Shown piece after piece: positions 1 to 64,000 of a stretch of DNA of 64,000 nucleotides. Each line of letters opens with the position of its first letter. Position 1 is the first letter of the stretch. Both the position numbers and the translations under genes were made by a program. The stretch is from Brachyspira suanatina (lineage in GTDB: Bacteria; Spirochaetota; Brachyspiria; Brachyspirales; Brachyspiraceae). The stretch is from assembly GCF_001049755.1 (NCBI RefSeq), contig NZ_CVLB01000001.1, forward strand, positions 1,816,995-1,880,994. Direction: 5' to 3'. The notes below the pieces were generated by a model that was not told the DNA's origin, ran no database searches, and worked only from the letters and a program-made list of their open reading frames with translations.

Positions 1-613
1 TATTATTTATTCTGTTTATAATATTTGAATCATTTTTATTTATAGTTAATGCTCTGTCTAAAATATTCAAGGCATCATCATATTTATATAATGCTCTATA
101 AGCTACAGACATATTAATCATAGATAAAACATCTTCATTATCTATTGATATGGCTTTTTTATATTTTTCTATAGCCTCATTATGTTTTCCTTCTATAGAA
201 AGTAAAATTCCGTACTGTCCGTAAACACTTGAATCAGCATTGCCAAAAGATATCAGCTTTTCTATTACATTCTTTGCTTCTTCATATTCATAAGTGCTTA
301 TAAGTGCCTCTATCTTGTTTTCAAGTAAATCTTTATCATCTTTTATAAAATTAAGAGCATTATCAATCAATTCTATTACAGATTTGAAATCATTTTCTTC
401 ATAATATATGTCAATTAAAACTAAGTATCCATATTTGTATTTATTATCTTTTTTTATCAGTTCTAAAGCTAATTTTTTGGCATAAGAAATATTATTTATA
501 TCTATAAGATTATTAATTTTTTCTGCAATAATATCATTATTTTCTTTGATGATATCTTTAATATCTTCATCTATTGCTGCATTATCATAGACATTATTAA
601 TATTTTCAGTCAT
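1..613 (-). CDS. TPR-repeat protein, 3' part cut off by the window edge
   Basis: Reading the minus strand from the ATG at 613 gives an open frame to base 1 with no stop. The start is MTENINNVYDN, and an acidic Asn/Ile-rich N-terminus follows. After that come helical repeats with TPR-like residues, such as YGQYGILLSIEGKHNEAIEK and YRALYKYDDALNILDRA, so this is a tetratricopeptide-repeat protein, probably a protein-interaction scaffold. The ATG lies 1 base after the stop of the HAD gene (615-1274). Its ribosome site GGAGAT overlaps the last codons of that gene, so the two are probably translationally coupled. No signal peptide is visible, so it is likely cytoplasmic. The C-terminus is outside the window and no specific function can be assigned. 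Confidence 0.85.
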   Translation of the reverse strand, partial: MTENINNVYDNAAIDEDIKDIIKENNDIIAEKINNLIDINNISYAKKLALELIKKDNKYKYGYLVLIDIYYEENDFKSVIELIDNALNFIKDDKDLLENKIEALISTYEYEEAKNVIEKLISFGNADSSVYGQYGILLSIEGKHNEAIEKYKKAISIDNEDVLSMINMSVAYRALYKYDDALNILDRALTINKNDSNIINRINN

Positions 614-614
614 A

Positions 615-1274
615 TTATCTCCAATTAACTATAGTAAAACCTTTATCTTTATTTTTTAAAGCATGCTCTTTTAATTTATTATCAGGATTAACGCATACTT
701 TAGTGTCGGCAAAATTAAAAAGAGGTAAATCACTTATAGAATCGCTGTATGCTATATTTTTATCGCTATGATGAGGAAAAAAATGCTCAGTAAATAATCT
801 GTATCTTTTAGCAGCACCATAACAATTTTTACCGTACATATATCCTGTATATTTTCCCCTAAAAGTCCATAACTCAGTACCCATACATCTATCAAAACCT
901 AAATTTTCAGCTATATATTTAGCATAAATCTCAAAACTAGCAGTAACTAAAATCAATGTATATCCCTGATTTTTTAGCTTCTTTATCTCTTCTAAAGCAT
1001 CCTTATAATATAAAGAAGGTACAACCTCATCAGCAAATTCTTTACCTATTTTATCTCCAAATTCTATATCTATATTTTTGAATATATGTGCTATTTGGTA
1101 TTTTATTTTTTGATTATCTATTATTTTTAAACAAAATAATAAAAAATAAGGTATCAAAGCTATATAATGCATTATACTTGAAGGATTTTTTTTTAAATAG
1201 AACATCATAAATGGAAATATGGAATCTTTATTTAATATAGTTTTATCCAAATCGAAATATGCAACTCTCATCAT
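615..1274 (-). CDS. HAD-IB family phosphatase (SerB-like)
   Basis: This 219-residue protein opens with MRVAYFDLDKTIL, where DLDKT is HAD motif I with both catalytic aspartates. A conserved Thr-Ala-Ser (LVTASFEIYA, about residue 110) fits motif II, and YSDSISDLPLF near residue 177 is motif III/IV. The C1 cap and spacing match subfamily IB, which includes phosphoserine phosphatase and related phosphomonoesterases; the true substrate cannot be read from the sequence. A hydrophobic stretch around residues 35-52 belongs to the cap region or a membrane-associated helix. The gene precedes the TPR gene on the same strand by one base, probably in one transcript. Confidence 0.85.
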   Translation of the reverse strand: MMRVAYFDLDKTILNKDSIFPFMMFYLKKNPSSIMHYIALIPYFLLFCLKIIDNQKIKYQIAHIFKNIDIEFGDKIGKEFADEVVPSLYYKDALEEIKKLKNQGYTLILVTASFEIYAKYIAENLGFDRCMGTELWTFRGKYTGYMYGKNCYGAAKRYRLFTEHFFPHHSDKNIAYSDSISDLPLFNFADTKVCVNPDNKLKEHALKNKDKGFTIVNWR

Positions 1275-1368
1275 AAAATGTATTCTACTACAAAAAAATC
1301 ATTTGTCAAAGGAATTTTCAGATTTTAACTTATAATTAATAAAAAAATTATGTAAACTAAAAAATCGC

Positions 1369-1397
1369 TTGACTATAAATAAAAAATTTAATATTAT
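1369..1397 (+). promoter_or_regulatory. sigma70-type promoter of def
   Basis: TTGACT at 1369-1374 and TATTAT at 1392-1397 are separated by exactly 17 bases. They lie 74 bases upstream of the def ATG, which has AGGAGAT at 1461-1467. Confidence 0.7.
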
Positions 1398-1470
1398 ATA
1401 TTAGATTTAATATTAATTAATAATTGTTATAAATAATAGTTTATAAATATATATAATTTTAGGAGATAAT

Positions 1471-2034
1471 ATGCTAAGAGAATTAGTGATATACGGAGAT
1501 GATAGACTGCAGAAAGTATCAGAAAAGATAGAAAAAATAGATGATGAAATACTCACTTTAATAGATGATATGTTTGAAACTATGTATAAAGAGAGAGGAG
1601 TAGGACTTGCTGCTGTTCAGATAGGAGTATTGAAGAGACTTGTAGTTATATCTGTTCCTGATTTTGATGATGAAGAAAAACCTGATTTCAAATTAGCCTT
1701 AATAAATCCAGAGATAATATGGCATAATGATGAAACTGAAAGTTTAGAAGAAGGATGTCTTTCTTTCCCTGAAATAAGAGATGATGTTGCTAGATATACT
1801 CAAATTAAAGTAAAATATTTGGACAGAGACGGTAATGAACAGATACTTGAAGCTGAAAATTACATAGCTAAAGTACTTCAGCATGAAATAGATCATACAA
1901 ATGGAATATCATTTATAGACAGATTAGAATCATATCAGAAGAGAAGATTAAAAAGAGAATTAAAAGAACTCAGAAACAATACAGTTAGAGGCATAAAAAA
2001 GGCAAGCAACAGAGAAATGTTAAAAAATAGCTGA
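1471..2034 (+). CDS. def: peptide deformylase
   Basis: This 187-residue enzyme removes the formyl group from the initiator methionine of new proteins. All three family motifs are present: GVGLAAVQIG (motif 1), EEGCLSFPE (motif 2, with the metal-binding Cys) and QHEIDHTNG (motif 3, HEXXH with the two metal-binding His and the catalytic Glu). The length is normal, with a Lys/Arg-rich C-terminal helix. AGGAGAT precedes the ATG by 3 bases plus spacer, and a consensus promoter lies upstream. A HAD hydrolase gene starts 6 bases after the stop, so the two form an operon. Confidence 0.97.
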   Translation: MLRELVIYGDDRLQKVSEKIEKIDDEILTLIDDMFETMYKERGVGLAAVQIGVLKRLVVISVPDFDDEEKPDFKLALINPEIIWHNDETESLEEGCLSFPEIRDDVARYTQIKVKYLDRDGNEQILEAENYIAKVLQHEIDHTNGISFIDRLESYQKRRLKRELKELRNNTVRGIKKASNREMLKNS

Positions 2035-2040
2035 TTAATT

Positions 2041-2703
2041 ATGATAAAAAATATAATATTCGATTTAGACGGAACTTTAGCTGATTCTATATTAGATATA
2101 TATAATTGTGTAAATTCTGCATTAACACATTTTAATATAAAAACTATATCTTTAGAAGATGCCCGTCAATTTGTTGGAAAAGGCGCAGGAAGACTAGTAA
2201 AAAAAGCTGCTAATAAATATAGTGATAGTACTGAAAATGAAGAGGAAATATACCAATTTTACCTCAAATACTATGAACAACATTGTGTTGATAATACAAA
2301 ACTTTATGATGGAGTTTATGAAACCTTAGAACTATTATACAATCATAATATTAATATGTTTGTAATAAGTAATAAACCTAATAAAATGACTCTAAAAACT
2401 ACAGAAAAACTAAATATATCTAAATATTTCAAAGCAATTATAGGAGATGGTGTTTATCCATACAGGAAACCTGATGTTAATATATGGCATAGTTTAAAAA
2501 AAGATTATGATTTAACAGAAGATGAAACTATTATGGTTGGAGACGGAATACCTGATTATGAATTTGCTTGTAATGCAGGTATAAAATGTTTATTAGTTCT
2601 ATATGGAATAACAGATAAAAACATTTTGTTAGAATTAAAAAACAATTATTATTTAAATTCATTCAATGAGATTGCCGATTATATAATTAATAAAAAATTT
2701 TAA
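2041..2703 (+). CDS. HAD-superfamily hydrolase, phosphoglycolate phosphatase-like
   Basis: The 220-residue protein has motif I FDLDGTLADS at residues 7-16, motif II VISNKPNK, a KPD lysine motif and motif III/IV MVGDGIPDYEFA. A four-helix C2-type cap lies between motifs I and II, as in Gph/PGMB-like phosphatases. The likely role is hydrolysis of a small phosphorylated metabolite, and the substrate is not evident. It starts 6 bases after def and has only a weak ribosome site, which suggests translation coupled to def. Confidence 0.85.
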   Translation: MIKNIIFDLDGTLADSILDIYNCVNSALTHFNIKTISLEDARQFVGKGAGRLVKKAANKYSDSTENEEEIYQFYLKYYEQHCVDNTKLYDGVYETLELLYNHNINMFVISNKPNKMTLKTTEKLNISKYFKAIIGDGVYPYRKPDVNIWHSLKKDYDLTEDETIMVGDGIPDYEFACNAGIKCLLVLYGITDKNILLELKNNYYLNSFNEIADYIINKKF

Positions 2704-2721
2704 TTTAAAAAAATTATATAC

Positions 2722-2750
2722 TTGACAATACTATAAAATATTTGTATATT
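2722..2750 (+). promoter_or_regulatory. consensus promoter of the M23 peptidase gene
   Basis: A perfect TTGACA at 2722-2727 is followed after 17 bases by TATATT at 2745-2750, 58 bases before the ATG at 2809. No clear Shine-Dalgarno sequence precedes that ATG, which follows two AACAGT/AACA-like repeats. Confidence 0.75.
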
Positions 2751-2808
2751 AGAATGAATTATTTATTAGTAATATGATAAGTATTAATTTAACAGTAACA
2801 GTAACAAT

Positions 2809-4053
2809 ATGAAAAATAATAAATTTAAGTACACTAAAATCCGAGATAATAATACTATTTCTTCTTACATAGAGGATATATTATTCAAAATCAAATCAAA
2901 ATTAAGTAATAGTAATAATATTCAAAGAATAAGAACAACTTATGTTCATTCTACAAGATATATAGGAAATAACAAAAAAAATAACATATTTCTAACAATA
3001 ATTAAAAAGTTTTCATTAGCTGTAATATCATTATCGTTATTTATGATTTTAGCTAATTTTTTAATAATTAATATGCGTCATACTTCTAAAGGAGTGGTTT
3101 TACCTGATGATAAAGCACTTGCTAATGAAGCATATTCTAAAATATTGGATGAAATATCACCAGAACAAGTAAGCTATAATACTTCAAGCATATCAGAAGT
3201 ACCTACGGTAACATCAGCTGTAACATTAGAAAATGCTACAGATATATTCTATAATTCTATAGCTTCTGATAATACTTTGGTTGGAGATGGCACTATTGGA
3301 ATGAAATATGATGAATATATCATAGAAGAAGGTGATAATCTTACTACAATATCAAGAAAAATAGGTGCCAATTTAGATACTTTAGTTAGTGTTAATAAAA
3401 TAACTAATGCCAATAGATTAAGACCTGGACAAAAAATCGTAATACCTAATCGTAACGGATTATTATACACAATAAAAAAAGATGAATCTATAGAAGAAAT
3501 CGCTGAAAGATATGATGTATCATTAAATAGAGTTCTTTCTTTCAATAAAATAAGCGATCCTAATGACATTGAAGTTGGAGATGATATATTCCTACCAGGA
3601 GCTAAATATACTTTAGATGAAAGAATAGATAAATTCGGACAAATGTTCAGCATTCCTACTACTATAACTAGAATAAGCAGTGTATTTGGATATAGAGTTC
3701 ACCCTATAACAGGTGTTAGAACTAAACATATGGGCGTTGATATACCTGGAAGACTTAATACTCCTGTATATGCAGCTAGAAAAGGAAAAGTAATATTTGC
3801 CGGATACAGCGGAGGTTATGGTAATTTAGTAATAGTTCGTCATGATAAGGGTTATACTACATATTACGGACACCTTAATTCAATAACTACAAAAGCAGGT
3901 GCTACTGTAGGTGTTGGCGTTATGATAGGAAGAATGGGAAGCACAGGAAGATCTACAGGAAGTCACTTACATTTTGAAGTTAGAAGAAATGGTGTGGCAT
4001 TAAACCCTGCTGATTTTATACCTATAAAAAAATTCTTAAGAGGAAGAAGATAA
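2809..4053 (+). CDS. LysM-domain M23 metallopeptidase, membrane-anchored
   Basis: This 414-residue protein has a basic cytoplasmic N-terminus and one membrane segment at about residues 66-88. Two LysM peptidoglycan-binding domains follow, beginning YIIEEGDNLTTIS (about 166-210) and YTIKKDESIEEIA (about 217-261). The C-terminal peptidase M23 domain (about 285-405) contains the zinc ligands: GYRVHPITG, the HMGVD pair and SHLHFEV. The architecture matches DipM/NlpD/MepM-type endopeptidases or amidase activators that act on periplasmic peptidoglycan during growth and division. Because the HxxxD and HxH ligands are intact, it is probably catalytically active. It is monocistronic, with its own promoter and a strong terminator. 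Confidence 0.93.
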   Translation: MKNNKFKYTKIRDNNTISSYIEDILFKIKSKLSNSNNIQRIRTTYVHSTRYIGNNKKNNIFLTIIKKFSLAVISLSLFMILANFLIINMRHTSKGVVLPDDKALANEAYSKILDEISPEQVSYNTSSISEVPTVTSAVTLENATDIFYNSIASDNTLVGDGTIGMKYDEYIIEEGDNLTTISRKIGANLDTLVSVNKITNANRLRPGQKIVIPNRNGLLYTIKKDESIEEIAERYDVSLNRVLSFNKISDPNDIEVGDDIFLPGAKYTLDERIDKFGQMFSIPTTITRISSVFGYRVHPITGVRTKHMGVDIPGRLNTPVYAARKGKVIFAGYSGGYGNLVIVRHDKGYTTYYGHLNSITTKAGATVGVGVMIGRMGSTGRSTGSHLHFEVRRNGVALNPADFIPIKKFLRGRR

Positions 4054-4073
4054 TAAATATTTAATAATAAATA

Positions 4074-4106
4074 AAGGGATTCTTATAATAAGAGTCCCTT
4101 ATTTTT
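4074..4106 (+). terminator. intrinsic terminator of the M23 peptidase gene
   Basis: AAGGGATTCTT (4074-4084) pairs with AAGAGTCCCTT (4090-4100) in an 11-bp stem with one G-T pair and a 5-base loop, followed by ATTTTTTAT. Confidence 0.85.
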
Positions 4107-4129
4107 TATATTTCAGAAATTATTAGTAT

Positions 4130-4157
4130 TTGCAATATATTTTGATTTTTGTATAAT
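4130..4157 (+). promoter_or_regulatory. promoter of the GGDEF gene
   Basis: TTGCAA at 4130-4135 and TATAAT at 4152-4157 are 16 bases apart. Transcription should begin at about 4164, at or just before the ATG at 4167, so the message would be nearly leaderless. Confidence 0.65.
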
Positions 4158-4166
4158 GTTTCAATT

Positions 4167-4994
4167 ATGAATGATGTTATTAAAGTAATTAATATCCTAA
4201 ATGATATACCAGAACCTTTTTCTGTAGACGGAATAATAAAGACTTTTGAAGCAAGCTCTAAAGATTTTATCAAAAGTTTTGCTGTCTACTTTTACAAAGA
4301 AGAAATAGGAGAAGCAAGATTATGGTATACATCTAAGAATAAATTAGTTATTAATGACAAAACAAATAATAAAGAATATACATTATTTGCTAGAGGTAAT
4401 AAATTCGGATATATAATAATTAATACAGATAAAAACGAAGATAAGATACAAATACTCATAAATTATTTATCAATAATATTATATAGCGAAAAACTTTCAT
4501 TTCTGGCAAACAGAGATAAGCTCACAGGTTTATACAATCGAGGATATATAATAAAATATCTGCAGGAAAAAGAAATTACTAATGAAATATATTCTATAGT
4601 TATAGTTGATCTAGATAAATTCAAACATTATAATGATACTTACGGACATAATATAGGAGATCATGTATTAAAATTAGTATCACAAGTAATGAAAAACTCT
4701 TTAAAAAACATGAAATATAAATCTGTATTAGCAAGATATGGAGGAGAAGAATTTATTATAGTATTTGATATCGATAATAAAAAAGATCTTCTCAATGCTA
4801 TGGAAGAAATAAGAAGTTCAATAATAGAGACAGATTTATCTACAGAAGAATACTCCCTAAAAGCAACAGCATCTTTAGGCGGTGCTATAAAAGAAGAAAA
4901 TACCACTTTAAGAACTTTTATAAATAAAGCAGATCAATCATTATATAATGCCAAAGAAACAGGAAGAAACAAATCTGTTATATTAGATTTTTAA
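4167..4994 (+). CDS. diguanylate cyclase (GGDEF domain)
   Basis: The N-terminal ~120 residues form an alpha/beta sensor-like region that I do not recognise (possibly GAF-like). The GGDEF domain follows, with LTGLYNRGYI, VDLDKFKHYNDTYGH and the active-site variant RYGGEEF near residue 192. The intact GG-E-EF and metal-binding Asp predict synthesis of cyclic di-GMP from two GTP. The RxxD inhibitory site expected five residues upstream is absent (KYKS there), so product inhibition by that site is unlikely. No membrane segment is seen, so it should be cytoplasmic. I chose the ATG at 4167 over a TTG at 4149 because the TTG would overlap the predicted -10 box. Confidence 0.9.
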   Translation: MNDVIKVINILNDIPEPFSVDGIIKTFEASSKDFIKSFAVYFYKEEIGEARLWYTSKNKLVINDKTNNKEYTLFARGNKFGYIIINTDKNEDKIQILINYLSIILYSEKLSFLANRDKLTGLYNRGYIIKYLQEKEITNEIYSIVIVDLDKFKHYNDTYGHNIGDHVLKLVSQVMKNSLKNMKYKSVLARYGGEEFIIVFDIDNKKDLLNAMEEIRSSIIETDLSTEEYSLKATASLGGAIKEENTTLRTFINKADQSLYNAKETGRNKSVILDF

Positions 4995-5025
4995 TTAATT
5001 TTTTGGAAAGATTAGAAATAATAGT

Positions 5026-5067
5026 CACTTTTATTTAGCTTTAGTATGTTAAAGCTAAATAAAAGTG
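5026..5067. terminator. perfect 18-bp hairpin between convergent genes
   Basis: Bases 5026-5043 are the exact reverse complement of 5050-5067, with loop GTATGT. The hairpin sits between the stops of the GGDEF gene (plus) and the antiporter gene (minus). It lacks a long T-tract on either side, so bidirectional termination is likely but not certain. Confidence 0.6.
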
Positions 5068-5140
5068 GGAGATTATTTATGAAAAATACTATATAATATA
5101 ACCATTACCACAAACTATGGTAAAAAATAAATATAAAAAT

Positions 5141-6736
5141 TTAAATATCTCTAAGAAGAACTATATCTTTATATTTAATAGTTGTATTTCCTCTGGGTAT
5201 AACAGTTCCACCTTCCCTTTTTATCATAACTATTAAATTATTTTTAGGTAAATTTAAATCTTTTAATTGCTTATCTTTCCAAGGATGACGATTATTAATA
5301 TGTATCTCTCTAAGACTAATATCATAATATTTAGTTTTTTTAGCATTAAGTATAACAACATCCCCCTGCTCTATTACAGTTTTACCATGAGGAATAATAG
5401 TACTATCTCCCCTTTCAACTGTTACTATAATAGATTCTTCAGGAAGTTCTATTTCCATAATAGGTCTTCCAACCCAATGATGTGTAGGAGGTATTTTCAC
5501 CTGTATAAGCTCCATATCTGAATCATCAACATAGTCGTTGAAAGTTTTAAGTACATCTTCATCAGAGTCTACCAAATCAAGCTTTTTAGCTATTATAGGA
5601 AGCAATGTACCCTGAAGCAATACAGATATTATAGCTAGGAAAAATACCACATGAAATATATCATAACTTATAGAATTATTATTAACTATTACAAATATAG
5701 CAAATACTATAGAAGCTGCTCCTCTAAGTCCTGCTGCCATAACAAGAATCTGCTTTTTCAATGATATTTTAAATGGTGTTAATATGGCAAATACAGCTAT
5801 AGGTCTTGCTGCTAATGTTACAAATAATGCTACATAAATAGAAGTTGGTGCTACACTTAATATTCTTGAAGGAAAAGATAAAAGTCCAAGTAAGAAAAAC
5901 AGAACCATTTGCATAAGACCAGTAACACCATCAAAGAAATGAACTAAAGCAACTTTATTTTTAATCTTTGTATTTCCCAAAACTATACCAACTACATAAA
6001 CAGTTAAATATCCGTTTCCTCCTATAACAGAAGAAAAAGAATATGAAAGCAAAGCTACAGCAAGTACAAATATAGTATCAAGTCCATTAATAGGAAATCT
6101 GAACCTTTTTAACATATTATAAGCCATAAAAGATACAGCCGCTGCAACTGCCAAAGCAAAAACTATTTGAGAAAAAACCATATAGGCAATAGCTAAAGGA
6201 GATGTAAGAGTTTTTCCTATAAGCCCTAAAAATATAACTGTAAGCATATAAGACATAGGGTCATTACTTCCGCTTTCAAGCTCAAGCAATGAAGCAAGTC
6301 CGTCTTTAAGGTTCAAACTCCTAGAACGAAGTATTGAGAACACTGAAGCAGCATCTGTTGATCCTACAACAGAACCTATTAAAAAGCTTTCAAAAAAATT
6401 TAATTTAAGCAAATAATGACATAATAATCCTGTAATCATAGATGTTATAAAAGTACCTACAAATGAAAGGAGAAATGCCTGCTTTGATACAGGTTTGGCA
6501 GCTTTCCAATTAGTGCCGAATCCTCCGTAAAACATAATGAATATCAATGTTATAGTACATAGTTCTTCAGCAATTTTATAATCATTAAACTCTATTTTTA
6601 AAATACCATCTGTACCAAAAACCATTCCCAAAACTAAGAAGAGTAAAAGAGATGGTACACCTACTTTAACCGAAATTTTACTTACTATTATGCATAGTAT
6701 AATTATTATAGAAGATAACAATATAGATGAATTCAT
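5141..6736 (-). CDS. NhaP2/CvrA-type cation:proton antiporter
   Basis: This 531-residue membrane protein has about 12 hydrophobic segments across residues 1-390, followed by a soluble C-terminus. The CPA1 family signature is visible as GSTDAASVFSILR and LELESGSNDPMSYM, the latter carrying the ion-binding Asn-Asp. The tail holds two TrkA-C-like domains, beginning about residue 408 (ELIQVKIPPTHHWVG) and 472 (LREIHINNRHPWK). This combination is typical of K+(Na+)/H+ antiporters such as NhaP2, which regulate cytoplasmic K+ and pH through ligand binding at TrkA-C. The ion cannot be decided from sequence. AGG lies 8 bases before the ATG. The gene is monocistronic, and the array's first promoter diverges from its 5' side. 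Confidence 0.9.
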   Translation of the reverse strand: MNSSILLSSIIIILCIIVSKISVKVGVPSLLLFLVLGMVFGTDGILKIEFNDYKIAEELCTITLIFIMFYGGFGTNWKAAKPVSKQAFLLSFVGTFITSMITGLLCHYLLKLNFFESFLIGSVVGSTDAASVFSILRSRSLNLKDGLASLLELESGSNDPMSYMLTVIFLGLIGKTLTSPLAIAYMVFSQIVFALAVAAAVSFMAYNMLKRFRFPINGLDTIFVLAVALLSYSFSSVIGGNGYLTVYVVGIVLGNTKIKNKVALVHFFDGVTGLMQMVLFFLLGLLSFPSRILSVAPTSIYVALFVTLAARPIAVFAILTPFKISLKKQILVMAAGLRGAASIVFAIFVIVNNNSISYDIFHVVFFLAIISVLLQGTLLPIIAKKLDLVDSDEDVLKTFNDYVDDSDMELIQVKIPPTHHWVGRPIMEIELPEESIIVTVERGDSTIIPHGKTVIEQGDVVILNAKKTKYYDISLREIHINNRHPWKDKQLKDLNLPKNNLIVMIKREGGTVIPRGNTTIKYKDIVLLRDI

Positions 6737-6886
6737 AAAAACCTATTATTAAAAAATATATTTATATAAATTATATAAATATATATGGTTTTAAAAAAAA
6801 TACAAATATTATTTTTTAATTAGTAATAAAAATATAATTGAATATATTATTTCAATTACATTTACAAAAAACTAATTGATTTATAA

Positions 6887-6915
6887 TTGATTTTTTGTTT
6901 GTCATAATTTATCAT
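6887..6915 (+). promoter_or_regulatory. promoter of lipoprotein array unit 1
   Basis: TTGATT at 6887-6892 and TATCAT at 6910-6915 have a 17-base spacer, followed by the array's conserved AT-rich leader (AAAAAATAACAATACATAC). Confidence 0.6.
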
Positions 6916-6951
6916 TCCATAAAAAATAACAATACATACATTGGGTACTAT

Positions 6952-8928
6952 ATGAAAAATGTTATTTTTGTAATTACAGCATTTATTTTAGTGATTGCTG
7001 TAATTTCATGCGGCGGAAACAAAGAAACAAATCAATCAGAACAAAATACTCAAACTAATCAAAAATCACAAAACAACAATACACAATCTCAAAATATTCA
7101 AACTAATACATCACAAACAAATAATCAAAAAGAATTCTTTGATATGAAATATGTTTATAAAGGTATTAGAGCAGATAAAACCAAATTTGATGAAAAGCTT
7201 AAAAAATTAAGAGAAAATAATGAATATGCAAAAAGGAATTTTGATTTTCTTAATAGGAAATTTGCAAATGATGATGAAAGAAAAAAATATTCTATAGAGT
7301 TTATATCAAATGTTAATTATGCTACATTAGATCTGGAATTCTTAATAAGCTGGGGTAACTGGGGTATATATAGTGAAGTTGAAGATTATTATGCTGTTGG
7401 ATATTTATATGTTGATCAAAATTTAGCATTAAAAAAAGCAAGAGAAGAATTATTAAAATTAAATAAAAAAGATGCTGATGTTTATTTAGCTTTATTCTTA
7501 TCTCATTTTGCTTGCGATTCGCTTTATTATTTTGAAGAAGAGAAAAAATATTTAACAGAATGGAAAAAAGCAGGCGGAACTAATATATCTATGATGATAG
7601 AAAAGTATGATGATGATAATGCTTATAGTAATAAAATGAAATTAGTTGATTATATAATAGAAGCTCCCAATTCTTTAAGAGCAGAAAAATTAGTTGCTGA
7701 TGCTTATAAAGATAATTTCTATAAGTACATTGTAAAAGATAATGGATATATAGATTTATTCAATGAAAATAATTATTCTTTAACTTCAATTGAATTGGAA
7801 GGTACAGCCCGTTTATCTTCAGTAGAAATAGCAGAAGAAATAGGCAATACAAATATAATGAAGAAATATATAAAAACTTATATAAATAATAGATTAGCTA
7901 ATGATGATATACAAGACTATTTAGAATATTATCAAAATTATTACAATATTAATGCCGTTTATTGTTATGACGGTTGGAATAACCTTAATTTACTTGAGTT
8001 TAAAAAGAATACATTTTTAATTGAAAGCACTATGAAGGGATTAGTAAATATGCATTATTATAATCCTGATTTTATAAAAGATAATTTATATGCTCCATTT
8101 AAAGAAATAAAAAATTATAATTTCAGACTTGTAGATATAGATAAAGTAAAATCTGCTGAAATTAATTCGATTTCTACAAATGATTTGAAAGATTATACTA
8201 AAGACTCTAAATTTATAGATTCAGGCAATTTTGATATAAAACAATATTCATCTTATATAGCTAGCAACATGTATTATCCTTTACATAGCGTATCTTTCTT
8301 CTTATGTGATATCAATAATGACGGCAAAGAAGAATTAATGCTTTCAGGAAAATATACGAGTTCTACTGGAAGAGGCGGTATAGCACATTATACTTTACTT
8401 TTAAAAGATAATTTGGAAATAGATTTTGATTCAGAAACAGGACAGTTTATTAATTATCGAGATTTTCAAGATTTGGGATGTACTCAAAAAATATACACAG
8501 AAAATGGCAAAAATAAAATGTTTTTATTGGATACTCTTAATAATGAAGCATATAATATATTTATTGATAATAATGAAATAAAGAATGCAGATTATTTTGA
8601 TTATATTACATATAGTTATCAGCCCAAATTGGAATGGAAAGGAAGTATACTTGACGGAGTACCTGAAGGAGCTTTAAAAACTGATGCAAGTTTTGATATG
8701 TCTAAAGCAGAGAATGCATCAGACAAAGCAATAGTGTCCGATAGAACTTTAAGAGTAGCTGATAAACTTATAAGCGATGCCTACTTTGCTAAAAAGACTA
8801 CTTTGGATAAACAAGGTCAGGAAGAATTATTAGAACAAAGAAGAGCGGAAATAAAAACTATTCAGGAAGCAAAAGGCGATATTAAAGCAATAGAAGCTGA
8901 GATGCTTAAGATTTTGAATATACAATAA
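6952..8928 (+). CDS. array lipoprotein copy 1 with LprI-like C-terminal domain
   Basis: This protein has 658 residues from the ATG at 6952, which is preceded by GGG. A TTG 57 bases upstream would place extra residues before a normal signal peptide and is rejected. Layout: signal peptide with lipobox AVISC; a Gln/Asn/Thr-rich linker to about residue 58; a charged helical module starting KEFFDMKYVYKG; a long central domain; a loop DINNDGKEEL that resembles Ca-binding FG-GAP/VCBS turns; and residues ~576-658 with SFDMSKAENASDKAI and SDRTLR. That last part resembles the LprI/DUF1311 domain, but its conserved cysteines are replaced by Met and Val. It is probably a membrane-anchored or surface lipoprotein of unknown function. 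It is nearly identical to the broken copy at 16089-18071. Confidence 0.85.
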   Translation: MKNVIFVITAFILVIAVISCGGNKETNQSEQNTQTNQKSQNNNTQSQNIQTNTSQTNNQKEFFDMKYVYKGIRADKTKFDEKLKKLRENNEYAKRNFDFLNRKFANDDERKKYSIEFISNVNYATLDLEFLISWGNWGIYSEVEDYYAVGYLYVDQNLALKKAREELLKLNKKDADVYLALFLSHFACDSLYYFEEEKKYLTEWKKAGGTNISMMIEKYDDDNAYSNKMKLVDYIIEAPNSLRAEKLVADAYKDNFYKYIVKDNGYIDLFNENNYSLTSIELEGTARLSSVEIAEEIGNTNIMKKYIKTYINNRLANDDIQDYLEYYQNYYNINAVYCYDGWNNLNLLEFKKNTFLIESTMKGLVNMHYYNPDFIKDNLYAPFKEIKNYNFRLVDIDKVKSAEINSISTNDLKDYTKDSKFIDSGNFDIKQYSSYIASNMYYPLHSVSFFLCDINNDGKEELMLSGKYTSSTGRGGIAHYTLLLKDNLEIDFDSETGQFINYRDFQDLGCTQKIYTENGKNKMFLLDTLNNEAYNIFIDNNEIKNADYFDYITYSYQPKLEWKGSILDGVPEGALKTDASFDMSKAENASDKAIVSDRTLRVADKLISDAYFAKKTTLDKQGQEELLEQRRAEIKTIQEAKGDIKAIEAEMLKILNIQ

Positions 8929-8945
8929 TTTTTAATTGTTTAAAT

Positions 8946-8985
8946 AAAAAGTGCATGCATTATATATGTATGCACTTTTTTTATT
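8946..8985 (+). terminator. array terminator hairpin, unit 1
   Basis: AAAAAGTGCATGCAT (8946-8960) pairs with ATGTATGCACTTTTT (8966-8980), then TTATT. Near-copies of this hairpin end four other units of the array. Confidence 0.85.
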
Positions 8986-9011
8986 GATAAAAATATACAA
9001 ATTTCATAAAC

Positions 9012-9040
9012 TTTACTTTTATAATTATTTTTTGTATAAT
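9012..9040 (+). promoter_or_regulatory. promoter of the Rpn-type gene
   Basis: TTTACT at 9012-9017 and TATAAT at 9035-9040 have a 17-base spacer. The ATG at 9047 is only 6 bases past the -10 box, where transcription itself should start, so the message is predicted to be leaderless. Confidence 0.65.
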
Positions 9041-9046
9041 AATATT

Positions 9047-10012
9047 ATGAGAGATTTTGATAAATTAAAACAAATATTAAATGAACCAGTTACCATTGAA
9101 AATTTAAATAGAATTAATGATTATTTTATACGCTATTTGTTTTCGCATGCGGGCAATGAAAATATAGCTTTAAATTTTATTAATGCAGTATTTAAAGATT
9201 TAGACTTTGAAACTTTTAAGAAAATAGAAATATTAAATCCTTTTAATATTGCAGAAAATTATGATGAAAAAGAAAGCATTGTTGATATAAAGGCTACTAC
9301 AGAAAAAGGAATAACTGTTTTAATAGAAATACAATCCAGAGGAAATGAAGATTTTGTAAAAAGAGCTTTATATTATTGGGCTTATAATTATAGTTCTAGT
9401 TTAAATAGAGGTTCTTTTTATGATGGATTAAAGCCAACTGTAAGTATTAATATTACAAACTTTATACTAACAGATGAAGATAAAGTGCATAGCTGTTATA
9501 TATTAAAAGAATTAAATAATAATAAGATTTTAACAGATCATTGTCAACTTCATTTTGTTGAGCTTCCTAAATTCAATTTTAACGATATTAATAAAATAGA
9601 AAATATTGATAATATACATAGAGAATTCATTTCTTGGGTAAAATTTTTTTATATAAAAAATTATGAGCGTCTAGTAAATTTATTTACTAGACTCAAAAAG
9701 CGAATAATTTTTTATTTATAAATTGGGGAAGATATGTCTATCTTAATGAAAGAAAATACTATATTTGAGGAAGTAGAAAAGAAATGCCGTACTTTTGTTA
9801 ATGATAGTCCTGTAATGGATAAGTATAAAAAACGAGAAGTAGATACATATTTCTTTAATAAGAGTATGGAGTTGGATATAAAGAAAGCTAAAGAAGAAGG
9901 TATTAAAGAAAATCAAATATTAACAGCTAAAAATGTGAAAAAAGAAAATATAGATATTAATATTATAAGTAAAATAACAGGATTGAGTATAGAAGAAATA
10001 AAAAATTTATAA
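9047..10012 (+). pseudogene. Rpn-family PD-(D/E)XK nuclease/transposase-like gene, interrupted by an in-frame stop
   Basis: The 5' part (224 residues, 9047-9721) starts MRDFDKLKQIL. It contains a PD-(D/E)XK-type core with SIVDIKA and VLIEIQ (Asp ... Glu-x-Gln), followed by RALYYWAYNYS. This fits the Rpn recombination-promoting nuclease group (PDDEXK_2). The 3' part, from about 9722, continues in the same reading frame (IGEDMSILMKENTIFEEVEKK...) and ends with the usual Lys/Glu-rich tail and an SIEEIKNL helix. The join region holds a palindrome (9669-9692) inside a larger imperfect inverted repeat and a TAA at 9719-9721. I infer that a small palindromic insertion broke one gene; separate translation of the 3' part from the ATG at 9734 (GGGGAAG upstream) remains possible. 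Confidence 0.75.
9653..9715. repeat. palindromic element inside the Rpn-type gene
   Basis: Bases 9669-9679 (GTCTAGTAAAT) are exactly complementary to 9682-9692 with a 2-base loop. Outside them, ATAAAAAATTAT at 9653-9664 is the exact reverse complement of ATAATTTTTTAT at 9704-9715. The unpaired parts between the arms are 4 and 11 bases long. Family comparison suggests the gene should be short here, so this looks like an inserted miniature element. I cannot see a second copy in this window. Confidence 0.6.
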
Positions 10013-10031
10013 TAAATATAAAAGTTATAAT

Positions 10032-10074
10032 AAAAAAGTGCTTGCATATTTTTTATATGTATGCACTTTTTTTA
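10032..10074 (+). terminator. array terminator hairpin after the Rpn-type gene
   Basis: AAAAAAGTGCTTGCATAT pairs with ATATGTATGCACTTTTTT, with one mismatch and one G-T pair, followed by TATT. It is a diverged copy of the hairpin at 8946. Confidence 0.8.
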
Positions 10075-10094
10075 TTATGAAAAATATTTTTTAA

Positions 10095-10123
10095 TTGAAA
10101 TTTTGATAGTTTTAATTTATTAT
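10095..10123 (+). promoter_or_regulatory. promoter of lipoprotein array unit 2
   Basis: TTGAAA at 10095-10100, a 17-base spacer, and TATTAT at 10118-10123. Confidence 0.65.
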
Positions 10124-10155
10124 ACAAAAATCAAAATACTTACGGACGGTTTAAT

Positions 10156-12084
10156 ATGAAAAATTTTATTTCTATAATTGCAGCATTTATTTTAATGATC
10201 GCTATTATTTCCTGCGGAGGCGGAAACAAAGAAGCAAATCAAACATCACAAAATACCAACTCTCAAACTTCATCAGACAATCAAAGTAAACAAACAGATA
10301 ATCAAAAAGAATTCTTTGATATGAAATATGTTTATAAAGGTGTTAGAGTCGATAAAGCTAAATTTGATGAAGAGCTTAAAAATTTAAGAGAAAATAATGA
10401 ATATGCAAAAAGAAATTTTGATTTTCTTAATAGGAAATTTGCAAATGATGATGAAAGAAAAAAATATTCTATAGAGTTTATATCAAATGTTAATTATGAT
10501 CCATTTAGTGAAACATTCAGCAGTTGGGATAAATATAATGAAGATTTGACAGATTATTATGCTGATGAACATTTATATGTTGATCAGAATTTAGCATTAA
10601 AAAAGGCAAGAGAAGAATTATTAAAATTAAATAAAAAAGATGCTGATGTTTATTTAGCTTTGTTCTTATCTCATTTTGCTTGCGATTCGCTTTATTATTT
10701 TGAAGAAGAAAAAAAGTATTTAACAGAATGGAAAAAAGCAGGCGGAACTAATATATCTATGATGATAGCAAAGTATGATGATGATAATGCTTACAGCAAT
10801 AAAATGAAATTAGTTGATTATATAATAGAAGCTCCTGATTCTTTAAGAGCAGAAAAATTAGTTGCTGATGCTTATAACAATGGTTTCTCTAGATATATTG
10901 CAAAAAATAATGGATATATAGATTTATTTAATGAAAATAATTATTCTTTAAGTTCAATTGAATTGGAAGGTACAGCTCATATAGCTTCAGTAAATATAGT
11001 ACCGGAAATACTTAATACAAATATAATAAATAAATATTTAAAAACTTATGTTACAAATAGACTCAGCAATGATAAATTATATTTTGATGATGCGGAGTAT
11101 TTTAGAAATTATTATGATCATAATAATGAAGATGCTTATGACGGATGGAATGGGCTTAGTTTTCTTCAGTTTAAGAAGAATACATTCTTAATTGAATCAA
11201 GAGTAAATATGCATTATTATAATCCTGAGTTTATGAATGATCATATATATGCTTCATTTGAAGAGGTAAAAAATTATAATTTCAGACTTGGAGATATAGG
11301 TGAAGTAGAATCTGCTGAAATTAATTTAATTTCTACAAATGATTTGAAAGATTATGCTAAAGGCTCTAAATTTATAAGTTTCGGTAAATTTGATGAAGAA
11401 AAATATTTGGAGTATATAGATGAAACAATGGGTTGGCGTGTATATCCATCTTTCTTTTTATGCGACATCAACAATGATGGTAAAGAAGAATTAATGCTTT
11501 CAGGGGATTATGATTATGGCGGAGGAAGAGGCGGTACAGTGAATTTTACTTTACTTTTGAAAGAGAATTTGGAAGTAGATTTTGATTCAGAAATAGGACA
11601 GCTTATTAATAATCAAGATTTTCAGGATTTAAATAAAAGTCAAAAAATATATACTGAAGACGGTAAAAATAAAATGTTTTTGTTAAATGAAGCTTCTAGT
11701 GAGGCTTTGGATATATTCATTGATAATAATGAAATAAAGAATGCAGATTATTTTAATTATATTACATATAGTTATCAGCCAAAATTGGAATGGAAAGGCA
11801 CTATACTTGACGGAGTACCTGAAGGAGCTTTAAAAACTGATGCGAGCTTTGATATGTCTAAAGCAGAAAATGCATCAGATAAAGCAATAGTGTCAGACAG
11901 AACTTTGAGAATGGCTGATAAACTTATAAGCGATGCATATTTTGCTAAAAAAGCTACTTTGGATAAAAAAGGACAGGAAGAATTATTGGAGCAAAGAAGA
12001 GCAGAGATAAAAACTATTCAGGAAGCAAAAGGCGATATTAAAACAATAGAAGCTGAGATGCTTAAGATTTTGAACATACAATAA
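10156..12084 (+). CDS. array lipoprotein copy 2 with LprI-like C-terminal domain
   Basis: This is an intact 642-residue member of the array family. It has a signal peptide with lipobox AIISC and a Ser/Gln/Asn linker. The N-terminal helical module (KEFFDMKYVYKGVRVDKAK) is almost identical to that of copy 1. The central part (about 115-400) diverges much more, which is where the copies differ most. The acidic loop CDINNDGKEELMLSG follows, and then residues 560-642 with SFDMSKAENASDKAIVSDR form the LprI/DUF1311-like end with Met and Val in place of its cysteines. The coiled C-terminal helix is rich in Glu/Lys. The export signal and lipidation are clear; the function is unknown. It has its own promoter and terminator. 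Confidence 0.87.
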   Translation: MKNFISIIAAFILMIAIISCGGGNKEANQTSQNTNSQTSSDNQSKQTDNQKEFFDMKYVYKGVRVDKAKFDEELKNLRENNEYAKRNFDFLNRKFANDDERKKYSIEFISNVNYDPFSETFSSWDKYNEDLTDYYADEHLYVDQNLALKKAREELLKLNKKDADVYLALFLSHFACDSLYYFEEEKKYLTEWKKAGGTNISMMIAKYDDDNAYSNKMKLVDYIIEAPDSLRAEKLVADAYNNGFSRYIAKNNGYIDLFNENNYSLSSIELEGTAHIASVNIVPEILNTNIINKYLKTYVTNRLSNDKLYFDDAEYFRNYYDHNNEDAYDGWNGLSFLQFKKNTFLIESRVNMHYYNPEFMNDHIYASFEEVKNYNFRLGDIGEVESAEINLISTNDLKDYAKGSKFISFGKFDEEKYLEYIDETMGWRVYPSFFLCDINNDGKEELMLSGDYDYGGGRGGTVNFTLLLKENLEVDFDSEIGQLINNQDFQDLNKSQKIYTEDGKNKMFLLNEASSEALDIFIDNNEIKNADYFNYITYSYQPKLEWKGTILDGVPEGALKTDASFDMSKAENASDKAIVSDRTLRMADKLISDAYFAKKATLDKKGQEELLEQRRAEIKTIQEAKGDIKTIEAEMLKILNIQ

Positions 12085-12096
12085 TTTTAATAGTTT

Positions 12097-12140
12097 AAAA
12101 AAAGTGCATGCATATTTTTTTATATGTATGCACTTTTTTA
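12097..12140 (+). terminator. array terminator hairpin, unit 2
   Basis: AAAAAAAGTGCATGCATA pairs with TATGTATGCACTTTTTT around an A/T-only loop; copy of the hairpin at 8946. Confidence 0.85.
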
Positions 12141-12160
12141 TTGGTAAAAATATTTTGTAA

Positions 12161-12189
12161 TTGAAATTTTAATTATTTTAATTTATCAT
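12161..12189 (+). promoter_or_regulatory. promoter of the ankyrin lipoprotein gene
   Basis: TTGAAA at 12161-12166 and TATCAT at 12184-12189 with 17-base spacing. The leader that follows (AAAAAATAACAATACAT) is shared with unit 1. Confidence 0.65.
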
Positions 12190-12221
12190 AAAAAATAACA
12201 ATACATGAAGAGGGTAAAAAC

Positions 12222-13895
12222 ATGAAAAATATTATTTCCATTATTTCTATTTTTGTTTTAACGGTTTCGATAATTTCCTGCGGAGGCGGTAACAAAGAAA
12301 CAGAACAAACAGAAAATACTCAAACTAATCAAACAGAAACTAATAAAGTATATGTTAATCCAACAACTACAAATGAAAATCATAATACAGATATTGATAT
12401 TAACATTGATACAACTAAATATACTAATGAATATATTCAAGGTACAGAAATGGATCCTATACCTACAGGATATAAAAAAATAGATGAAATACTTAATGAA
12501 CATAAATATAAAGCACCAATATACGAAATATCAAAATTATTGGCAGAGGAAGGCTTGGAAGGAAAAATCACTGAAATGACAAATTTTGGTGATAAATATA
12601 TATATCAAGATTCTACTCCTTTGTTTTTGGCAGTACAATTCGGATACAATGATTTAGCAAAAGAGCTTATAAAAGAAGGTGCTGATGTTAATGCCAGAGC
12701 AAGCGGTATGGAAACAGAAACAGAAGGCGGTCTTGATATGCTTTACTATGCTGTTAGAAATAATAATCCTGAAATGACTAAAATCTTAATTGATAAAGGA
12801 CTTGATAAAAATAGAGATTATGGTTATGAATATTCTACTTATTTGACAGATATTGCTATTGGCAACAACAATCTTGATATACTTAAACTTCTTGTAAAAA
12901 GAGGAGATTCAAAAGAAACTTTAATTCCTGATGCAGTAAGAGAAAATAATATAGAAATGGTTAAATATTTATTATCTATAGGACAAGATATAGATGCACA
13001 AAGATTTTTTGACGGTTTTTGGGTTGATTCTCCTTTGAAAGTAGCAGCTGAAAACGGATATATAGAAATGGCTAAATTTTTAATTGATGAAGGAGCAAAT
13101 TTAAACTCAGCTGATGATTATATGCTTTATGCATATAATAATTATGATATAACTAAATTATTAGTAGATAATGATGTTTTTAATCTTAATACTAATACAA
13201 CTAGAGAAGAAGCTATAGAATTAGTAAAAGACGGCAAATATTATGAAATAGAAAAATTATTATTAAGTGAAGATTCAAATAATATAGACGGATATGATGA
13301 ATTAATGAATGCTATATCTAAAGGCGATATGAAAGCATTAGAAAAACTTGTAAAAGATGATACTGATTTGAATAAACAATATGATAAGATTACGCCTCTT
13401 GGTTTAGCTGCTGCTAGAAATGATAGAGAAATGGTTAAATTCCTAGTAGAGAAAGGTGCTGATATAAATTTAGAAGACGGATACGGATATACTCCTTTAA
13501 TAATAGCAATGAAGTATCGTAATATTGGTTTAGCTAAAGATATTATTGATTTGAAGCCGGATTTAAATGCTATATGTTCAGCAACAGGAGATACTCCTTT
13601 AACATATTTAGTAGATAAAGTGAAATTTGGATCAGATATTTGTTATTATTTGATAAAAAATGGTGCTGATGTAAATAAAAAAAATAATAACGGAGATACT
13701 CCATTAATAGTTTCCGTACAAAATTTTATTTTAAGTTATGGTATATTAGGAGTTCTTATAAATATGGGTGCCGATTATAACATTAAAAACAAAGAAGGAA
13801 AAACAGCTATGGATATTGTTATGGAAAAAGATGACAAAGCAACACTTTATCATTTAAATAATCCTGACGATTTAGAATACTATCTTACTATATAA
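12222..13895 (+). CDS. ankyrin-repeat lipoprotein
   Basis: This 557-residue protein has a signal peptide (MKNIISIISIFVL) and lipobox SIISC, then a Gly/Asn/Thr-rich linker of about 60 residues. From about residue 130 it is built of ankyrin repeats, with signatures such as TPLFLAVQFGYNDLAKELI, KEGADVNAR, TPLGLAAARN and NGADVNKKNNNGDTPLI. I count roughly nine or ten units, some degenerate around residues 300-345. Ankyrin stacks bind other proteins, so this is likely a lipid-anchored interaction protein facing the periplasm or outside. Its first ~30 residues, promoter, leader and terminator resemble those of the neighbouring LprI-like lipoproteins although the rest is unrelated, so the export and expression parts look shared. 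Confidence 0.9.
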   Translation: MKNIISIISIFVLTVSIISCGGGNKETEQTENTQTNQTETNKVYVNPTTTNENHNTDIDINIDTTKYTNEYIQGTEMDPIPTGYKKIDEILNEHKYKAPIYEISKLLAEEGLEGKITEMTNFGDKYIYQDSTPLFLAVQFGYNDLAKELIKEGADVNARASGMETETEGGLDMLYYAVRNNNPEMTKILIDKGLDKNRDYGYEYSTYLTDIAIGNNNLDILKLLVKRGDSKETLIPDAVRENNIEMVKYLLSIGQDIDAQRFFDGFWVDSPLKVAAENGYIEMAKFLIDEGANLNSADDYMLYAYNNYDITKLLVDNDVFNLNTNTTREEAIELVKDGKYYEIEKLLLSEDSNNIDGYDELMNAISKGDMKALEKLVKDDTDLNKQYDKITPLGLAAARNDREMVKFLVEKGADINLEDGYGYTPLIIAMKYRNIGLAKDIIDLKPDLNAICSATGDTPLTYLVDKVKFGSDICYYLIKNGADVNKKNNNGDTPLIVSVQNFILSYGILGVLINMGADYNIKNKEGKTAMDIVMEKDDKATLYHLNNPDDLEYYLTI

Positions 13896-13906
13896 AAAAT
13901 AATAAA

Positions 13907-13952
13907 ATAAAAAGTGCATGCATATTTTTTTATATGTATGCACTTTTTTTAT
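13907..13952 (+). terminator. array terminator hairpin, ankyrin unit
   Basis: AAAAAGTGCATGCATA pairs with TATGTATGCACTTTTT across an A/T loop, followed by a T-run and ATTC; copy of the hairpin at 8946. Confidence 0.85.
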
Positions 13953-13968
13953 TCTTAAAAATATTTTG

Positions 13969-13997
13969 TTGAAAATTTAATTATTCTAATTTATAAT
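13969..13997 (+). promoter_or_regulatory. promoter of lipoprotein array unit 4
   Basis: TTGAAA at 13969-13974, a 17-base spacer, and a perfect TATAAT at 13992-13997. The same block recurs at 16028-16056. Confidence 0.7.
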
Positions 13998-14029
13998 GCG
14001 AAAACTACAATACATACGTGGGGTACTAT

Positions 14030-15958
14030 ATGAAAAATGTTATTTTTGTAATTACAGTATTTATTTTAATAATTGCTGTAATTTCATGCGGCGGAAACAA
14101 AGAAACAAATCAATCAGAACAAAATACTCAAACTAATCAAACATCACAAAACAACAATGCACAAAATACTCAAACCAATACTTTACAAACAAATAATCAA
14201 AAAGAATTCTTTGATATGAAATATGTTTATAAAGGTGTTAGAGTAGATAAATCTAAATTTGATGAGAGGCTTAAAAATTTAAGGAAAAATAATGAATATG
14301 CAAAAAGGAATTTTGATTTTCTTAATAGGAAATTTGCAAATGATGATGAAAGAAAAAAATATTCTATAGAGTTTATATCAAATGTTAATCATTCTCCTTT
14401 TGAAGCAGATTTCTATAAGCCTGATGAATATGATTATTATGCGGCTGAATATTTATATGTTGATCAAAATTTAGCATTAAAAAAAGCAAGAGAGGAATTA
14501 TTAAAATTAAATAAAAAAGATGCTGATGTTTATTTCGCTTTGTTCTTATCGCATTTTGCTACAGATTCGCTTTACTATTTTGAAGAAGAAAAAAAGTATT
14601 TAACAAAATGGGATAAAGCAGGCGGCACTGATATATCTATGATGATGTCAAAAGGTTATGATAATAATAATACTTATATAAAAAAAATGAAATTAATTAA
14701 TTATATAATAGAGGCTCCTAATTCTTTAAGTGCAGAACAATTACTTGCTTATGCTTATAACAATGATTTAAGTTATTATATTTTAAGAGAAGACGGATAT
14801 ATAGATTTATTTAATGAAAATAATTATTCTTTAATTTCAATTGTAGATGTAGGTAAATATAAGGTCTCTTCATTAAATATAGTACCAGAAATAGTTAATA
14901 CAAATATAATGAACAAATATATAGAAACTTATATAAAAAATAGATTAAGTAATGATAATATTAATAAAGATTTAGATTATTATCAAAATTATTATAATCT
15001 TGATACTGAAGATGCTTATGATGGATGGAATGGACTTAGTTTTCTTCAGTTTAAGAAAAATACATTTTTAATTGAACCAAAAGCAAAGATGCATTATTAT
15101 AATCCTGAGTTTATAAAAGATCATTTATACGCTTCATTTGAAGAGATAACAACTAATTTCAGACTTGGAGATATAAGTAATGTAAAATCTGCTGAAATTA
15201 AGTTAATTTCTACAAATGATTTGAAAGATTATACTAAAGGCTCTAAATTTATAAATTCAGGTAACTTTGATAAAGAAAAATATTCTAATTATATAAGTGA
15301 AAAAATTGGGTGGCCTTTGCATTCACCGTCTTTCTTTTTATGCGATATCAATAATGACGGCAAAGAAGAATTAATGGTTTCAGAGGGATATGATTATATA
15401 ACAATAAGAACCAATATAGTGAATTGTACTTTACTTTTGAAAGAGAATTTGGAAGTAGATTCTGATTCAGAAATAGGACAGCTTATTAATTATAATTATT
15501 TTCAAAATTTAAACTGTATTCAAAAAATATATACTGAAGACGGTAAAAATAAAATGTTTTTCTTAGATGTAAATACTGATAAGGCTTTGGATATATTCAT
15601 CGATAATAATGAAATAAAGAATTCAGATTATTTTAATTATTTCACATATAATCCTAAATTGGAATGGAAAGGCACTATACTTAAAGGAGTACCTGAAGGA
15701 GCCTTAAAAACTGATGCGAGCTTTGACATGTCTAAAGCAGAAAATGAATCAGATAAAGCAATGGTATCAGACAGAACTTTGAGAATGGCTGATAGACTTA
15801 TAAGCGATGCATATTTTGATAAAATGGCTACTTTAGATAAACAAGGTCAGGAAGAATTGTTGGAGCAAAGAAAAGCAGAAATAAAAGCTATTCAGGAAGC
15901 AAAAGGAGATATTAAAGCGATAGAAGCTGAAATGCTTAAGATTTTGAATCTACAATAA
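14030..15958 (+). CDS. array lipoprotein copy 3 with LprI-like C-terminal domain
   Basis: This protein has 642 residues from the ATG at 14030, preceded by GTGGGG. A GTG 12 bases upstream is inside that ribosome site and unlikely as a start. The plan is the same as in the other copies: lipobox AVISC, Gln/Asn linker, KEFFDMKYVYKGVRVDK module, diverged centre, DINNDGKEELM loop, and a C-terminal LprI-like domain. Differences include SFDMSKAENESDKAMVSDR at the C-terminal domain and an extra substitution in the acidic-loop flank (MVSEGYDY). It is the most diverged copy in the central domain. It is monocistronic, exported and lipidated, with unknown function. Confidence 0.86.
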   Translation: MKNVIFVITVFILIIAVISCGGNKETNQSEQNTQTNQTSQNNNAQNTQTNTLQTNNQKEFFDMKYVYKGVRVDKSKFDERLKNLRKNNEYAKRNFDFLNRKFANDDERKKYSIEFISNVNHSPFEADFYKPDEYDYYAAEYLYVDQNLALKKAREELLKLNKKDADVYFALFLSHFATDSLYYFEEEKKYLTKWDKAGGTDISMMMSKGYDNNNTYIKKMKLINYIIEAPNSLSAEQLLAYAYNNDLSYYILREDGYIDLFNENNYSLISIVDVGKYKVSSLNIVPEIVNTNIMNKYIETYIKNRLSNDNINKDLDYYQNYYNLDTEDAYDGWNGLSFLQFKKNTFLIEPKAKMHYYNPEFIKDHLYASFEEITTNFRLGDISNVKSAEIKLISTNDLKDYTKGSKFINSGNFDKEKYSNYISEKIGWPLHSPSFFLCDINNDGKEELMVSEGYDYITIRTNIVNCTLLLKENLEVDSDSEIGQLINYNYFQNLNCIQKIYTEDGKNKMFFLDVNTDKALDIFIDNNEIKNSDYFNYFTYNPKLEWKGTILKGVPEGALKTDASFDMSKAENESDKAMVSDRTLRMADRLISDAYFDKMATLDKQGQEELLEQRKAEIKAIQEAKGDIKAIEAEMLKILNLQ

Positions 15959-15971
15959 TTTTAATAGTTTC

Positions 15972-16012
15972 AAAAAAGTGTATGCATTATATATGTATGC
16001 ACTTTTTTTATT
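15972..16012 (+). terminator. array terminator hairpin, unit 4
   Basis: AAAAAAGTGTATGCAT pairs with ATGTATGCACTTTTTT with one mismatch; copy of the hairpin at 8946. Confidence 0.82.
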
Positions 16013-16027
16013 CTTAAAAATATTTTG

Positions 16028-16056
16028 TTGAAAATTTAATTATTCTAATTTATAAT
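16028..16056 (+). promoter_or_regulatory. promoter of lipoprotein array unit 5
   Basis: TTGAAA at 16028-16033, a 17-base spacer, and TATAAT at 16051-16056. The block from the preceding T-run through this promoter is identical to the one before unit 4. Confidence 0.7.
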
Positions 16057-16088
16057 GCGAAAACAACAATACATACAGAGGGTTTATT

Positions 16089-18071
16089 ATGAAAAATGTT
16101 ATTTTTGTAATTACAGCATTTATTTTAGTGATTGCTGTAATTTCATGTGGCGGCGGAAACAGCGGTAACAAAGAAACAAATCAATCAGAACAAAATACTC
16201 AAACTAATCAAAAATCACAAAACAACAATGCACAAAATACTCAAACAAATACTTCACAAACAAATAATCAAAAAGAATTCTTTGATATGAAATATGTTTA
16301 TAAAGGTGTTAGAGCAGATAAAACCAAATTTGATGAAAAGCTTAAAAAATTAAGAGAAAATAATGAATATGCAAAAAGGAATTTTGATTTTCTTAATAGG
16401 AAATTTGCAAATGATGATGAAAGAAAAAAATATTCTATAGAGTTTATATCAAATGTTAATTATGCTACATTAGATCTGGAATTCTTAATAAGCTGGGGTA
16501 ACTAGGGTATATATAGTGAAGTTGAAGATTATTATGCTGTTGGATATTTATATGTTGATCAAAATTTAGCATTAAAAAAAGCAAGAGAAGAATTATTAAA
16601 ATTAAATAAAAAAGATGCTGATGTTTATTTAGCTTTATTCTTATCTCATTTTGCTTGCGATTCGCTTTATTATTTTGAAGAAGAGAAAAAATATTTAACA
16701 GAATGGAAAAAAGCAGGCGGAACTAATATATCTATGATGATAGAAAAGTATGATGATGATAATGCTTATAGTAATAAAATGAAATTAGTTGATTATATAA
16801 TAGAAGCTCCCAATTCTTTAAGAGCAGAAAAATTAGTTGCTGATGCTTATAAAGATAATTTCTATAAGTACATTGTAAAAGATAATGGATATATAGATTT
16901 ATTCAATGAAAATAATTATTCTTTAACTTCAATTGAATTAGAAGGTACTGCCCGTTCATCTTCAATAGAAATAGCAGAAGAAATAGGCAATACAAATATA
17001 ATGAACAAATATATAAAAACTTATATAAATAATAGATTAGCTAATGATGATATACAAGACTATTTAGAATATTATCAAAATTACTACAATATTAATGCTG
17101 TTTATTGTTATGACGGTTGGAATAACCTTAATTTACTTGAGTTTAAAAAGAATACATTTTTAATTGAAAGCACTATGAAAGGATTAGTAAATATGCATTA
17201 TTATAATCCTGATTTTATAAAAGATAATTTATATGCTTCATTTAAAGAAATAAAAAATTATAATTTCAGACTTGGAGATATAGATAAAGTAAAATCTGCT
17301 GAAATTAATTCAATTTCTACAAATGATTTGAAAGATTATACTAAAGGCTCTAAATTTATAGATTCAGGCAGCTTTGATATAGAACAATATTCATCTTATA
17401 TAGCTAGCAACATGTATTATCCTTTACATAGCGTATCTTTCTTCTTATGTGATATCAATAATGACGGCAAAGAAGAATTAATGCTTTCAGGAGAATATAC
17501 GAGTTCTACTGGAAGAGGCGGTATAGCACATTATACTTTACTTTTAAAAGATAATTTGGAAATAGATTTTGATTCAGAAACAGGACAGTTTATTAATTAT
17601 CGTAGTTTTCAAGATTTGGGATGTACTCAAAAAATATACACAGAAAATGGTAAAAATAAAATGATTTTATTGGATACTCTTAATAATGAAGCATATGATA
17701 TATTTATTGATAATAATGAAATAAAGAATGCAGAAGTTTTTGATTATATTGCATATAGTTATCAGCCAAAATTGGAATGGAAAGGCAATATACTTGATGG
17801 AATACCTGAAGGAGATTTAAAAACTGATGCCAGCTTTGATATGTCTAAAGCAGAGAATGCATCAGACAAAGCAATAGTATCAGACAGAACTTTAAGAGTA
17901 GCTGACAAACTTATAAGCGATGCGTATTTTGCTAAAAGGGCTACTTTAGATAAACAAGGTCAGGAAGAATTATTAGAACAAAGAAGAGCAGAAATAAAAA
18001 CTATTCAGGAAGCAAAAGGAGATATTAAAGCGATAGAAGCTAAAATGCTTAAAATTTTGGGTATACAATAA
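16089..18071 (+). pseudogene. array lipoprotein copy 4, broken by one nonsense mutation
   Basis: The gene reads MKNVIFVITAFILVIAVISC (lipobox AVISC) and matches copy 1 almost base for base through VNYATLDLEF. At 16503-16505 copy 1 has TGG (Trp) and this copy has TAG. After the stop the same frame stays open to the TAA at 18071 and again follows copy 1 closely, including the DINNDGKEELM loop and the LprI-like end (SFDMSKAENASDKAIV). So it is one gene with a single G-to-A change, giving a 138-residue truncated lipoprotein; an internal restart could make a cytoplasmic fragment. Its promoter block comes from the unit-4 type and its body from the copy-1 type, a recombination mosaic. A sequencing error could also explain the stop. 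Confidence 0.85.
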
Positions 18072-18079
18072 AATAAATC

Positions 18080-18124
18080 AATCCCTTATATTTAATATAA
18101 AACTATATTAAAATATAAGGGATT
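18080..18124. terminator. hairpin ending the lipoprotein array
   Basis: AATCCCTTATATTTTA-like arm at 18080-18099 pairs with the arm ending AATATAAGGGATT at 18124. It lies between the array (plus) and the XRE gene (minus), so it probably stops transcription from both sides. It is unrelated to the other array terminators. Confidence 0.65.
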
Positions 18125-18158
18125 TTACTAAAAGAAGATGGATAAAGTCTATAAAAAT

Positions 18159-18578
18159 TCAATCTATGATATTTTTCAAATCCCTTATTATAGTATCTAT
18201 ATTAGATAACTGCAAAGCCGAATAATTTTTAAGTTTATTTGCTATATATAAAAGTTTCTTAGTTTTTTCTATATGATCATAACTAAATAATATAGCTATA
18301 GGCACATTCAAAGCATTAGCTATTTTATTTAAATTTATTATAGATATGTTTCTTTTACCTACCTCAACACTTTGAAGATATTTAGCTGATATTCCAGACA
18401 TTTCTGCTATTTCTGATATTGTTTTAGTCTGTGATTTTCTTATAGCTCTTATATTTTTTCCAACAGAAGATATAAGCTCATCATCTTCTATCCATCTCTC
18501 TTTATTAGTATTATCTTCTTCTTTATTATCACTAAGCATATTATTATAAAAAGGTTTCTTTAAATTAGTAGTAAGCAT
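18159..18578 (-). CDS. XRE-family transcriptional regulator
   Basis: This protein has 140 residues from the ATG at 18578, which has GGAGG 7 bases upstream; a TTG at 18584 would sit on that ribosome site. A poorly conserved acidic N-terminus of about 40 residues is followed by a Cro/cI-type helix-turn-helix (VGKNIRAIRKSQ, then ISEIAEMSGISAKYLQSVE and INLNKIANALNVP). The C-terminal helical tail may mediate dimerisation. It binds DNA, but its targets are not evident. Its ribosome site lies within the last codons of radC, so radC and this gene are co-transcribed and coupled. Confidence 0.88.
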   Translation of the reverse strand: MLTTNLKKPFYNNMLSDNKEEDNTNKERWIEDDELISSVGKNIRAIRKSQTKTISEIAEMSGISAKYLQSVEVGKRNISIINLNKIANALNVPIAILFSYDHIEKTKKLLYIANKLKNYSALQLSNIDTIIRDLKNIID

Positions 18579-18580
18579 AC

Positions 18581-19282
18581 TCAAACCTCCGCATTATGTT
18601 TGTATTTGTCAAACATACCATCTTCCCTAAAACTATAAAAAGAATTACCGGCAACTATAATATGATCTATCATTTTTATTTCTACCATTAAAAATGCTTT
18701 ATATAAAACCTTTGTAATTTCAATATCCTCTTTTGATGGTTTGGATATACCAGATGGGTGATTATGAGATATTATAACATAACTTGCTCCTAATGATAAT
18801 GACTTTTCTACTAAATCCCTTGGATATATAGTAGCAGAATCTATTGTGCCTCTGAATATATGATCCATAGATATGAATCTTTTATTTACATCTAAACAAA
18901 TAATAGAAAAAGTTTCAAATTTTAATTTTCCTAATTTTATAATAAGATAATTAATTAAATCTTTTTTCTTTATATGAGGGGAAGCTACTTTCAAACTGCT
19001 CAGTAAATAATACTCCAAAATAGAAGGAATACTTTTTATTAGACTAATCTTTTTTGAATTAAGCCCCTTAACCTTTGACAGTTCTTCTTCTGAAGCATTA
19101 ACTATATTATGCAGATTGTAAAAATTATAATAAAGTTTTTCTACTATAGTATTTGCTTTCTCTAAGGATATGCCATTAGAGATAATTGAAGCTAATATTT
19201 GTTTTTCATTCACTATATCAGCATTACTGCTTGCTAAGGCACTACTGAATTTTGTATTATCATTATAAAAATCATTATACAT
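18581..19282 (-). CDS. radC: RadC family JAB-domain protein
   Basis: It has an N-terminal helix-hairpin-helix-like region (LSKVKGLNSKKISLIKSI) and a C-terminal JAB/MPN-type domain with the metal motif ISHNHPSGISKPSKED. RadC proteins carry the JAMM metal-site pattern, but despite the name a DNA repair role is not established. I prefer the ATG at 19282 because AAGGA lies 7 bases before it; an ATG at 19288 is too close to that site. The length (about 233 residues) is normal. It overlaps the XRE gene's translation signals. Confidence 0.9.
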   Translation of the reverse strand: MYNDFYNDNTKFSSALASSNADIVNEKQILASIISNGISLEKANTIVEKLYYNFYNLHNIVNASEEELSKVKGLNSKKISLIKSIPSILEYYLLSSLKVASPHIKKKDLINYLIIKLGKLKFETFSIICLDVNKRFISMDHIFRGTIDSATIYPRDLVEKSLSLGASYVIISHNHPSGISKPSKEDIEITKVLYKAFLMVEIKMIDHIIVAGNSFYSFREDGMFDKYKHNAEV

Positions 19283-19432
19283 ACGCATTTCCTTAATAAA
19301 TTATAGTATAGCCTTAGTTAAACAAATTCTTTTTTAAAAATAAGCCATTTATTAAAGAAAATAAACAGTATATATTTAACTTTTATAACTTTTTTAAAAA
19401 AATTATCATTATTATAAAAAATTTATATAATA

Positions 19433-20950
19433 TCAATAAGATAATGTATATATTAATTTTATTCTTCCACTTGATTCTGCACCATTATTTTCACCAATAG
19501 CAGAATCTTCTATTACAGCATAGAAAACTTTAGTTTCACCTTTTTTCAAAGTAAATCCCTGAGTGTATTCTACTATTTTTGTATTATTGGCTCCGGTTAT
19601 ATCTTTAAAAATAAAAGCGTCTTGAGTACTGTCATAATTAAAATTAATATCAGGAGAATCATAATCAGTTATCAGAGTTTCAGTACCAATAGATAAACCT
19701 TTTTTATCATACATAGAAATTTTAGAATCTAAAGATATACTAATAGTATTTTTATCTTTATCTTCATACTGAATATCTGTGGTATAAATAGTGGAAAGAA
19801 TACTTTTAGTTTCCCCTATATTCAATTTGAATAAAGAATCAAAAAATAAACTAGGTTTTTCTTTTGAAGTTATAGTGTTTATTGTTTTTGTTCCATTAAT
19901 GGTATTAGCTATTCTCATATCATAGCTTAAACCAGCATGATCTAAATATTCATCACTTCCAATAGTTTTATCATTAAAACTTCTAGCACTGATATTTTCT
20001 ATTTCTAAATTTTGAATCTGCAAAGCTATTTTATTTTTCTCTATAACTTTCATAGGCATATAAGGAGAACGTCCAGGTTTTCCAATATCAGCAATATCCC
20101 TTGATAAATCTATTTTACTGCCTTCTACTCTAGGAGCATAACTATTATCATTTGCTATAGATAAAGTGCACCAAGGATATATCTCTATAGTACCATCAGA
20201 ATGAACTATACCTACAGGATCATATTCATAAAAATAAGTAAACCCATCAATAGCAAACTTAATCTGACTATTTAAATTAGCACTGTCAGCGCTAGCTTCC
20301 CAGCCTAATTCAACAGATCCCCATTCTATAGGGGCGGGTATTCCTAAAATTGATTTCCATTTCACAGGTATAGCAAAAGCAAATACTAATTTTGAATAAC
20401 TATCTATTGCTATTAAATAATTATCAGTGTCAAGTCCGGCACTTCCTGTAAATCTATAAAACCAAAATCTTTTTAATCTATCGCTTTTATTGTATGCACT
20501 TGTTGATGAGAAAGTAGGATTCATATTCTTATACATATAATATTTAACTTTATTAACTGTGAACCCTGCTGCTTTAGTATTAGTTCCGTCATAATAATAT
20601 TCATTTCTGGAAAGATCATTAATTTTCCAAGTATCATCTTTTATAAGCATATATTTAGGTTCATTTTTTAATCCAAAAGAAGCAGCTATAACATATTCAC
20701 TGTCAAGATCAAGAGTAAAGTTTCTATAATTAGGAGTATTCCAAGGCTTTTTTCCGTCATCATTATTAAAAGGATCTTCACTAGGATCTAAAATATCCTC
20801 TCCTCCAATATCAGGTTCATCTGTACCATTTCCGCTGCTTGCACTACTCATTTGCTGATAATAATATCTGGGACTAAAATAACTTCCGCAAGTATTTAAA
20901 AATATTAAATTAAATATTAACAATAAAATAATAAATAAAGTATTTTTCAT
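19433..20950 (-). CDS. large lipoprotein, FxPRYYY family
   Basis: This 505-residue protein has a signal peptide and a lipobox-like LNTCGS, then SYFSPRYYY and a Ser/Gly/Asp-rich linker. The rest looks beta-rich, with a motif FYEYDPVGIVHSDGTIEIYP. The protein at 35786-37477 shares this plan (HFFNPRYYY, a Ser-rich linker, AFYEYDPIGYVTANGAVILY and KLVFAFAI/KFIFAFGA), so the two are paralogues. I do not recognise a known domain. It is exported and probably lipid-anchored. It is monocistronic, and the flanking intergenic DNA is AT-rich without a clear terminator. Confidence 0.8.
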   Translation of the reverse strand: MKNTLFIILLLIFNLIFLNTCGSYFSPRYYYQQMSSASSGNGTDEPDIGGEDILDPSEDPFNNDDGKKPWNTPNYRNFTLDLDSEYVIAASFGLKNEPKYMLIKDDTWKINDLSRNEYYYDGTNTKAAGFTVNKVKYYMYKNMNPTFSSTSAYNKSDRLKRFWFYRFTGSAGLDTDNYLIAIDSYSKLVFAFAIPVKWKSILGIPAPIEWGSVELGWEASADSANLNSQIKFAIDGFTYFYEYDPVGIVHSDGTIEIYPWCTLSIANDNSYAPRVEGSKIDLSRDIADIGKPGRSPYMPMKVIEKNKIALQIQNLEIENISARSFNDKTIGSDEYLDHAGLSYDMRIANTINGTKTINTITSKEKPSLFFDSLFKLNIGETKSILSTIYTTDIQYEDKDKNTISISLDSKISMYDKKGLSIGTETLITDYDSPDINFNYDSTQDAFIFKDITGANNTKIVEYTQGFTLKKGETKVFYAVIEDSAIGENNGAESSGRIKLIYTLSY

Positions 20951-21048
20951 AAAAATAAAATCTCATATGTAATTTTACTTTAAATTATACTAATAAAATA
21001 AATTAAGTAAACAATATTTTTATTGATTATTCTACTAATTATCAATAT

Positions 21049-21088
21049 AAAAAAAAACGCCCAAGACCTTGCCTAAGCAAAGCCTTGG
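21049..21088 (-). terminator. terminator of feoB
   Basis: CCAAGaCcTTGC (21061-21072) pairs with GCAAaGcCTTGG (21077-21088) with two mismatches around CTAA. On the minus strand it is followed by GCG and a T-run (21049-21057). Confidence 0.75.
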
Positions 21089-21127
21089 ACTAAACACTAT
21101 ATTAAAAAACTATCCTATGGATCAAAA

Positions 21128-23617
21128 CTATATAATACCTGCTATTCTTCCAGCAATCTGATAGAAAGCAAAACTTACTACCCAAGCAACTATTAATGTA
21201 TAAATCATTAAGAAAGGTATCCATTTATTACCTATCTCAGCACCTATAACACCAACAGACGCAAAACAAGGGAAATAAAGCAGTACAAAAAGAAGTAATG
21301 TATATGCCACTACAGGATTAAATACTGGATCATTCTGTAATGATTCTGTGAGAACTGTTTCATCTCCATCTTCTATAGATTTAATCTGTGCTATAGTAGA
21401 AACTAACACCTCTTTAGCAGCACCTCCAGCAACAAGCCCAATAGCTATTCTCCAATCGAAACCTAAAGGCTTTAATACTGGTTCTATAAATGTACCTATC
21501 TTACCAGCATAACTATTTTTTAAACCTTCAGAAGCAACTAATCTGTCATATTCAGCAGTGATAACTTCTTTATCATTAGCATCTAAACCCTGACTAACAG
21601 CCAATGATTTAGCTTCCTGCATAAGTCTTGCATTATCTTCATCGGTAGGCTTATATTGAGGGAATGTCATTAAAGCCCATATTATAACAGAAGCAGCAAA
21701 TACATAAGTACCGGCTTTCTTAATATACATCCAGCCTCTGTCAAACATATGTCTTAATACAGCCTTAGCTCTTGGTATTCTATATGGAGGAAGTTCCATT
21801 ACGAAAGGAGTTTCCTCACCTTTGAAAAATGCTTTTCTAAATATGAATGCCATTATAAATGCCATCAATACACCAATCATATATATACTAAACATCACAG
21901 AAGCGGCCATTTTAGGAGCAAAGAAAGCACCTATAAACAATATATAAACAGGAAGTCTAGCACCGCAACTCATAAATGTTGTAATTAGTATAGTTACTAC
22001 CCTATCCTTTTTACTTCTCAATGTTCTAGCTGCCATAACAGCTGGTATAGTACATCCGAAACCTAAGAAAAGAGGTATAAATGACTGACCATGCAAACCT
22101 AATTTATGCATTATTTTATCCATTAAGAAAGCAGCTCTAGCCATATAACCGCAATCCTCTAAAAATGAAATTCCAGTGAACAATATCAATACTAATGGTA
22201 AGAATGATAGTACTGCCCCTACCCCTCCTATAATACCATCAACAACAACAGATTGTATCAAACTGCCTTCAGGAAGCAAACTGCCTACCAAACCAGATAA
22301 TGCCCCTATTCCTGCTTCAAGCCAAGCTTGAGGATAAGCTCCTACAGTAAATGTTACTTTAAATATCAGCCATAATACAACTAAGAATATTGGAAGACCA
22401 AGCCATTTATTTAAGAATATTACATCAGCGGCCTCTGTAAAATTGAATGCCTGTATATTATCTTTATGAACAGCCTCCTGTAAAGCTCCTCTTATATATG
22501 AGTATCTTTTATCAGCCATTATAGAATCTGTTTTGGCATTCATAGAAGTTTCTAATTTAATTATTTCTTTATTTAATACTTCTATTACCTCGCCGCCATT
22601 ATTACATTCTCTTCTTATAGAGTGAATAGCTCTTTCATCTTTTTCTAAAGTTTTAATAGCAAGCCATCTTTTATGAATCTCGCTTATATCTCCATGCATA
22701 GTATCTACAATATTCTTGATAGAGTTTTCTACTTCTTCTCCATATCTTATAGCAGAATCTCTATGAAGCTTATTTCCTGAAGTATGCATCTTTTCTATTT
22801 CATCTAATATTCTAACAACGCTTTCATATTTATTTCCATGAACTTTCATCACTGGGAATTTGAAAAGCTCACCCAAATTCTTTTCATCTATTTTAATACC
22901 ATTCTTTTCAGCATGCTCATACATATTGAGTACGCATACAATAGGAATACCCAATTCTACAAGCTGCAATGTGAGATAAAGATTTCTTTCTAAATTTGTA
23001 GAGTCTATAACATTTATTATAAAATCAGGCTTTTCATTAAGAAGAACATCGCATGCCACTACTTCATCTTGAGAATAAGCACTTAAACTATAAACACCGG
23101 GTAAATCTATCAAATCATAAGTATAACCATTATAAAGCATATTAGCCTGTCTTTTTTCTACTGTTACACCCGGATAATTAGCAACTTTATAATTAGCACC
23201 TGTTAAAGCATTGAATATAGTTGTTTTTCCAGAGTTAGGATTTCCTGCCAAAGCTATTTTAAATTTAGTATTATTTGACGGAACTTTTATTTTCTTTGCT
23301 ATATCACTTTTACTTTCTATTAAAGTATCATCTCCCTCTTTTACTTCTTTATGTTCTATATGCTTTAATACTCTTTCTTTTTTTATTTCTACATTTGATT
23401 TAGCAACTTCTATTCCATTAGCCTCAGATTTTCTAAGAGAAATTTCATAGTCCATAATATGAACTTGTATAGGATCTCCTAAAGGTGCTTTTCTAACAAC
23501 CCAGCCTTTAGCACCGGGAGTAAATCCCATTTCTATAATTCTTTGTCTAATCTCACCATCAGTGGCTACTTTATCAACAACAAAACCTTCTTCAATATCT
23601 AGTTCTGTTAATTTCAT
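21128..23617 (-). CDS. feoB: FeoA-FeoB fusion, ferrous iron transporter
   Basis: The 829-residue protein imports Fe2+ across the inner membrane. Residues 1-75 form a FeoA-like SH3 domain (IEMGFTPGAKGWVVRKAPLG). The G domain starts near residue 123 with G1 GNPNSGKTTIFNALTG, then GVTVEKR and G3 DLPGVYSLS. G4 reads NMYE near residue 230, where the family usually has NxxD, so guanine recognition may be weakened. The membrane part follows (about 405-829) with the two gate regions, including FTGISFLEDCGYMARAAF and LVAGGAAKEVLVSTIAQI. AAAGGAGATAG precedes the ATG. An inverted repeat at the predicted transcription start suggests metal-dependent control. There is no separate feoA or feoC nearby. Confidence 0.95.
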   Translation of the reverse strand: MKLTELDIEEGFVVDKVATDGEIRQRIIEMGFTPGAKGWVVRKAPLGDPIQVHIMDYEISLRKSEANGIEVAKSNVEIKKERVLKHIEHKEVKEGDDTLIESKSDIAKKIKVPSNNTKFKIALAGNPNSGKTTIFNALTGANYKVANYPGVTVEKRQANMLYNGYTYDLIDLPGVYSLSAYSQDEVVACDVLLNEKPDFIINVIDSTNLERNLYLTLQLVELGIPIVCVLNMYEHAEKNGIKIDEKNLGELFKFPVMKVHGNKYESVVRILDEIEKMHTSGNKLHRDSAIRYGEEVENSIKNIVDTMHGDISEIHKRWLAIKTLEKDERAIHSIRRECNNGGEVIEVLNKEIIKLETSMNAKTDSIMADKRYSYIRGALQEAVHKDNIQAFNFTEAADVIFLNKWLGLPIFLVVLWLIFKVTFTVGAYPQAWLEAGIGALSGLVGSLLPEGSLIQSVVVDGIIGGVGAVLSFLPLVLILFTGISFLEDCGYMARAAFLMDKIMHKLGLHGQSFIPLFLGFGCTIPAVMAARTLRSKKDRVVTILITTFMSCGARLPVYILFIGAFFAPKMAASVMFSIYMIGVLMAFIMAFIFRKAFFKGEETPFVMELPPYRIPRAKAVLRHMFDRGWMYIKKAGTYVFAASVIIWALMTFPQYKPTDEDNARLMQEAKSLAVSQGLDANDKEVITAEYDRLVASEGLKNSYAGKIGTFIEPVLKPLGFDWRIAIGLVAGGAAKEVLVSTIAQIKSIEDGDETVLTESLQNDPVFNPVVAYTLLLFVLLYFPCFASVGVIGAEIGNKWIPFLMIYTLIVAWVVSFAFYQIAGRIAGII

Positions 23618-23661
23618 AAATAACTATCTCCTTTATATATTTTTATAACAGAAATTAATAG

Positions 23662-23676
23662 ACACTTACAAAGTGT
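23662..23676 (-). promoter_or_regulatory. candidate operator at the feoB start site
   Basis: On the minus strand ACACTT-TGT-AAGTGT is a perfect 6-3-6 inverted repeat just downstream of the feoB -10 box, overlapping the expected start of transcription. That is where an iron-responsive repressor would block initiation. Its sequence does not match the classic Fur 19-bp box well. Confidence 0.5.
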
Positions 23677-23682
23677 TTGTAC

Positions 23683-23710
23683 ATTCTAACATTTAAAATA
23701 AAATTGTCAA
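23683..23710 (-). promoter_or_regulatory. promoter of feoB
   Basis: On the minus strand a perfect TTGACA (23710-23705), a 16-base spacer and TAGAAT (23688-23683). Confidence 0.75.
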
Positions 23711-23727
23711 TATACTAAAATACATTT

Positions 23728-23765
23728 TTGTTATTTTATTACACAAAAAAGTAATAAAATAACAA
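23728..23765. repeat. perfect 15-bp inverted repeat after the EamA gene
   Basis: TTGTTATTTTATTAC (23728-23742) is the exact reverse complement of 23751-23765, with loop ACAAAAAA. It begins right at the stop of the EamA gene and lies just upstream of the feoB promoter. It may end EamA transcripts, although the T-run after the stem on the minus strand is poor. Confidence 0.6.
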
Positions 23766-24623
23766 TTATTTTTTACTGCCTATCACCATACTTATTGTAG
23801 AGAGTATTATTAAAACAGAACCTATAATAATATTAATAGTAAGCTCTTCTTTATATATAAAAATAGATGCAACAACTGTAGTAGCCGGTTCAAACATATT
23901 AAGTATAGATGCTAAAGAAGAACCCAATCTTTTTACACCATAAAGCAAAAGCCCAAGAGAAAATATTGTACATACTAAAGATATTACAGCAAAATTTCCA
24001 AATACATAAAAATTATTAAGAATCTGTAAAGAACCCGTAAACATTCCAATTATAAAAAAAGCAATTGATACAAATAAAGACATATAGAAAAGCGAAACCA
24101 TAGTATCAACTTCAGAAAAACTGCATTTTTTATTAGCTATTATATAAGAACCGTAAGTAACGGTAGTTATTAATGCATACACCACTCCCAAAAATGATTC
24201 AATCTCTACAACTTGAGTAAGCATTACTATTCCGACAAGAGCAAATATTATAGAAAAAACTTTTAATATATTAGCTTTTTCTTTAAACATAAATATCATT
24301 ACAAGGAGAACTATAACAGGATATCCAAAATGTATCATATTACTTAATCCCGCAGATATATACAATAAAGATTGTGATAAGAAGAAGAATGTAAGTCCAA
24401 GACCTATTATACTAAATATTAATAATTCTATAAATTGTCTTTTTGTTATTTTAAAACTTTTTTTTGAAACAATAATAATTATAAACAAAAAAATTGCTGT
24501 AAGAAAATATCTATAAAAAACTATTGAAAGCGAAGAATAATTATAGGCAATAATATTCTTAACAAAAATAGGAAGAAAACCATAAGCAATAGAGCCTATT
24601 ATAACTAATAAAATATTTAACAT
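23766..24623 (-). CDS. EamA/DMT-family transporter
   Basis: The 285-residue protein is almost entirely hydrophobic, with about ten predicted membrane segments in two five-helix EamA halves (roughly 1-135 and 145-283). Typical DMT features include GLSNMIHFGYPVIVLLV in the first half and LGSSLASILNMFEPATTVV in the second. Such proteins export or import small metabolites (amino acids, nucleotides), and the substrate cannot be predicted. GAGG precedes the ATG. The 292-bp divergent region to the iron-lipoprotein genes (24624-24915) holds the promoter described at 24855 and otherwise only AT-rich sequence in which I see no gene. Confidence 0.88.
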   Translation of the reverse strand: MLNILLVIIGSIAYGFLPIFVKNIIAYNYSSLSIVFYRYFLTAIFLFIIIIVSKKSFKITKRQFIELLIFSIIGLGLTFFFLSQSLLYISAGLSNMIHFGYPVIVLLVMIFMFKEKANILKVFSIIFALVGIVMLTQVVEIESFLGVVYALITTVTYGSYIIANKKCSFSEVDTMVSLFYMSLFVSIAFFIIGMFTGSLQILNNFYVFGNFAVISLVCTIFSLGLLLYGVKRLGSSLASILNMFEPATTVVASIFIYKEELTINIIIGSVLIILSTISMVIGSKK

Positions 24624-24854
24624 TGAAGTCCTCTATAATAATAATATAAATGTAATAAAATAAATATTTAGAATAAAAATTAGAATACTGTTTTAAAATT
24701 ATGAAATAAAAGAAAATATCATTACATATATAAACCCTAAAATATTATAGTTAATTAATGATATATTATATTCTTAATAAATCAATATAGTGCTTATACA
24801 AAAAATATTCTTTTAATAATTTACATATTTAAAATAAGTATTTTCTATTTAGTA

Positions 24855-24883
24855 TTGATTTACATAAAAATATCTACTATAAT
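24855..24883 (+). promoter_or_regulatory. promoter of the iron-transport operon
   Basis: TTGATT at 24855-24860, a 17-base spacer, and TATAAT at 24878-24883, 33 bases before the GTG start. Confidence 0.65.
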
Positions 24884-24915
24884 AAATATATAATAATAAA
24901 TTAAGGATTTTTATT

Positions 24916-25926
24916 GTGAAAAAATATATACTAACTATATTATTTTGTGCTATGTTTTTCTATTCATGTTCTTCAAAAGAATCAAATATTTCAAATGATA
25001 ATTCACTTGTAATATATTGTCCGCATCCTTTAGAGTTTATAAATCCTCTTATTGATGATTTTAAAGCTAAAAATCCAGGTATAAATGTTGATGTTATAGC
25101 AGCCGGAACAGGAGAACTTATAAAAAGAGTTGAATCTGAAAAAAATAATCCTTTAGGAGATATACTTTGGGGCGGAAGTTTGAATCTTATAAGAAATAAA
25201 ATAGACCTATTTGAAAATTATACTTCTACTAATGAAGAAAATATTGCTGAAGCATATAAAAATACTGAAGGAGCTTTAACTAGATTCACTACTATGCCTA
25301 GTGTTATAATGGTTAATACAAATCTAGCAGGCAACATAAAAATAGAAGGTTATGAGGATTTACTTAATCCTGCATTAAAAGGAAAAATAGCTGCTGCTGA
25401 TCCTTCTGCTTCTTCATCTGCTTTCGAGCATTTGGTAAATATGCTTTATGCTATGGGCAAAGGCGATCCTGAAAAAGGTTGGGATTATGTACAAAAATTA
25501 TGTGCTAATTTAGACGGAAAATTATTAAGCGGTTCTTCTGCCGTTTATAAAGGTGTAGCTGACGGTGAATATACTGTTGGTTTAACTTTTGAGGAAGGCG
25601 GTGCTAATTATGTATCTGCTGGTTCTCCCGTTAAATTAATATATATGAAAGAAGGTGTTGTTTTTAAAGCAGATCCTATATGCATAATAAAAAATGCTAA
25701 GAACTTAGAAAATGCTAAAAAGTTCGTTGACTATGCCACAAGCTATGATGCTCAAAAAATAATAAATGATGAATTAAACAGAAGATCTGTAAGAGTTGAT
25801 TTACCTTCTTCAACTATACTTCAGTCTGTAGATACTATTAATATAATCAAAGATGATGAAACTGTAGTTGATCAAAATAAACAAAATTGGCTAAATAAAT
25901 TTAAAGATATTTTTACTAGTATATAA
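24916..25926 (+). CDS. iron-binding lipoprotein 1 of a bit-like ABC importer
   Basis: This 336-residue ferric-iron type solute-binding protein starts at a GTG with AAGGA 8 bases upstream. Its lipobox is FYSCSS. After a short linker it shows the family 1 binding fold: SLVIYCPHPLEFINPLIDDF, NPGINVDVIAAGTGELIKR, NPLGDILWGGS, MVNTNLAG and KGKIAAADPSASSSAFEH. The order and content of this locus match the bit locus of B. hyodysenteriae (lipoproteins BitA-C, ATPase BitD, permeases BitE/F). It would hand periplasmic iron to the permease at 30435-32084. Four similar genes lie in tandem, and a 137-bp segment here is identical to the second copy. Confidence 0.9.
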   Translation: MKKYILTILFCAMFFYSCSSKESNISNDNSLVIYCPHPLEFINPLIDDFKAKNPGINVDVIAAGTGELIKRVESEKNNPLGDILWGGSLNLIRNKIDLFENYTSTNEENIAEAYKNTEGALTRFTTMPSVIMVNTNLAGNIKIEGYEDLLNPALKGKIAAADPSASSSAFEHLVNMLYAMGKGDPEKGWDYVQKLCANLDGKLLSGSSAVYKGVADGEYTVGLTFEEGGANYVSAGSPVKLIYMKEGVVFKADPICIIKNAKNLENAKKFVDYATSYDAQKIINDELNRRSVRVDLPSSTILQSVDTINIIKDDETVVDQNKQNWLNKFKDIFTSI

Positions 25927-25968
25927 GAAATACAATATTTCATTATTGTAAAACATTTCTAGCCTTTT

Positions 25969-26004
25969 ATAAAAGATGCATTTTTTATATTATACATCTT
26001 TTAT
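25969..26004 (+). other. intergenic hairpin between iron lipoproteins 1 and 2
   Basis: ATAAAAGATG (25969-25978) pairs with CATCTTTTAT (25995-26004) in a 10-bp stem with a 16-base A/T-rich loop. It has no T-tract after the stem, so it may be a processing or attenuation site rather than a full terminator. Confidence 0.5.
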
Positions 26005-26054
26005 TAAAGAATATATAATATTTTTCATAGATTAATAATTTAAAGGAGTTCGTT

Positions 26055-27065
26055 ATGAAAAACTTTATTCTTTTCATCATACTGATGCTATCAATGACTT
26101 TATTCTATTCATGTTCTTCGGGAGATTCAAAAAATGCTAATTCATTAGTAATATACTGTTCTCATCCATTGGATTTAATGAATACTATTTTAGATGATTT
26201 CAAAGCTAAAAATCCTGATATAAATGTTGAAGTAGTTACAGCAGGTACTGGAGAATTATTAAAAAGAGTAGAAGCTGAAAAAATGAATCCATTAGGAGAT
26301 GTTCTATGGGGAGGAACATTGAACAGTGTTAAATCAAAAACAGATTTATTTGAAAGTTATACTTCTACTAATGAAGCAAATATTTTAGATGATTTTAAAA
26401 ATACAGAAGGACCTTTCACTAGATTTTCAGCAATACCTAGCATATTAATGGTTAATACAAATCTAGCAGGCAACATAAAAATAGAAGGCTATGAAGATTT
26501 ACTTAATCCTGAATTAAAAGGAAAAATAGCTGCTGCTGATCCTTCTGCTTCTTCATCTGCTTTCGAGCATTTGGTAAATATGCTTTATGCTATGGGCAAA
26601 GGCGATCCTGAAAAAGGTTGGGATTATGTACAAAAATTATGTGCTAATTTAGACGGTAAATTATTAAGTGGTTCTTCTGCTGTTTATAAAGGTGTAGCTG
26701 ATGGTGAATATGCTGTTGGTTTGACTTATGAAGAACCTGGAATAAGCTATATGTCTTCAGGCTCTCCTGTAAAAGTAGTATATATGAAAGAAGGCGTTAT
26801 ATCTAAGCCTGACGGAGTATATATTATAAAAGGTAGCAAAAATTTAGAAAATGCTAAAAAATTCATAGACTATTGCGTAAGTTTAGATGCCCAAAATATG
26901 CTTGTTGAAAAATTAAGCAGAAGGGCAATAAGAAATGATGCTGTTATTACAGATATGGTAAAACCTATGTCTGAAATATATTCTATTACTGATAATGCTG
27001 ATGTTGTAGAAGAAAGCCGTCAAAAATGGTTGGATAAATTTAAGGATATTTTCACTAGTATCTAA
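26055..27065 (+). CDS. iron-binding lipoprotein 2 of a bit-like ABC importer
   Basis: This 336-residue paralogue has lipobox FYSCSSG and AAAGGAG before the ATG. Outside the centre it differs clearly from the other copies: SLVIYCSHPLDLMNTILDDF near the N-terminus, EEPGISYMSSGSPVKVVY and a distinct C-terminus (RRAIRNDAVITDMVKPMSE). The ligand loops may therefore differ in detail. Between about 26520 and 26656 its DNA is identical to copy 1, which points to gene conversion. It could widen the range of iron forms captured by one shared permease. Confidence 0.9.
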   Translation: MKNFILFIILMLSMTLFYSCSSGDSKNANSLVIYCSHPLDLMNTILDDFKAKNPDINVEVVTAGTGELLKRVEAEKMNPLGDVLWGGTLNSVKSKTDLFESYTSTNEANILDDFKNTEGPFTRFSAIPSILMVNTNLAGNIKIEGYEDLLNPELKGKIAAADPSASSSAFEHLVNMLYAMGKGDPEKGWDYVQKLCANLDGKLLSGSSAVYKGVADGEYAVGLTYEEPGISYMSSGSPVKVVYMKEGVISKPDGVYIIKGSKNLENAKKFIDYCVSLDAQNMLVEKLSRRAIRNDAVITDMVKPMSEIYSITDNADVVEESRQKWLDKFKDIFTSI

Positions 27066-27100
27066 TAATTTATAAATAAAAATTAAAAAGGATTGATATC

Positions 27101-28129
27101 ATGAAAAAAATTATTCTAATCTGCAGTGCAGTAATACTATCACTAGCACTATTTTATTCTTGTTCTTCAAGCGAATCTGGTACACAAAGCGGACAAGGCG
27201 GTAATTCACTTGTAATATATTGCCCTCATCCATTAGAATTTATAAATCCATTGGTAGATGATTTTAAAGCTAAAAATCCGGGAATAAATGTTGATATTAT
27301 AGCTGCTGGAGTTGGAGAACTTCTTAAAAGAGTTGAATCTGAAAAAGATAATCCATTAGGCGACATACTTTGGGGAGGAAGTTTGAATACTGTAAAACCT
27401 AAAGTAGAATTATTTGAAAATTATACTACTACTAATGAAACAAGCATAGCAGATGCATATAAAAATGTTGAAGGAGCTATTACAAGATTCACTGCTATCC
27501 CAAGTGTTATAATGGTTAACACTAATTTAGCAGGAAATATAAAAATAGAAGGGTATGAAGATTTACTTAATCCTGCATTAAAAGGAAAAATAGCATTTGC
27601 TGATCCTTCTGCTTCTTCATCTTCTTTTGAGCATTTAGTAAATATGCTTTATGCTATGGGTAAAGGCGATCCTGAAAAAGGATGGGATTATGTACAAAAA
27701 TTATGTGCTAATTTAGATGGTAAATTATTAAGCGGTTCTTCTGCTGTTTATAAAGGTGTAGCTGACGGTGAATATACTGTTGGTTTAACTTTTGAGGAAG
27801 GTGGCGCTAATTATGTATCCGCTGGTTCTCCTGTTAAATTAGTATATATGAAAGAAGGTGTTATCATTAAACCAGATGGTATATATATAATAAAAAATGC
27901 TAAAAACTTAGAAAATGCTAAAAAGTTTGTTGATTATGCAACAAGCTATGATGCTCAAAAAATAATTAATGACAAATTAAACAGAAGATCTGTAAGAAGT
28001 GATTTACCTCCTTCTGATATACTTCAATCTGTAGAGACTATAAATGTTATTACAGATGATGAAACTGTAGTTGATCAAAACAAACAAAATTGGCTAAATA
28101 AATTTAAAGATATTTTTACTAGTATCTAA
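27101..28129 (+). CDS. iron-binding lipoprotein 3 of a bit-like ABC importer
   Basis: This 342-residue paralogue has lipobox LFYSCSSSES followed by a Gly/Gln linker (GTQSGQGG). The binding domain contains YCPHPLEFINPLVDDF, WGGSLNTVKPKVELF and a centre with KGKIAFADPSASSSSFEH, the variant shared with copy 4. The start has AAGGA upstream and lies 35 bp after copy 2. Its N-terminus and its C-terminal two thirds are nearly identical to copy 4, while residues ~95-150 differ, so the pair has exchanged sequence recently. Confidence 0.9.
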   Translation: MKKIILICSAVILSLALFYSCSSSESGTQSGQGGNSLVIYCPHPLEFINPLVDDFKAKNPGINVDIIAAGVGELLKRVESEKDNPLGDILWGGSLNTVKPKVELFENYTTTNETSIADAYKNVEGAITRFTAIPSVIMVNTNLAGNIKIEGYEDLLNPALKGKIAFADPSASSSSFEHLVNMLYAMGKGDPEKGWDYVQKLCANLDGKLLSGSSAVYKGVADGEYTVGLTFEEGGANYVSAGSPVKLVYMKEGVIIKPDGIYIIKNAKNLENAKKFVDYATSYDAQKIINDKLNRRSVRSDLPPSDILQSVETINVITDDETVVDQNKQNWLNKFKDIFTSI

Positions 28130-28144
28130 TAAATAAAAAACTAA

Positions 28145-28180
28145 TATAAAAGAGTATAATATATTTTATACTCTTTTATA
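28145..28180 (+). terminator. perfect 15-bp hairpin between iron lipoproteins 3 and 4
   Basis: TATAAAAGAGTATAA (28145-28159) is the exact reverse complement of 28166-28180 with loop TATATT. It could attenuate transcription toward the downstream genes. A related stem is found at 29254-29283. Confidence 0.6.
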
Positions 28181-28210
28181 TTATAAATTTAAATTAAAAA
28201 GGAATCATAT

Positions 28211-29239
28211 ATGAAAAAAATTGTTCTAATCTGCAGTGCAGTAATACTATCACTAGCACTATTTTATTCTTGTTCTTCAAGCGAATCTGGTACACAAAGC
28301 GGACAAGGCGGTAATTCACTTGTAATATATTGCCCTCACCCATTAGAATTTATAAATCCATTGGTAGATGATTTTAAAGCTAAAAATCCAGGAATAAATG
28401 TTGATATTATAGCTGCCGGAACAGGCGAACTTTTAAAAAGAGTTGAATCTGAAAAAGATAATCCATTAGGAGATATACTTTGGGGCGGAACTATAAGCAT
28501 GGCTAAACCTAAAATTGATTTGTTTGAAAGCTATACATCTACAAATGAAGATAATATAGCAGAAATATATAAAAATACTGAAGGTGCTTTGACAAGATGT
28601 ACTGCTGTTCCTAGTATATTAATGGTTAATACTAACTTGATAGGTGACATAAAAATAGAAGGTTATGAAGATTTACTTAATCCTGCCTTAAAAGGAAAAA
28701 TAGCATTTGCTGATCCTTCTGCTTCTTCATCTTCTTTTGAGCATTTGGTAAATATGCTTTATGCTATGGGTAAAGGCGATCCTGAAAAAGGATGGGATTA
28801 TGTACAAAAATTATGTGCTAATTTAGATGGTAAATTATTAAGCGGTTCTTCTGCTGTTTATAAAGGTGTAGCTGACGGTGAATATACTGTTGGTTTAACT
28901 TTTGAGGAAGGTGGCGCTAATTATGTATCCGCTGGTTCTCCTGTTAAATTAGTATATATGAAAGAAGGTGTTATCATTAAACCAGATGGTATATATATAA
29001 TAAAAAATGCTAAAAACTTAGAAAATGCTAAAAAGTTTGTTGATTATGCAACAAGCTATGATGCTCAAAAAACAATAACTGATAAATTAAACAGAAGATC
29101 TGTAAGAAGTGATTTACCTCCTTCTGCCATACTTCAATCTGTAGATACTATAAATGTTATTACAGATGATGAAACTGTAGTTGATCAAAATAAACAAAAT
29201 TGGCTAAATAAATTTAAAGATATTTTTACTAGTATCTAA
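28211..29239 (+). CDS. iron-binding lipoprotein 4 of a bit-like ABC importer
   Basis: This 342-residue paralogue is nearly identical to copy 3 in its signal peptide, linker and the region from KGKIAFADPSASSSSFEH to the C-terminus. The segment around residues 97-150 is its own (WGGTISMAKPKIDLFES, GALTRCTAVPSILMVNTN), including an unpaired cysteine. Each copy therefore combines common scaffold and variable lobe segments. It is followed by a hairpin and then the ATPase gene, giving the usual excess of binding protein over membrane components. Confidence 0.9.
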   Translation: MKKIVLICSAVILSLALFYSCSSSESGTQSGQGGNSLVIYCPHPLEFINPLVDDFKAKNPGINVDIIAAGTGELLKRVESEKDNPLGDILWGGTISMAKPKIDLFESYTSTNEDNIAEIYKNTEGALTRCTAVPSILMVNTNLIGDIKIEGYEDLLNPALKGKIAFADPSASSSSFEHLVNMLYAMGKGDPEKGWDYVQKLCANLDGKLLSGSSAVYKGVADGEYTVGLTFEEGGANYVSAGSPVKLVYMKEGVIIKPDGIYIIKNAKNLENAKKFVDYATSYDAQKTITDKLNRRSVRSDLPPSAILQSVDTINVITDDETVVDQNKQNWLNKFKDIFTSI

Positions 29240-29253
29240 AAACAAGAACTATG

Positions 29254-29283
29254 CAAAGAGTATAAATAGTTTTATACTCTTTG
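29254..29283 (+). terminator. hairpin before the bit-like ATPase gene
   Basis: CAAAGAGTATAAA (29254-29266) pairs exactly with TTTATACTCTTTG (29271-29283), loop TAGT. The core AAAGAGTATAA is shared with the hairpin at 28145, so the spacer was duplicated with the gene. It probably lowers expression of the downstream ATPase and permease. Confidence 0.6.
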
Positions 29284-29317
29284 TGTTTATAAATAATAAA
29301 TAAAAAGAGAGGTTATA

Positions 29318-30442
29318 ATGAGTGTATCTATATCCATTGAAAATGTAGTAAAACGTTATGAGAAGCTGACAATAATACCTGATCTTTCATTAGAGATAAA
29401 AAATGGAGAATTTTTTACTCTGCTTGGACCATCTGGATGCGGCAAGACAACACTGCTTCGTATGATTGCAGGCTTTAATACAATAGAAGGAGGAGAAATA
29501 AAATTTGATAAAGATGTAATCAATAATATTCCTGCTCATAAAAGAAATATTGGTATGGTATTTCAAAACTATGCAATATTTCCACATATGACTGTTAGAG
29601 AAAATGTTGAATACGGATTAAAACTCAGAAAAGAAAATAAAGAATCTATGAAGAAAAAAGTAGATGAAATGCTTCATGTGGTAAAAATAGAAGAATATCA
29701 GGACAGACTTCCTGAAAGATTATCTGGAGGACAGCAGCAGAGAGTAGCTTTGGCCAGAGCAATAGTTATCACTCCAAGTGTTTTACTTATGGACGAGCCT
29801 CTTTCTAACCTAGATGCCAAATTAAGAATAGAAATGAGAAGTGCAATAAAAGATATACAAAGACATGTAGGCATTACAACTGTTTATGTTACACATGATC
29901 AGGAAGAAGCACTTGCAGTATCTGACAGAATAGCTGTAATGAAAAACGGAGTTATACAGCAAGTTGGAAGCCCTGTAAGTATTTATACAAGACCTTATAA
30001 TGTATTTGTCGCTACTTTTATAGGACATTCAAATTTATTCTATGCCACTATAAAAATTGAAGGAAATGATACTTATCTTTTATTTAGATGCGGATATAAA
30101 TTGAAAATGGATAATTTATCAGATGTAAAAAATGGCGATGAAGTTATTGTTGGAATAAGGCCTGAAGAATTTTTTGTTAATTCTGAAAATCAAGATGGCA
30201 TCAAAGCAAAAATATTATCTAAAACTTTTCTTGGAAAATATACTAATTATTTCTTACATTTCAATGATAATGAAGTTGTTCCTGATCAGCCTAGCATAGA
30301 ATATTCACAAGACTCATCATACACAGATAGAATGTATGAGAAAGATGAAGTTATAACTTTAAAACCTAATGCTAATAAAATCAATGTATTTACTCCAGAT
30401 ATGGAAAAAAGTCTTATTAAAGGAGTAAAAAAATATGAATAA
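29318..30442 (+). CDS. bitD: ABC transporter ATP-binding protein, BitD/FbpC type
   Basis: The 374-residue ATPase drives the iron importer. Visible motifs are Walker A GPSGCGKTTLLR (about residues 38-49), the Q-loop VFQNYAIFPH, signature LSGGQQQRVALARA, Walker B VLLMDEPLSNLDAK, and the switch His in VTHDQEEA. A C-terminal beta-rich TOBE-like domain (about 240-374) with GIRPEEFFV completes the family plan. GAGAGG precedes the ATG. Its last 8 bases overlap the permease gene, a sign of tight co-expression. Confidence 0.94.
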   Translation: MSVSISIENVVKRYEKLTIIPDLSLEIKNGEFFTLLGPSGCGKTTLLRMIAGFNTIEGGEIKFDKDVINNIPAHKRNIGMVFQNYAIFPHMTVRENVEYGLKLRKENKESMKKKVDEMLHVVKIEEYQDRLPERLSGGQQQRVALARAIVITPSVLLMDEPLSNLDAKLRIEMRSAIKDIQRHVGITTVYVTHDQEEALAVSDRIAVMKNGVIQQVGSPVSIYTRPYNVFVATFIGHSNLFYATIKIEGNDTYLLFRCGYKLKMDNLSDVKNGDEVIVGIRPEEFFVNSENQDGIKAKILSKTFLGKYTNYFLHFNDNEVVPDQPSIEYSQDSSYTDRMYEKDEVITLKPNANKINVFTPDMEKSLIKGVKKYE

Positions 30443-32084
30443 ACGTTTAAAAATAGATTTTTGGACTTATATTACTTTAATAATAGCTGTAATTTTTGCT
30501 TTATTTTTAGTATATCCATTATTCTCTTTGTTTATAAGCAGTTTTAAAGATCCTGAAACAGGAGCTTGGACTTTAGATAACTTTTTACGTTTCTTCAGCA
30601 GAAAATATTATTATCAGGCACTTGTAAATAGTTTTTCAGTAACTATATGTGTAACTATATTAGCTATAGTCATAGGGACTCCTATGGCATATTTTATGAG
30701 TGTTTATAAAATAAAAGGTAAAACTTTTTTGCAAATACTTATAATAATATCCATGATGTCTCCTGCTTTTATAGGTGCTTATTCTTGGATACTTTTATTA
30801 GGAAGAAGCGGAGTAGTAACTAAATTTTTTTCTGGATTTGGAATTTCAACTCCTACAATATATGGTTTCGGAGGAATATTATTAGTATTTACTTTGAAAT
30901 TATATCCATTTATATTTATGTATGTTTCTGGAGCTTTAAGTAAAATAGATGTTTCTTTAATGGAAGCTGCAGAAAGCTTGGGCTGTTCTCCTTTCAAAAA
31001 GGTTGCTACTATAGCTATGCCTTTAATAACTCCTACTGTATTGGCTGGTTCATTATTGGTATTTATGAATGCATTGGCTGATTTCGGTACTCCTATGCTT
31101 ATAGGTGAAGGATACAGAACTATGCCTACTATGATTTATTCTGAATTTGTAAGCGAAGTAGGAGGAAATGCCAATTTCTCTGCTTCTATGGCTAGTATTA
31201 TGGTATTTATAACTGCTATGATGTTTATAGCTCAAAAATACTTTGTTAATAAAAAATCATTTACCATGAGTTCTATGAATCCTATAAAGCCTAAAGAAAT
31301 CAAAGGAATTATGTCTGTATTAGTACATATATTCATTTATTTCATAGTATTTTTATCTATAATCCCTCAGCTCACAGTTATATATACTTCTTTCTTAAAA
31401 ACAAACAGAGCTATATTTGTTAAAGGATTCTCTTTTAATAGTTATATTTCAATATTCTCTTCTCTTGGAACTTCTATAAAAAATACTTATCTATACGGAA
31501 TTATAACTATATTTATTATTGTTATAATGGGTATGTTTATAGCATATATTTCAATAAGAAGAAAAAATATTTTAACAAGCGTTATAGATACAATAACTAT
31601 GTTTCCATATATAATACCTGGATCTGTTTTGGGTATTACACTTCTTTTAGCTTTTAATAAACCTCCTATAATATTAAGCGGAACATCTATGATAATAATA
31701 ATGTCATTAGTTATAAGAAGAATGCCTTATACTTTGAGATCAAGCTCTGCCATACTATATCAAATAAGCACGAGTATGGAAGAAGCCTCTATAAGTTTAG
31801 GAGCTTCTCAAGTAAAAACTTTCTTCAAGATAACCGCTATGATGATGCTTCCCGGTGTTATTTCAGGAGCTATATTAAGCTGGATAACAGTAATTAATGA
31901 ATTGAGTTCCTCTGTAATATTATATACAGGAAAATCAAGAACAATGGCTGTTTCTATTTACCAAGAAGTTATAAGGGCTAGTTACGGAACTGCTGCTGCT
32001 TTATCCACAATATTAACCTTATCAACTATAATATCTCTTTTAATATTCTTCAAATTAACTGGTAAAAAAGAAGTAAGTTTATAA
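30435..32084 (+). CDS. fused two-domain ABC permease of the iron importer
   Basis: The 549-residue inner-membrane protein carries two binding-protein-dependent transport permease domains in one chain, with about 12 membrane segments. The EAA coupling loops are EAAESLGCSPFKKVATIAMP in the first half and EEASISLGASQVKTFFKITA in the second. This FbpB-like fusion corresponds to the two permeases (BitE and BitF) described for the B. hyodysenteriae locus. AAAGGAG, inside the ATPase gene, lies before the ATG. A strong terminator follows, so this is the last gene of the operon. Confidence 0.93.
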   Translation: MNKRLKIDFWTYITLIIAVIFALFLVYPLFSLFISSFKDPETGAWTLDNFLRFFSRKYYYQALVNSFSVTICVTILAIVIGTPMAYFMSVYKIKGKTFLQILIIISMMSPAFIGAYSWILLLGRSGVVTKFFSGFGISTPTIYGFGGILLVFTLKLYPFIFMYVSGALSKIDVSLMEAAESLGCSPFKKVATIAMPLITPTVLAGSLLVFMNALADFGTPMLIGEGYRTMPTMIYSEFVSEVGGNANFSASMASIMVFITAMMFIAQKYFVNKKSFTMSSMNPIKPKEIKGIMSVLVHIFIYFIVFLSIIPQLTVIYTSFLKTNRAIFVKGFSFNSYISIFSSLGTSIKNTYLYGIITIFIIVIMGMFIAYISIRRKNILTSVIDTITMFPYIIPGSVLGITLLLAFNKPPIILSGTSMIIIMSLVIRRMPYTLRSSSAILYQISTSMEEASISLGASQVKTFFKITAMMMLPGVISGAILSWITVINELSSSVILYTGKSRTMAVSIYQEVIRASYGTAAALSTILTLSTIISLLIFFKLTGKKEVSL

Positions 32085-32106
32085 TATACAATTAATAACA
32101 ATTACT

Positions 32107-32145
32107 ATGGGATCATAGGATAAATATCTTATGATCCTATTTTTA
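32107..32145 (+). terminator. terminator of the iron-transport operon
   Basis: A 16-bp stem with two G-T pairs: ATGGGATCATAGGATA (32107-32122) with TATCTTATGATCCTAT (32125-32140), then TTTTAT. Confidence 0.85.
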
Positions 32146-32259
32146 TATTATCTAAAATTGCAATTTTTCTACTTTATTATATTTACATTTTATGTTATTA
32201 TTAAGTTTTAATAAAAAAATATTTTACCTATATATTAGATTTTTAAGGAGTTTATACTA

Positions 32260-35202
32260 ATGGGAGCAATGGACTTAGTATTCAAATTAATATTCGGCTC
32301 TAAAGAACAAAATGATGCTAAAATATTAAAACCTATAGCAGAAAAGACATTAACATTTGAAGAAGAAATAAAGAAATTAAGCAATGAAGAACTTACAAAT
32401 AAAACAAAAGAATTCAGAGAAAGAGTAGAAAAATACATAGGATGCAAAACAGAAGAATTAGATTTAAGCAAAGAAGAAAATAAGAAAAAACTTCAAAATA
32501 TATTAGATGATATACTTCCAGAGGCATTTGCCGTGGTTCGTGAGGCTAGTATAAGAACTACAGGAATGAGACACTTTGATGTACAGGTTATGGGAGGAGC
32601 AGTACTTCATCAAGGAAGAATCGCTGAAATGAAAACAGGTGAAGGTAAAACTCTTGTTGCTACACTTGCCGTTTATCTTAATGCTTTAACAGGACTTGGA
32701 GTGCATGTAGTTACAGTAAACGATTATCTTGCTAAAAGGGACGCTGAATGGATGACTCCTATATATTCTATGCTTGGTATAAGTGTAGGAATACTTGATA
32801 ATACTAGACCTCATTCACCGGAAAGAAGAGCCGTTTATAACTGCGATGTTGTTTATGGTACTAATAATGAGTTCGGATTCGACTATTTAAGAGATAATAT
32901 GGTAACTAGAAAAGAGGATAAAGTTCAGAGAAAATTCTACTTTGCCATAGTCGATGAGGTAGACAGTATTTTGATAGACGAAGCTAGAACACCTCTTATC
33001 ATATCAGGACCTGCTGAGAAAAACATAAAAATGTACTATGAAATTGACAGAATAATACCAATGCTTAAACAGGCTGAAGTTGACGAGAGAATGCGTGAGG
33101 TGGCCGGCACTGGTGATTATGTATTAGATGAAAAAGATAAAAACGTATACCTTACAGAAGAAGGCGTACACAAGGTAGAAAAACTCCTTAATGTTGAGAA
33201 CTTATACGGAGCCCAAAGCAGTACTATAGTTCACCATGTTAATCAGGCATTAAAAGCACATAAAGTGTTCAAAAAAGATGTTGATTATATGGTTACAGAT
33301 GGAGAAGTTTTGATTGTAGATGAATTTACAGGACGTGTACTTGAAGGAAGAAGATATAGTGACGGACTTCACCAAGCAATAGAAGCTAAAGAAAAAGTTG
33401 CTATACAAAATGAATCACAAACTTATGCTACAATTACATTCCAGAACTATTTCAGAATGTATCCTAAACTTTCAGGTATGACTGGTACTGCTGAAACAGA
33501 GGCAGAAGAATTCTATAAAATATACAAATTAGACGTTGCTGTTATACCTACTAATAAACCTATAGCAAGACAGGATTTATCAGATAGAATATACAGAACA
33601 AGAAAGGCTAAATTTGAGGCTTTGGCAAAATATATTAAAGAACTTCAGGATGCCGGAAAACCTGCTCTTGTTGGTACTGTATCAGTGGAAATGAACGAAG
33701 AATTATCAAAAGTATTCAAAAGACATAAAATCAATCATGAAGTATTGAATGCCAAAAACCACTCAAGAGAGGCTGCAATAATAGCACAGGCAGGAGAACC
33801 AGGAGCCGTTACACTTGCTACAAACATGGCAGGACGTGGTACGGATATTGTGCTTGGAGGAAACCCTGTTGCTAAAGGTGTTGCTGAAATAGAGCAAATA
33901 CTTGTACTTATGAGAGATAAAGCTTTCAAAGAGAGAGATCCTTACAAAAAAGAAGAATTAACAAAGAAAGTAAAATCAATAGACCTTTATAAAGAGGCTT
34001 TTGTAAGAAGTGTTATATCTGGAAAGATTGAAGAAGCTAAAGAATTGGCACAAAAAAACAATGCCGATGAAATGATAGAAAAGATTGACAGAATAATACA
34101 AATAAATGAAAAAGCTAAAACAGATAAAGAAAGAGTACTTGCAGCTGGAGGTTTGCATGTTATAGGAAGTGAAAGACATGAGGCAAGACGTATTGACAAT
34201 CAGCTTAGAGGTAGAAGCGGAAGACAGGGAGACCCAGGACTTAGCGTATTTTTCTTATCTCTTGAAGATGATTTAATGCGTTTATTCGGCGGTGAGAGAG
34301 TTTCTAAGATGATGCTTGCTATGGGAATGGGTGAAGAAGAAGAACTTGGACATAAATGGCTTAACAAATCAATAGAAAATGCTCAAAGAAAGGTTGAAGG
34401 CAGAAACTTTGATATAAGAAAGCATTTGCTTGAGTATGATGATGTTATGAATCAGCAGCGTATGGCTGTTTACGGTGAGAGAGATTATATACTTTACTCT
34501 GATGATATATCTCCTAGAGTAGAAGAAATCATATCTGAAGTAACTGAAGAAACTATTCAAGACATATCAGATAATAAAAAACATGTTGATCCTTTAGAAG
34601 TAACTAAGTGGCTTAACAGTTATTTAATAGGCATAGATGAAGATGCTGCTAACAAAGCTGTAGAGGGCGGTGTTGACAATGCTGTAAAAAATCTTACTAA
34701 CCTATTATTAGAAGCATACAGAAAAAAAGCGTCCGAAATAGATGAAAAAATATTTAGAGAGGTAGAAAAAAACATATTCCTTTCTATAATAGATAACAGA
34801 TGGAAGGATCATTTATTTGCTATGGACAGTTTAAGAGAAGGTATAGGACTTAGAGGATATGCCGAGAAAAACCCTCTTACAGAATACAAACTTGAAGGTT
34901 ATAAAATGTTCGTAGCTACTATGAATGTTATACATAATGAGCTTGTGAACTTGATAATGAGAGTAAGAATAATACCTAATTCATTTGACAGTATGGAAAG
35001 AGAGAGTGCATTTGATGGCGGTGTTGAAGAGAAAAGCAGTGCTAGTGCTATGAATGGAGGTAATGCACAAGCTATTCAAAGCAAAGTAAAAACTGCACAG
35101 GCTAATGTTAAAATGACTCAGAAAATAGGAAGAAATGATCCTTGTCCTTGCGGAAGCGGTAAGAAATATAAACATTGCCATGGAAAGGATAATCCTCAGT
35201 AA
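32260..35202 (+). CDS. secA: preprotein translocase ATPase SecA
   Basis: This 980-residue motor pushes unfolded proteins, including the many lipoproteins of this window, through SecYEG. It contains Walker A MKTGEGKTLVATL near residue 125, DEAD-type VDEVDSILIDEAR, and helicase motifs NMAGRGTDIVLGG and QLRGRSGRQGDPG. The helical scaffold contains DNRWKDHLFAMD. At the C-terminus the SEC-C zinc motif CPCGSGKKYKHCHG is preceded by an Ala/Gln/Lys-rich linker. The length is slightly above average because of insertions around 560-620. AAGGAG precedes the ATG, and a terminator follows at 35233. Confidence 0.98.
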   Translation: MGAMDLVFKLIFGSKEQNDAKILKPIAEKTLTFEEEIKKLSNEELTNKTKEFRERVEKYIGCKTEELDLSKEENKKKLQNILDDILPEAFAVVREASIRTTGMRHFDVQVMGGAVLHQGRIAEMKTGEGKTLVATLAVYLNALTGLGVHVVTVNDYLAKRDAEWMTPIYSMLGISVGILDNTRPHSPERRAVYNCDVVYGTNNEFGFDYLRDNMVTRKEDKVQRKFYFAIVDEVDSILIDEARTPLIISGPAEKNIKMYYEIDRIIPMLKQAEVDERMREVAGTGDYVLDEKDKNVYLTEEGVHKVEKLLNVENLYGAQSSTIVHHVNQALKAHKVFKKDVDYMVTDGEVLIVDEFTGRVLEGRRYSDGLHQAIEAKEKVAIQNESQTYATITFQNYFRMYPKLSGMTGTAETEAEEFYKIYKLDVAVIPTNKPIARQDLSDRIYRTRKAKFEALAKYIKELQDAGKPALVGTVSVEMNEELSKVFKRHKINHEVLNAKNHSREAAIIAQAGEPGAVTLATNMAGRGTDIVLGGNPVAKGVAEIEQILVLMRDKAFKERDPYKKEELTKKVKSIDLYKEAFVRSVISGKIEEAKELAQKNNADEMIEKIDRIIQINEKAKTDKERVLAAGGLHVIGSERHEARRIDNQLRGRSGRQGDPGLSVFFLSLEDDLMRLFGGERVSKMMLAMGMGEEEELGHKWLNKSIENAQRKVEGRNFDIRKHLLEYDDVMNQQRMAVYGERDYILYSDDISPRVEEIISEVTEETIQDISDNKKHVDPLEVTKWLNSYLIGIDEDAANKAVEGGVDNAVKNLTNLLLEAYRKKASEIDEKIFREVEKNIFLSIIDNRWKDHLFAMDSLREGIGLRGYAEKNPLTEYKLEGYKMFVATMNVIHNELVNLIMRVRIIPNSFDSMERESAFDGGVEEKSSASAMNGGNAQAIQSKVKTAQANVKMTQKIGRNDPCPCGSGKKYKHCHGKDNPQ

Positions 35203-35232
35203 GTAAAAGAAAAAAGAATTAATGCAAAAATT

Positions 35233-35270
35233 AAAGGTATATATAATTGATTTTATATATACCTTTTTTA
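35233..35270 (+). terminator. terminator of secA
   Basis: AAAGGTATATATAA (35233-35246) pairs exactly with TTATATATACCTTT (35253-35266), loop TTGATT, then a T-run. Confidence 0.88.
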
Positions 35271-35289
35271 TTTATAAAATATTAATTTT

Positions 35290-35664
35290 TTACTTTGTAT
35301 TTTTTAATTCCTTATTACTTATAGGGTGATTTGAACCTTTTCTCACACTGAAAACTATACTAGTATTACCATAAAAATTAATTATATAAGTATAATCTTT
35401 ATTATTAACTGATTTAAGAGTAAAATTTCCAGTAGTTACTGCAGATGTTATATCATAAGTATCATTAAGAGCTACGCCATCTACATTTAGAACACTAATA
35501 GTTAAATTTTGACTATCTGCTTCTGTTACAGTTACTGTAATATTTTTAGCAGTATCTTGATAAGTACCATTTCTGTCTTTGAACTTAATACCTTGCTGCG
35601 TAAAAGGTGAAGTACAAGAAAGTAAAAATAAAGATATTAATAATAAAATAATTTTTTTATACAT
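35290..35664 (-). CDS. small lipoprotein of unknown function
   Basis: This 124-residue protein has a clear signal peptide, MYKKIILLLISLFLL, and lipobox LLSCTS. The mature part is about 105 residues and looks beta-rich (KDRNGTYQDTAKNITVTVTE, NFTLKSVNNKDYTYIINFYG), like a small domain in which strands alternate with turns. No family is recognised. It is transcribed alone toward secA; the promoter region at 35665-35735 is AT-rich. Confidence 0.75.
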   Translation of the reverse strand: MYKKIILLLISLFLLSCTSPFTQQGIKFKDRNGTYQDTAKNITVTVTEADSQNLTISVLNVDGVALNDTYDITSAVTTGNFTLKSVNNKDYTYIINFYGNTSIVFSVRKGSNHPISNKELKNTK

Positions 35665-35732
35665 TTTATTTATCCTAACATTATATAGTATATATTATAT
35701 AAAAAATATAGTTTTTGTAAATACTAATTGAT

Positions 35733-35768
35733 AAAAAAGCGGAGAGAGTTTTTTATTCCTCCCCGCTT
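35733..35768 (-). terminator. terminator of the 35786-37477 lipoprotein gene
   Basis: On the minus strand AAGCGG plus GGAGG pairs with CTCTCTCCGCTT (stem within 35737-35768, two G-T pairs), followed by a T-run. Confidence 0.75.
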
Positions 35769-35785
35769 AATTTCCTTATTATAAA

Positions 35786-37477
35786 TTATTTTCTGTTAGC
35801 GGCATATCCATACGAAGAACCTGAACCAGGTGTTAATATTGTTCCATAACTTCCGCTTACTTTTATAGTGCCATCATTATTACCCTCTAGAACAACCCAT
35901 CCATGTCTAATATCACCTAATGTACCTGAAGTGCCTTGAGGAACTCCATAAACAGCCCTGTAATTATTATTTGCATCATTATCAAATCTGCTTAATGTAT
36001 ATGTAAATGATTTACTTCTCCATTTATATTCAAACCATTCCCAATATTCCTCTTCATAAGTCAAAGTAAATTCAGTTCCATCAGAATTAAATTGATAAAC
36101 TATATTTCTAGTAGAGCTATCTCCAGTTCCTTCAAATCTAGCACCAATAACTCTATCTGTAAATATAGGACCATAATCTTTAAAATCTGGATCTAATGAA
36201 GTACCATTAAAAGATATTGTATCTTTATTATTTACTTTTACCAATGACACTATAACAGTATCTGAAGGATTAGCAGTATTTTCATATATAGCCTTATACT
36301 TAGAAGTAATAGTTTTTACTTTATATGTTTTTTCTTCTCTAGCGCCAGCATTATTATATGTTTCTACTACAAATCTTATATTTGGGACATTCACATCTGT
36401 TCCTGTACCATTTTCAAATGTATAAGAATATGATTTAAGACTAAGACTGCCATAATTTCCTGATTTCCATAAATTCAAATCTATTGCTGATGTTCCATCA
36501 ACCATATATCCTGAATAATCACGATATTTAAATTCCTGATAATTAGCTTTAACAGCATTTATATTATCTTTAAAAGTTTTTTGATCTTCTTCAGGAGCAG
36601 GTTCTGTAGATGATGCATCTAAAGGTCTGTAAGGAGAATAACCATGACCTGTAGGAGTAGGTTCAGCCCTTTTATCAAAATTATGATCTTTAGGCATATA
36701 AGAAGTAGGTGCATCTGTAAACTCTTTTTTATAATGTTCATATAAAATAACAGCTCCATTTGCTGTAACATATCCTATAGGATCATATTCATAAAAGGCT
36801 TTTTTATCTCCATGTTTTTCAATAGCTTCAAATTGAGTAGGTATTTTATCACCAAGAACTGATTCTGTACCTGTAATAGCTCCAAAAGCAAATATAAATT
36901 TAGAATAAGTATCCACTGCTATAAGATATTGCTTAAGTGTAGCTGCTGAAGTAGCCTTACCATTTATAGCATAAAAATTAAACCTATCCATTCTTCCAGG
37001 CAAATATCCTAAACTGCTGTATAGAGGGTTATTTGCAGCATATTTATATACTTTTAATTCAGTGATACCAATAGTTAAAGGACCACTAACAACATAATTT
37101 TCTCCGTCTTTACCATCATAATATTCTGCAGGTATATTATTCCAATCAGAGCCGCCCGGTATCCAACTTCTAGTATTATCATTAAAGAAATTGTATATAG
37201 GAAGTTTATCTCCTTGAAAGCTTGCTTTAAATAACCAGCTTTTAAAATTTTCTGCAGGAAACTGATAATTAGGATCATTATAATCTTCAGGAAGTTTAAA
37301 TGGATCTTCATCAGCAGGAACATCATCCGGAAGTTTTTCAGGACCTGTATCAGGTGCCTCACCCGATGAAGAGCTGCTTGATTTATTATAATAATACCTA
37401 GGATTAAAGAAATGCCCTCCGCATGACATCATAAAAATAGATATTATAAGCAAAAATAATAAATAAATCTTTTTCAT
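35786..37477 (-). CDS. large lipoprotein, FxPRYYY family
   Basis: This protein has 563 residues from the ATG at 37477 (AAGGA 8 bases upstream; a longer start at 37504 would add nine residues before a normal signal peptide). The lipobox is FMMSCGG, then HFFNPRYYY and a Ser-rich and Asp/Glu/Pro-rich linker. The central domain has KFIFAFGAITG and FYEYDPIGYVTANG, matching the paralogue at 19433-20950. The C-terminal half is richer in Tyr/Trp/Thr (EEYWEWFEYKWRSKSF) and looks like repeated beta-strands, as in lipocalin-like folds. It is exported and lipid-anchored, with unknown function. The gene for a predicted barrel protein lies 35 bp upstream on the same strand, likely in one operon. Confidence 0.8.
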   Translation of the reverse strand: MKKIYLLFLLIISIFMMSCGGHFFNPRYYYNKSSSSSSGEAPDTGPEKLPDDVPADEDPFKLPEDYNDPNYQFPAENFKSWLFKASFQGDKLPIYNFFNDNTRSWIPGGSDWNNIPAEYYDGKDGENYVVSGPLTIGITELKVYKYAANNPLYSSLGYLPGRMDRFNFYAINGKATSAATLKQYLIAVDTYSKFIFAFGAITGTESVLGDKIPTQFEAIEKHGDKKAFYEYDPIGYVTANGAVILYEHYKKEFTDAPTSYMPKDHNFDKRAEPTPTGHGYSPYRPLDASSTEPAPEEDQKTFKDNINAVKANYQEFKYRDYSGYMVDGTSAIDLNLWKSGNYGSLSLKSYSYTFENGTGTDVNVPNIRFVVETYNNAGAREEKTYKVKTITSKYKAIYENTANPSDTVIVSLVKVNNKDTISFNGTSLDPDFKDYGPIFTDRVIGARFEGTGDSSTRNIVYQFNSDGTEFTLTYEEEYWEWFEYKWRSKSFTYTLSRFDNDANNNYRAVYGVPQGTSGTLGDIRHGWVVLEGNNDGTIKVSGSYGTILTPGSGSSYGYAANRK

Positions 37478-37511
37478 ATAATTTTCCTTACAATTTATAA
37501 ACAATAATTAA

Positions 37512-38324
37512 TTATCCTTTAAATGCTAGACCTAATGTTATACCAAAATCTAATGAGTTGATATAATAAGATTTTAATGGTGTTTCTAATGTAAAATTAG
37601 GATCTTTAACAGGCTCCATTAACTTATACAAACTATCCGGCATTGTTATATATCCAGGTGAATATACATTAAATCTTGTATAAGCACCTAATATTACCTC
37701 AACTCTGTCATTTACAGGCTGATTATATTCTATCATAAATTTCATACTAAACATTACAGGATTCATATTTTTGATCATAAAATCTGTTACTATTATTTCA
37801 CCTATTTCTGGGAAACCAGCCATCTCTTGGTCAAAATATGCTAAATATTCAGGAGATAAATCTGCAATTAATTTTCCTCCTATATGTAAACCTAATGCTA
37901 ATCTACTATTTAAGAAATAAGCTTTAGTTCCAACACCAAAACTTATTACAGGAGCATAACTAACATTTATATAAGCAGCTGCTGTAACATCTCCTACTTT
38001 ATTACCAGCAATCTGTCCTGCAAATCCATTTCCAATACCTATAGAAACAAATAAACTCATACCGCTGAATTTATCTGGAGCCATACCATTAAACCATCTT
38101 TCAGAACCAAATAAATAACCAAGTTCCGCTTCACCATCCATAGTATATCCTACAGACCCCTTCATATATGCAGCACCTATTTTAGCTAAATCTTCTTTAC
38201 TGATAGAAGGTAGTGTTGCTGTACCATTAAAATTTGCCTTTAATGCCCAAATAAAACCTTCGTCAAAACCATGCACCAGTGAAAAACTAACTAGTAGTAA
38301 AATGTTAATAAATATCTTTTTCAT
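37512..38324 (-). CDS. predicted outer-membrane beta-barrel protein
   Basis: This 270-residue protein has a cleavable signal peptide (MKKIFINILLLVSFSLVHG) and no lipobox cysteine. The mature protein shows alternating hydrophobic/polar strands, many Gly/Tyr/Asn turns, and ends in SLDFGITLGLAFKG, with an aromatic near the C-terminus as in outer-membrane barrels. Segments such as AAYINVSYAPVISFGVGTKAYF are typical strands. No family is recognised. It precedes the FxPRYYY lipoprotein gene, so the two may be co-transcribed and work at the surface. Confidence 0.7.
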   Translation of the reverse strand: MKKIFINILLLVSFSLVHGFDEGFIWALKANFNGTATLPSISKEDLAKIGAAYMKGSVGYTMDGEAELGYLFGSERWFNGMAPDKFSGMSLFVSIGIGNGFAGQIAGNKVGDVTAAAYINVSYAPVISFGVGTKAYFLNSRLALGLHIGGKLIADLSPEYLAYFDQEMAGFPEIGEIIVTDFMIKNMNPVMFSMKFMIEYNQPVNDRVEVILGAYTRFNVYSPGYITMPDSLYKLMEPVKDPNFTLETPLKSYYINSLDFGITLGLAFKG

Positions 38325-38385
38325 AATAAAATAATTTTCTCCATATATTAAAAATCGACATAATAATAAAAATGTTTATATGTGA

Positions 38386-38413
38386 ATTGTACTATCTTTT
38401 AATTTTTAGTAAA
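38386..38413 (-). promoter_or_regulatory. promoter of the barrel-protein gene
   Basis: On the minus strand TTTACT (38413-38408), a 16-base spacer and TACAAT (38391-38386), about 60 bases before the ATG at 38324. The rest of the 262-bp gap to 38586 is AT-rich with nothing recognisable. Confidence 0.5.
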
Positions 38414-38586
38414 TACTGTTTTTATATGGTTTTACAAAAAATTTACCATTATCTTTATTTAATAACCAAAAACACTACATATCAAACATATATTTTAGAC
38501 ACTTAATAATTTTTGTATTAATTTTTATAGACATTTTTTGCATAATGTTGATTTTTACATAGTTAATTTATACTATTTTATTATGT

Positions 38587-39555
38587 TTAATTTTTAATAC
38601 TATCCTTATAATATTTAATTGTTTTATAAGGAGTATTTAATTGAAAATTTATTATGTTACTATACCAGTTAACATAATCAAATCTATTAACTTCAGACAT
38701 TATAGAATGTTTTTCATCAGAATGTATATCATATTTTGGAAACATCATTGCTATAGTTTGAATAATATAATATGAGAATATATTCTTTAATGTTTCATTA
38801 TCAATTGATGAATTTAAAAATTGATAAGTACTTATTATGGAAATTGATTTGCAAGGTCTTATATTATTATTTTCACATACTATTCTATCTACAAATCCTC
38901 CATCAGAAATAGATTTAGCACTCATTCCCCTATAATTTGAAGTTAATGGCATATTCACTATCACTATAGAACTATCTCTAAATTCATTAGCAACTATCCT
39001 CCAATACAAAGATGTAAATATAAATAATCTTTTAGCATCAATAAGTTCATTCCTTCCTTTTACAGGACTATTCCAAACATTCAGTATACTCTGTTCATAA
39101 GAAGGTGCTATATTTTCTGCTATTACTTTTAGAGGAGTTCCATATTCATATCCGAATAATTTTTTTATATTTGCACTGGTTTCATTTGAAAGTGAATATA
39201 ATATATCTTTCTCTAATTGATTGTAATCTATATTCTTTATATCTATAAAATCTCTTTTAAAAATATCTGAATTTTCTATTATTATTTTTCTATTGTCTGA
39301 ATAAAATTTATTATCATCAATACCATTTTTCAAATTGTATTTTATTTTATAACCTAATATATCATAAGTAAGTTTTGATAAATCATCATCGAAAATATCA
39401 AGAAAATCACCAGGAGTAAAACCGACAATACTATCATCTTTTATATAAGTTATATTAACATCATATACTTTATCTTTATTAAGAGGTTCATTACTTTTTT
39501 GACATGATAAAAAGAATATCAAAAACAAAAATACTATATTACTCAGGTATTTCAC
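38587..39555 (-). CDS. lipoprotein at the end of the lpt operon
   Basis: This 322-residue protein has lipobox FFLSCQ after a short hydrophobic signal. Its first 17 bases overlap the 3' end of the LptA-like gene, so it is translated from the same message. I recognise no family with certainty. Near the C-terminus, IHSDEKHSIMSE resembles the His-Ser...Ile-Met tail of metzincin-type proteases, but the region where HExxH would be expected reads IIQTIAMMF, so a catalytic protease is unlikely. Two cysteines (VCENNNIRPCKS) may form a disulfide. Its position suggests an envelope or LOS-export role. Confidence 0.75.
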   Translation of the reverse strand: MKYLSNIVFLFLIFFLSCQKSNEPLNKDKVYDVNITYIKDDSIVGFTPGDFLDIFDDDLSKLTYDILGYKIKYNLKNGIDDNKFYSDNRKIIIENSDIFKRDFIDIKNIDYNQLEKDILYSLSNETSANIKKLFGYEYGTPLKVIAENIAPSYEQSILNVWNSPVKGRNELIDAKRLFIFTSLYWRIVANEFRDSSIVIVNMPLTSNYRGMSAKSISDGGFVDRIVCENNNIRPCKSISIISTYQFLNSSIDNETLKNIFSYYIIQTIAMMFPKYDIHSDEKHSIMSEVNRFDYVNWYSNIINFQLNTPYKTIKYYKDSIKN

Positions 39556-40879
39556 CGCTTACACCTATAGCTTCAACTTTTTCAGTATCTATATAATATT
39601 TTATCTCTCTTGCTCTTACTACACTATCTTTTTGTTTTAAATAAGGACTTTCACCCCAAAGCCTCAAATATTTATCTTCATCAAAATAAGTAGCCCAAGC
39701 ACTTTGAGAATTCATATCTTTACCCTCTACATGTACATTTCCATTAGCACGGAGTTTTTCTTCATCATTAAACATCTGCATAGTAACTGATGTTATTTTG
39801 ATACTTCTATCCTCTACATAGGCTTTAGGACTTCCGCTTACCGTAGCAACTTTTGTATCAGGATCTAAATGAAGCAAATCTCCTTCTAATGATAAACTTT
39901 CATCATAATCAATCATAACAACATCATTATGAAATATAACATCTTTAAACTTTTCGTCTTTTTTATATTCTATCCATTCACCAAAAGCTATAATCCCTCT
40001 GTCAGGTATTCTAACGGAAGGATCCTGATACATATAGATATGTTCATTATCTATTTCATACTCTATATATCCGCCCTTAAGTATCATATTCTCTTCATAA
40101 AAATAAGCTGTTACATTTCCATAAGCATATAAAGTACGTGTATTATTGTCTTTTCCTCCATATTCATTCAAAAACAATCTGTCTGCTACTACAATATTAT
40201 AATTACTTACATTACTATTTTTTTTATTTGTTTCAGAAGAATTAATATAATTATTAGTTTGAAGTACATATATCTTACCTCTTCCCATAACATTAGCAGT
40301 AGCTGTTCTAGCATTATACTCTAATATTTCACCTTCAAGTCTGTCAGCACCTTGATAAAGTCTAGGATTGCCTGTAAGAAGCGCTGTTTCAGCATCCATA
40401 TCATAAATCAAATTATCAGCATATCCGTCCGTTTTTCTTTTACTTTCTCTATCAACATGTGTTAAATGTACGTTACTAATAGCTTTAGCTATTGGAGTAT
40501 TAAAATCTCTCTCCATAAATGAACTTCTTATAGTCATATTATTTGTAGGAGATTTTAACACAGGTTTATTCTTCACATAAGCATATCTAGTTTTACCATT
40601 ATAGCTTGCATATCCGCCTGTTATTGTAGAACCATTTGTTTTACTTAAAAGTCTAACTCCTCCGCTAAATGTAGCTAATTCTGTTTCCTGATAGAATGTC
40701 ATAACATGACTTGTAATTACTGCAGATGAGTCCTCCATTTTAGAATTACCTGTATATTGAAAAACTTTTGTTTTATTATTATAAGTGAATTTATCGGCAC
40801 TTCTTCTTGATTGGGCGATTAATGACAATGCCAATATAAATAATATAACTGTAACAAAAACTTTATTGACCTTCAGCAA
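39539..40879 (-). CDS. lptA: LptA/OstA-like periplasmic LOS transport protein
   Basis: The 446-residue protein begins with a signal peptide ending near LSLIAQS. The mature chain is a long series of OstA-type beta-hairpins: FTYNNKTKVFQYTGN, TFYQETELATFSGGV, YADNLIYDMDAETALLTG and LEYNARTATANVMGRGK. LptA forms the periplasmic bridge that carries lipopolysaccharide or lipooligosaccharide from the LptC/F/G complex to LptD. At 446 residues it is more than twice the E. coli length, so it may span more of the bridge with one chain. It overlaps lptC by 17 bp and the next lipoprotein gene by 17 bp. Confidence 0.85.
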   Translation of the reverse strand: MLKVNKVFVTVILFILALSLIAQSRRSADKFTYNNKTKVFQYTGNSKMEDSSAVITSHVMTFYQETELATFSGGVRLLSKTNGSTITGGYASYNGKTRYAYVKNKPVLKSPTNNMTIRSSFMERDFNTPIAKAISNVHLTHVDRESKRKTDGYADNLIYDMDAETALLTGNPRLYQGADRLEGEILEYNARTATANVMGRGKIYVLQTNNYINSSETNKKNSNVSNYNIVVADRLFLNEYGGKDNNTRTLYAYGNVTAYFYEENMILKGGYIEYEIDNEHIYMYQDPSVRIPDRGIIAFGEWIEYKKDEKFKDVIFHNDVVMIDYDESLSLEGDLLHLDPDTKVATVSGSPKAYVEDRSIKITSVTMQMFNDEEKLRANGNVHVEGKDMNSQSAWATYFDEDKYLRLWGESPYLKQKDSVVRAREIKYYIDTEKVEAIGVSGEIPE

Positions 40880-41426
40880 CTGGAACTCCTATAGCATCAC
40901 CTTCATCAACTTCATTATATATAGTAATATGCTCTAAACCCATATCACCTTCCATACTGCTTCCTGTAAGCCAACTTCCATCTTCCTGCTCTACTCTAAT
41001 AGGAACTGGGCTTCTAAATTGCTGTTTTTCATTATCCCATTGCAAATACTCTGTATAAAGTATTGTATTATTTGATGCTTTTACTATTACGTTTGTATAT
41101 ATTTGAGTAAATAATGTTTCCTGATTTATAGTTATAAATTCACCAGACAAACTAGCAGCTATAGTATTATTAGAATCATATGTATATGTTCTGCTTTCAT
41201 AAAGTTCAACCAATTTCTGTTTATTATAGAATTTAGCATTGGTGGCAAAAGAATCTAACTGTTTAAAATTAGTATCATAATTTTCTCTTCTAAAACCATA
41301 AAATTCCATATCAGGTGGAGGAACAAAATTATCTTCTTGTTGGAATTCTTTACCAAGATTATTAAAATTAGTGCAGGAAACACATAGTATTAAAGACAAG
41401 ATGCTAAAATTTACTAACAATTTCAT
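40863..41426 (-). CDS. lptC: LptC-like lipoprotein
   Basis: This 187-residue protein has lipobox CVSCTN, whereas the usual LptC has a membrane anchor. The mature part fits LptC (DUF1239): FYGFRRENYDTNFKQ, KFYNKQKLVELYESRTYTY and WLTGSSMEGDMGLEHI. It would sit at the inner-membrane side of the LOS export bridge and pass substrate to LptA, whose gene it overlaps by 17 bp. AAGGG in the kdsC coding region serves as its ribosome site, and the two overlap by 23 bp. The kdsC-lptC-lptA order is the common one. Confidence 0.85.
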   Translation of the reverse strand: MKLLVNFSILSLILCVSCTNFNNLGKEFQQEDNFVPPPDMEFYGFRRENYDTNFKQLDSFATNAKFYNKQKLVELYESRTYTYDSNNTIAASLSGEFITINQETLFTQIYTNVIVKASNNTILYTEYLQWDNEKQQFRSPVPIRVEQEDGSWLTGSSMEGDMGLEHITIYNEVDEGDAIGVPVAEGQ

Positions 41427-41955
41427 TATAAATACCCTTAGATTTGAGTATCATATCTATTACCACTCTAACTGCACCGTATCCGCCTCTTTTATGAATT
41501 ATAACATTAGCAACTTTTAAAGCTTCATTATGAGCATCTTTAGGAGAAAAAGATATTCCTACATATCTCATAACACTCAAATCTATTAAATCATCACCTA
41601 TATAAGCTATCTCTTCTTTTTTTAAACCATATTTTTCCATTAAAGTTAAAATAACAGGCATTTTATTTTCCTGACCAAGTATCAAATCTTCAAACCCATG
41701 CCTTCTAAATTTATCAAATCTTGTTTTTATGGCATTAGAATTGCTTCCGGAAATAACTGCAATTTTTATACCAGCTTTTAATGCTAAAACTACCCCCATA
41801 CCATCTTGAGTATTAAAAAATTTACTTTCAACACCATTATCATCAAATATTAATCTGCCGTCAGTCATAACTCCGTCTATATCTGATACTAAAAGCTTAA
41901 CTTTCTTTAATTTATTTTTATTTAATAGATATGAAATATAATCTCTGATATTCAT
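41404..41955 (-). CDS. kdsC: KdsC, Kdo-8-phosphate phosphatase
   Basis: The 183-residue HAD phosphatase (C0 type, no large cap) shows motif I LLVSDIDGVMTDGRL, motif II AVISGSNSNAIKTR, and motif III/IV YIGDDLIDLSVMRYVG, with the family end GGYGAVRVVIDMIL. KdsC hydrolyses 3-deoxy-D-manno-octulosonate 8-phosphate to Kdo for the inner core of LPS/LOS. It is the first gene of an overlapping operon with lptC and lptA, which links Kdo synthesis to export. The stop lies 40 bp from the tRNA-Arg gene upstream of its start. Confidence 0.92.
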   Translation of the reverse strand: MNIRDYISYLLNKNKLKKVKLLVSDIDGVMTDGRLIFDDNGVESKFFNTQDGMGVVLALKAGIKIAVISGSNSNAIKTRFDKFRRHGFEDLILGQENKMPVILTLMEKYGLKKEEIAYIGDDLIDLSVMRYVGISFSPKDAHNEALKVANVIIHKRGGYGAVRVVIDMILKSKGIYNEIVSKF

Positions 41956-41994
41956 TTTAAGAAACTTTTATTAAAGTATTAGGACAAAACATTT

Positions 41995-42067
41995 TGGGGC
42001 TTACAGGACTCGAACCTGCCCACCCGGTTTAGGAAACCAGTGCTCTATCCTGATGAGCTAAAGCCCC
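41995..42067 (-). tRNA. tRNA-Arg (anticodon CCT)
   Basis: The minus strand folds as a standard cloverleaf: acceptor GGGGCTT with AAGCCCC, D arm TAGCTCATCAGGATAGAGC, anticodon stem CTGGT/ACCGG around TTCCTAA (anticodon CCT), and T arm GCAGG TTCGAGT CCTGT. The discriminator is A, and CCA is not encoded. Confidence 0.95.
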
Positions 42068-42100
42068 TTATAATAAAGAAGCTATCAAGTTTTATAAAAT

Positions 42101-42183
42101 CGGAGAGTGTGGGACTCGAACCCACATGGGTGTTAGCCCGGCGGTTTTCAAGACCGCTGCTCTACCAATTGAACGAACTCTCC
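42101..42183 (-). tRNA. tRNA-Ser (anticodon TGA)
   Basis: Acceptor GGAGAGT pairs with ACTCTCC. The anticodon stem GCGGT/ACCGC holds the loop CTTGAAA (anticodon TGA). A long 15-base variable arm (CGGG...CCC) is typical of class II tRNAs, and the T arm is GTGGG TTCGAGT CCCAC. The discriminator is G. It is separated by 33 bases from tRNA-Arg, probably in one precursor. Confidence 0.95.
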
Positions 42184-42258
42184 AAACAAATATAAAAGGT
42201 ATTATAACATATATAAAATTTATTTCAAGTTTTTTTTAAATTTTTATAAATTAAAAAT

Positions 42259-43008
42259 TCATTCGTCTTTAAAAAATGCTCTTCTGAAGTAAAGTCCATG
42301 TGCAGGTGCTGTAACAAATGCTTTTGACCTATCTTCACTCTTTAGTATATCTTCTATAAAATTAGTAGGCATTTTCTTTTTTTGACCTTCTACTAAAGTA
42401 CCTACTATAATTCTAACCATATTATGTAAAAAAGCATTGCCCCTTATTATAAAATATATTGTATCTCCTTTTCTTATAGCTTTAAGTCTCTCTAAATATC
42501 TAAATTTAGAATCATTTTCATCTTCTGTAGAACAAAAAGAAGTAAAATTATGCTCACCTATCAAATATTTAGCATATTCATTAATCAACTTCTCATCTAT
42601 AACATTTTTTCTATAGAACCATGCATATCTTTCATAGAAAGGAAAAGATGTACTACTGTTATGAACTATATATAAATATTCTCTAAATGTAGCTGAAGCC
42701 CTTGCATTAAAGTTATCAGGCATTTCTTCAGCTTTTATTATTCTTAAATCTCTATCCAAATACGAATTCAAAGCTATATGAACCTTATTAATAGGAACAA
42801 GCATTTTAGGGACTCTAAAATTTGCAACCTGTCCTAAAGCATGAACCCCAGCATCCGTTCTTCCGCATCCGTATATAGTTATCTTTTCTCCATATACCTT
42901 TTGAACAGCCTTATATATCTCACCCTGAACAGTTCTCAAATTAGGCTGTATCTGCCAACCATAAAAATCTGTACCGTCATATTGTATTGTTATCTTTATA
43001 TTATTCAT
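42259..43008 (-). CDS. truA: tRNA pseudouridine synthase A
   Basis: The 249-residue enzyme makes pseudouridine at positions 38-40 of tRNA anticodon arms. The catalytic Asp lies in GCGRTDAGVHALGQVANF near residue 50; the family start IQYDGTDFYGWQIQPN and later FLHNMVRIIVGTL are also present. The length is normal. It is encoded upstream of two tRNA genes on the same strand, but their functions need not be linked. Confidence 0.97.
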   Translation of the reverse strand: MNNIKITIQYDGTDFYGWQIQPNLRTVQGEIYKAVQKVYGEKITIYGCGRTDAGVHALGQVANFRVPKMLVPINKVHIALNSYLDRDLRIIKAEEMPDNFNARASATFREYLYIVHNSSTSFPFYERYAWFYRKNVIDEKLINEYAKYLIGEHNFTSFCSTEDENDSKFRYLERLKAIRKGDTIYFIIRGNAFLHNMVRIIVGTLVEGQKKKMPTNFIEDILKSEDRSKAFVTAPAHGLYFRRAFFKDE

Positions 43009-43015
43009 ATCTACT

Positions 43016-43056
43016 AAAAAATAAAAGCCTATATAAATATTTATACAGGCTTTTGT
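43016..43056 (-). terminator. terminator of the 43077-44042 gene
   Basis: AAAAGCCT (43023-43030) pairs with AGGCTTTT (43047-43054), extended by an A/T-rich inner stem. On the minus strand it is followed by ATTTTTTAG. Confidence 0.75.
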
Positions 43057-43076
43057 ATAGTTATAAAATTATATTA

Positions 43077-44042
43077 TTATAAATCTGCAGGTATTGTAAT
43101 ATTTAATTTTTTAGCTGCATTAGTATTAATTTCTAATACAGGATTTTCCATATATTCTATAGGCATATCTGCAGGTTTAGCTTCACCTTTTAATATTTTT
43201 ACTGCCTGATTAGCAGTTAATTTTCCTAGCTCATAATAATCTATACCATAAGTAGCAAGTCCGCCGGCATTAAGCATAGCAGCCTCTCCGCATATTACAG
43301 GTATATTAGCAGGTCCTGTAACACCTATAACATTAGCCATACCAGCTGATACCATATTATCTGTAGGTACATATATAACATCTACTTTACCTATTAAACT
43401 CTGAACAACTTGCTGTAAATCATTAGGAGTTGTTACTGTAGCATCTACATATGATAATCCTAATTCATTTGCTTTTGCTTTAGCAATATCTATTTGGAAT
43501 TTGGAATTCTGTTCGCTGGAACTATATAAAAAACCTATATTTTTAGCTGAAGGAACTAATTTTTTTAGCAAATCCATTTGTTCTTTTACAGGAGTTAAAT
43601 CTGAAGTACCTGTCACATTTCCTCCTGGCATTTTATTATCTGCAACCAATTTTGAATCTGCAGGATCTGTAACAGCTGTTACAAGTATAGGTATATCTTT
43701 AGTTAAATTAGCTACAGCCTGTGCTGCTGGTGTTGCTATTGCTAATATTAAATCTACTTTGTCATTAATAAATTTTTGAGATATTGTAACACAGTTTGCC
43801 TGCTCGCCTTGAGCATTTTGATAATCTATGACAATATTTTTACCATCTTCATATCCTGCTTCTTTCAAACCATCTACAAAACCTTTATTAGCTTGATCCA
43901 ATGCATAATGCTCAACAAGCTGAAGTATTCCTATTTTTTTAAAGTCGCTATTTAAAGATGAAACACTAGCATTATCTTTTTTTGATGAACATGATGTAAT
44001 AAACAAGATTGCAATTGACAAAGTAATAAATAACTTTTTCAT
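43077..44042 (-). CDS. ABC transporter substrate-binding lipoprotein (TrpX/DUF-type, PF04392)
   Basis: This protein has 321 residues from the ATG at 44042, preceded by AAAGGAG; an upstream start would add a long hydrophobic stretch and is rejected. The lipobox is FITSCSSK. The mature protein matches the ABC_sub_bind family: KIGILQLVEHYALDQANKGF, DYQNAQGEQANCVTI, AVTDPADSKLV and IPVICGEAAMLNAGGLATYG. Related proteins bind aromatic amino acids (TrpX). No permease or ATPase gene is adjacent, so its partners lie elsewhere. Confidence 0.88.
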   Translation of the reverse strand: MKKLFITLSIAILFITSCSSKKDNASVSSLNSDFKKIGILQLVEHYALDQANKGFVDGLKEAGYEDGKNIVIDYQNAQGEQANCVTISQKFINDKVDLILAIATPAAQAVANLTKDIPILVTAVTDPADSKLVADNKMPGGNVTGTSDLTPVKEQMDLLKKLVPSAKNIGFLYSSSEQNSKFQIDIAKAKANELGLSYVDATVTTPNDLQQVVQSLIGKVDVIYVPTDNMVSAGMANVIGVTGPANIPVICGEAAMLNAGGLATYGIDYYELGKLTANQAVKILKGEAKPADMPIEYMENPVLEINTNAAKKLNITIPADL

Positions 44043-44154
44043 AATAAAATCTCCTTTATAAAAAAATGACACAATTACTACTAATAGTATATAATACGAA
44101 AACAATAAAGTCAAATAAAATTTACAAATATACATTCATCATAATTGAATTTTA

Positions 44155-44182
44155 TTGAAAATAATGTATTTTATGATATCAT
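44155..44182 (+). promoter_or_regulatory. promoter of the DegT-like gene
   Basis: TTGAAA at 44155-44160, a 16-base spacer, and TATCAT at 44177-44182, about 38 bases before the TTG start at 44220 (GGGGA at 44206-44210). Confidence 0.55.
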
Positions 44183-44219
44183 CATTGATAATATTTTAAT
44201 TTGATATGGGGAATAAAAA

Positions 44220-45272
44220 TTGATTAGACATTCCAGACCTACTATAAGAAAAAAAGATTTAGAATCTGCTTTGAAAGTAATGATTAGCGATAATCTTGCT
44301 ACAGGTAATGTTATACAAGAATTCGAAAGAAGTTTTGCTAATTATTTCGGAAAAGGTTTTACAGCAATATTTGTTAATAGCGGAACTGCTGCATTAGAAC
44401 TTATATTAAGACATTTAAAAGTTGGTGAAGGAGATGAAGTTATAATGTCATCTTTTCTTAATGCCTCACCTCTTCAAGTAGTTACAAGTTTAAAAGCTAC
44501 TCCTGTTTTAATAGATATAGATGAAGACAGTTTCCAAATATCTATGGATAATGTTATAGAGGCTATCAATGAAAAAACTAAAGCAATTATAGTTTCTCAT
44601 ATGTTTGGAAATTGTGCATTAATTGATGAGCTTGCTGATATTAAAGTACCTGTTATAGAGGATGCATCTCATAGCTTGGGAGGAAAGTACAGAGATACTT
44701 TGCTTGGAAGTTTCGGAGATTTTGCATACTTCTCTCTTTCTGCAACTAGAATGATAACTTCAGGCGGTGCTGGAGGAATGATACTTACAAAGAAAAAAGG
44801 AATGGATGCTATAAGAGATATTATTCATTATGATAAAAAAGAAAATTTTGTAAGAAGATTCAATTATTGTGCCACAGATCTTCAGGCTTCAATAGGAATA
44901 GAAGAGCTTAAGCATCTTGAAAGAATGGTAGAAGTGAGAGGCGATATAGCTTCATTTTATGATAATGCAATACTTGAAAGTAATTTGATGAAATTATCTA
45001 CTCATGATAGTGAAAGCCCTTCATATTACAGATATGTATGTATGCTTAACGGCAGCATGAATATATATGATGCTATAAAAATGTTTGAAAGACATAATGT
45101 AGAAGCGGCTAGACCTATATTCAAGCCTTTGCATCAGTATCTTAATTTACCTAATGAGAATTATCCTAATACTGAGAATGCATATTTAAAAAGCATATCA
45201 TTGCCTATATACCCTACTTTGCAAAAAAATGAGGCTGAACTCATTTGCAAACTTATAAAGCAAATAAGATAA
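44220..45272 (+). CDS. DegT/DnrJ/EryC1-fold protein lacking the PLP lysine
   Basis: The 350-residue protein fits the DegT aminotransferase family used in sugar-nucleotide biosynthesis: NSGTAALELILR, VIMSSFLNASP, VPVIEDASHSLGG (Asp for the PLP ring nitrogen) and GSFGDFAYFSLSATRMITSG. In active members the last motif holds the lysine that binds PLP; here it is Arg177. So it is either a non-classical PLP enzyme, as in the His-bearing dehydratases, or has lost catalysis. The start is TTG, the only start consistent with GGGGA upstream. ZnuB follows 35 bp later on the same strand and may be co-transcribed. Confidence 0.85.
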   Translation: MIRHSRPTIRKKDLESALKVMISDNLATGNVIQEFERSFANYFGKGFTAIFVNSGTAALELILRHLKVGEGDEVIMSSFLNASPLQVVTSLKATPVLIDIDEDSFQISMDNVIEAINEKTKAIIVSHMFGNCALIDELADIKVPVIEDASHSLGGKYRDTLLGSFGDFAYFSLSATRMITSGGAGGMILTKKKGMDAIRDIIHYDKKENFVRRFNYCATDLQASIGIEELKHLERMVEVRGDIASFYDNAILESNLMKLSTHDSESPSYYRYVCMLNGSMNIYDAIKMFERHNVEAARPIFKPLHQYLNLPNENYPNTENAYLKSISLPIYPTLQKNEAELICKLIKQIR

Positions 45273-45307
45273 TAATATACTTTTTAGCGATTATACGGGA
45301 AAATCCT

Positions 45308-46123
45308 ATGGAAATATTTGAATATGATTTTATGCGTAAAGCTTTCCTAGTAGGTATTATGCTTGCTGTGATAATACCTTGCATAGGTGTAGTTGTTGTA
45401 TTAAAAAGGCTTTCTATGATAGGAGATGCTATTTCTCATACTTCGCTTGCAGGTGTTACATTCGGACTAGTTTTTAATATAAATCCAATAGTAGCTTCAA
45501 TAATATTCTGCATACTGTCTGCATTATCAATAGAGTTCATAAGAAAAAAAATAGCTAAATATGGTGAGATGTCTATATCGATAATAATGTCTTTATCTAT
45601 AGGGATTGCTGGGCTTCTTTCAGGGTTCGTAGCTAACAATTCAAACTTTAACAGTTTCTTATTTGGAAGTATTGTTGCTATAAGCGATTTTGAATTGAAA
45701 TTAGTAATATTAATAAGTTCTATATCAATACTAATATTCATTTTCTTATACAAAGAAATTTTTTATATAACTTTTAATGAGAGATTGGCAAAACTTTCAG
45801 GAGTGCCTGTCAATAGAATTAATTTTATTTTCACAATATTAACTGCTGTTACTGTATCAATATCAGCAAGGGCTGTAGGAGCTTTAATAGTTTCATCGAT
45901 GATGGTAGTTCCTGTTGCCTGTTCTATGCAAATTGCTAACAGTTATAAAAAAACTATTATTTTTGCTGTGATATTCAATCTATTTTTTACAATATTAGGG
46001 ATATTTATTTCATATTATCAAGGTCTTAAGCCTGGGGCTACTATAGTTTTAATAAGCATAATTACTTTTATAATTATAATATTATTAAAGTCTTTATTAT
46101 CATCAAGGCATAATGTATCATAA
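45308..46123 (+). CDS. znuB: zinc/manganese ABC permease (ZnuB-like)
   Basis: This protein has 271 residues from the ATG at 45308; an upstream ATG at 45245 lies inside the DegT gene and is less likely. It has about eight membrane segments. The ABC-3 family marks are GIMLAVIIPCIGVVVVLKR, MIGDAISHTSLAGVTFG and ARAVGALIVSSMMVVPVA. It would form the channel for Zn2+ or Mn2+ and pair with ZnuA (48420-49283) and ZnuC (47670-48410), which are on the opposite strand beyond the Vsp gene. No other metal permease is visible here, so this is the natural partner. Confidence 0.85.
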   Translation: MEIFEYDFMRKAFLVGIMLAVIIPCIGVVVVLKRLSMIGDAISHTSLAGVTFGLVFNINPIVASIIFCILSALSIEFIRKKIAKYGEMSISIIMSLSIGIAGLLSGFVANNSNFNSFLFGSIVAISDFELKLVILISSISILIFIFLYKEIFYITFNERLAKLSGVPVNRINFIFTILTAVTVSISARAVGALIVSSMMVVPVACSMQIANSYKKTIIFAVIFNLFFTILGIFISYYQGLKPGATIVLISIITFIIIILLKSLLSSRHNVS

Positions 46124-46213
46124 AATTCTATTACATCTGCCACCATCTAGATTTATAATCTAATTTGATACTATAATATTAAATTTTTTTTTTTGCTTTT
46201 TCTGTAACTATAA

Positions 46214-46370
46214 CACCCACCCTAATTTTTTTTAAATAGAAAAATATTTAACGCACGCAGAACAAAATTAAAAATATAGATTGATTAAAAATAGAATTTA
46301 AATTATATCAAAAAACTCGTACATCGTGCGTTTAATAAAATTCTAAATTTAATCAAAGCTTGGGCGGGTG
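46214..46370. repeat. structured non-coding inverted-repeat element
   Basis: This lies in a 405-bp gap without a credible gene. CACCCACCC (46214-46222) faces GGGCGGGTG (46362-46370), and AACGCACG (46250-46257) is the exact complement of CGTGCGTT (46325-46332). The DNA between these pairs is also partly complementary, so 46214-46257 and 46325-46370 form a long imperfect inverted repeat. A second pairing competes: 46281-46299 is complementary to 46338-46356 at 17 of 19 positions and crosses the AACGCACG stem. It could be a mobile palindromic element or an RNA with two conformations. The remainder of the gap is a T-rich stretch (46182-46200) and AT-rich DNA. Confidence 0.6.
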
Positions 46371-46464
46371 CTGAAAATTCTAATTAGGTAAAAAATATAA
46401 TGAAGATTAAAGTACAAAATGAAACATCAAAGAATAAAGGGCAGGGAATTAAAATAAAGTTAAA

Positions 46465-46503
46465 TAAAAAAGGCTTAAATATTAGTCATATTCAAGCCCT
46501 TTT
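46465..46503 (-). terminator. terminator of the Vsp gene
   Basis: On the minus strand a 16-bp stem with G-T pairs, AAAAGGGCTTGAATAT with ATATTTAAGCCTTTTT, followed by more T. Confidence 0.85.
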
Positions 46504-46528
46504 CATTATTTCTAATTTATGTTATTTA

Positions 46529-47584
46529 TTATTGTGCTGCTCCGAAAGAAGGTAAATACCAAGTAATACCAGTAGTAGATGCAAAGCTAACAGGAACTCC
46601 TGTGTTTTCATTATTAGAATTATTAACATCCATCTCAAAATACCATTCTAAATCTTCAACAGGAGTAATATAAAGCTCTGCATAAGCTGACCAAGCTAAA
46701 GAATGCTCAAGCTTAGAACCTTTCATACCATAATCAGTAATAGAATAACCTATACCAGGCTCTAAATAAAGAGAAACTATATCGCTGTTTGCCTCTAAAG
46801 CTAAAGTAGGAAGTATAGCTACAGTATAAGTTTCTCTATCAAGCACATCACCTGTAGTTGTAGGTATAACTACGCTGTCTGATAATACTTCATAACTTCC
46901 AACAGATTTTCCTTTAGCACCTAAAGAAGTATCATAAGTCACTTTGATGAAAGGATTAAGCGTAACATTTCCAACTGAAGCACCAAAATATAATCTGAAA
47001 TCAAAACCAAAAGATGAAGCTGTATATGTTTCTGATGCAGTTTTAGTTTGATTCATACCATATTTTACTATTAATCTTATTTGATTGATCAAATCCATTC
47101 CTGTATAGTATCTGATTTGAGGATCTAAGCTAATACCCATGTAATTATCGTAAGTATTATCTAATTTATCTTTTACAGCTACTTGAATAGGAACTACTAT
47201 CCTTAGATTATTAGCTAAAGCATTAACAGCTAAAACAGGAGTATGTACATCTAATTTATATCCTTCAGAATAAGTATAATTATAACCAAGTCCTATACCT
47301 ATTATATCAGAAGTATAACCTATACCAGCTGAAACTGTTGCATCTAATTTAGTATTTGCTGAAGAAGTTAAAATAGATCCCCAATATCCTGTATTAGCTC
47401 TGAAACCAACAGTACCTTTAATACTATCATTTCCTAATACAAAACCTAACTGATCCATTCTTGCTCTGAATTGATTTCCGTCTGTAAGAAAATCAATCCA
47501 ATCATTGTTGTTGCCGTACATAGCAAATACTAAAGAATTTGTAATTGATAATAAAGCAATCATAGTTAATAAAATCTTTTTCAT
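46529..47584 (-). CDS. variable surface protein (Vsp) family outer-membrane protein
   Basis: The 351-residue protein has a signal peptide (MKKILLTMIALLSITNSLVFA) and then MYGNNNDWIDFLTDGNQFRA and MDQLGFVLGNDSIKGTVGFR. These match the N-terminus of the Brachyspira Vsp proteins, the abundant 39-kDa surface antigens. Alternating strands and a terminal GITWYLPSFGAAQ fit a beta-barrel. AGGAG lies 8 bases before the ATG, and the promoter is strong, consistent with high expression. In B. hyodysenteriae, vsp genes occur in tandem sets; this one is alone, between the two halves of the zinc transporter. Confidence 0.9.
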   Translation of the reverse strand: MKKILLTMIALLSITNSLVFAMYGNNNDWIDFLTDGNQFRARMDQLGFVLGNDSIKGTVGFRANTGYWGSILTSSANTKLDATVSAGIGYTSDIIGIGLGYNYTYSEGYKLDVHTPVLAVNALANNLRIVVPIQVAVKDKLDNTYDNYMGISLDPQIRYYTGMDLINQIRLIVKYGMNQTKTASETYTASSFGFDFRLYFGASVGNVTLNPFIKVTYDTSLGAKGKSVGSYEVLSDSVVIPTTTGDVLDRETYTVAILPTLALEANSDIVSLYLEPGIGYSITDYGMKGSKLEHSLAWSAYAELYITPVEDLEWYFEMDVNNSNNENTGVPVSFASTTGITWYLPSFGAAQ

Positions 47585-47611
47585 ATTTCATTCTCCTAAA
47601 AAATTTCGAGA

Positions 47612-47640
47612 ATTATAAGTTTTATTTACAAAAAAATCAA
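47612..47640 (-). promoter_or_regulatory. promoter of the Vsp gene
   Basis: On the minus strand TTGATT (47640-47635), a 17-base spacer and a perfect TATAAT (47617-47612), 27 bases before the ATG. Confidence 0.7.
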
Positions 47641-47669
47641 ATTTATTTTACAAGAATATTTTAATTAGA

Positions 47670-48410
47670 CTAACATGAACAAACACTATCGCTATTAGGA
47701 TGTTTATGTTTATGAGAAAGCTCATCATATATTTGCTTCTTCTCTAGTTCAACTAAAGAACCTTCTTCAAAGCAAAATACTCTGTTAGATATATTAGACA
47801 TCTTCTCAACATCATGTGTAACCATTATTATAGTTACTTTTTTTTCTTTATTTAAATCCTGTAAGATTTTGTATATTAAGTCAATAGTTTCTCTGTCCAC
47901 ACCATTTGTAGGCTCATCTAGTACAAGTAAATCTGGTTCTGATATTAATGTCCTAGCTAAAAATACCCTTTGAATCTGTCCGCCTGAAAGCTTTGATATC
48001 ATTCTATTTTTATATTTTTCCATACCTAAAAGCTCTAATGCATTAATAACTTTAATACTATGAGTCTTATTTGGAAATTTAAACAAACCTATATCAGCAA
48101 AATTATTGGACATAACTATCTCATAAACTGTAGCAGGAAAATTAACAATTTTAGAATATGCATTCTGTTCCAAATACCCTATTCTTTTCCAGTCTTTAAA
48201 TTTATTTATGTCCTCTTCATATAATTTGATGCTTCCTCTGAATTGGTTAATCTCTCCTAAAATAAGTTTTAATATAGTACTCTTCCCTGCACCATTAGAA
48301 CCTATTATAGATACAAAATCCCCTTTATTAACATCAAAACTTATACATTTAAGTATATCATCAGAAGTATATCCAAAATGTACATTTTTAAATTCTATAA
48401 TCTTATTCAT
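47670..48410 (-). CDS. znuC: zinc ABC transporter ATPase (ZnuC-like)
   Basis: The 246-residue ATPase has Walker A GSNGAGKSTILKL near residue 38, the Q-loop IGYLEQNAYS, signature LSGGQIQRVFLARTL, Walker B DLLVLDEPTNGVD, and the switch His in MVTHDVEKM. It powers ZnuA/ZnuB import. The C-terminus HKHKHPNSDSVCSC is unusual, with four residues able to bind zinc on each side of a short linker, and it may sense or buffer zinc. It lies 9 bp downstream of znuA in one operon, ending 85 bp before the Vsp gene start. Confidence 0.9.
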   Translation of the reverse strand: MNKIIEFKNVHFGYTSDDILKCISFDVNKGDFVSIIGSNGAGKSTILKLILGEINQFRGSIKLYEEDINKFKDWKRIGYLEQNAYSKIVNFPATVYEIVMSNNFADIGLFKFPNKTHSIKVINALELLGMEKYKNRMISKLSGGQIQRVFLARTLISEPDLLVLDEPTNGVDRETIDLIYKILQDLNKEKKVTIIMVTHDVEKMSNISNRVFCFEEGSLVELEKKQIYDELSHKHKHPNSDSVCSC

Positions 48411-48419
48411 AATATTATT

Positions 48420-49283
48420 TTAATTAAGTCCATTAGTCAAAGAAATAAAATTCTCTTCCATTACAGAAAAATAATCCTCTCCAGCATTAATATATTCTTC
48501 GCTTAAAGATTCTATAGGATTTAATGTAAGTATTTTTACTCCTGTTTCTTTCGCTATAGAATCTACTAGCTTAGAACTTGAAAAATCTTCATAAAATATA
48601 GCTTTTACATTATTATTTTTTATAAAAGCTATAGTATCAGACATAGCCTTAGGATCAGCCTCATCTCTTGCGATAGCAACTTGATTTAAAGAATATTCTT
48701 TACAAAAATGTCCGAAAGCTGGATGAGTTACTACCAAATTAGTATTTTGTACATTTAATAAAACATCTCTAAAATGATTATCCAATTCATCTAATCTGTC
48801 AGCATAAAAATTATAATTAGAATTGTAATAATCAGCATTAGCGGCATCTATTTCTGCCAATGCATTTTTTATATTCTCCATTTGTTTTTTAGCTTTTATA
48901 GGAGAAAGCCAAAAATGAGGATCTAATCCTTCATTATCAATATTAGAAGAACTTTCTATATATTTTAATTCCTTTATGCTGTCTTTAACTGTATCAACCC
49001 AATGCTCCATTCCTCCGCCATTATAAATAAATAAATTAGCCTTTGTTAAATTAGCCATATCTTTTGAAGTTATTTCAAAATCATGCGGTTCTGATCCTGC
49101 AGAAGTCATATTATATACATCCGCTTTATCTCCGCATATTTTTTTAGCAAAATCATACATAGGATAAATACTAGCATAAACTTTTAATTTATCTGAAGAA
49201 TCTTGTTTTTGATTATTTTTTGAAGCATTACTGCATCCTACCAACAATGATAATATAAAAATGATTGTTAAAATTTTTTTCAT
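48420..49283 (-). CDS. znuA: zinc ABC transporter solute-binding lipoprotein (ZnuA-like)
   Basis: The 287-residue lipoprotein (lipobox LLVGCSN) binds Zn2+ or Mn2+ outside the inner membrane. Family ligand regions are SAGSEPHDFEITS, LDPHFWLSPIKAKKQ, VVTHPAFGHFCKEY and FYEDFSSSKLVDSIA. The His-rich loop of typical ZnuA proteins is absent, so the metal preference is not settled by sequence. In the 177-bp divergent upstream region ATGAGAATCAT (near 49329) is a weak inverted repeat that could be an operator. Confidence 0.9.
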   Translation of the reverse strand: MKKILTIIFILSLLVGCSNASKNNQKQDSSDKLKVYASIYPMYDFAKKICGDKADVYNMTSAGSEPHDFEITSKDMANLTKANLFIYNGGGMEHWVDTVKDSIKELKYIESSSNIDNEGLDPHFWLSPIKAKKQMENIKNALAEIDAANADYYNSNYNFYADRLDELDNHFRDVLLNVQNTNLVVTHPAFGHFCKEYSLNQVAIARDEADPKAMSDTIAFIKNNNVKAIFYEDFSSSKLVDSIAKETGVKILTLNPIESLSEEYINAGEDYFSVMEENFISLTNGLN

Positions 49284-49460
49284 TAATCTTTATATCCTTA
49301 TAATTATTATATAATATTTTCAATTATATATGAGAATCATCAAATTTCAATATGTTTTATCATACTAACATTATAAAATAATATATAAAGTTACATTATC
49401 AAAAATAAAAAGTTTTTACCGACAATATAAATAATATTATAAATTAAATTTAGGATAATT

Positions 49461-49865
49461 ATGAAATATATTGTACATATTTTAATAGCAGCATTATTTA
49501 TATTTTCATGCTCAACAGCAAAAGTTACTCATATAGAAGAACCAAAAAATGATTCTCTTTTTGGTAGAAAATTTAAATTGGTAAGTATATATCCTGATAT
49601 GGATATTACAATAGAATTCACACCAGATACAATATATGGTTTTTCTGCTGTTAATAATTATTCATCTTCATATACTATAGATGGAGATATATTTAACATA
49701 TTATCTATATCAATGACTAAAAAATCTGGTACAAGTGACAAAATTGCTGCTGAAATAGAATATCTTAATATGCTGCAAAATGCTACTTCCTATAAAATTA
49801 ATGGAAAGCAATTAATAATATATACATTATTATCCAGTGAAAATTTAGTTTTTGAAGAATTTTAA
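49461..49865 (+). CDS. META-domain (HslJ-like) lipoprotein 1
   Basis: This 134-residue protein has lipobox FIFSCST. The mature domain fits the META/HslJ fold: GRKFKLVSIYPDMDITIEFT, then FSAVNNYSSSYTIDGD (where classical members have a GCN), and NMLQNATSYKINGKQLIIY near the end. The fold is an 8-stranded sheet of uncertain function, linked to stress or to inhibition of proteases in some bacteria. A similar gene follows 32 bp downstream and ABC genes directly after that, suggesting one operon. Confidence 0.8.
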   Translation: MKYIVHILIAALFIFSCSTAKVTHIEEPKNDSLFGRKFKLVSIYPDMDITIEFTPDTIYGFSAVNNYSSSYTIDGDIFNILSISMTKKSGTSDKIAAEIEYLNMLQNATSYKINGKQLIIYTLLSSENLVFEEF

Positions 49866-49897
49866 GCAATATTGTATAATATATATAGGATATTTTA

Positions 49898-50308
49898 ATG
49901 GCTAGAAAGTTTATTTTAATACTAAGTTTAACTATAATAATATTTATAAGCTCCTGTGCTACAACATCGCAATCAATAAATATATCTACAAGTACTTTAA
50001 ATGGAAAAACTTTTCAGCTTACAAATATGTTTGCAGGACGAGGAATTACAATATCATTTTATAATGATGAATTTTACGGATACAGCGGATTCAATACATA
50101 TCTTGGAAACTATGAAATGCGCAGAGGTAATATGATAATATTCACCGATATGGTAGTTACTAAAATGGGCGGTACTTCAGAAGCGGTAGAAGAAGAAAAA
50201 AAATATATAGAACTGCTAAGCAAAGCATCTTCAATAGAACTTACTAGCAATACTCTCACAATCACTACTTTAGATAATGATACACTTATATTTAAAAGAA
50301 TAAAATAA
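49898..50308 (+). CDS. META-domain (HslJ-like) lipoprotein 2
   Basis: The 136-residue paralogue of the preceding gene has lipobox ISSCATT, then LNGKTFQLTNMFAGRGITISF, YGYSGFNTYLGNYEMRRGN and YIELLSKASSIELTSNTLTI, the META layout. The second cysteine-free core and the GFNTY turn match copy 1, so the two arose by duplication. It ends 2 bp before the permease start, so it is probably part of the same transcript as the ABC pair. Its relation to that transporter is unknown. Confidence 0.8.
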   Translation: MARKFILILSLTIIIFISSCATTSQSINISTSTLNGKTFQLTNMFAGRGITISFYNDEFYGYSGFNTYLGNYEMRRGNMIIFTDMVVTKMGGTSEAVEEEKKYIELLSKASSIELTSNTLTITTLDNDTLIFKRIK

Positions 50309-50310
50309 TA

Positions 50311-51039
50311 ATGAAAAATAAAAAATTTATATATTTGATATTGGGCATTATTATATTCATAAGTTTATGGTATTTTGCTGCTTTAAAAATAAATTCTGAG
50401 ATAATATTTCCAAATATACCAAATATATTAAAAAAATTTATAGAAATAATATCTGAAAAATCATTCTATAAAGATTTATTATCAAGTTTATTTAGAGTAT
50501 TAATAACATTTGCTTTATCTTTATTATTATCATTTATAATAGGAATATCAGCAGGAATATTTATGCCTATTAGATATACATTAATACCTATTATAAATTT
50601 CATAAGAACAATACCTACTATACCATTAATATTAGTTGCTATAATATGGTTCGATAATAATACAGTGCCTATATTCGTTTCTATGCTTGTTATTTTCCCA
50701 ATAATGTATGATTCTATAACTAATGGAATAATAAGCGTAGATAAAAAATTAATAGAAATGTCAATATCATACAATGTATCTTTAAGAACTCAAATAATAA
50801 ATCTTTATATACCATATATAAAACCATATATATTTACCGGAATATCGCAGTCTATGGGAATTACTTGGAAAAGTATATTAGCTGCAGAAATACTTGCTTT
50901 ACCTACTTTGGGAATAGGAACTAAACTTTATGAATCTCATTTATATTTAGATAGCGTAAGTTTATTTGCTTATTGTCTTATTGCAATAATATTTAATGGC
51001 ATATTTGAAATCATTATAAGGATAAATAATGACAAATAA
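50311..51039 (+). CDS. ABC permease, SsuC/TauC type
   Basis: The 242-residue permease has about six membrane segments and the family pattern FIRTIPTIPLILVAIIWF. The coupling loop IEMSISYNVSLRTQIINLYI is close to the EAA-type motif, and PYIFTGISQSMGITWKSI follows. Such permeases import sulfonates, taurine, nitrate, bicarbonate or thiamine precursors. It overlaps the ATPase gene by 11 bp and starts 2 bp after the META lipoprotein. No solute-binding protein gene is adjacent, so its substrate and partner are unknown. Confidence 0.86.
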   Translation: MKNKKFIYLILGIIIFISLWYFAALKINSEIIFPNIPNILKKFIEIISEKSFYKDLLSSLFRVLITFALSLLLSFIIGISAGIFMPIRYTLIPIINFIRTIPTIPLILVAIIWFDNNTVPIFVSMLVIFPIMYDSITNGIISVDKKLIEMSISYNVSLRTQIINLYIPYIKPYIFTGISQSMGITWKSILAAEILALPTLGIGTKLYESHLYLDSVSLFAYCLIAIIFNGIFEIIIRINNDK

Positions 51040-51736
51040 AAAAAATGACTATACATTAAGATTAGAAAATATAAATCTTTCTTATAATGATTTAATAATA
51101 TTTAAAAATTTCAATATAGATTTCCATTTAAATAAAATCAATATAATATTAGGTGCTTCAGGATCAGGAAAAACTTCCCTATTGAATATAATATCATCAA
51201 AAATAAATAAAGATGATAAAGCATTCGTATATCAAGAATCAAGACTATTGGATTTTTTAACTTCATACAAAAATATAGAATATGTATTAAAAGATAAAAT
51301 AAAAAATAAAAATGATATTGACCAAATAATAAAGAATGCATTAGAAATGACGGGACTGATAAATAATATATACTCAAAACCTCATGAACTTAGCGGAGGA
51401 ATGAAGCAAAGATTATCTTTAGCAAGAGCTTTGGCTTATGATTCAAATTTTATATTTATGGATGAACCATTACAAGGACAGGATATAAAAAGAAAAAAAG
51501 AACTTATTGACATAATAAAAAATATACAATCAAAAACAAATAAAACATTTTTCTATGTTACTCATGATGTATCAGAAGCAGTTATGCTTGGAGATTATGT
51601 ATATATATTATCAAATAAAAATAACTTTACTCAATTAATATTTGAAACATATATTGAAAATAATGATACAGAAAATCAATTACAATATCATCAATCTCAG
51701 CAAGCAAAACTGACGGATATACTTATAAATAATTAA
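51029..51736 (+). CDS. ABC ATPase, SsuB/TauB type
   Basis: The 235-residue protein has Walker A LGASGSGKTSLLN, a Q-loop FVYQESRLLDF, signature LSGGMKQRLSLARAL, Walker B NFIFMDEPLQGQD, and the switch His in VTHDVSEAVM. It is the partner of the preceding permease, and an 11-bp overlap shows coupling. The C-terminus has a Gln/Asn-rich stretch. Its stop abuts the stop of the converging antiporter gene with no bases between them. Confidence 0.9.
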   Translation: MTNKKNDYTLRLENINLSYNDLIIFKNFNIDFHLNKINIILGASGSGKTSLLNIISSKINKDDKAFVYQESRLLDFLTSYKNIEYVLKDKIKNKNDIDQIIKNALEMTGLINNIYSKPHELSGGMKQRLSLARALAYDSNFIFMDEPLQGQDIKRKKELIDIIKNIQSKTNKTFFYVTHDVSEAVMLGDYVYILSNKNNFTQLIFETYIENNDTENQLQYHQSQQAKLTDILINN

Positions 51737-52744
51737 TTATGCTGCTGATGTAGTTTTAAGCAAATAAATAACATAAGCTACATAAACTATTAAGAATATA
51801 CAACCCTTTATTTTACCTAAACTTTTTCCTTTTGCTGTAAAAGCTAAAAGTAATAAACCAGCAAATACCATAATAGAAAAGTCTATTAGATAATTTTGAG
51901 TTTTACTTAATATAATTCCTCCGAATTTAAATGAAGCCATAGATGATATTCCAAGAACTCCGCCTACATTAAATATATTACTTCCAACTATATTTCCTAT
52001 AGATATATCAGCTTCTTTTTTGATAGCAGCTATTACACTTGTAACAAGCTCAGGTATGCTAGTTCCAACTGCAACAACTATAAAACCTATTATATGCTCG
52101 CTTAGGAAATTTCTAAATATTCCTGTAACACCTTTAATAAAAATATCAGAACCGAATGCTAAAGCCAATATAGCAACTATTATTTTAAATATTGCTCTTC
52201 CTATAGAATGTGTTTTAGTAGATGATGATACTTCCTTTTCAAAAGCAGCTAATTCATCTTTATCTTTTGATATTACACTATATAAATAATAAATATATAT
52301 GCATAATAAAATAAGAAGTATTACTCCTTCAATTATAGATATCTTATCTCCTGTTAAACTTTTAGTCTCTATATTAAAAAGCATAATTCCTAATGCGGCA
52401 TACATTATAAACATAGATATCATAGAAACATAATATGACTTTTTACCAGCAGACATACTCATAAATAAAGCCGATACCCCAAGTACAAAAACCACATTAA
52501 ATATATTACTTCCTATAACATTACCTACAGCAATAGCGCTCTCTCCTCTCAAAGCCCCGAATAAACTTACAAAAAGCTCAGGCATAGATGTACCCATAGC
52601 AACAACAGTAAGTCCTATAACTATAGGCGGAATTTTAAGCTTATTGGCTATCATAACACTTCCATCTACAATATATGTTCCGCCCAAATATAATAGCAAT
52701 ACGCCAGCTACCGTAAAAACTATATTCAACACAATATTTTCCAT
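51737..52744 (-). CDS. calcium/sodium:cation antiporter, YrbG/CaCA family
   Basis: The 335-residue membrane protein has about ten segments in two repeats. The CaCA alpha-repeat signatures occur twice: GTSMPELFVSLFGAL with GNVIGSNIFN near residue 50-85, and GTSIPELVTSVIAAI with GNIVGSNIFN near 225-260. It exchanges Ca2+ (or other divalent cations) for Na+ or H+ across the inner membrane. The gene ends directly against the converging ATPase gene. Confidence 0.93.
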   Translation of the reverse strand: MENIVLNIVFTVAGVLLLYLGGTYIVDGSVMIANKLKIPPIVIGLTVVAMGTSMPELFVSLFGALRGESAIAVGNVIGSNIFNVVFVLGVSALFMSMSAGKKSYYVSMISMFIMYAALGIMLFNIETKSLTGDKISIIEGVILLILLCIYIYYLYSVISKDKDELAAFEKEVSSSTKTHSIGRAIFKIIVAILALAFGSDIFIKGVTGIFRNFLSEHIIGFIVVAVGTSIPELVTSVIAAIKKEADISIGNIVGSNIFNVGGVLGISSMASFKFGGIILSKTQNYLIDFSIMVFAGLLLLAFTAKGKSLGKIKGCIFLIVYVAYVIYLLKTTSAA

Positions 52745-52776
52745 CGAATTATTTCCTTTTAATTTAATATATTTAA

Positions 52777-53394
52777 TTATTCAGTTTTATTTTCTGTATT
52801 GTTTGTACTTTCTGTTTTTTCTGTATTATTTTCTGAATTTTCTGATGAAGGTATTTCAGAATTATTATCTTCTATTTTAGATCTATCTTTTTTACTTAAT
52901 GCTGATGCTATAAATACTATTATAAATATTAATAATATAGCAAGCACCAATGCCGTAGAAAGCCATAATGGAGAAAGAACCCATACCCAGCTCCAAGGAA
53001 CTGCATTAAATAATTTTAATATAACAAATATTATTCCTAAAAATGCAAAAAAGATAACAGCTATATTCAATACTGAAAATTTATTAGCAACTGCCACTTC
53101 AGATGTACCAGAATTTTCTTGTTTAGTATTATCTGATGAACTATTTGAAGCATTATCAGAAGCTTTCTTATTTTTGAAAAACATAGAATCAAAAGCCAAT
53201 GCAAATATTACAAGTATAACTTCTATTAATAATATGCTTAGAACAAAATACCAACTTAAATCAATTAACGCTTTTGATACTTTTAATAAAGACAATATAA
53301 TTATAAATACTGGCAGTAATCTTGAAGAAAAATTTAGTAAATTCTTAATAAGATATAAAGTTGCCATAGTAAAAACATTTTTCACTTTTCCCAT
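52777..53394 (-). CDS. hypothetical membrane protein with acidic low-complexity tail
   Basis: I prefer the ATG at 53394 (AGGA 8 bases upstream, 205 residues) over an upstream ATG at 53442. About four membrane segments are seen (roughly residues 15-35, 43-64, 106-128 and 136-160), with a Ser/Asn/Asp loop of about 35 residues between the second and third. The C-terminus (about 165-205) is rich in Asn/Glu/Ser/Thr (NTEKTESTNNTENKTE) and may be disordered. I recognise no family. The gene upstream of it (minus) is 145 bp away. Confidence 0.7.
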   Translation of the reverse strand: MGKVKNVFTMATLYLIKNLLNFSSRLLPVFIIILSLLKVSKALIDLSWYFVLSILLIEVILVIFALAFDSMFFKNKKASDNASNSSSDNTKQENSGTSEVAVANKFSVLNIAVIFFAFLGIIFVILKLFNAVPWSWVWVLSPLWLSTALVLAILLIFIIVFIASALSKKDRSKIEDNNSEIPSSENSENNTEKTESTNNTENKTE

Positions 53395-53479
53395 AATATA
53401 AATCCTATAAAAAATATATCTAATAATATATATTATTTTCATTAAATTTTAAATAAGTATTTATAATATTTTTACATTA

Positions 53480-53518
53480 AATAAAGATGGTATGGGACAA
53501 GAAACAATCCCATACCAT
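53480..53518 (-). terminator. terminator of the cupin gene
   Basis: ATGGTATGGGA (53487-53497) pairs exactly with TCCCATACCAT (53508-53518); on the minus strand followed by CTTTATTTA. Confidence 0.75.
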
Positions 53519-53538
53519 AATTATGAATTTATTTAGGG

Positions 53539-53871
53539 TTACTCTGGTTTCACTTGTATAACTAATATTTTGAATGCTTCTAAGGCTTTCAATGAATGAG
53601 GAGCATTAGCAGGAATTAAAATAGATTCTCCAGATGATATTTCAAATGAAACGACATCGACTGTTATTTCTGCCTTTCCGTCAATCACTGTAACCAAAAC
53701 ATCTCCTGTGCTTGTATGTGTGGGAATTTCTTTACTTTTATCAGCTGATATTATTGTCATAGCTAAACTTTTTCTATCAACTAATGAAAGCATAGATATA
53801 TCTTTAATTGCTACTAAATCTTTTAAAGAGACTACCTTTTTATAATCTATATTGTTAATATAATTCCCCAT
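53539..53871 (-). CDS. small cupin-domain protein
   Basis: The 110-residue protein is a single cupin barrel. The first motif is THTSTGDVLVTVIDGKAEI and the second ISSGESILIPANAPHSLKA, which carries one metal-binding His. The function of such small cupins ranges from sugar or acid binding to stress control and cannot be assigned. It is monocistronic, with a strong hairpin terminator. Confidence 0.85.
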   Translation of the reverse strand: MGNYINNIDYKKVVSLKDLVAIKDISMLSLVDRKSLAMTIISADKSKEIPTHTSTGDVLVTVIDGKAEITVDVVSFEISSGESILIPANAPHSLKALEAFKILVIQVKPE

Positions 53872-53990
53872 ATATAAAAACCTTAACTCATTTACTGCTA
53901 TTATCTAACTTATATATATAAAAATCTGTTGCTGCAGCAACAAAAAAGATTTTTTTATAAAAATATCCACTATTAACTAATAATAAAAAA

Positions 53991-55607
53991 TCATGCTTTT
54001 AATTTTTTAGCAGCCTCTACAAATCCTACAAATAAAGGATGAGGATTAGTAATTCTTGATTTTAATTCAGGATGAAACTGAACACCTATCATAAAAGGAT
54101 GATCTTTTATTTCTACAATCTCAACTAAATCAGCATTTTTCATACGTCCTGTTACAACAAATCCAGCTTTTTCCATTACTTCTATATATTCATTATTGAA
54201 TTCATATCTATGTCTATGTCTTTCACTAATTTCAGTTTTATTATATAGTTTATTAGCTAAACTTCCTTCTTTTATATCGCATGCAAAGGCTCCCAATCTC
54301 ATAGTACCGCCTTTTAATATGCTTTTTTTCTGTTCTTCCATAAGCGTGATTATAGGGTTTTTAGCATCTTCTTTAACTTCTATTGTATTGGCATCTTCTA
54401 ATTTAAGTACATTTCTAGCAAATTCAACGCTCATAAGCTGCATACCTAAACATATTCCTAAATAAGGTATTTTATTTTCTCTTGCATATCTTATAGCCTG
54501 TATTTTACCCTCTATTCCTCTCTCTCCGAATCCTCCGGGTATTATAAGCCCTTGAATATCCTTAAAATAATCTGCTATATTATCTTTATTTTCTAATTCT
54601 TCAGCAGAAATCCATTCTATATCAACGTTAATATCATTATATATGCCACCATGATTCAAAGCCTCTATCAAAGATATATATGCATCTTTCATGGATATGT
54701 ATTTTCCAACTATAGCTATTCTAACTCTATCATTTGTTATAGAAATATTTTTCTGCCTGATTATTAAATCTGTCCATTCAGTTAAATCTATTTTGGCAGT
54801 CTGCAATTTAAAATGTTTGCATACAACATCTGAAAGTCCTTGCGATTCAAGCATTATAGGTACATTATAAATATTAGGCTCATCAAAGTTTTCAAATACA
54901 TTTTCTTTTGGAAGATTACAGAACAATGCTATCTTTGATTTATGAGAATCCTGCAAATGCTTACTTGTTCTGCATACCAAAATATCAGGTATAATACCGC
55001 TTTGCATAAGCTCTTTTACACTATGCTGAGTAGGTTTGGTTTTTATTTCTTCAGATGAACTAATAAATGGTATCAATGTTACATGTATATATAAAACATT
55101 ATCCTGACCTAATTCTGTTTTTACTTGTCTTATAGCTTCAATATAAGGTAAAGATTCTATATCACCTATAGTTCCGCCTATTTCTGTTATTACTATATCA
55201 GTCTTTTTTATATCATTTTCTCTATATATTCTTCTTTTTATTTCATTGGTAATATGAGGTATAACTTGAACAGTCTCTCCTAAATATTTACCCTCTCTTT
55301 CCATATTTATAACATGCTGATATATTTTGCCTGTTGTTACATTACTGAATTTATTTAAATTTTCATCTATAAATCTCTCATAATGCCCAATATCCAAATC
55401 TGTTTCTGCCCCATCATCAGTAACAAAAACCTCACCATGCTGAAAAGGGCTCATAGTGCCAGGGTCAACATTGATATAAGGATCAAATTTTTGTATAGTT
55501 ACACTTAATCCCCTAGCTTTTAAAAGTCTTCCTAATGAAGATGCTGTTATTCCCTTTCCTAAACCAGATACAACTCCGCCTGTTACAAATATGTATTTAG
55601 TATTCAT
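53991..55607 (-). CDS. pyrG: CTP synthase
   Basis: The 538-residue enzyme makes CTP from UTP using glutamine and ATP. The N-terminal synthetase domain starts [16 protein letters not shown] (P-loop), and the class I glutamine amidotransferase domain starts near residue 300. It has [11 protein letters not shown], the nucleophile in [11 protein letters not shown], and [11 protein letters not shown] with the catalytic His/Glu. The length is typical and no residue is missing. Confidence 0.98.
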
Positions 55608-55710
55608 ATAATCCTCAATTAATTATTTTATTTTTATTTATTATTATCAAACCTTTTAACATTATCATAAATTATTATTAAATCAAGTAATTATTAATTT
55701 TTAATTCAAT

Positions 55711-57726
55711 CTATTTTAAATATTTTTCAAACCAATCGGTAATTTCTTTTAGTCTTCTAAGTCTGTGCTTAGGTTTTCCGCTTCTTGAAAGTTCATGATT
55801 TTCACCTTTAAATAAACATATCCTAGATTCAACACCATAATATTTTAAAGCAGTAAACATTTGAAAAGCCTGACTCTGATAGCATCTGTAATCTTCTTCG
55901 CTATGTATAAATAATGTAGGAGTCTTTGCATTATTAGCATATTTTAGTGGCGACTGTTCCCATAACTTATTAAAACCGCTGCATACATCTCCGCCTAATT
56001 CATCAGGATTGAAATAATAACCTATATCAGTAGTTCCAAAATCATCTATCCAATTTGATATAGAACGCTGAGAAGCTGCACATTTAAATCTGTCAGTATG
56101 CCCTATTATCCAGTTAACCATAAATCCGCCATAAGAACCGCCTGTTACACCTACTCTGCCTTTATCTATATTGGTATATTTTTCAAGAACAATATCAGTA
56201 AACTTCATTATATCTTCATAATCTATAGTTCCGTATATTCTTCTTATATCAGCGAATGCATTTCCTTTTCCTTCGCTTCCTCTAGGATTGCAGAAAAATA
56301 CAAAATACCCCATATTAGCCCAAACCTGCATTTCATTAAAGAATATTTCTCCGTAAGCAGTTTTCGGCCCGCCATGTATATCAAGTATTGCAGGATATTT
56401 TTTATTAACATCATAATTTATAGGCTTTAATACCCAGCCATCTATTTCAAAATTATTAGGAGTCTTGAATGAAACTTTCTCCGGTATTGATAAACTTTTT
56501 TCTTTTAATATATCTTCATTAAAATGAGTTAATTGCTTTTCTGTTTCCTTATTAATACAATATATTTCTTCTAGTTTCAAATCTCTGAAAGCTATAAAAT
56601 ATATATCATCATTATTAGAAACATCAAAATAATTAACTGCTCCTTGTTTATTAGTTATATTTTTTATATTTCCTTTTAAATCTAAGCATTTAATATGAGC
56701 ATTTTCATTTTCTGTGCCTATGAAATATATTTGATTTTTATAAACTCTAATATCCTTACCGCCTCCGAAGGAACAATCGGTTCCTATCATATTTCCAAGT
56801 CCATTATCATAATGATATACAAGATTAATATTATTATTTTCATCTATTAAATATAAACTGCTGTTTTCATTGAGTCCGTATTTTTTCATATCTGTCATAA
56901 CAGAAATAATTTTTTCTTTATTATCATCATCGATTATAAAATCAGCGAAGTATATTGCATATTTATTATAATCTATAATATTTTTTTCTTTTATATTATT
57001 AATATCATTTATATCATATAAACGAAGTTCAGAAGTAGTAGGAGATTTATCTTTAAAAGAGTTTATAATACATAATACTTTACAGTCTTTATATTTAAAA
57101 GAATTAACATTACTGTATTCATCTGTAATGACAGTTAATTTATTTTCTTTTTTATTATAATGATAAAGTCTATCCCTTTTCTTGTTTGTTATACCTACAT
57201 TATTAATCCAAAAAGGAATTTCATCAAATACTTCATAATCAATTTCTTCTTTAGCCCATTCTAAATAATTATCTTCTTTTCTTTTTTTATCTCTGTTAAT
57301 ATCATAAATTGCTTTTATCAAAAAATTATTTTCATCTATAGAATATAAATCTATTACTTCAAGTTCAATATTAAATAAACTTTCAGCCTCTCCTCCGTTT
57401 ATATTAATAGAATAAATTAAAGAATAATCAATAAACTCTTCATCTTTTTTACTTTTCAATTCTTCATCTCTTAATGATGATTTAAATATCACAGTATCAT
57501 TATCAAGCCAAGAAACAAGAGAAGCATCTTTTACTGAAGTGAGTTTATAAATTTTATTTTTCTCAATATTATAAATAAAAGCATCTGAAATATAATTATT
57601 ATTCTCATAATCCTGATTGCTTTTAACAAACAGTAAATTTTTATTATCCTTTGAAAGATCTATGTTGGATAAAAAATTGAATTTCAAAAAATCTTTGATG
57701 TTTAAATTTTCCATATAAAAATCCAT
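55711..57726 (-). CDS. S9-family prolyl oligopeptidase/acylaminoacyl peptidase
   Basis: The 671-residue serine peptidase has an N-terminal beta-propeller (about 1-400; it binds and filters peptide substrates) and a C-terminal alpha/beta-hydrolase domain. The nucleophile lies in TGGSYGGFMVNW, the acid in FIHSEEDYRCYQ, and the His in KGENHELSRSG. The oxyanion motif is LDIHGGPKTAYG. No signal peptide is seen, so it probably acts in the cytoplasm. An ATG four codons further in (57714) is also possible; neither has a clear ribosome site. It follows psuG by 15 bp. Confidence 0.9.
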   Translation of the reverse strand: MDFYMENLNIKDFLKFNFLSNIDLSKDNKNLLFVKSNQDYENNNYISDAFIYNIEKNKIYKLTSVKDASLVSWLDNDTVIFKSSLRDEELKSKKDEEFIDYSLIYSININGGEAESLFNIELEVIDLYSIDENNFLIKAIYDINRDKKRKEDNYLEWAKEEIDYEVFDEIPFWINNVGITNKKRDRLYHYNKKENKLTVITDEYSNVNSFKYKDCKVLCIINSFKDKSPTTSELRLYDINDINNIKEKNIIDYNKYAIYFADFIIDDDNKEKIISVMTDMKKYGLNENSSLYLIDENNNINLVYHYDNGLGNMIGTDCSFGGGKDIRVYKNQIYFIGTENENAHIKCLDLKGNIKNITNKQGAVNYFDVSNNDDIYFIAFRDLKLEEIYCINKETEKQLTHFNEDILKEKSLSIPEKVSFKTPNNFEIDGWVLKPINYDVNKKYPAILDIHGGPKTAYGEIFFNEMQVWANMGYFVFFCNPRGSEGKGNAFADIRRIYGTIDYEDIMKFTDIVLEKYTNIDKGRVGVTGGSYGGFMVNWIIGHTDRFKCAASQRSISNWIDDFGTTDIGYYFNPDELGGDVCSGFNKLWEQSPLKYANNAKTPTLFIHSEEDYRCYQSQAFQMFTALKYYGVESRICLFKGENHELSRSGKPKHRLRRLKEITDWFEKYLK

Positions 57727-57741
57727 TATTAAATAATTATG

Positions 57742-58668
57742 TTACCTAATCAAATTTGAATAGTCATAAGCTATATTAGCAGCAACACGGCAATTATTAT
57801 AAACTAGCTCTTTATTAGCTTTAAGACTTTTATTTTCTGTAACACTATGAAGCTTAGCCAATATAAAAGGTGTAACGTCTTTTCCAGATATGTTTTTATC
57901 TCTAGCCTCTTTTACTGTTTCATCTATTATTTTATTAATGTAATTTTTATCCATTTCATATTCTTCCGGTATAGGATTACAAACTAAAACTCCCCCATTT
58001 AAACCTAATCTCCATTTTGTATCAAGTATATTAGCTATATCTTTTGTAGTATCTATTTTATAATCAACTTTATATCCGCTTTCTCTTGTATAGAATGCAG
58101 GAAAATTTTCTGTTTTATAACCAAGAACAGGTATTCCGAAAGTTTCAAGATATTCTATAGTAAGCCCTATATCAAGTATTGATTTTGCTCCAGCACATAC
58201 AACAGCAACATTTGTTTTGCTTAATTCCTGCAAATCTGCTGATATATCAAAAGTTTCCTGAGCATATCTGTGAACTCCTCCTATTCCTCCTGTAGCAAAT
58301 ACTTTTATTCCTGCTAAAGAAGCACCTATCATAGTAGTTGTTACAGTAGTAGCTCCGTCTTTTTTTAAAGCAAGCATAACAGGCAAATCTCTTCTGCTTG
58401 ATTTAGCTATATTTTTATTGGAGCCCATATATTCAAGTTCTTCTTTATTTAAACCTACTTTTATTCTTCCTTTTATTATTGCAATAGTAGCTGGTACTGC
58501 ATTATTTTCACGTATGTTTTTTTCAGAGTTTAAAGCACTTTCAACATTTTCAGGATAAGGCATGCCATGTGATATTATTGTACTTTCTAATGCCACAACA
58601 GCTTTCTTCTCATGTAAAGCCTCTTTCACTTCTTCGCTTATATCTAAAAATTCTTCTAAATTATTCAT
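57742..58668 (-). CDS. psuG: pseudouridine-5'-phosphate glycosidase
   Basis: The 308-residue enzyme cleaves pseudouridine 5'-phosphate to uracil and ribose 5-phosphate (the reverse is also possible). Family motifs are VVALESTIISHGMPYPENV, ATGGIGGVHRYAQETFDIS, VCAGAKSILDIG, and GYKTENFPAFYTRESG. The gene lies 40 bp downstream of the PfkB kinase gene (58709-59653), forming the pseudouridine salvage pair. Confidence 0.95.
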   Translation of the reverse strand: MNNLEEFLDISEEVKEALHEKKAVVALESTIISHGMPYPENVESALNSEKNIRENNAVPATIAIIKGRIKVGLNKEELEYMGSNKNIAKSSRRDLPVMLALKKDGATTVTTTMIGASLAGIKVFATGGIGGVHRYAQETFDISADLQELSKTNVAVVCAGAKSILDIGLTIEYLETFGIPVLGYKTENFPAFYTRESGYKVDYKIDTTKDIANILDTKWRLGLNGGVLVCNPIPEEYEMDKNYINKIIDETVKEARDKNISGKDVTPFILAKLHSVTENKSLKANKELVYNNCRVAANIAYDYSNLIR

Positions 58669-58708
58669 ATTTATTCTCCAATATTTAATTAACTATATTA
58701 ATTTTTTA

Positions 58709-59653
58709 TTATCTTTTAATTTTGAAAATATCTTCTACTCTTTTGGCAACTTTTTCAAAATTAGTATTATCATTTACAGTTTCTTCACTCTCTAAAGCAA
58801 ACATAGCCATAACAGCAGCAAACTTTACTTTATAATCTAAATCATAATCATGAAATATAGAATATACAATTCCAGCCATAAAAGAATCTCCTGCCCCTGT
58901 AGCATTTACAATATTCACTTTTGGAGCTTTAAGATAATATGCTTCATTAATATTATTATAAGTGCCATAACATATACCTAAAGCACCGAATGTTATATAA
59001 ATTTCTTTGACGCCTTTTTCTAAAAATATTTTTACAGCCTCTTTTCCTTCTTCTATAGTATTTATATCTCTGTCAAGAAGAAAAGATGCTTCATTAGAAT
59101 TAAGCTTCAAAGCATAAATATGTTTTTCTAATCCTTTTATATGTTCTGACTTTTTTATAGAAACGGCATCGGTAAGAAGTTTTTTATTTGGAAAGTTTTT
59201 TATAATATATTCAAATATATCTCTATTCATAACAGCATCCATAGTTATGAACTCAGCATTTTCTATAATATCTCTTATACTTTCTAAATACTTAATATTT
59301 ATATTCTCATCTAAAGTATCCATATCAGACATAGCTATTTCCATATCTCTGTCATTATTCATAATAGCTATATATGAAGTGCTGCTTCCATTCCTTACTA
59401 TATAAGAAACATCAACACCTAATGATTTAATATTATTGAAAAGTATATCTCCGAAAAGATCATCTCCTATAGAAGTAACAAATTTTATATTTTTTAATCC
59501 TATATTCGATAAGTTATTAATTATATTTCTTTCTACTCCTCCTGTACATACTCTTATTTTTCCGGGATTGGATTCTTTTAAAAGTATTCTGCTTTTTGAA
59601 AATCCTTGTATATCTATATTGGATCCGCCGATAGATAGTATATAATTTTTCAT
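58709..59653 (-). CDS. psuK: PfkB-family kinase, probable pseudouridine kinase
   Basis: The 314-residue ribokinase-family protein has the N-terminal SIGGSNIDIQG, a Gly-rich FVTSIGDDLFGD, and the C-terminal anion hole NATGAGDSFMAGIVYS with the catalytic Asp. Because it lies just upstream of psuG on the same strand, its substrate is most likely pseudouridine, which it phosphorylates for PsuG. Other sugar substrates are possible on sequence alone. Confidence 0.88.
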   Translation of the reverse strand: MKNYILSIGGSNIDIQGFSKSRILLKESNPGKIRVCTGGVERNIINNLSNIGLKNIKFVTSIGDDLFGDILFNNIKSLGVDVSYIVRNGSSTSYIAIMNNDRDMEIAMSDMDTLDENINIKYLESIRDIIENAEFITMDAVMNRDIFEYIIKNFPNKKLLTDAVSIKKSEHIKGLEKHIYALKLNSNEASFLLDRDINTIEEGKEAVKIFLEKGVKEIYITFGALGICYGTYNNINEAYYLKAPKVNIVNATGAGDSFMAGIVYSIFHDYDLDYKVKFAAVMAMFALESEETVNDNTNFEKVAKRVEDIFKIKR

Positions 59654-59715
59654 TTAATGCCTTTTATATAATAATTATAATAACTATAAACAAAAAAACT
59701 AAAAAAAATTAAAAA

Positions 59716-60321
59716 TTAATTCATTTCGACTCTGTCTAAAATACTTCTAGCTAAAGATCTGGAATCTGCATTTTCTATATCGCTTGCCAAAGAGATTCCA
59801 TAAGTAATGCGTGTTACTCTGCCATTAAAATTATTTTCTTTTAATGTTTTATAAATATATGATGCAGTTGTATCAGCTTCTAAAGATGCACTGAATGCTA
59901 TCATTATTTCTTCTATATTATTTTTATTAACTCTTTCTATAAGTTCTTTTATTCTTATGTCGCTTATACCTATACCTTTTAGAGGAGATATAAGCCCTCC
60001 TAATATATGATAAACTCCATTATATTCTTCTGTCTTTTCTATGGCAAGCATATCAGGATAAGATTCTACAATACATATTTTATTATGCTCTCTTTTATCA
60101 TTACTGCATATATCACAAATATCATTATCACTCAAACTATAGCATATATTGCATAACTTAATATTTTCATGCAAAGAAGATAAAACCTCTGAAAATTCTT
60201 TTAAATATTCATCATCACAGTCAAATAAATACAAGGCAAGCCTCATAGCTGTCCTTGTACCTATGCCTGGAAGTCTTGATATAATCTGTGTGAGTTTATC
60301 CAAAGATTGTATATTATTCAA
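59716..60321 (-). CDS. recR: recombination protein RecR
   Basis: The 201-residue protein works with RecO/RecF to load RecA at gaps. It has an N-terminal HhH (SRLPGIGTRTAMRLALYL), a C4 zinc finger (CNICYSLSDNDICDIC), and a Toprim domain with ICIVESYPDMLAIEKT and a Walker-B-like end. Its ATG is 5 bp from the stop of the ybaB gene, the usual neighbour. Confidence 0.96.
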   Translation of the reverse strand: MNNIQSLDKLTQIISRLPGIGTRTAMRLALYLFDCDDEYLKEFSEVLSSLHENIKLCNICYSLSDNDICDICSNDKREHNKICIVESYPDMLAIEKTEEYNGVYHILGGLISPLKGIGISDIRIKELIERVNKNNIEEIMIAFSASLEADTTASYIYKTLKENNFNGRVTRITYGISLASDIENADSRSLARSILDRVEMN

Positions 60322-60326
60322 AATGA

Positions 60327-60761
60327 TTATTCCTTTTTATTATCATCATCATTTTTATTATTCATGTTATTCATCATATCATTCATCTTTGATATCATGT
60401 CTGGAGTTATGGAATCCAAAGAAATATTTATTTTACCGTCTTTATACTCTACAGAAGTCATTTTGCTTATATCATTAAACATCTGATTCATATCTTTAAA
60501 ATTCATATTAAATAAATTAGGCTGAGGTTTAACTTGTTCTCTATCGATATCAGAATCTTCTTCTTCCAATTTTTTTCTTAACTCATTTACTTTAGAAACA
60601 GCTTCATTAATACTAGAGCTTATCATTTCTTCTAATAATTCTTTCTGATCCTTTGTTAAAAGGCTTTCATCTATACTAAAACTAGTTATATTATATGATT
60701 TATTCATAGTCAAAGATACTAAATTTCCTGCCGAACTATATTTTATACTATTTTCACTCAT
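60327..60761 (-). CDS. YbaB/EbfC nucleoid-associated protein
   Basis: The 144-residue protein has the YbaB core: LVSLTMNKSYNITSFSIDESLL and EEMISSSINEAVSKVNELRKK. It forms a dimer that binds DNA. A C-terminal extension of about 60 residues beyond the usual ~105 is rich in Asn/Met/Asp (SKMNDMMNNMNNKNDDDNK). Borrelia EbfC, a relative, regulates outer-surface protein genes, so a regulatory role in spirochaetes is possible. It pairs with recR. Confidence 0.88.
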   Translation of the reverse strand: MSENSIKYSSAGNLVSLTMNKSYNITSFSIDESLLTKDQKELLEEMISSSINEAVSKVNELRKKLEEEDSDIDREQVKPQPNLFNMNFKDMNQMFNDISKMTSVEYKDGKINISLDSITPDMISKMNDMMNNMNNKNDDDNKKE

Positions 60762-60843
60762 AATTTTACGCTCCTTTTTATTAATATTATAATAATATAT
60801 ATTCTTTTTAATAATTTATCAACAAGAATAAAGTTACATAAAT

Positions 60844-60872
60844 TTGACTTTTTTATTCTAAGAATATAACAT
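60844..60872 (+). promoter_or_regulatory. promoter of the CsgG-like operon
   Basis: TTGACT at 60844-60849 and TAACAT at 60867-60872 with 17-base spacing, 47 bases before the ATG. The -10 box is weak. Confidence 0.45.
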
Positions 60873-60918
60873 ATACTGTACTAGGCTAATTGAAATCAAA
60901 AGAAAATTATAGATAAGA

Positions 60919-62388
60919 ATGTTTATAAAAAAAATTATAATTTTAATATTTATATTTCCAACTATATTGCTATCTCAGCAAATAAAAAAAGAAATAGGCG
61001 AAACTTACGAAAAAGAAAATATAGCTGTCTTTGAAATACAAAGCACATCATCTAGATATGGAGAAGAATTAGGCCCTAAAATGACAGCATTAATAGAAAA
61101 TTCATTAACAAGAATGAATAGGTTTAATATAGTAGATAGGAAAAATTTAGATAAATATTTAAAAGAAATGGAACTTCAATTAACTGGTATAACTGAAAAA
61201 CAAGTAATTGAAGTTGGTAAAATATATGGATATTCAAAAGCAGTAACAGGTAAAATAGTATCTGCTAATGTTACCGTAGAATATAATGATGACGGTAGTT
61301 TCAGTTTATATTCTACAGTTGATATGGTGCTTCAAATAGTTGATGTTGAAACTACTAAAATACTTTACTCTTCACAATTACAGGGTTATGATTATTACAC
61401 TACTAGTAGTTATCCTTCTTATTCTTTAAGGCAAAGTCTTATAGATAATGCCTGCAATAATTTAGCATATAAAGTAGAAAATAAAATGAGGAGTATATTC
61501 AAAATAACATTAACTATAGCAAATGTAGACGGCGGAAATGTTATACTACTTGCAGGTAAAAACCATGGAGTAAGTTCAAAAACTAGATTTAAAGTTTATT
61601 CCAAAAAAGAAGATATAGTACTGCCTTCTGGAAATGTAATAAGCGGAGGATATAACTATAAAGGTACTTTAAGAGTAAAAGAACTTAATAATGAATATTC
61701 AATAGCAAAAATATCAAGAGGAAATAATATACAGGCTGGTGATATTGCAAGGGAAACTGTTATAGGGGATTTTGGAATTGGAATATCATTAAATTATGCC
61801 TCATATAATATACAGGCTACAGAAAAAATATATCAAAGTAGTTTTAGACCAGATGCTGGAAAAATAAAAATCTCCCTAAATAAAAATGAATATGCTTTAG
61901 GACTGCATTTAAAAATAGGATATAATGGAGTATTATTCTCACCAAATTTAAGTTTAGGTATATTATTTGGTGACTTTTTAAAATCAAGTTATGCTGTAGA
62001 TACTAGATTTAATTTCGATATTAATATAAATTTATATCAGGAAGTTTTAAGATTAGTAATTTCTCCTTATATAGGTATGGGAATATCCTTTACAACTATA
62101 GGAGAAGTAATCGGAGGAAATTACTATACTGATAATTACGGCTATTTAAAAAGCGGAGCTAAAATAGACTCAAGAGACATTATGTTTGGTGTAGGTGCAA
62201 TAGCATCTTTACAATATAATGTTACAGATACTATAGGATTAAATTTAGGAGTCGGATATAGATTTTATACTAATCCTATTAATTTAGGCGTTTTTAGTGA
62301 TGGTCAGGAAGTTTCTTTACCTGAAAAGATTAAAACGGTTAATCTTACAGGATTAGAATTTACATTTGGAGCATTTTTCATATTATAA
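60919..62388 (+). CDS. CsgG-like protein with a predicted C-terminal barrel
   Basis: The 489-residue protein has a short signal peptide (IFPTILLSQQ, no lipobox). A CsgG/HfaB-type region (about 25-185) follows, with IAVFEIQSTSS, LIENSLTRMNRFNIVDRKNL, and AVTGKIVSANV. A Gly/Lys-rich linker domain (about 195-280) follows. The rest (about 290-489) shows alternating strands (GIGISLNYASYN, LHLKIGYNGVLF, IGLNLGVGYRFY) and ends TFGAFFIL, like an outer-membrane beta-barrel. CsgG forms secretion pores for curli; this chain may be an envelope assembly protein. The stop overlaps the next gene's ATG. Confidence 0.75.
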   Translation: MFIKKIIILIFIFPTILLSQQIKKEIGETYEKENIAVFEIQSTSSRYGEELGPKMTALIENSLTRMNRFNIVDRKNLDKYLKEMELQLTGITEKQVIEVGKIYGYSKAVTGKIVSANVTVEYNDDGSFSLYSTVDMVLQIVDVETTKILYSSQLQGYDYYTTSSYPSYSLRQSLIDNACNNLAYKVENKMRSIFKITLTIANVDGGNVILLAGKNHGVSSKTRFKVYSKKEDIVLPSGNVISGGYNYKGTLRVKELNNEYSIAKISRGNNIQAGDIARETVIGDFGIGISLNYASYNIQATEKIYQSSFRPDAGKIKISLNKNEYALGLHLKIGYNGVLFSPNLSLGILFGDFLKSSYAVDTRFNFDININLYQEVLRLVISPYIGMGISFTTIGEVIGGNYYTDNYGYLKSGAKIDSRDIMFGVGAIASLQYNVTDTIGLNLGVGYRFYTNPINLGVFSDGQEVSLPEKIKTVNLTGLEFTFGAFFIL

Positions 62389-62987
62389 TGAGTACAAAAA
62401 TTATATTAATATTATTTATCATATCAAACACCTTCTTTGGTGCTTTTTATTTTTCAGATATAGCTAAAGAATACGGTACTAATGAAAACAATAATACAGA
62501 AAAAAAACCTGTAATAGAAACAAATGAACAATTAAAAACAGATTATAATATAGACACAAACAGTATTGAATCCTTCTTTACTATGGAAGGAACTAATATT
62601 ATAAATCAAAAAGGAGTTATAAGTTCTCCTGTTATATTAGAAGATAGTTATAAAAGTAATCCTTTCAGATATACAGAAGTTACATTTATTTTAACTGCAT
62701 TTTTCTCATACACTTATGCTACTTATTTAACATTAGGTTTAAGCTCGATAGAAAATGCCAATGTAGTTACAACTTCCGGAAGAAGCAGATATAAAACTTT
62801 GTGGATATCATCTATGCTATTTGAAATAACTGCTGGAATATTCTGTGGTGCTGCTGTAGCATATGATAGCTATCAAAGAGTTTATGGTAAAAATAAAAAT
62901 GAAGGATTCAGCTTCAGTTTTGTACCTTTTTATGAGCCTATAAATAAAGATGCCGGATTTGTATTTTCTTTGAATCATCCTCTTTAG
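62388..62987 (+). CDS. hypothetical exported or membrane protein linked to the CsgG-like gene
   Basis: The 199-residue protein overlaps the previous stop by one base (TAATG), so it is translated from the same mRNA. It starts with a signal peptide-like segment (IILILFIISNTFFGAF), then an Asn/Thr/Glu-rich stretch, and two hydrophobic segments (about 98-120 and 135-160: FILTAFFSYTYATYL, MLFEITAGIFCGAAVA). I recognise no family. It may be an accessory factor of the CsgG-like protein. The convergent gap to 63070 is AT-rich and has no clear hairpin. Confidence 0.7.
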   Translation: MSTKIILILFIISNTFFGAFYFSDIAKEYGTNENNNTEKKPVIETNEQLKTDYNIDTNSIESFFTMEGTNIINQKGVISSPVILEDSYKSNPFRYTEVTFILTAFFSYTYATYLTLGLSSIENANVVTTSGRSRYKTLWISSMLFEITAGIFCGAAVAYDSYQRVYGKNKNEGFSFSFVPFYEPINKDAGFVFSLNHPL

Positions 62988-63069
62988 AATTTTTCTAATA
63001 ATTAATTAATATATTATTTAAAAATATATGACAATATAATATATATTTATATCTTTTGATAAAAATAAA

Positions 63070-63561
63070 TTAACCTTTTGAAGGTATTATTCTTTTCTTT
63101 TTTAATTTTGGAAGTAAATTTCTGTTTATTAGAAGTAAATACGTTATGAAACATAGAGCTATCATTGATGCTAATATCAAGGCTCCCCTAATATTAATAT
63201 AATTATCATTTTCTTTTATATCTGATAATGATGATACATTTTTAGTATTTTTTCTTTCTCCATCATTTTTAATGATTTTTATAATCTTCTCATTTTTAGT
63301 ATCATCTAAATATCCGAATGTTTTCGCATAAGATAGTATATATTCTTTATCTGTTTTTAATCTTTCTATATTATTTGATATCTGAATTTTTCTTCTATTT
63401 AATTCTTCAACTTTCTTTTTTTTAGTTTCTATAATAACTTTTTTAGCATCTAATGTAAGAAATCCTTTAGGACTGAATATGAATACATATACCATAAAAG
63501 CTATTCCAACTAATATGATACCATAGAATATTTTAGAGCTGATTCTCACATTGAAATACAT
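63070..63561 (-). CDS. FtsB/DivIC-like septum protein with extra C-terminal helix
   Basis: This protein has 163 residues from the ATG at 63561, with AAGG 11 bases upstream; a longer frame reaching 63648 has a poor start. Layout: a short cytoplasmic start, one membrane helix (IFYGIILVGIAFMVYVF), then a coiled coil (EELNRRKIQISNNIERLKTD) and the family end KEYILSYAKTFGYLDDTKNE. That matches the DivIC/FtsB group, which forms the division complex with FtsL and FtsQ. A second hydrophobic helix near the C-terminus (ASMIALCFITYLLLI) is unusual for this family. Confidence 0.8.
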   Translation of the reverse strand: MYFNVRISSKIFYGIILVGIAFMVYVFIFSPKGFLTLDAKKVIIETKKKKVEELNRRKIQISNNIERLKTDKEYILSYAKTFGYLDDTKNEKIIKIIKNDGERKNTKNVSSLSDIKENDNYINIRGALILASMIALCFITYLLLINRNLLPKLKKKRIIPSKG

Positions 63562-63824
63562 AAAATTATTAACCTTATTAAATATACAACTTATTATCGG
63601 AAGTAATTTATTAAAGTTAATACTATTACATATAAATATTAGAACCATATATATGTTTATATAGTGTTTTTAATATTTAAAATACTGTAATTATTTACTA
63701 TTTTTATATTCTATAGAGTATTTACTGCATTTTTGTTTGAATTTCTATTATGGTTACTATTATCAAAGCACAATTAAGAGAAATTAAAACCTATTTTAAA
63801 CTCTCAGTAAATTATAAAAAATGT

Positions 63825-63859
63825 CAATAAAAAAGACATGCCAAAAACAGCATGCCTTT
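63825..63859 (-). terminator. terminator of the SDR gene
   Basis: AAAGACATGC (63832-63841) pairs with GCATGCCTTT (63850-63859) with one G-T pair; on the minus strand followed by TTTTATTGAC. The rest of 63649-63881 has no recognisable gene. Confidence 0.75.
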
Positions 63860-63881
63860 TAAATTTTAAAATAATAAATAA

Positions 63882-64000
63882 TTAACCTTTCTTCCCGCCC
63901 ATATCCATGTACTGACTATACATAGGTGAAGGAAGCCCAAAACCTCCTGCTACAGGCATAGTTTCACCTGTTATAAATGAAGAATTATCGCTAGCAAAGA
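63882..64000 (-). CDS. short-chain dehydrogenase/reductase, C-terminal end only
   Basis: The minus strand from base 64000 reads FASDNSSFITGETMPVAGG, then GFGLPSPMYSQYMDMGGKKG and a stop at 63882. The SxFITGxxxxVxGG pattern is the usual C-terminal part of the Rossmann-fold SDR family (NAD(P)-dependent oxidoreductases). The start, cofactor motif and active-site Tyr/Lys lie outside the window. Confidence 0.8.
   Translation of the reverse strand, partial: FASDNSSFITGETMPVAGGFGLPSPMYSQYMDMGGKKG

Follow-up and report, generated by a model that had tools for sequence, protein, structure and literature searches.

A chromosomal array of terminator-bounded expression cassettes in Brachyspira that probably recombine at their shared boundaries

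How do genes for unrelated surface-type proteins come to share an on-switch, an export tag and a stop signal, a mix-and-match arrangement best known from Lyme disease bacteria? The question is raised by a locus of Brachyspira suanatina, studied here in a window (the whole stretch of DNA analysed, 64,000 nucleotides) from a genome of 3,258,009 bases (G000) and compared between species across 26 Brachyspira genomes. Members of the genus are agents of swine dysentery and intestinal spirochetosis, and the diversification of their envelope proteins is poorly known. ORF analysis placed six units in tandem at 6952–18071 (A1, Rpn, A2, ankyrin, A3, A4), flanked by a CPA antiporter on one side and HTH/RadC on the other. 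The array lies on a 2.24 Mb contig with chromosomal genes on either side and not on a cp32-type prophage plasmid. Its features, in window coordinates, are the following:

6887–6915, +, promoter of A1, TTGATT-17-TATCAT (motif search)
6952–8928, +, A1, 658-aa lipoprotein gene, lipobox VISCGG (ORF)
8946–8980, +, shared hairpin terminator, copy 1 (folding)
9012–9040, +, Rpn promoter, TTTACT-17-TATAAT, outside the shared motif (sequence inspection)
9047–9721, +, Rpn nuclease, N-terminal part (PDDEXK_2, TIGR01784), ending early (profile match)
9650–9720, +, 70-nt palindromic insertion inside the Rpn gene (comparison with other Rpn genes)
9734–10012, +, Rpn C-terminal part, separate ORF (ORF and profile match)
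10033–10074, +, shared hairpin terminator, copy 2, GTGCTTGCAT variant (folding)
10095–10123, +, promoter of A2, TTGAAA-17-TATTAT (motif search)
10156–12084, +, A2, 642-aa lipoprotein gene (ORF)
12099–12139, +, shared hairpin terminator, copy 3 (folding)
12161–12189, +, promoter of the ankyrin lipoprotein, TTGAAA-17-TATCAT (motif search)
12222–13895, +, ankyrin-repeat lipoprotein gene, 557 aa (Ank_2, 3.8e-66)
13909–13948, +, shared hairpin terminator, copy 4 (folding)
13969–13997, +, promoter of A3, TTGAAA-17-TATAAT (motif search)
14030–15958, +, A3, 642-aa lipoprotein gene (ORF)
15972–16008, +, shared hairpin terminator, copy 5, GTGTATGCAT variant (folding)
16028–16056, +, promoter of A4, TTGAAA-17-TATAAT (motif search)
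16089–18071, +, A4, A1-type lipoprotein gene, TAG-interrupted, chimeric 3′ end (ORF and comparison)
18080–18124, +, array-ending hairpin, unlike the shared one (folding)

The original prediction, made from this DNA alone, gave five units a TTGAnn-17-TATnAT promoter and ended five in one hairpin; both claims were confirmed. The promoter precedes A1, A2, the ankyrin gene, A3 and A4 at a fixed distance, with Rpn (TTTACT-17-TATAAT) as the exception among the six. Genus-wide, it is present at 45 of 51 lipoprotein cassettes (0.36 of 51 expected by chance in a Markov control), with 28–36 nt (mode 32) from the end of the −10 box to the ATG, and each unit probably yields one transcript. The same five genes encode predicted lipoproteins with a lipobox-cysteine signal peptide (MKN...ISCGG); the claim that unrelated bodies have signal peptides in common thus holds for the A-type and ankyrin lipoproteins, which presumably act at the cell envelope. 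The hairpin, GTGCATGCAT, follows five of the six units (at about 8946, 10033, 12099, 13909 and 15972; folding z = −5.7 to −7.5), and the one after A4 differs from it. Its exact 3′ arm, TATGTATGCACTTTTT, occurs eight times in the 3.26 Mb genome, five times in the array and three times at a second locus, and in the 26 genomes 60 of its 61 exact copies are found beside members of these gene families. This terminator is common to no fewer than four unrelated families (A, lipoprotein ankyrins, non-lipoprotein ankyrins and Rpn), and it is present in 59 of 70 cassette-to-cassette gaps (median gap 133 nt). An Rfam search of the array region gave no match.

Comparison between species showed constant CPA...HTH/RadC flanks and a different unit order in every species compared, complete genomes included (the G004, G007 and G009 assemblies comprise 1–2 contigs each):

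G000, A1-Rpn-A2-Ank-A3-A4
G007, A-Rpn-Ank-A-A-A
G009, AnkL2-A-Ank-A-A
G004, Ank-Rpn2-A-AnkL2-Rpn-A

The prediction would have been contradicted by identical units in the same order everywhere and evenly spread terminators, which is not what was found across species. Units are also gained and lost between species. The second locus reads ankS1-T-ankS2-T-AnkL2 (T, hairpin) in G000 and G007 and ankS1-T-Rpn2-T-AnkL2 in G023; around this ankS2/Rpn2 replacement, identity breaks off at the T-run of the left hairpin and resumes with the 5′ arm of the right one. Among ankyrin cassettes with differing downstream neighbours, homology stops a median of 59.5 nt past the stop codon (middle half 53–67), close to the hairpin end at about 48 nt, and with the same neighbours it extends a median of 259 nt; because every cassette has the hairpin, alignments cross it by default, which limits the resolution of any breakpoint to the hairpin or its immediate surroundings.

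At least one module swap has taken place. In G015, the A2 and AnkL2 leaders (70 nt) and signal sequences (66 nt) are 100% identical before unrelated bodies, within a near-identical block of about 190 nt from the hairpin start to about codon 27 that spans terminator, promoter and signal peptide. Leader class matches body class for 44 of 51 nearest neighbours, so that such swaps are only occasional, not rampant. One body has also been replaced: A4 is A1-type (96–100% over most of its length; 97% identical to A1 overall, including a 435-nt identical run; mosaic test p = 0.0002), its counterpart in G007 and G009 is A2-type, and its 3′ end and flank are those of the array's end position. Upstream, from the hairpin 3′ arm through the promoter, A4 is identical to A3, and its frame is broken by a TAG at 16503–16505 (codon 139). 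G000 is a draft joined by hand (PMC4603578), and two others, G015 and G023, were binned from metagenomes; near-identical repeats in them could therefore be partly misassembled.

The reading that we favour, with a probability of about three in four, is that expression cassettes, each complete in itself, stand in tandem and recombine at shared boundaries over species-level time. A cassette would consist of a promoter of its own, an ORF and a family-specific hairpin terminator; the ORF usually encodes a lipoprotein with a signal peptide and linker that recur across families. Near-identical boundary DNA (about 45 bp of terminator, or about 190–230 bp of terminator, promoter and signal peptide between lipoprotein units) would provide the substrate together with paralogous bodies. 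Homologous recombination, presumably of the general RecA type, would delete, duplicate, replace and move cassettes, and may on occasion fit a promoter/signal-peptide module already in place with a new body. Recombination between the repeats, as originally proposed, is thus supported by the hairpin breakpoints and one clear leader and signal-peptide swap, but only as occasional mixing. Turnover may be slow, as 19 WA1 lipoproteins are kept in all published B. hyodysenteriae strains (PMC4476648). The readable boundaries of such arrays offer a direct way to track envelope-protein turnover, and short-read counts of lipoprotein and ankyrin genes may be wrong there.

Integron gene cassettes share one orientation and have a hairpin at each 3′ boundary, and the Brachyspira array works alike, although each of its cassettes has its own promoter and its hairpin is a terminator with a T tail; none of the ORFs at 2.8–23.6 kb of the window was recognised as an integrase. 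A family-specific terminator at cassette edges is an unusual feature and a candidate recombination site. It is conceivable, though we hold this only tentatively, that the hairpin itself is the preferred site of a genus-wide system working at several chromosomal loci without an integrase, in which unrelated genes (lipoproteins, secreted ankyrins, nuclease toxin-antitoxins) would be exchanged as integron cassettes are.

The closest known design is that of the Borrelia burgdorferi erp genes (ospE/ospF/elp), in which one conserved module of promoter, leader and first residues, the "upstream homology box", precedes many unrelated lipoprotein bodies (PMC10016077). The G015 A2/AnkL2 pair has the same arrangement, and recombination is both intergenic and intragenic in the two systems; they work alike, and homology is not claimed. 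Whereas erp genes lie on cp32 prophage plasmids, the Brachyspira version is a chromosomal tandem of terminator-bounded cassettes, has one 3′ terminator in common and also includes non-lipoprotein units (Rpn, ankS), making it an apparently independent second spirochete case of one promoter/leader module for many bodies. Staphylococcus aureus esaG and streptococcal tipC strings likewise gain and lose tandem paralogues by homologous recombination via conserved blocks (PMC9484751), but the esaG genes belong to a single family and carry the homology blocks internally, in contrast to unrelated families with common boundary DNA. In the S. aureus csa1 "gene accordions", recombination alters the copy number of tandem lipoprotein genes (PMC7360770), within clones and in one family, whereas in Brachyspira composition and order differ between species.

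Plain tandem duplication with birth-and-death, in which genes duplicate with their flanks, leaving the shared promoters and terminators as passive relics, would make boundary-specific recombination unnecessary. The four A paralogues, the decayed copies (A4 with its TAG, the broken Rpn) and leaders that mostly track bodies fit this explanation, which we nevertheless consider unlikely: the terminator is common to at least four unrelated families, and the exact hairpin-to-hairpin replacement and the identical 5′ module before unrelated bodies require exchange, for which duplication alone is insufficient. The array could alternatively stack periplasmic or outer-membrane immunity lipoproteins against rival toxins beside an Rpn anti-phage unit, on the model of polyimmunity loci or S. 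aureus esaG strings. Its paralogue strings and ankyrin/Rpn defence-type genes do resemble recombination-shaped esaG arrays (PMC9484751), and PADLOC matched the ankyrin proteins to defence-candidate models; these matches are to generic ankyrin repeats, a cognate toxin was not identified and family A matches no immunity family, making a defence role quite unlikely.

Rapid antigenic variation within strains, with a contingency locus altering surface lipoproteins during infection, would suit the variable lipoprotein bodies and the recent A1/A4 exchange. It appears very improbable given that changes are seen at species level, published B. hyodysenteriae strains keep the 19 annotated WA1 lipoproteins (PMC4476648) and the promoters, one per unit, leave no single expression site. 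Site-specific action at the hairpins by the Rpn nuclease or another enzyme, with hairpins as integron-like attachment sites, is extremely doubtful. Rpn genes recur in the arrays (20 copies of two types), and in E. coli Rpn proteins reportedly contribute to RecA-independent horizontal transfer (PMC5350276), but each genome has about 20 Rpn genes, scattered and mostly lacking the shared hairpin, the G009, G011 and G017 arrays are shuffled without Rpn, and a published account describes Rpn proteins as toxin-antitoxin units directed against phages (PMC10327210).

The original prediction named A1–A4 LprI-like, a relationship that we reject: none of 17 family A members matched the LprI profile (PF07007) at E ≤ 1, and a genome-wide scan at E ≤ 10 gave a sole match, C1:63182, under the cut-off. 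Judged by sequence, these 642–658-aa proteins form an unnamed family of predicted lipoproteins confined here to Brachyspira; a search of 367 further genomes from the phylum gave no relatives. AlphaFold2 models of the 642-aa protein (17 sequences; mean pLDDT 41.8) and of its C-terminal third (52.8) were too poor for fold searches, and a PDB sequence search gave only weak matches at chance level. The predicted ankyrin lipoprotein was borne out by Ank_2 (3.8e-66, 8 stretches). Profile matches also upheld the Rpn assignment (PF12784 4.8e-41; TIGR01784 2.9e-32; C-terminal ORF, TIGR01784 3.2e-09), but not as an intact gene, as in G000 the 70-nt insertion splits it and leaves this copy without a full-length frame. 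The insertion is absent from nine other array Rpn genes; it also occurs in G015 and, in a diverged version, in G008.

The six units of the array all lie in the same orientation between a CPA-type antiporter gene and an HTH/RadC pair, and comprise four paralogues (A1–A4, lipoproteins of 640–660 aa), one ankyrin lipoprotein (Ank) and one Rpn-type nuclease gene. The window corresponds to G000:C1:1816995-1880994, and the flanks lie in it at:
5141-6736, minus strand, CPA-type antiporter gene
18159-19288, minus strand, HTH/RadC pair

Comparison with a search sample of 26 Brachyspira genomes, one per species (including the source genome G000, a manually joined draft of 3,258,009 bases in 34 contigs (PMC4603578), and two metagenome bins, G015 and G023), with gene order mapped at 30 loci, showed that unit order and content vary among species between the same flanks:
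G000: A1-Rpn-A2-Ank-A3-A4
G007: A-Rpn-Ank-A-A-A
G009: AnkL2-A-Ank-A-A
G004: Ank-Rpn2-A-AnkL2-Rpn-A
These differences persist among G004, G007 and G009, whose genomes are in one or two contigs. Some other species carry arrays at other sites, with no array at the HTH/RadC site within the flanks compared. The array-adjacent radC of G007 is broken into two overlapping ORFs (L077 16345-17051). The lipoprotein-type gene adjoining RadC in the window (19433-20950) has no Pfam match but several nearby paralogues in other species (L148, L149, L152), possibly representing another expanding family.

The predicted TTGAnn-17-TATnAT promoter is present at 5 of the 6 array units and at 45 of 51 lipoprotein cassettes across the genus (0.36 expected), with 31–33 nt from the end of the −10 box to the ATG in nearly all cases. 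The shared terminator was likewise recovered: five units end in stable copies of the hairpin (z −5.7 to −7.5) and the sixth in a different one. An exact 16-mer of the hairpin 3′ arm occurs 61 times in the 26 genomes, 60 times within loci of the array gene families and once at a contig edge (G018:C26); the hairpin occupies 59 of 70 cassette-to-cassette gaps and is also absent from most genomes without the A lipoproteins. This family, which shows no recognisable likeness to LprI despite its original label, was found only in Brachyspira among 393 genomes of the phylum. Most genomes carrying it also encode a separate relative (~50% identical), possibly the ancestral form, which in G000 (47–49% identical) lies apart and lacks the hairpin:
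L068 5063-7027, stand-alone relative of the A lipoproteins

The same hairpin punctuates a second locus, which begins with a membrane protein (MSENK...) and continues with genes for secreted ankyrin proteins and for an ankyrin lipoprotein:
L067 1895-9840 (G000:C1 about 1191.9-1199.8 kb), second locus
The order is ankS1-hairpin-ankS2-hairpin-AnkL2 in G000 and G007, whereas in G023 an Rpn gene replaces ankS2, the nucleotide sequences being identical as far as the left hairpin's T-tract and once more from the right hairpin's 5′ arm onwards. Cassettes have been exchanged between this locus and the main array in other species. AnkL2 belongs to the second locus in G000, G007 and G023 but is part of the main array of G004, G005, G006 and G009. 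When all pairs of ankyrin cassettes are compared, homology between those with differing downstream neighbours ends at a median of 59.5 nt past the stop codon (middle half 53–67), just beyond the end of the hairpin (~48 nt), and with the same neighbours at a median of 259 nt. Family A boundaries are less sharp in this test, in which family A pairs mix paralogues. With a hairpin shared by all cassettes, the resolution of the breakpoints stops at the hairpin and its edges.

Exchange also extends to modules. In the metagenome bin G015, the leaders (70 nt) of A2 and AnkL2 are identical, as is their signal-peptide DNA (66 nt); the two genes are similar from the hairpin to near codon 27, beyond which their bodies are unrelated. 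Over 188 nt of leader and signal, G000 A2 and G009 AnkL2 are 90% identical. In general, however, leaders keep to their body class: for 44 of 51, the closest leader in another genome precedes a body of the same class. A4, in last position in G000, combines an A1-type body with a 3′ end and flank that match those of the last-position genes of G007, G009, G004, G005 and G006, which are A2-type (maximum-chi-square permutation test, p = 0.0002, the lowest value the test can give). A TAG at codon 139 aside, A4 in the manually joined draft shares 97% identity with A1, including an uninterrupted match of 435 nt. Both this identity and the G015 block are provisional, given the draft and bin assemblies.

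The simplest mechanism would be homologous recombination between direct repeats at cassette borders, together with gene conversion among A paralogues. No dedicated enzyme would be needed, because several of the shuffled arrays contain no Rpn gene, and most of the ~20 Rpn genes in each genome are found away from arrays. Turnover seems slow, since published B. hyodysenteriae strains all retain the 19 WA1 lipoproteins, with ankyrin counts of only 48 to 52 among strains listed (PMC4476648). Lipoboxes suggest that the array lipoproteins reside at the envelope or surface; ankyrin proteins, in entries not matched to array genes, were detected in exoproteome and surfaceome fractions of two Brachyspira species (PMC4955376). 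The design principle is that of Borrelia erp genes, in which one promoter, leader and localisation sequence is reported to be fused to many bodies, with frequent recombination (PMC10016077), but the Brachyspira cassettes are in tandem, bounded by a shared family-specific terminator, and also admit non-lipoprotein genes. Strings of esaG (PMC9484751) and csa1 accordions (PMC7360770) resemble the array in behaviour. A search of open-licence papers found no description of this array.

The array Rpn gene of G000 is interrupted by a 70-nt palindromic insertion (9650-9720), also present in G015. This element (~60–70 nt; AAAAAATTATGAGCG-arm-TTTA-arm-...AGCGAATAATTTTTTAT; L103-L107, L116-L122) is REP/MITE-like, occurring >100 times in 17 of the 26 genomes, frequently in tandem, with arms that vary in sequence while keeping complementarity. 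Seven of the eight copies listed in G000 sit within or immediately 3′ of Rpn genes.
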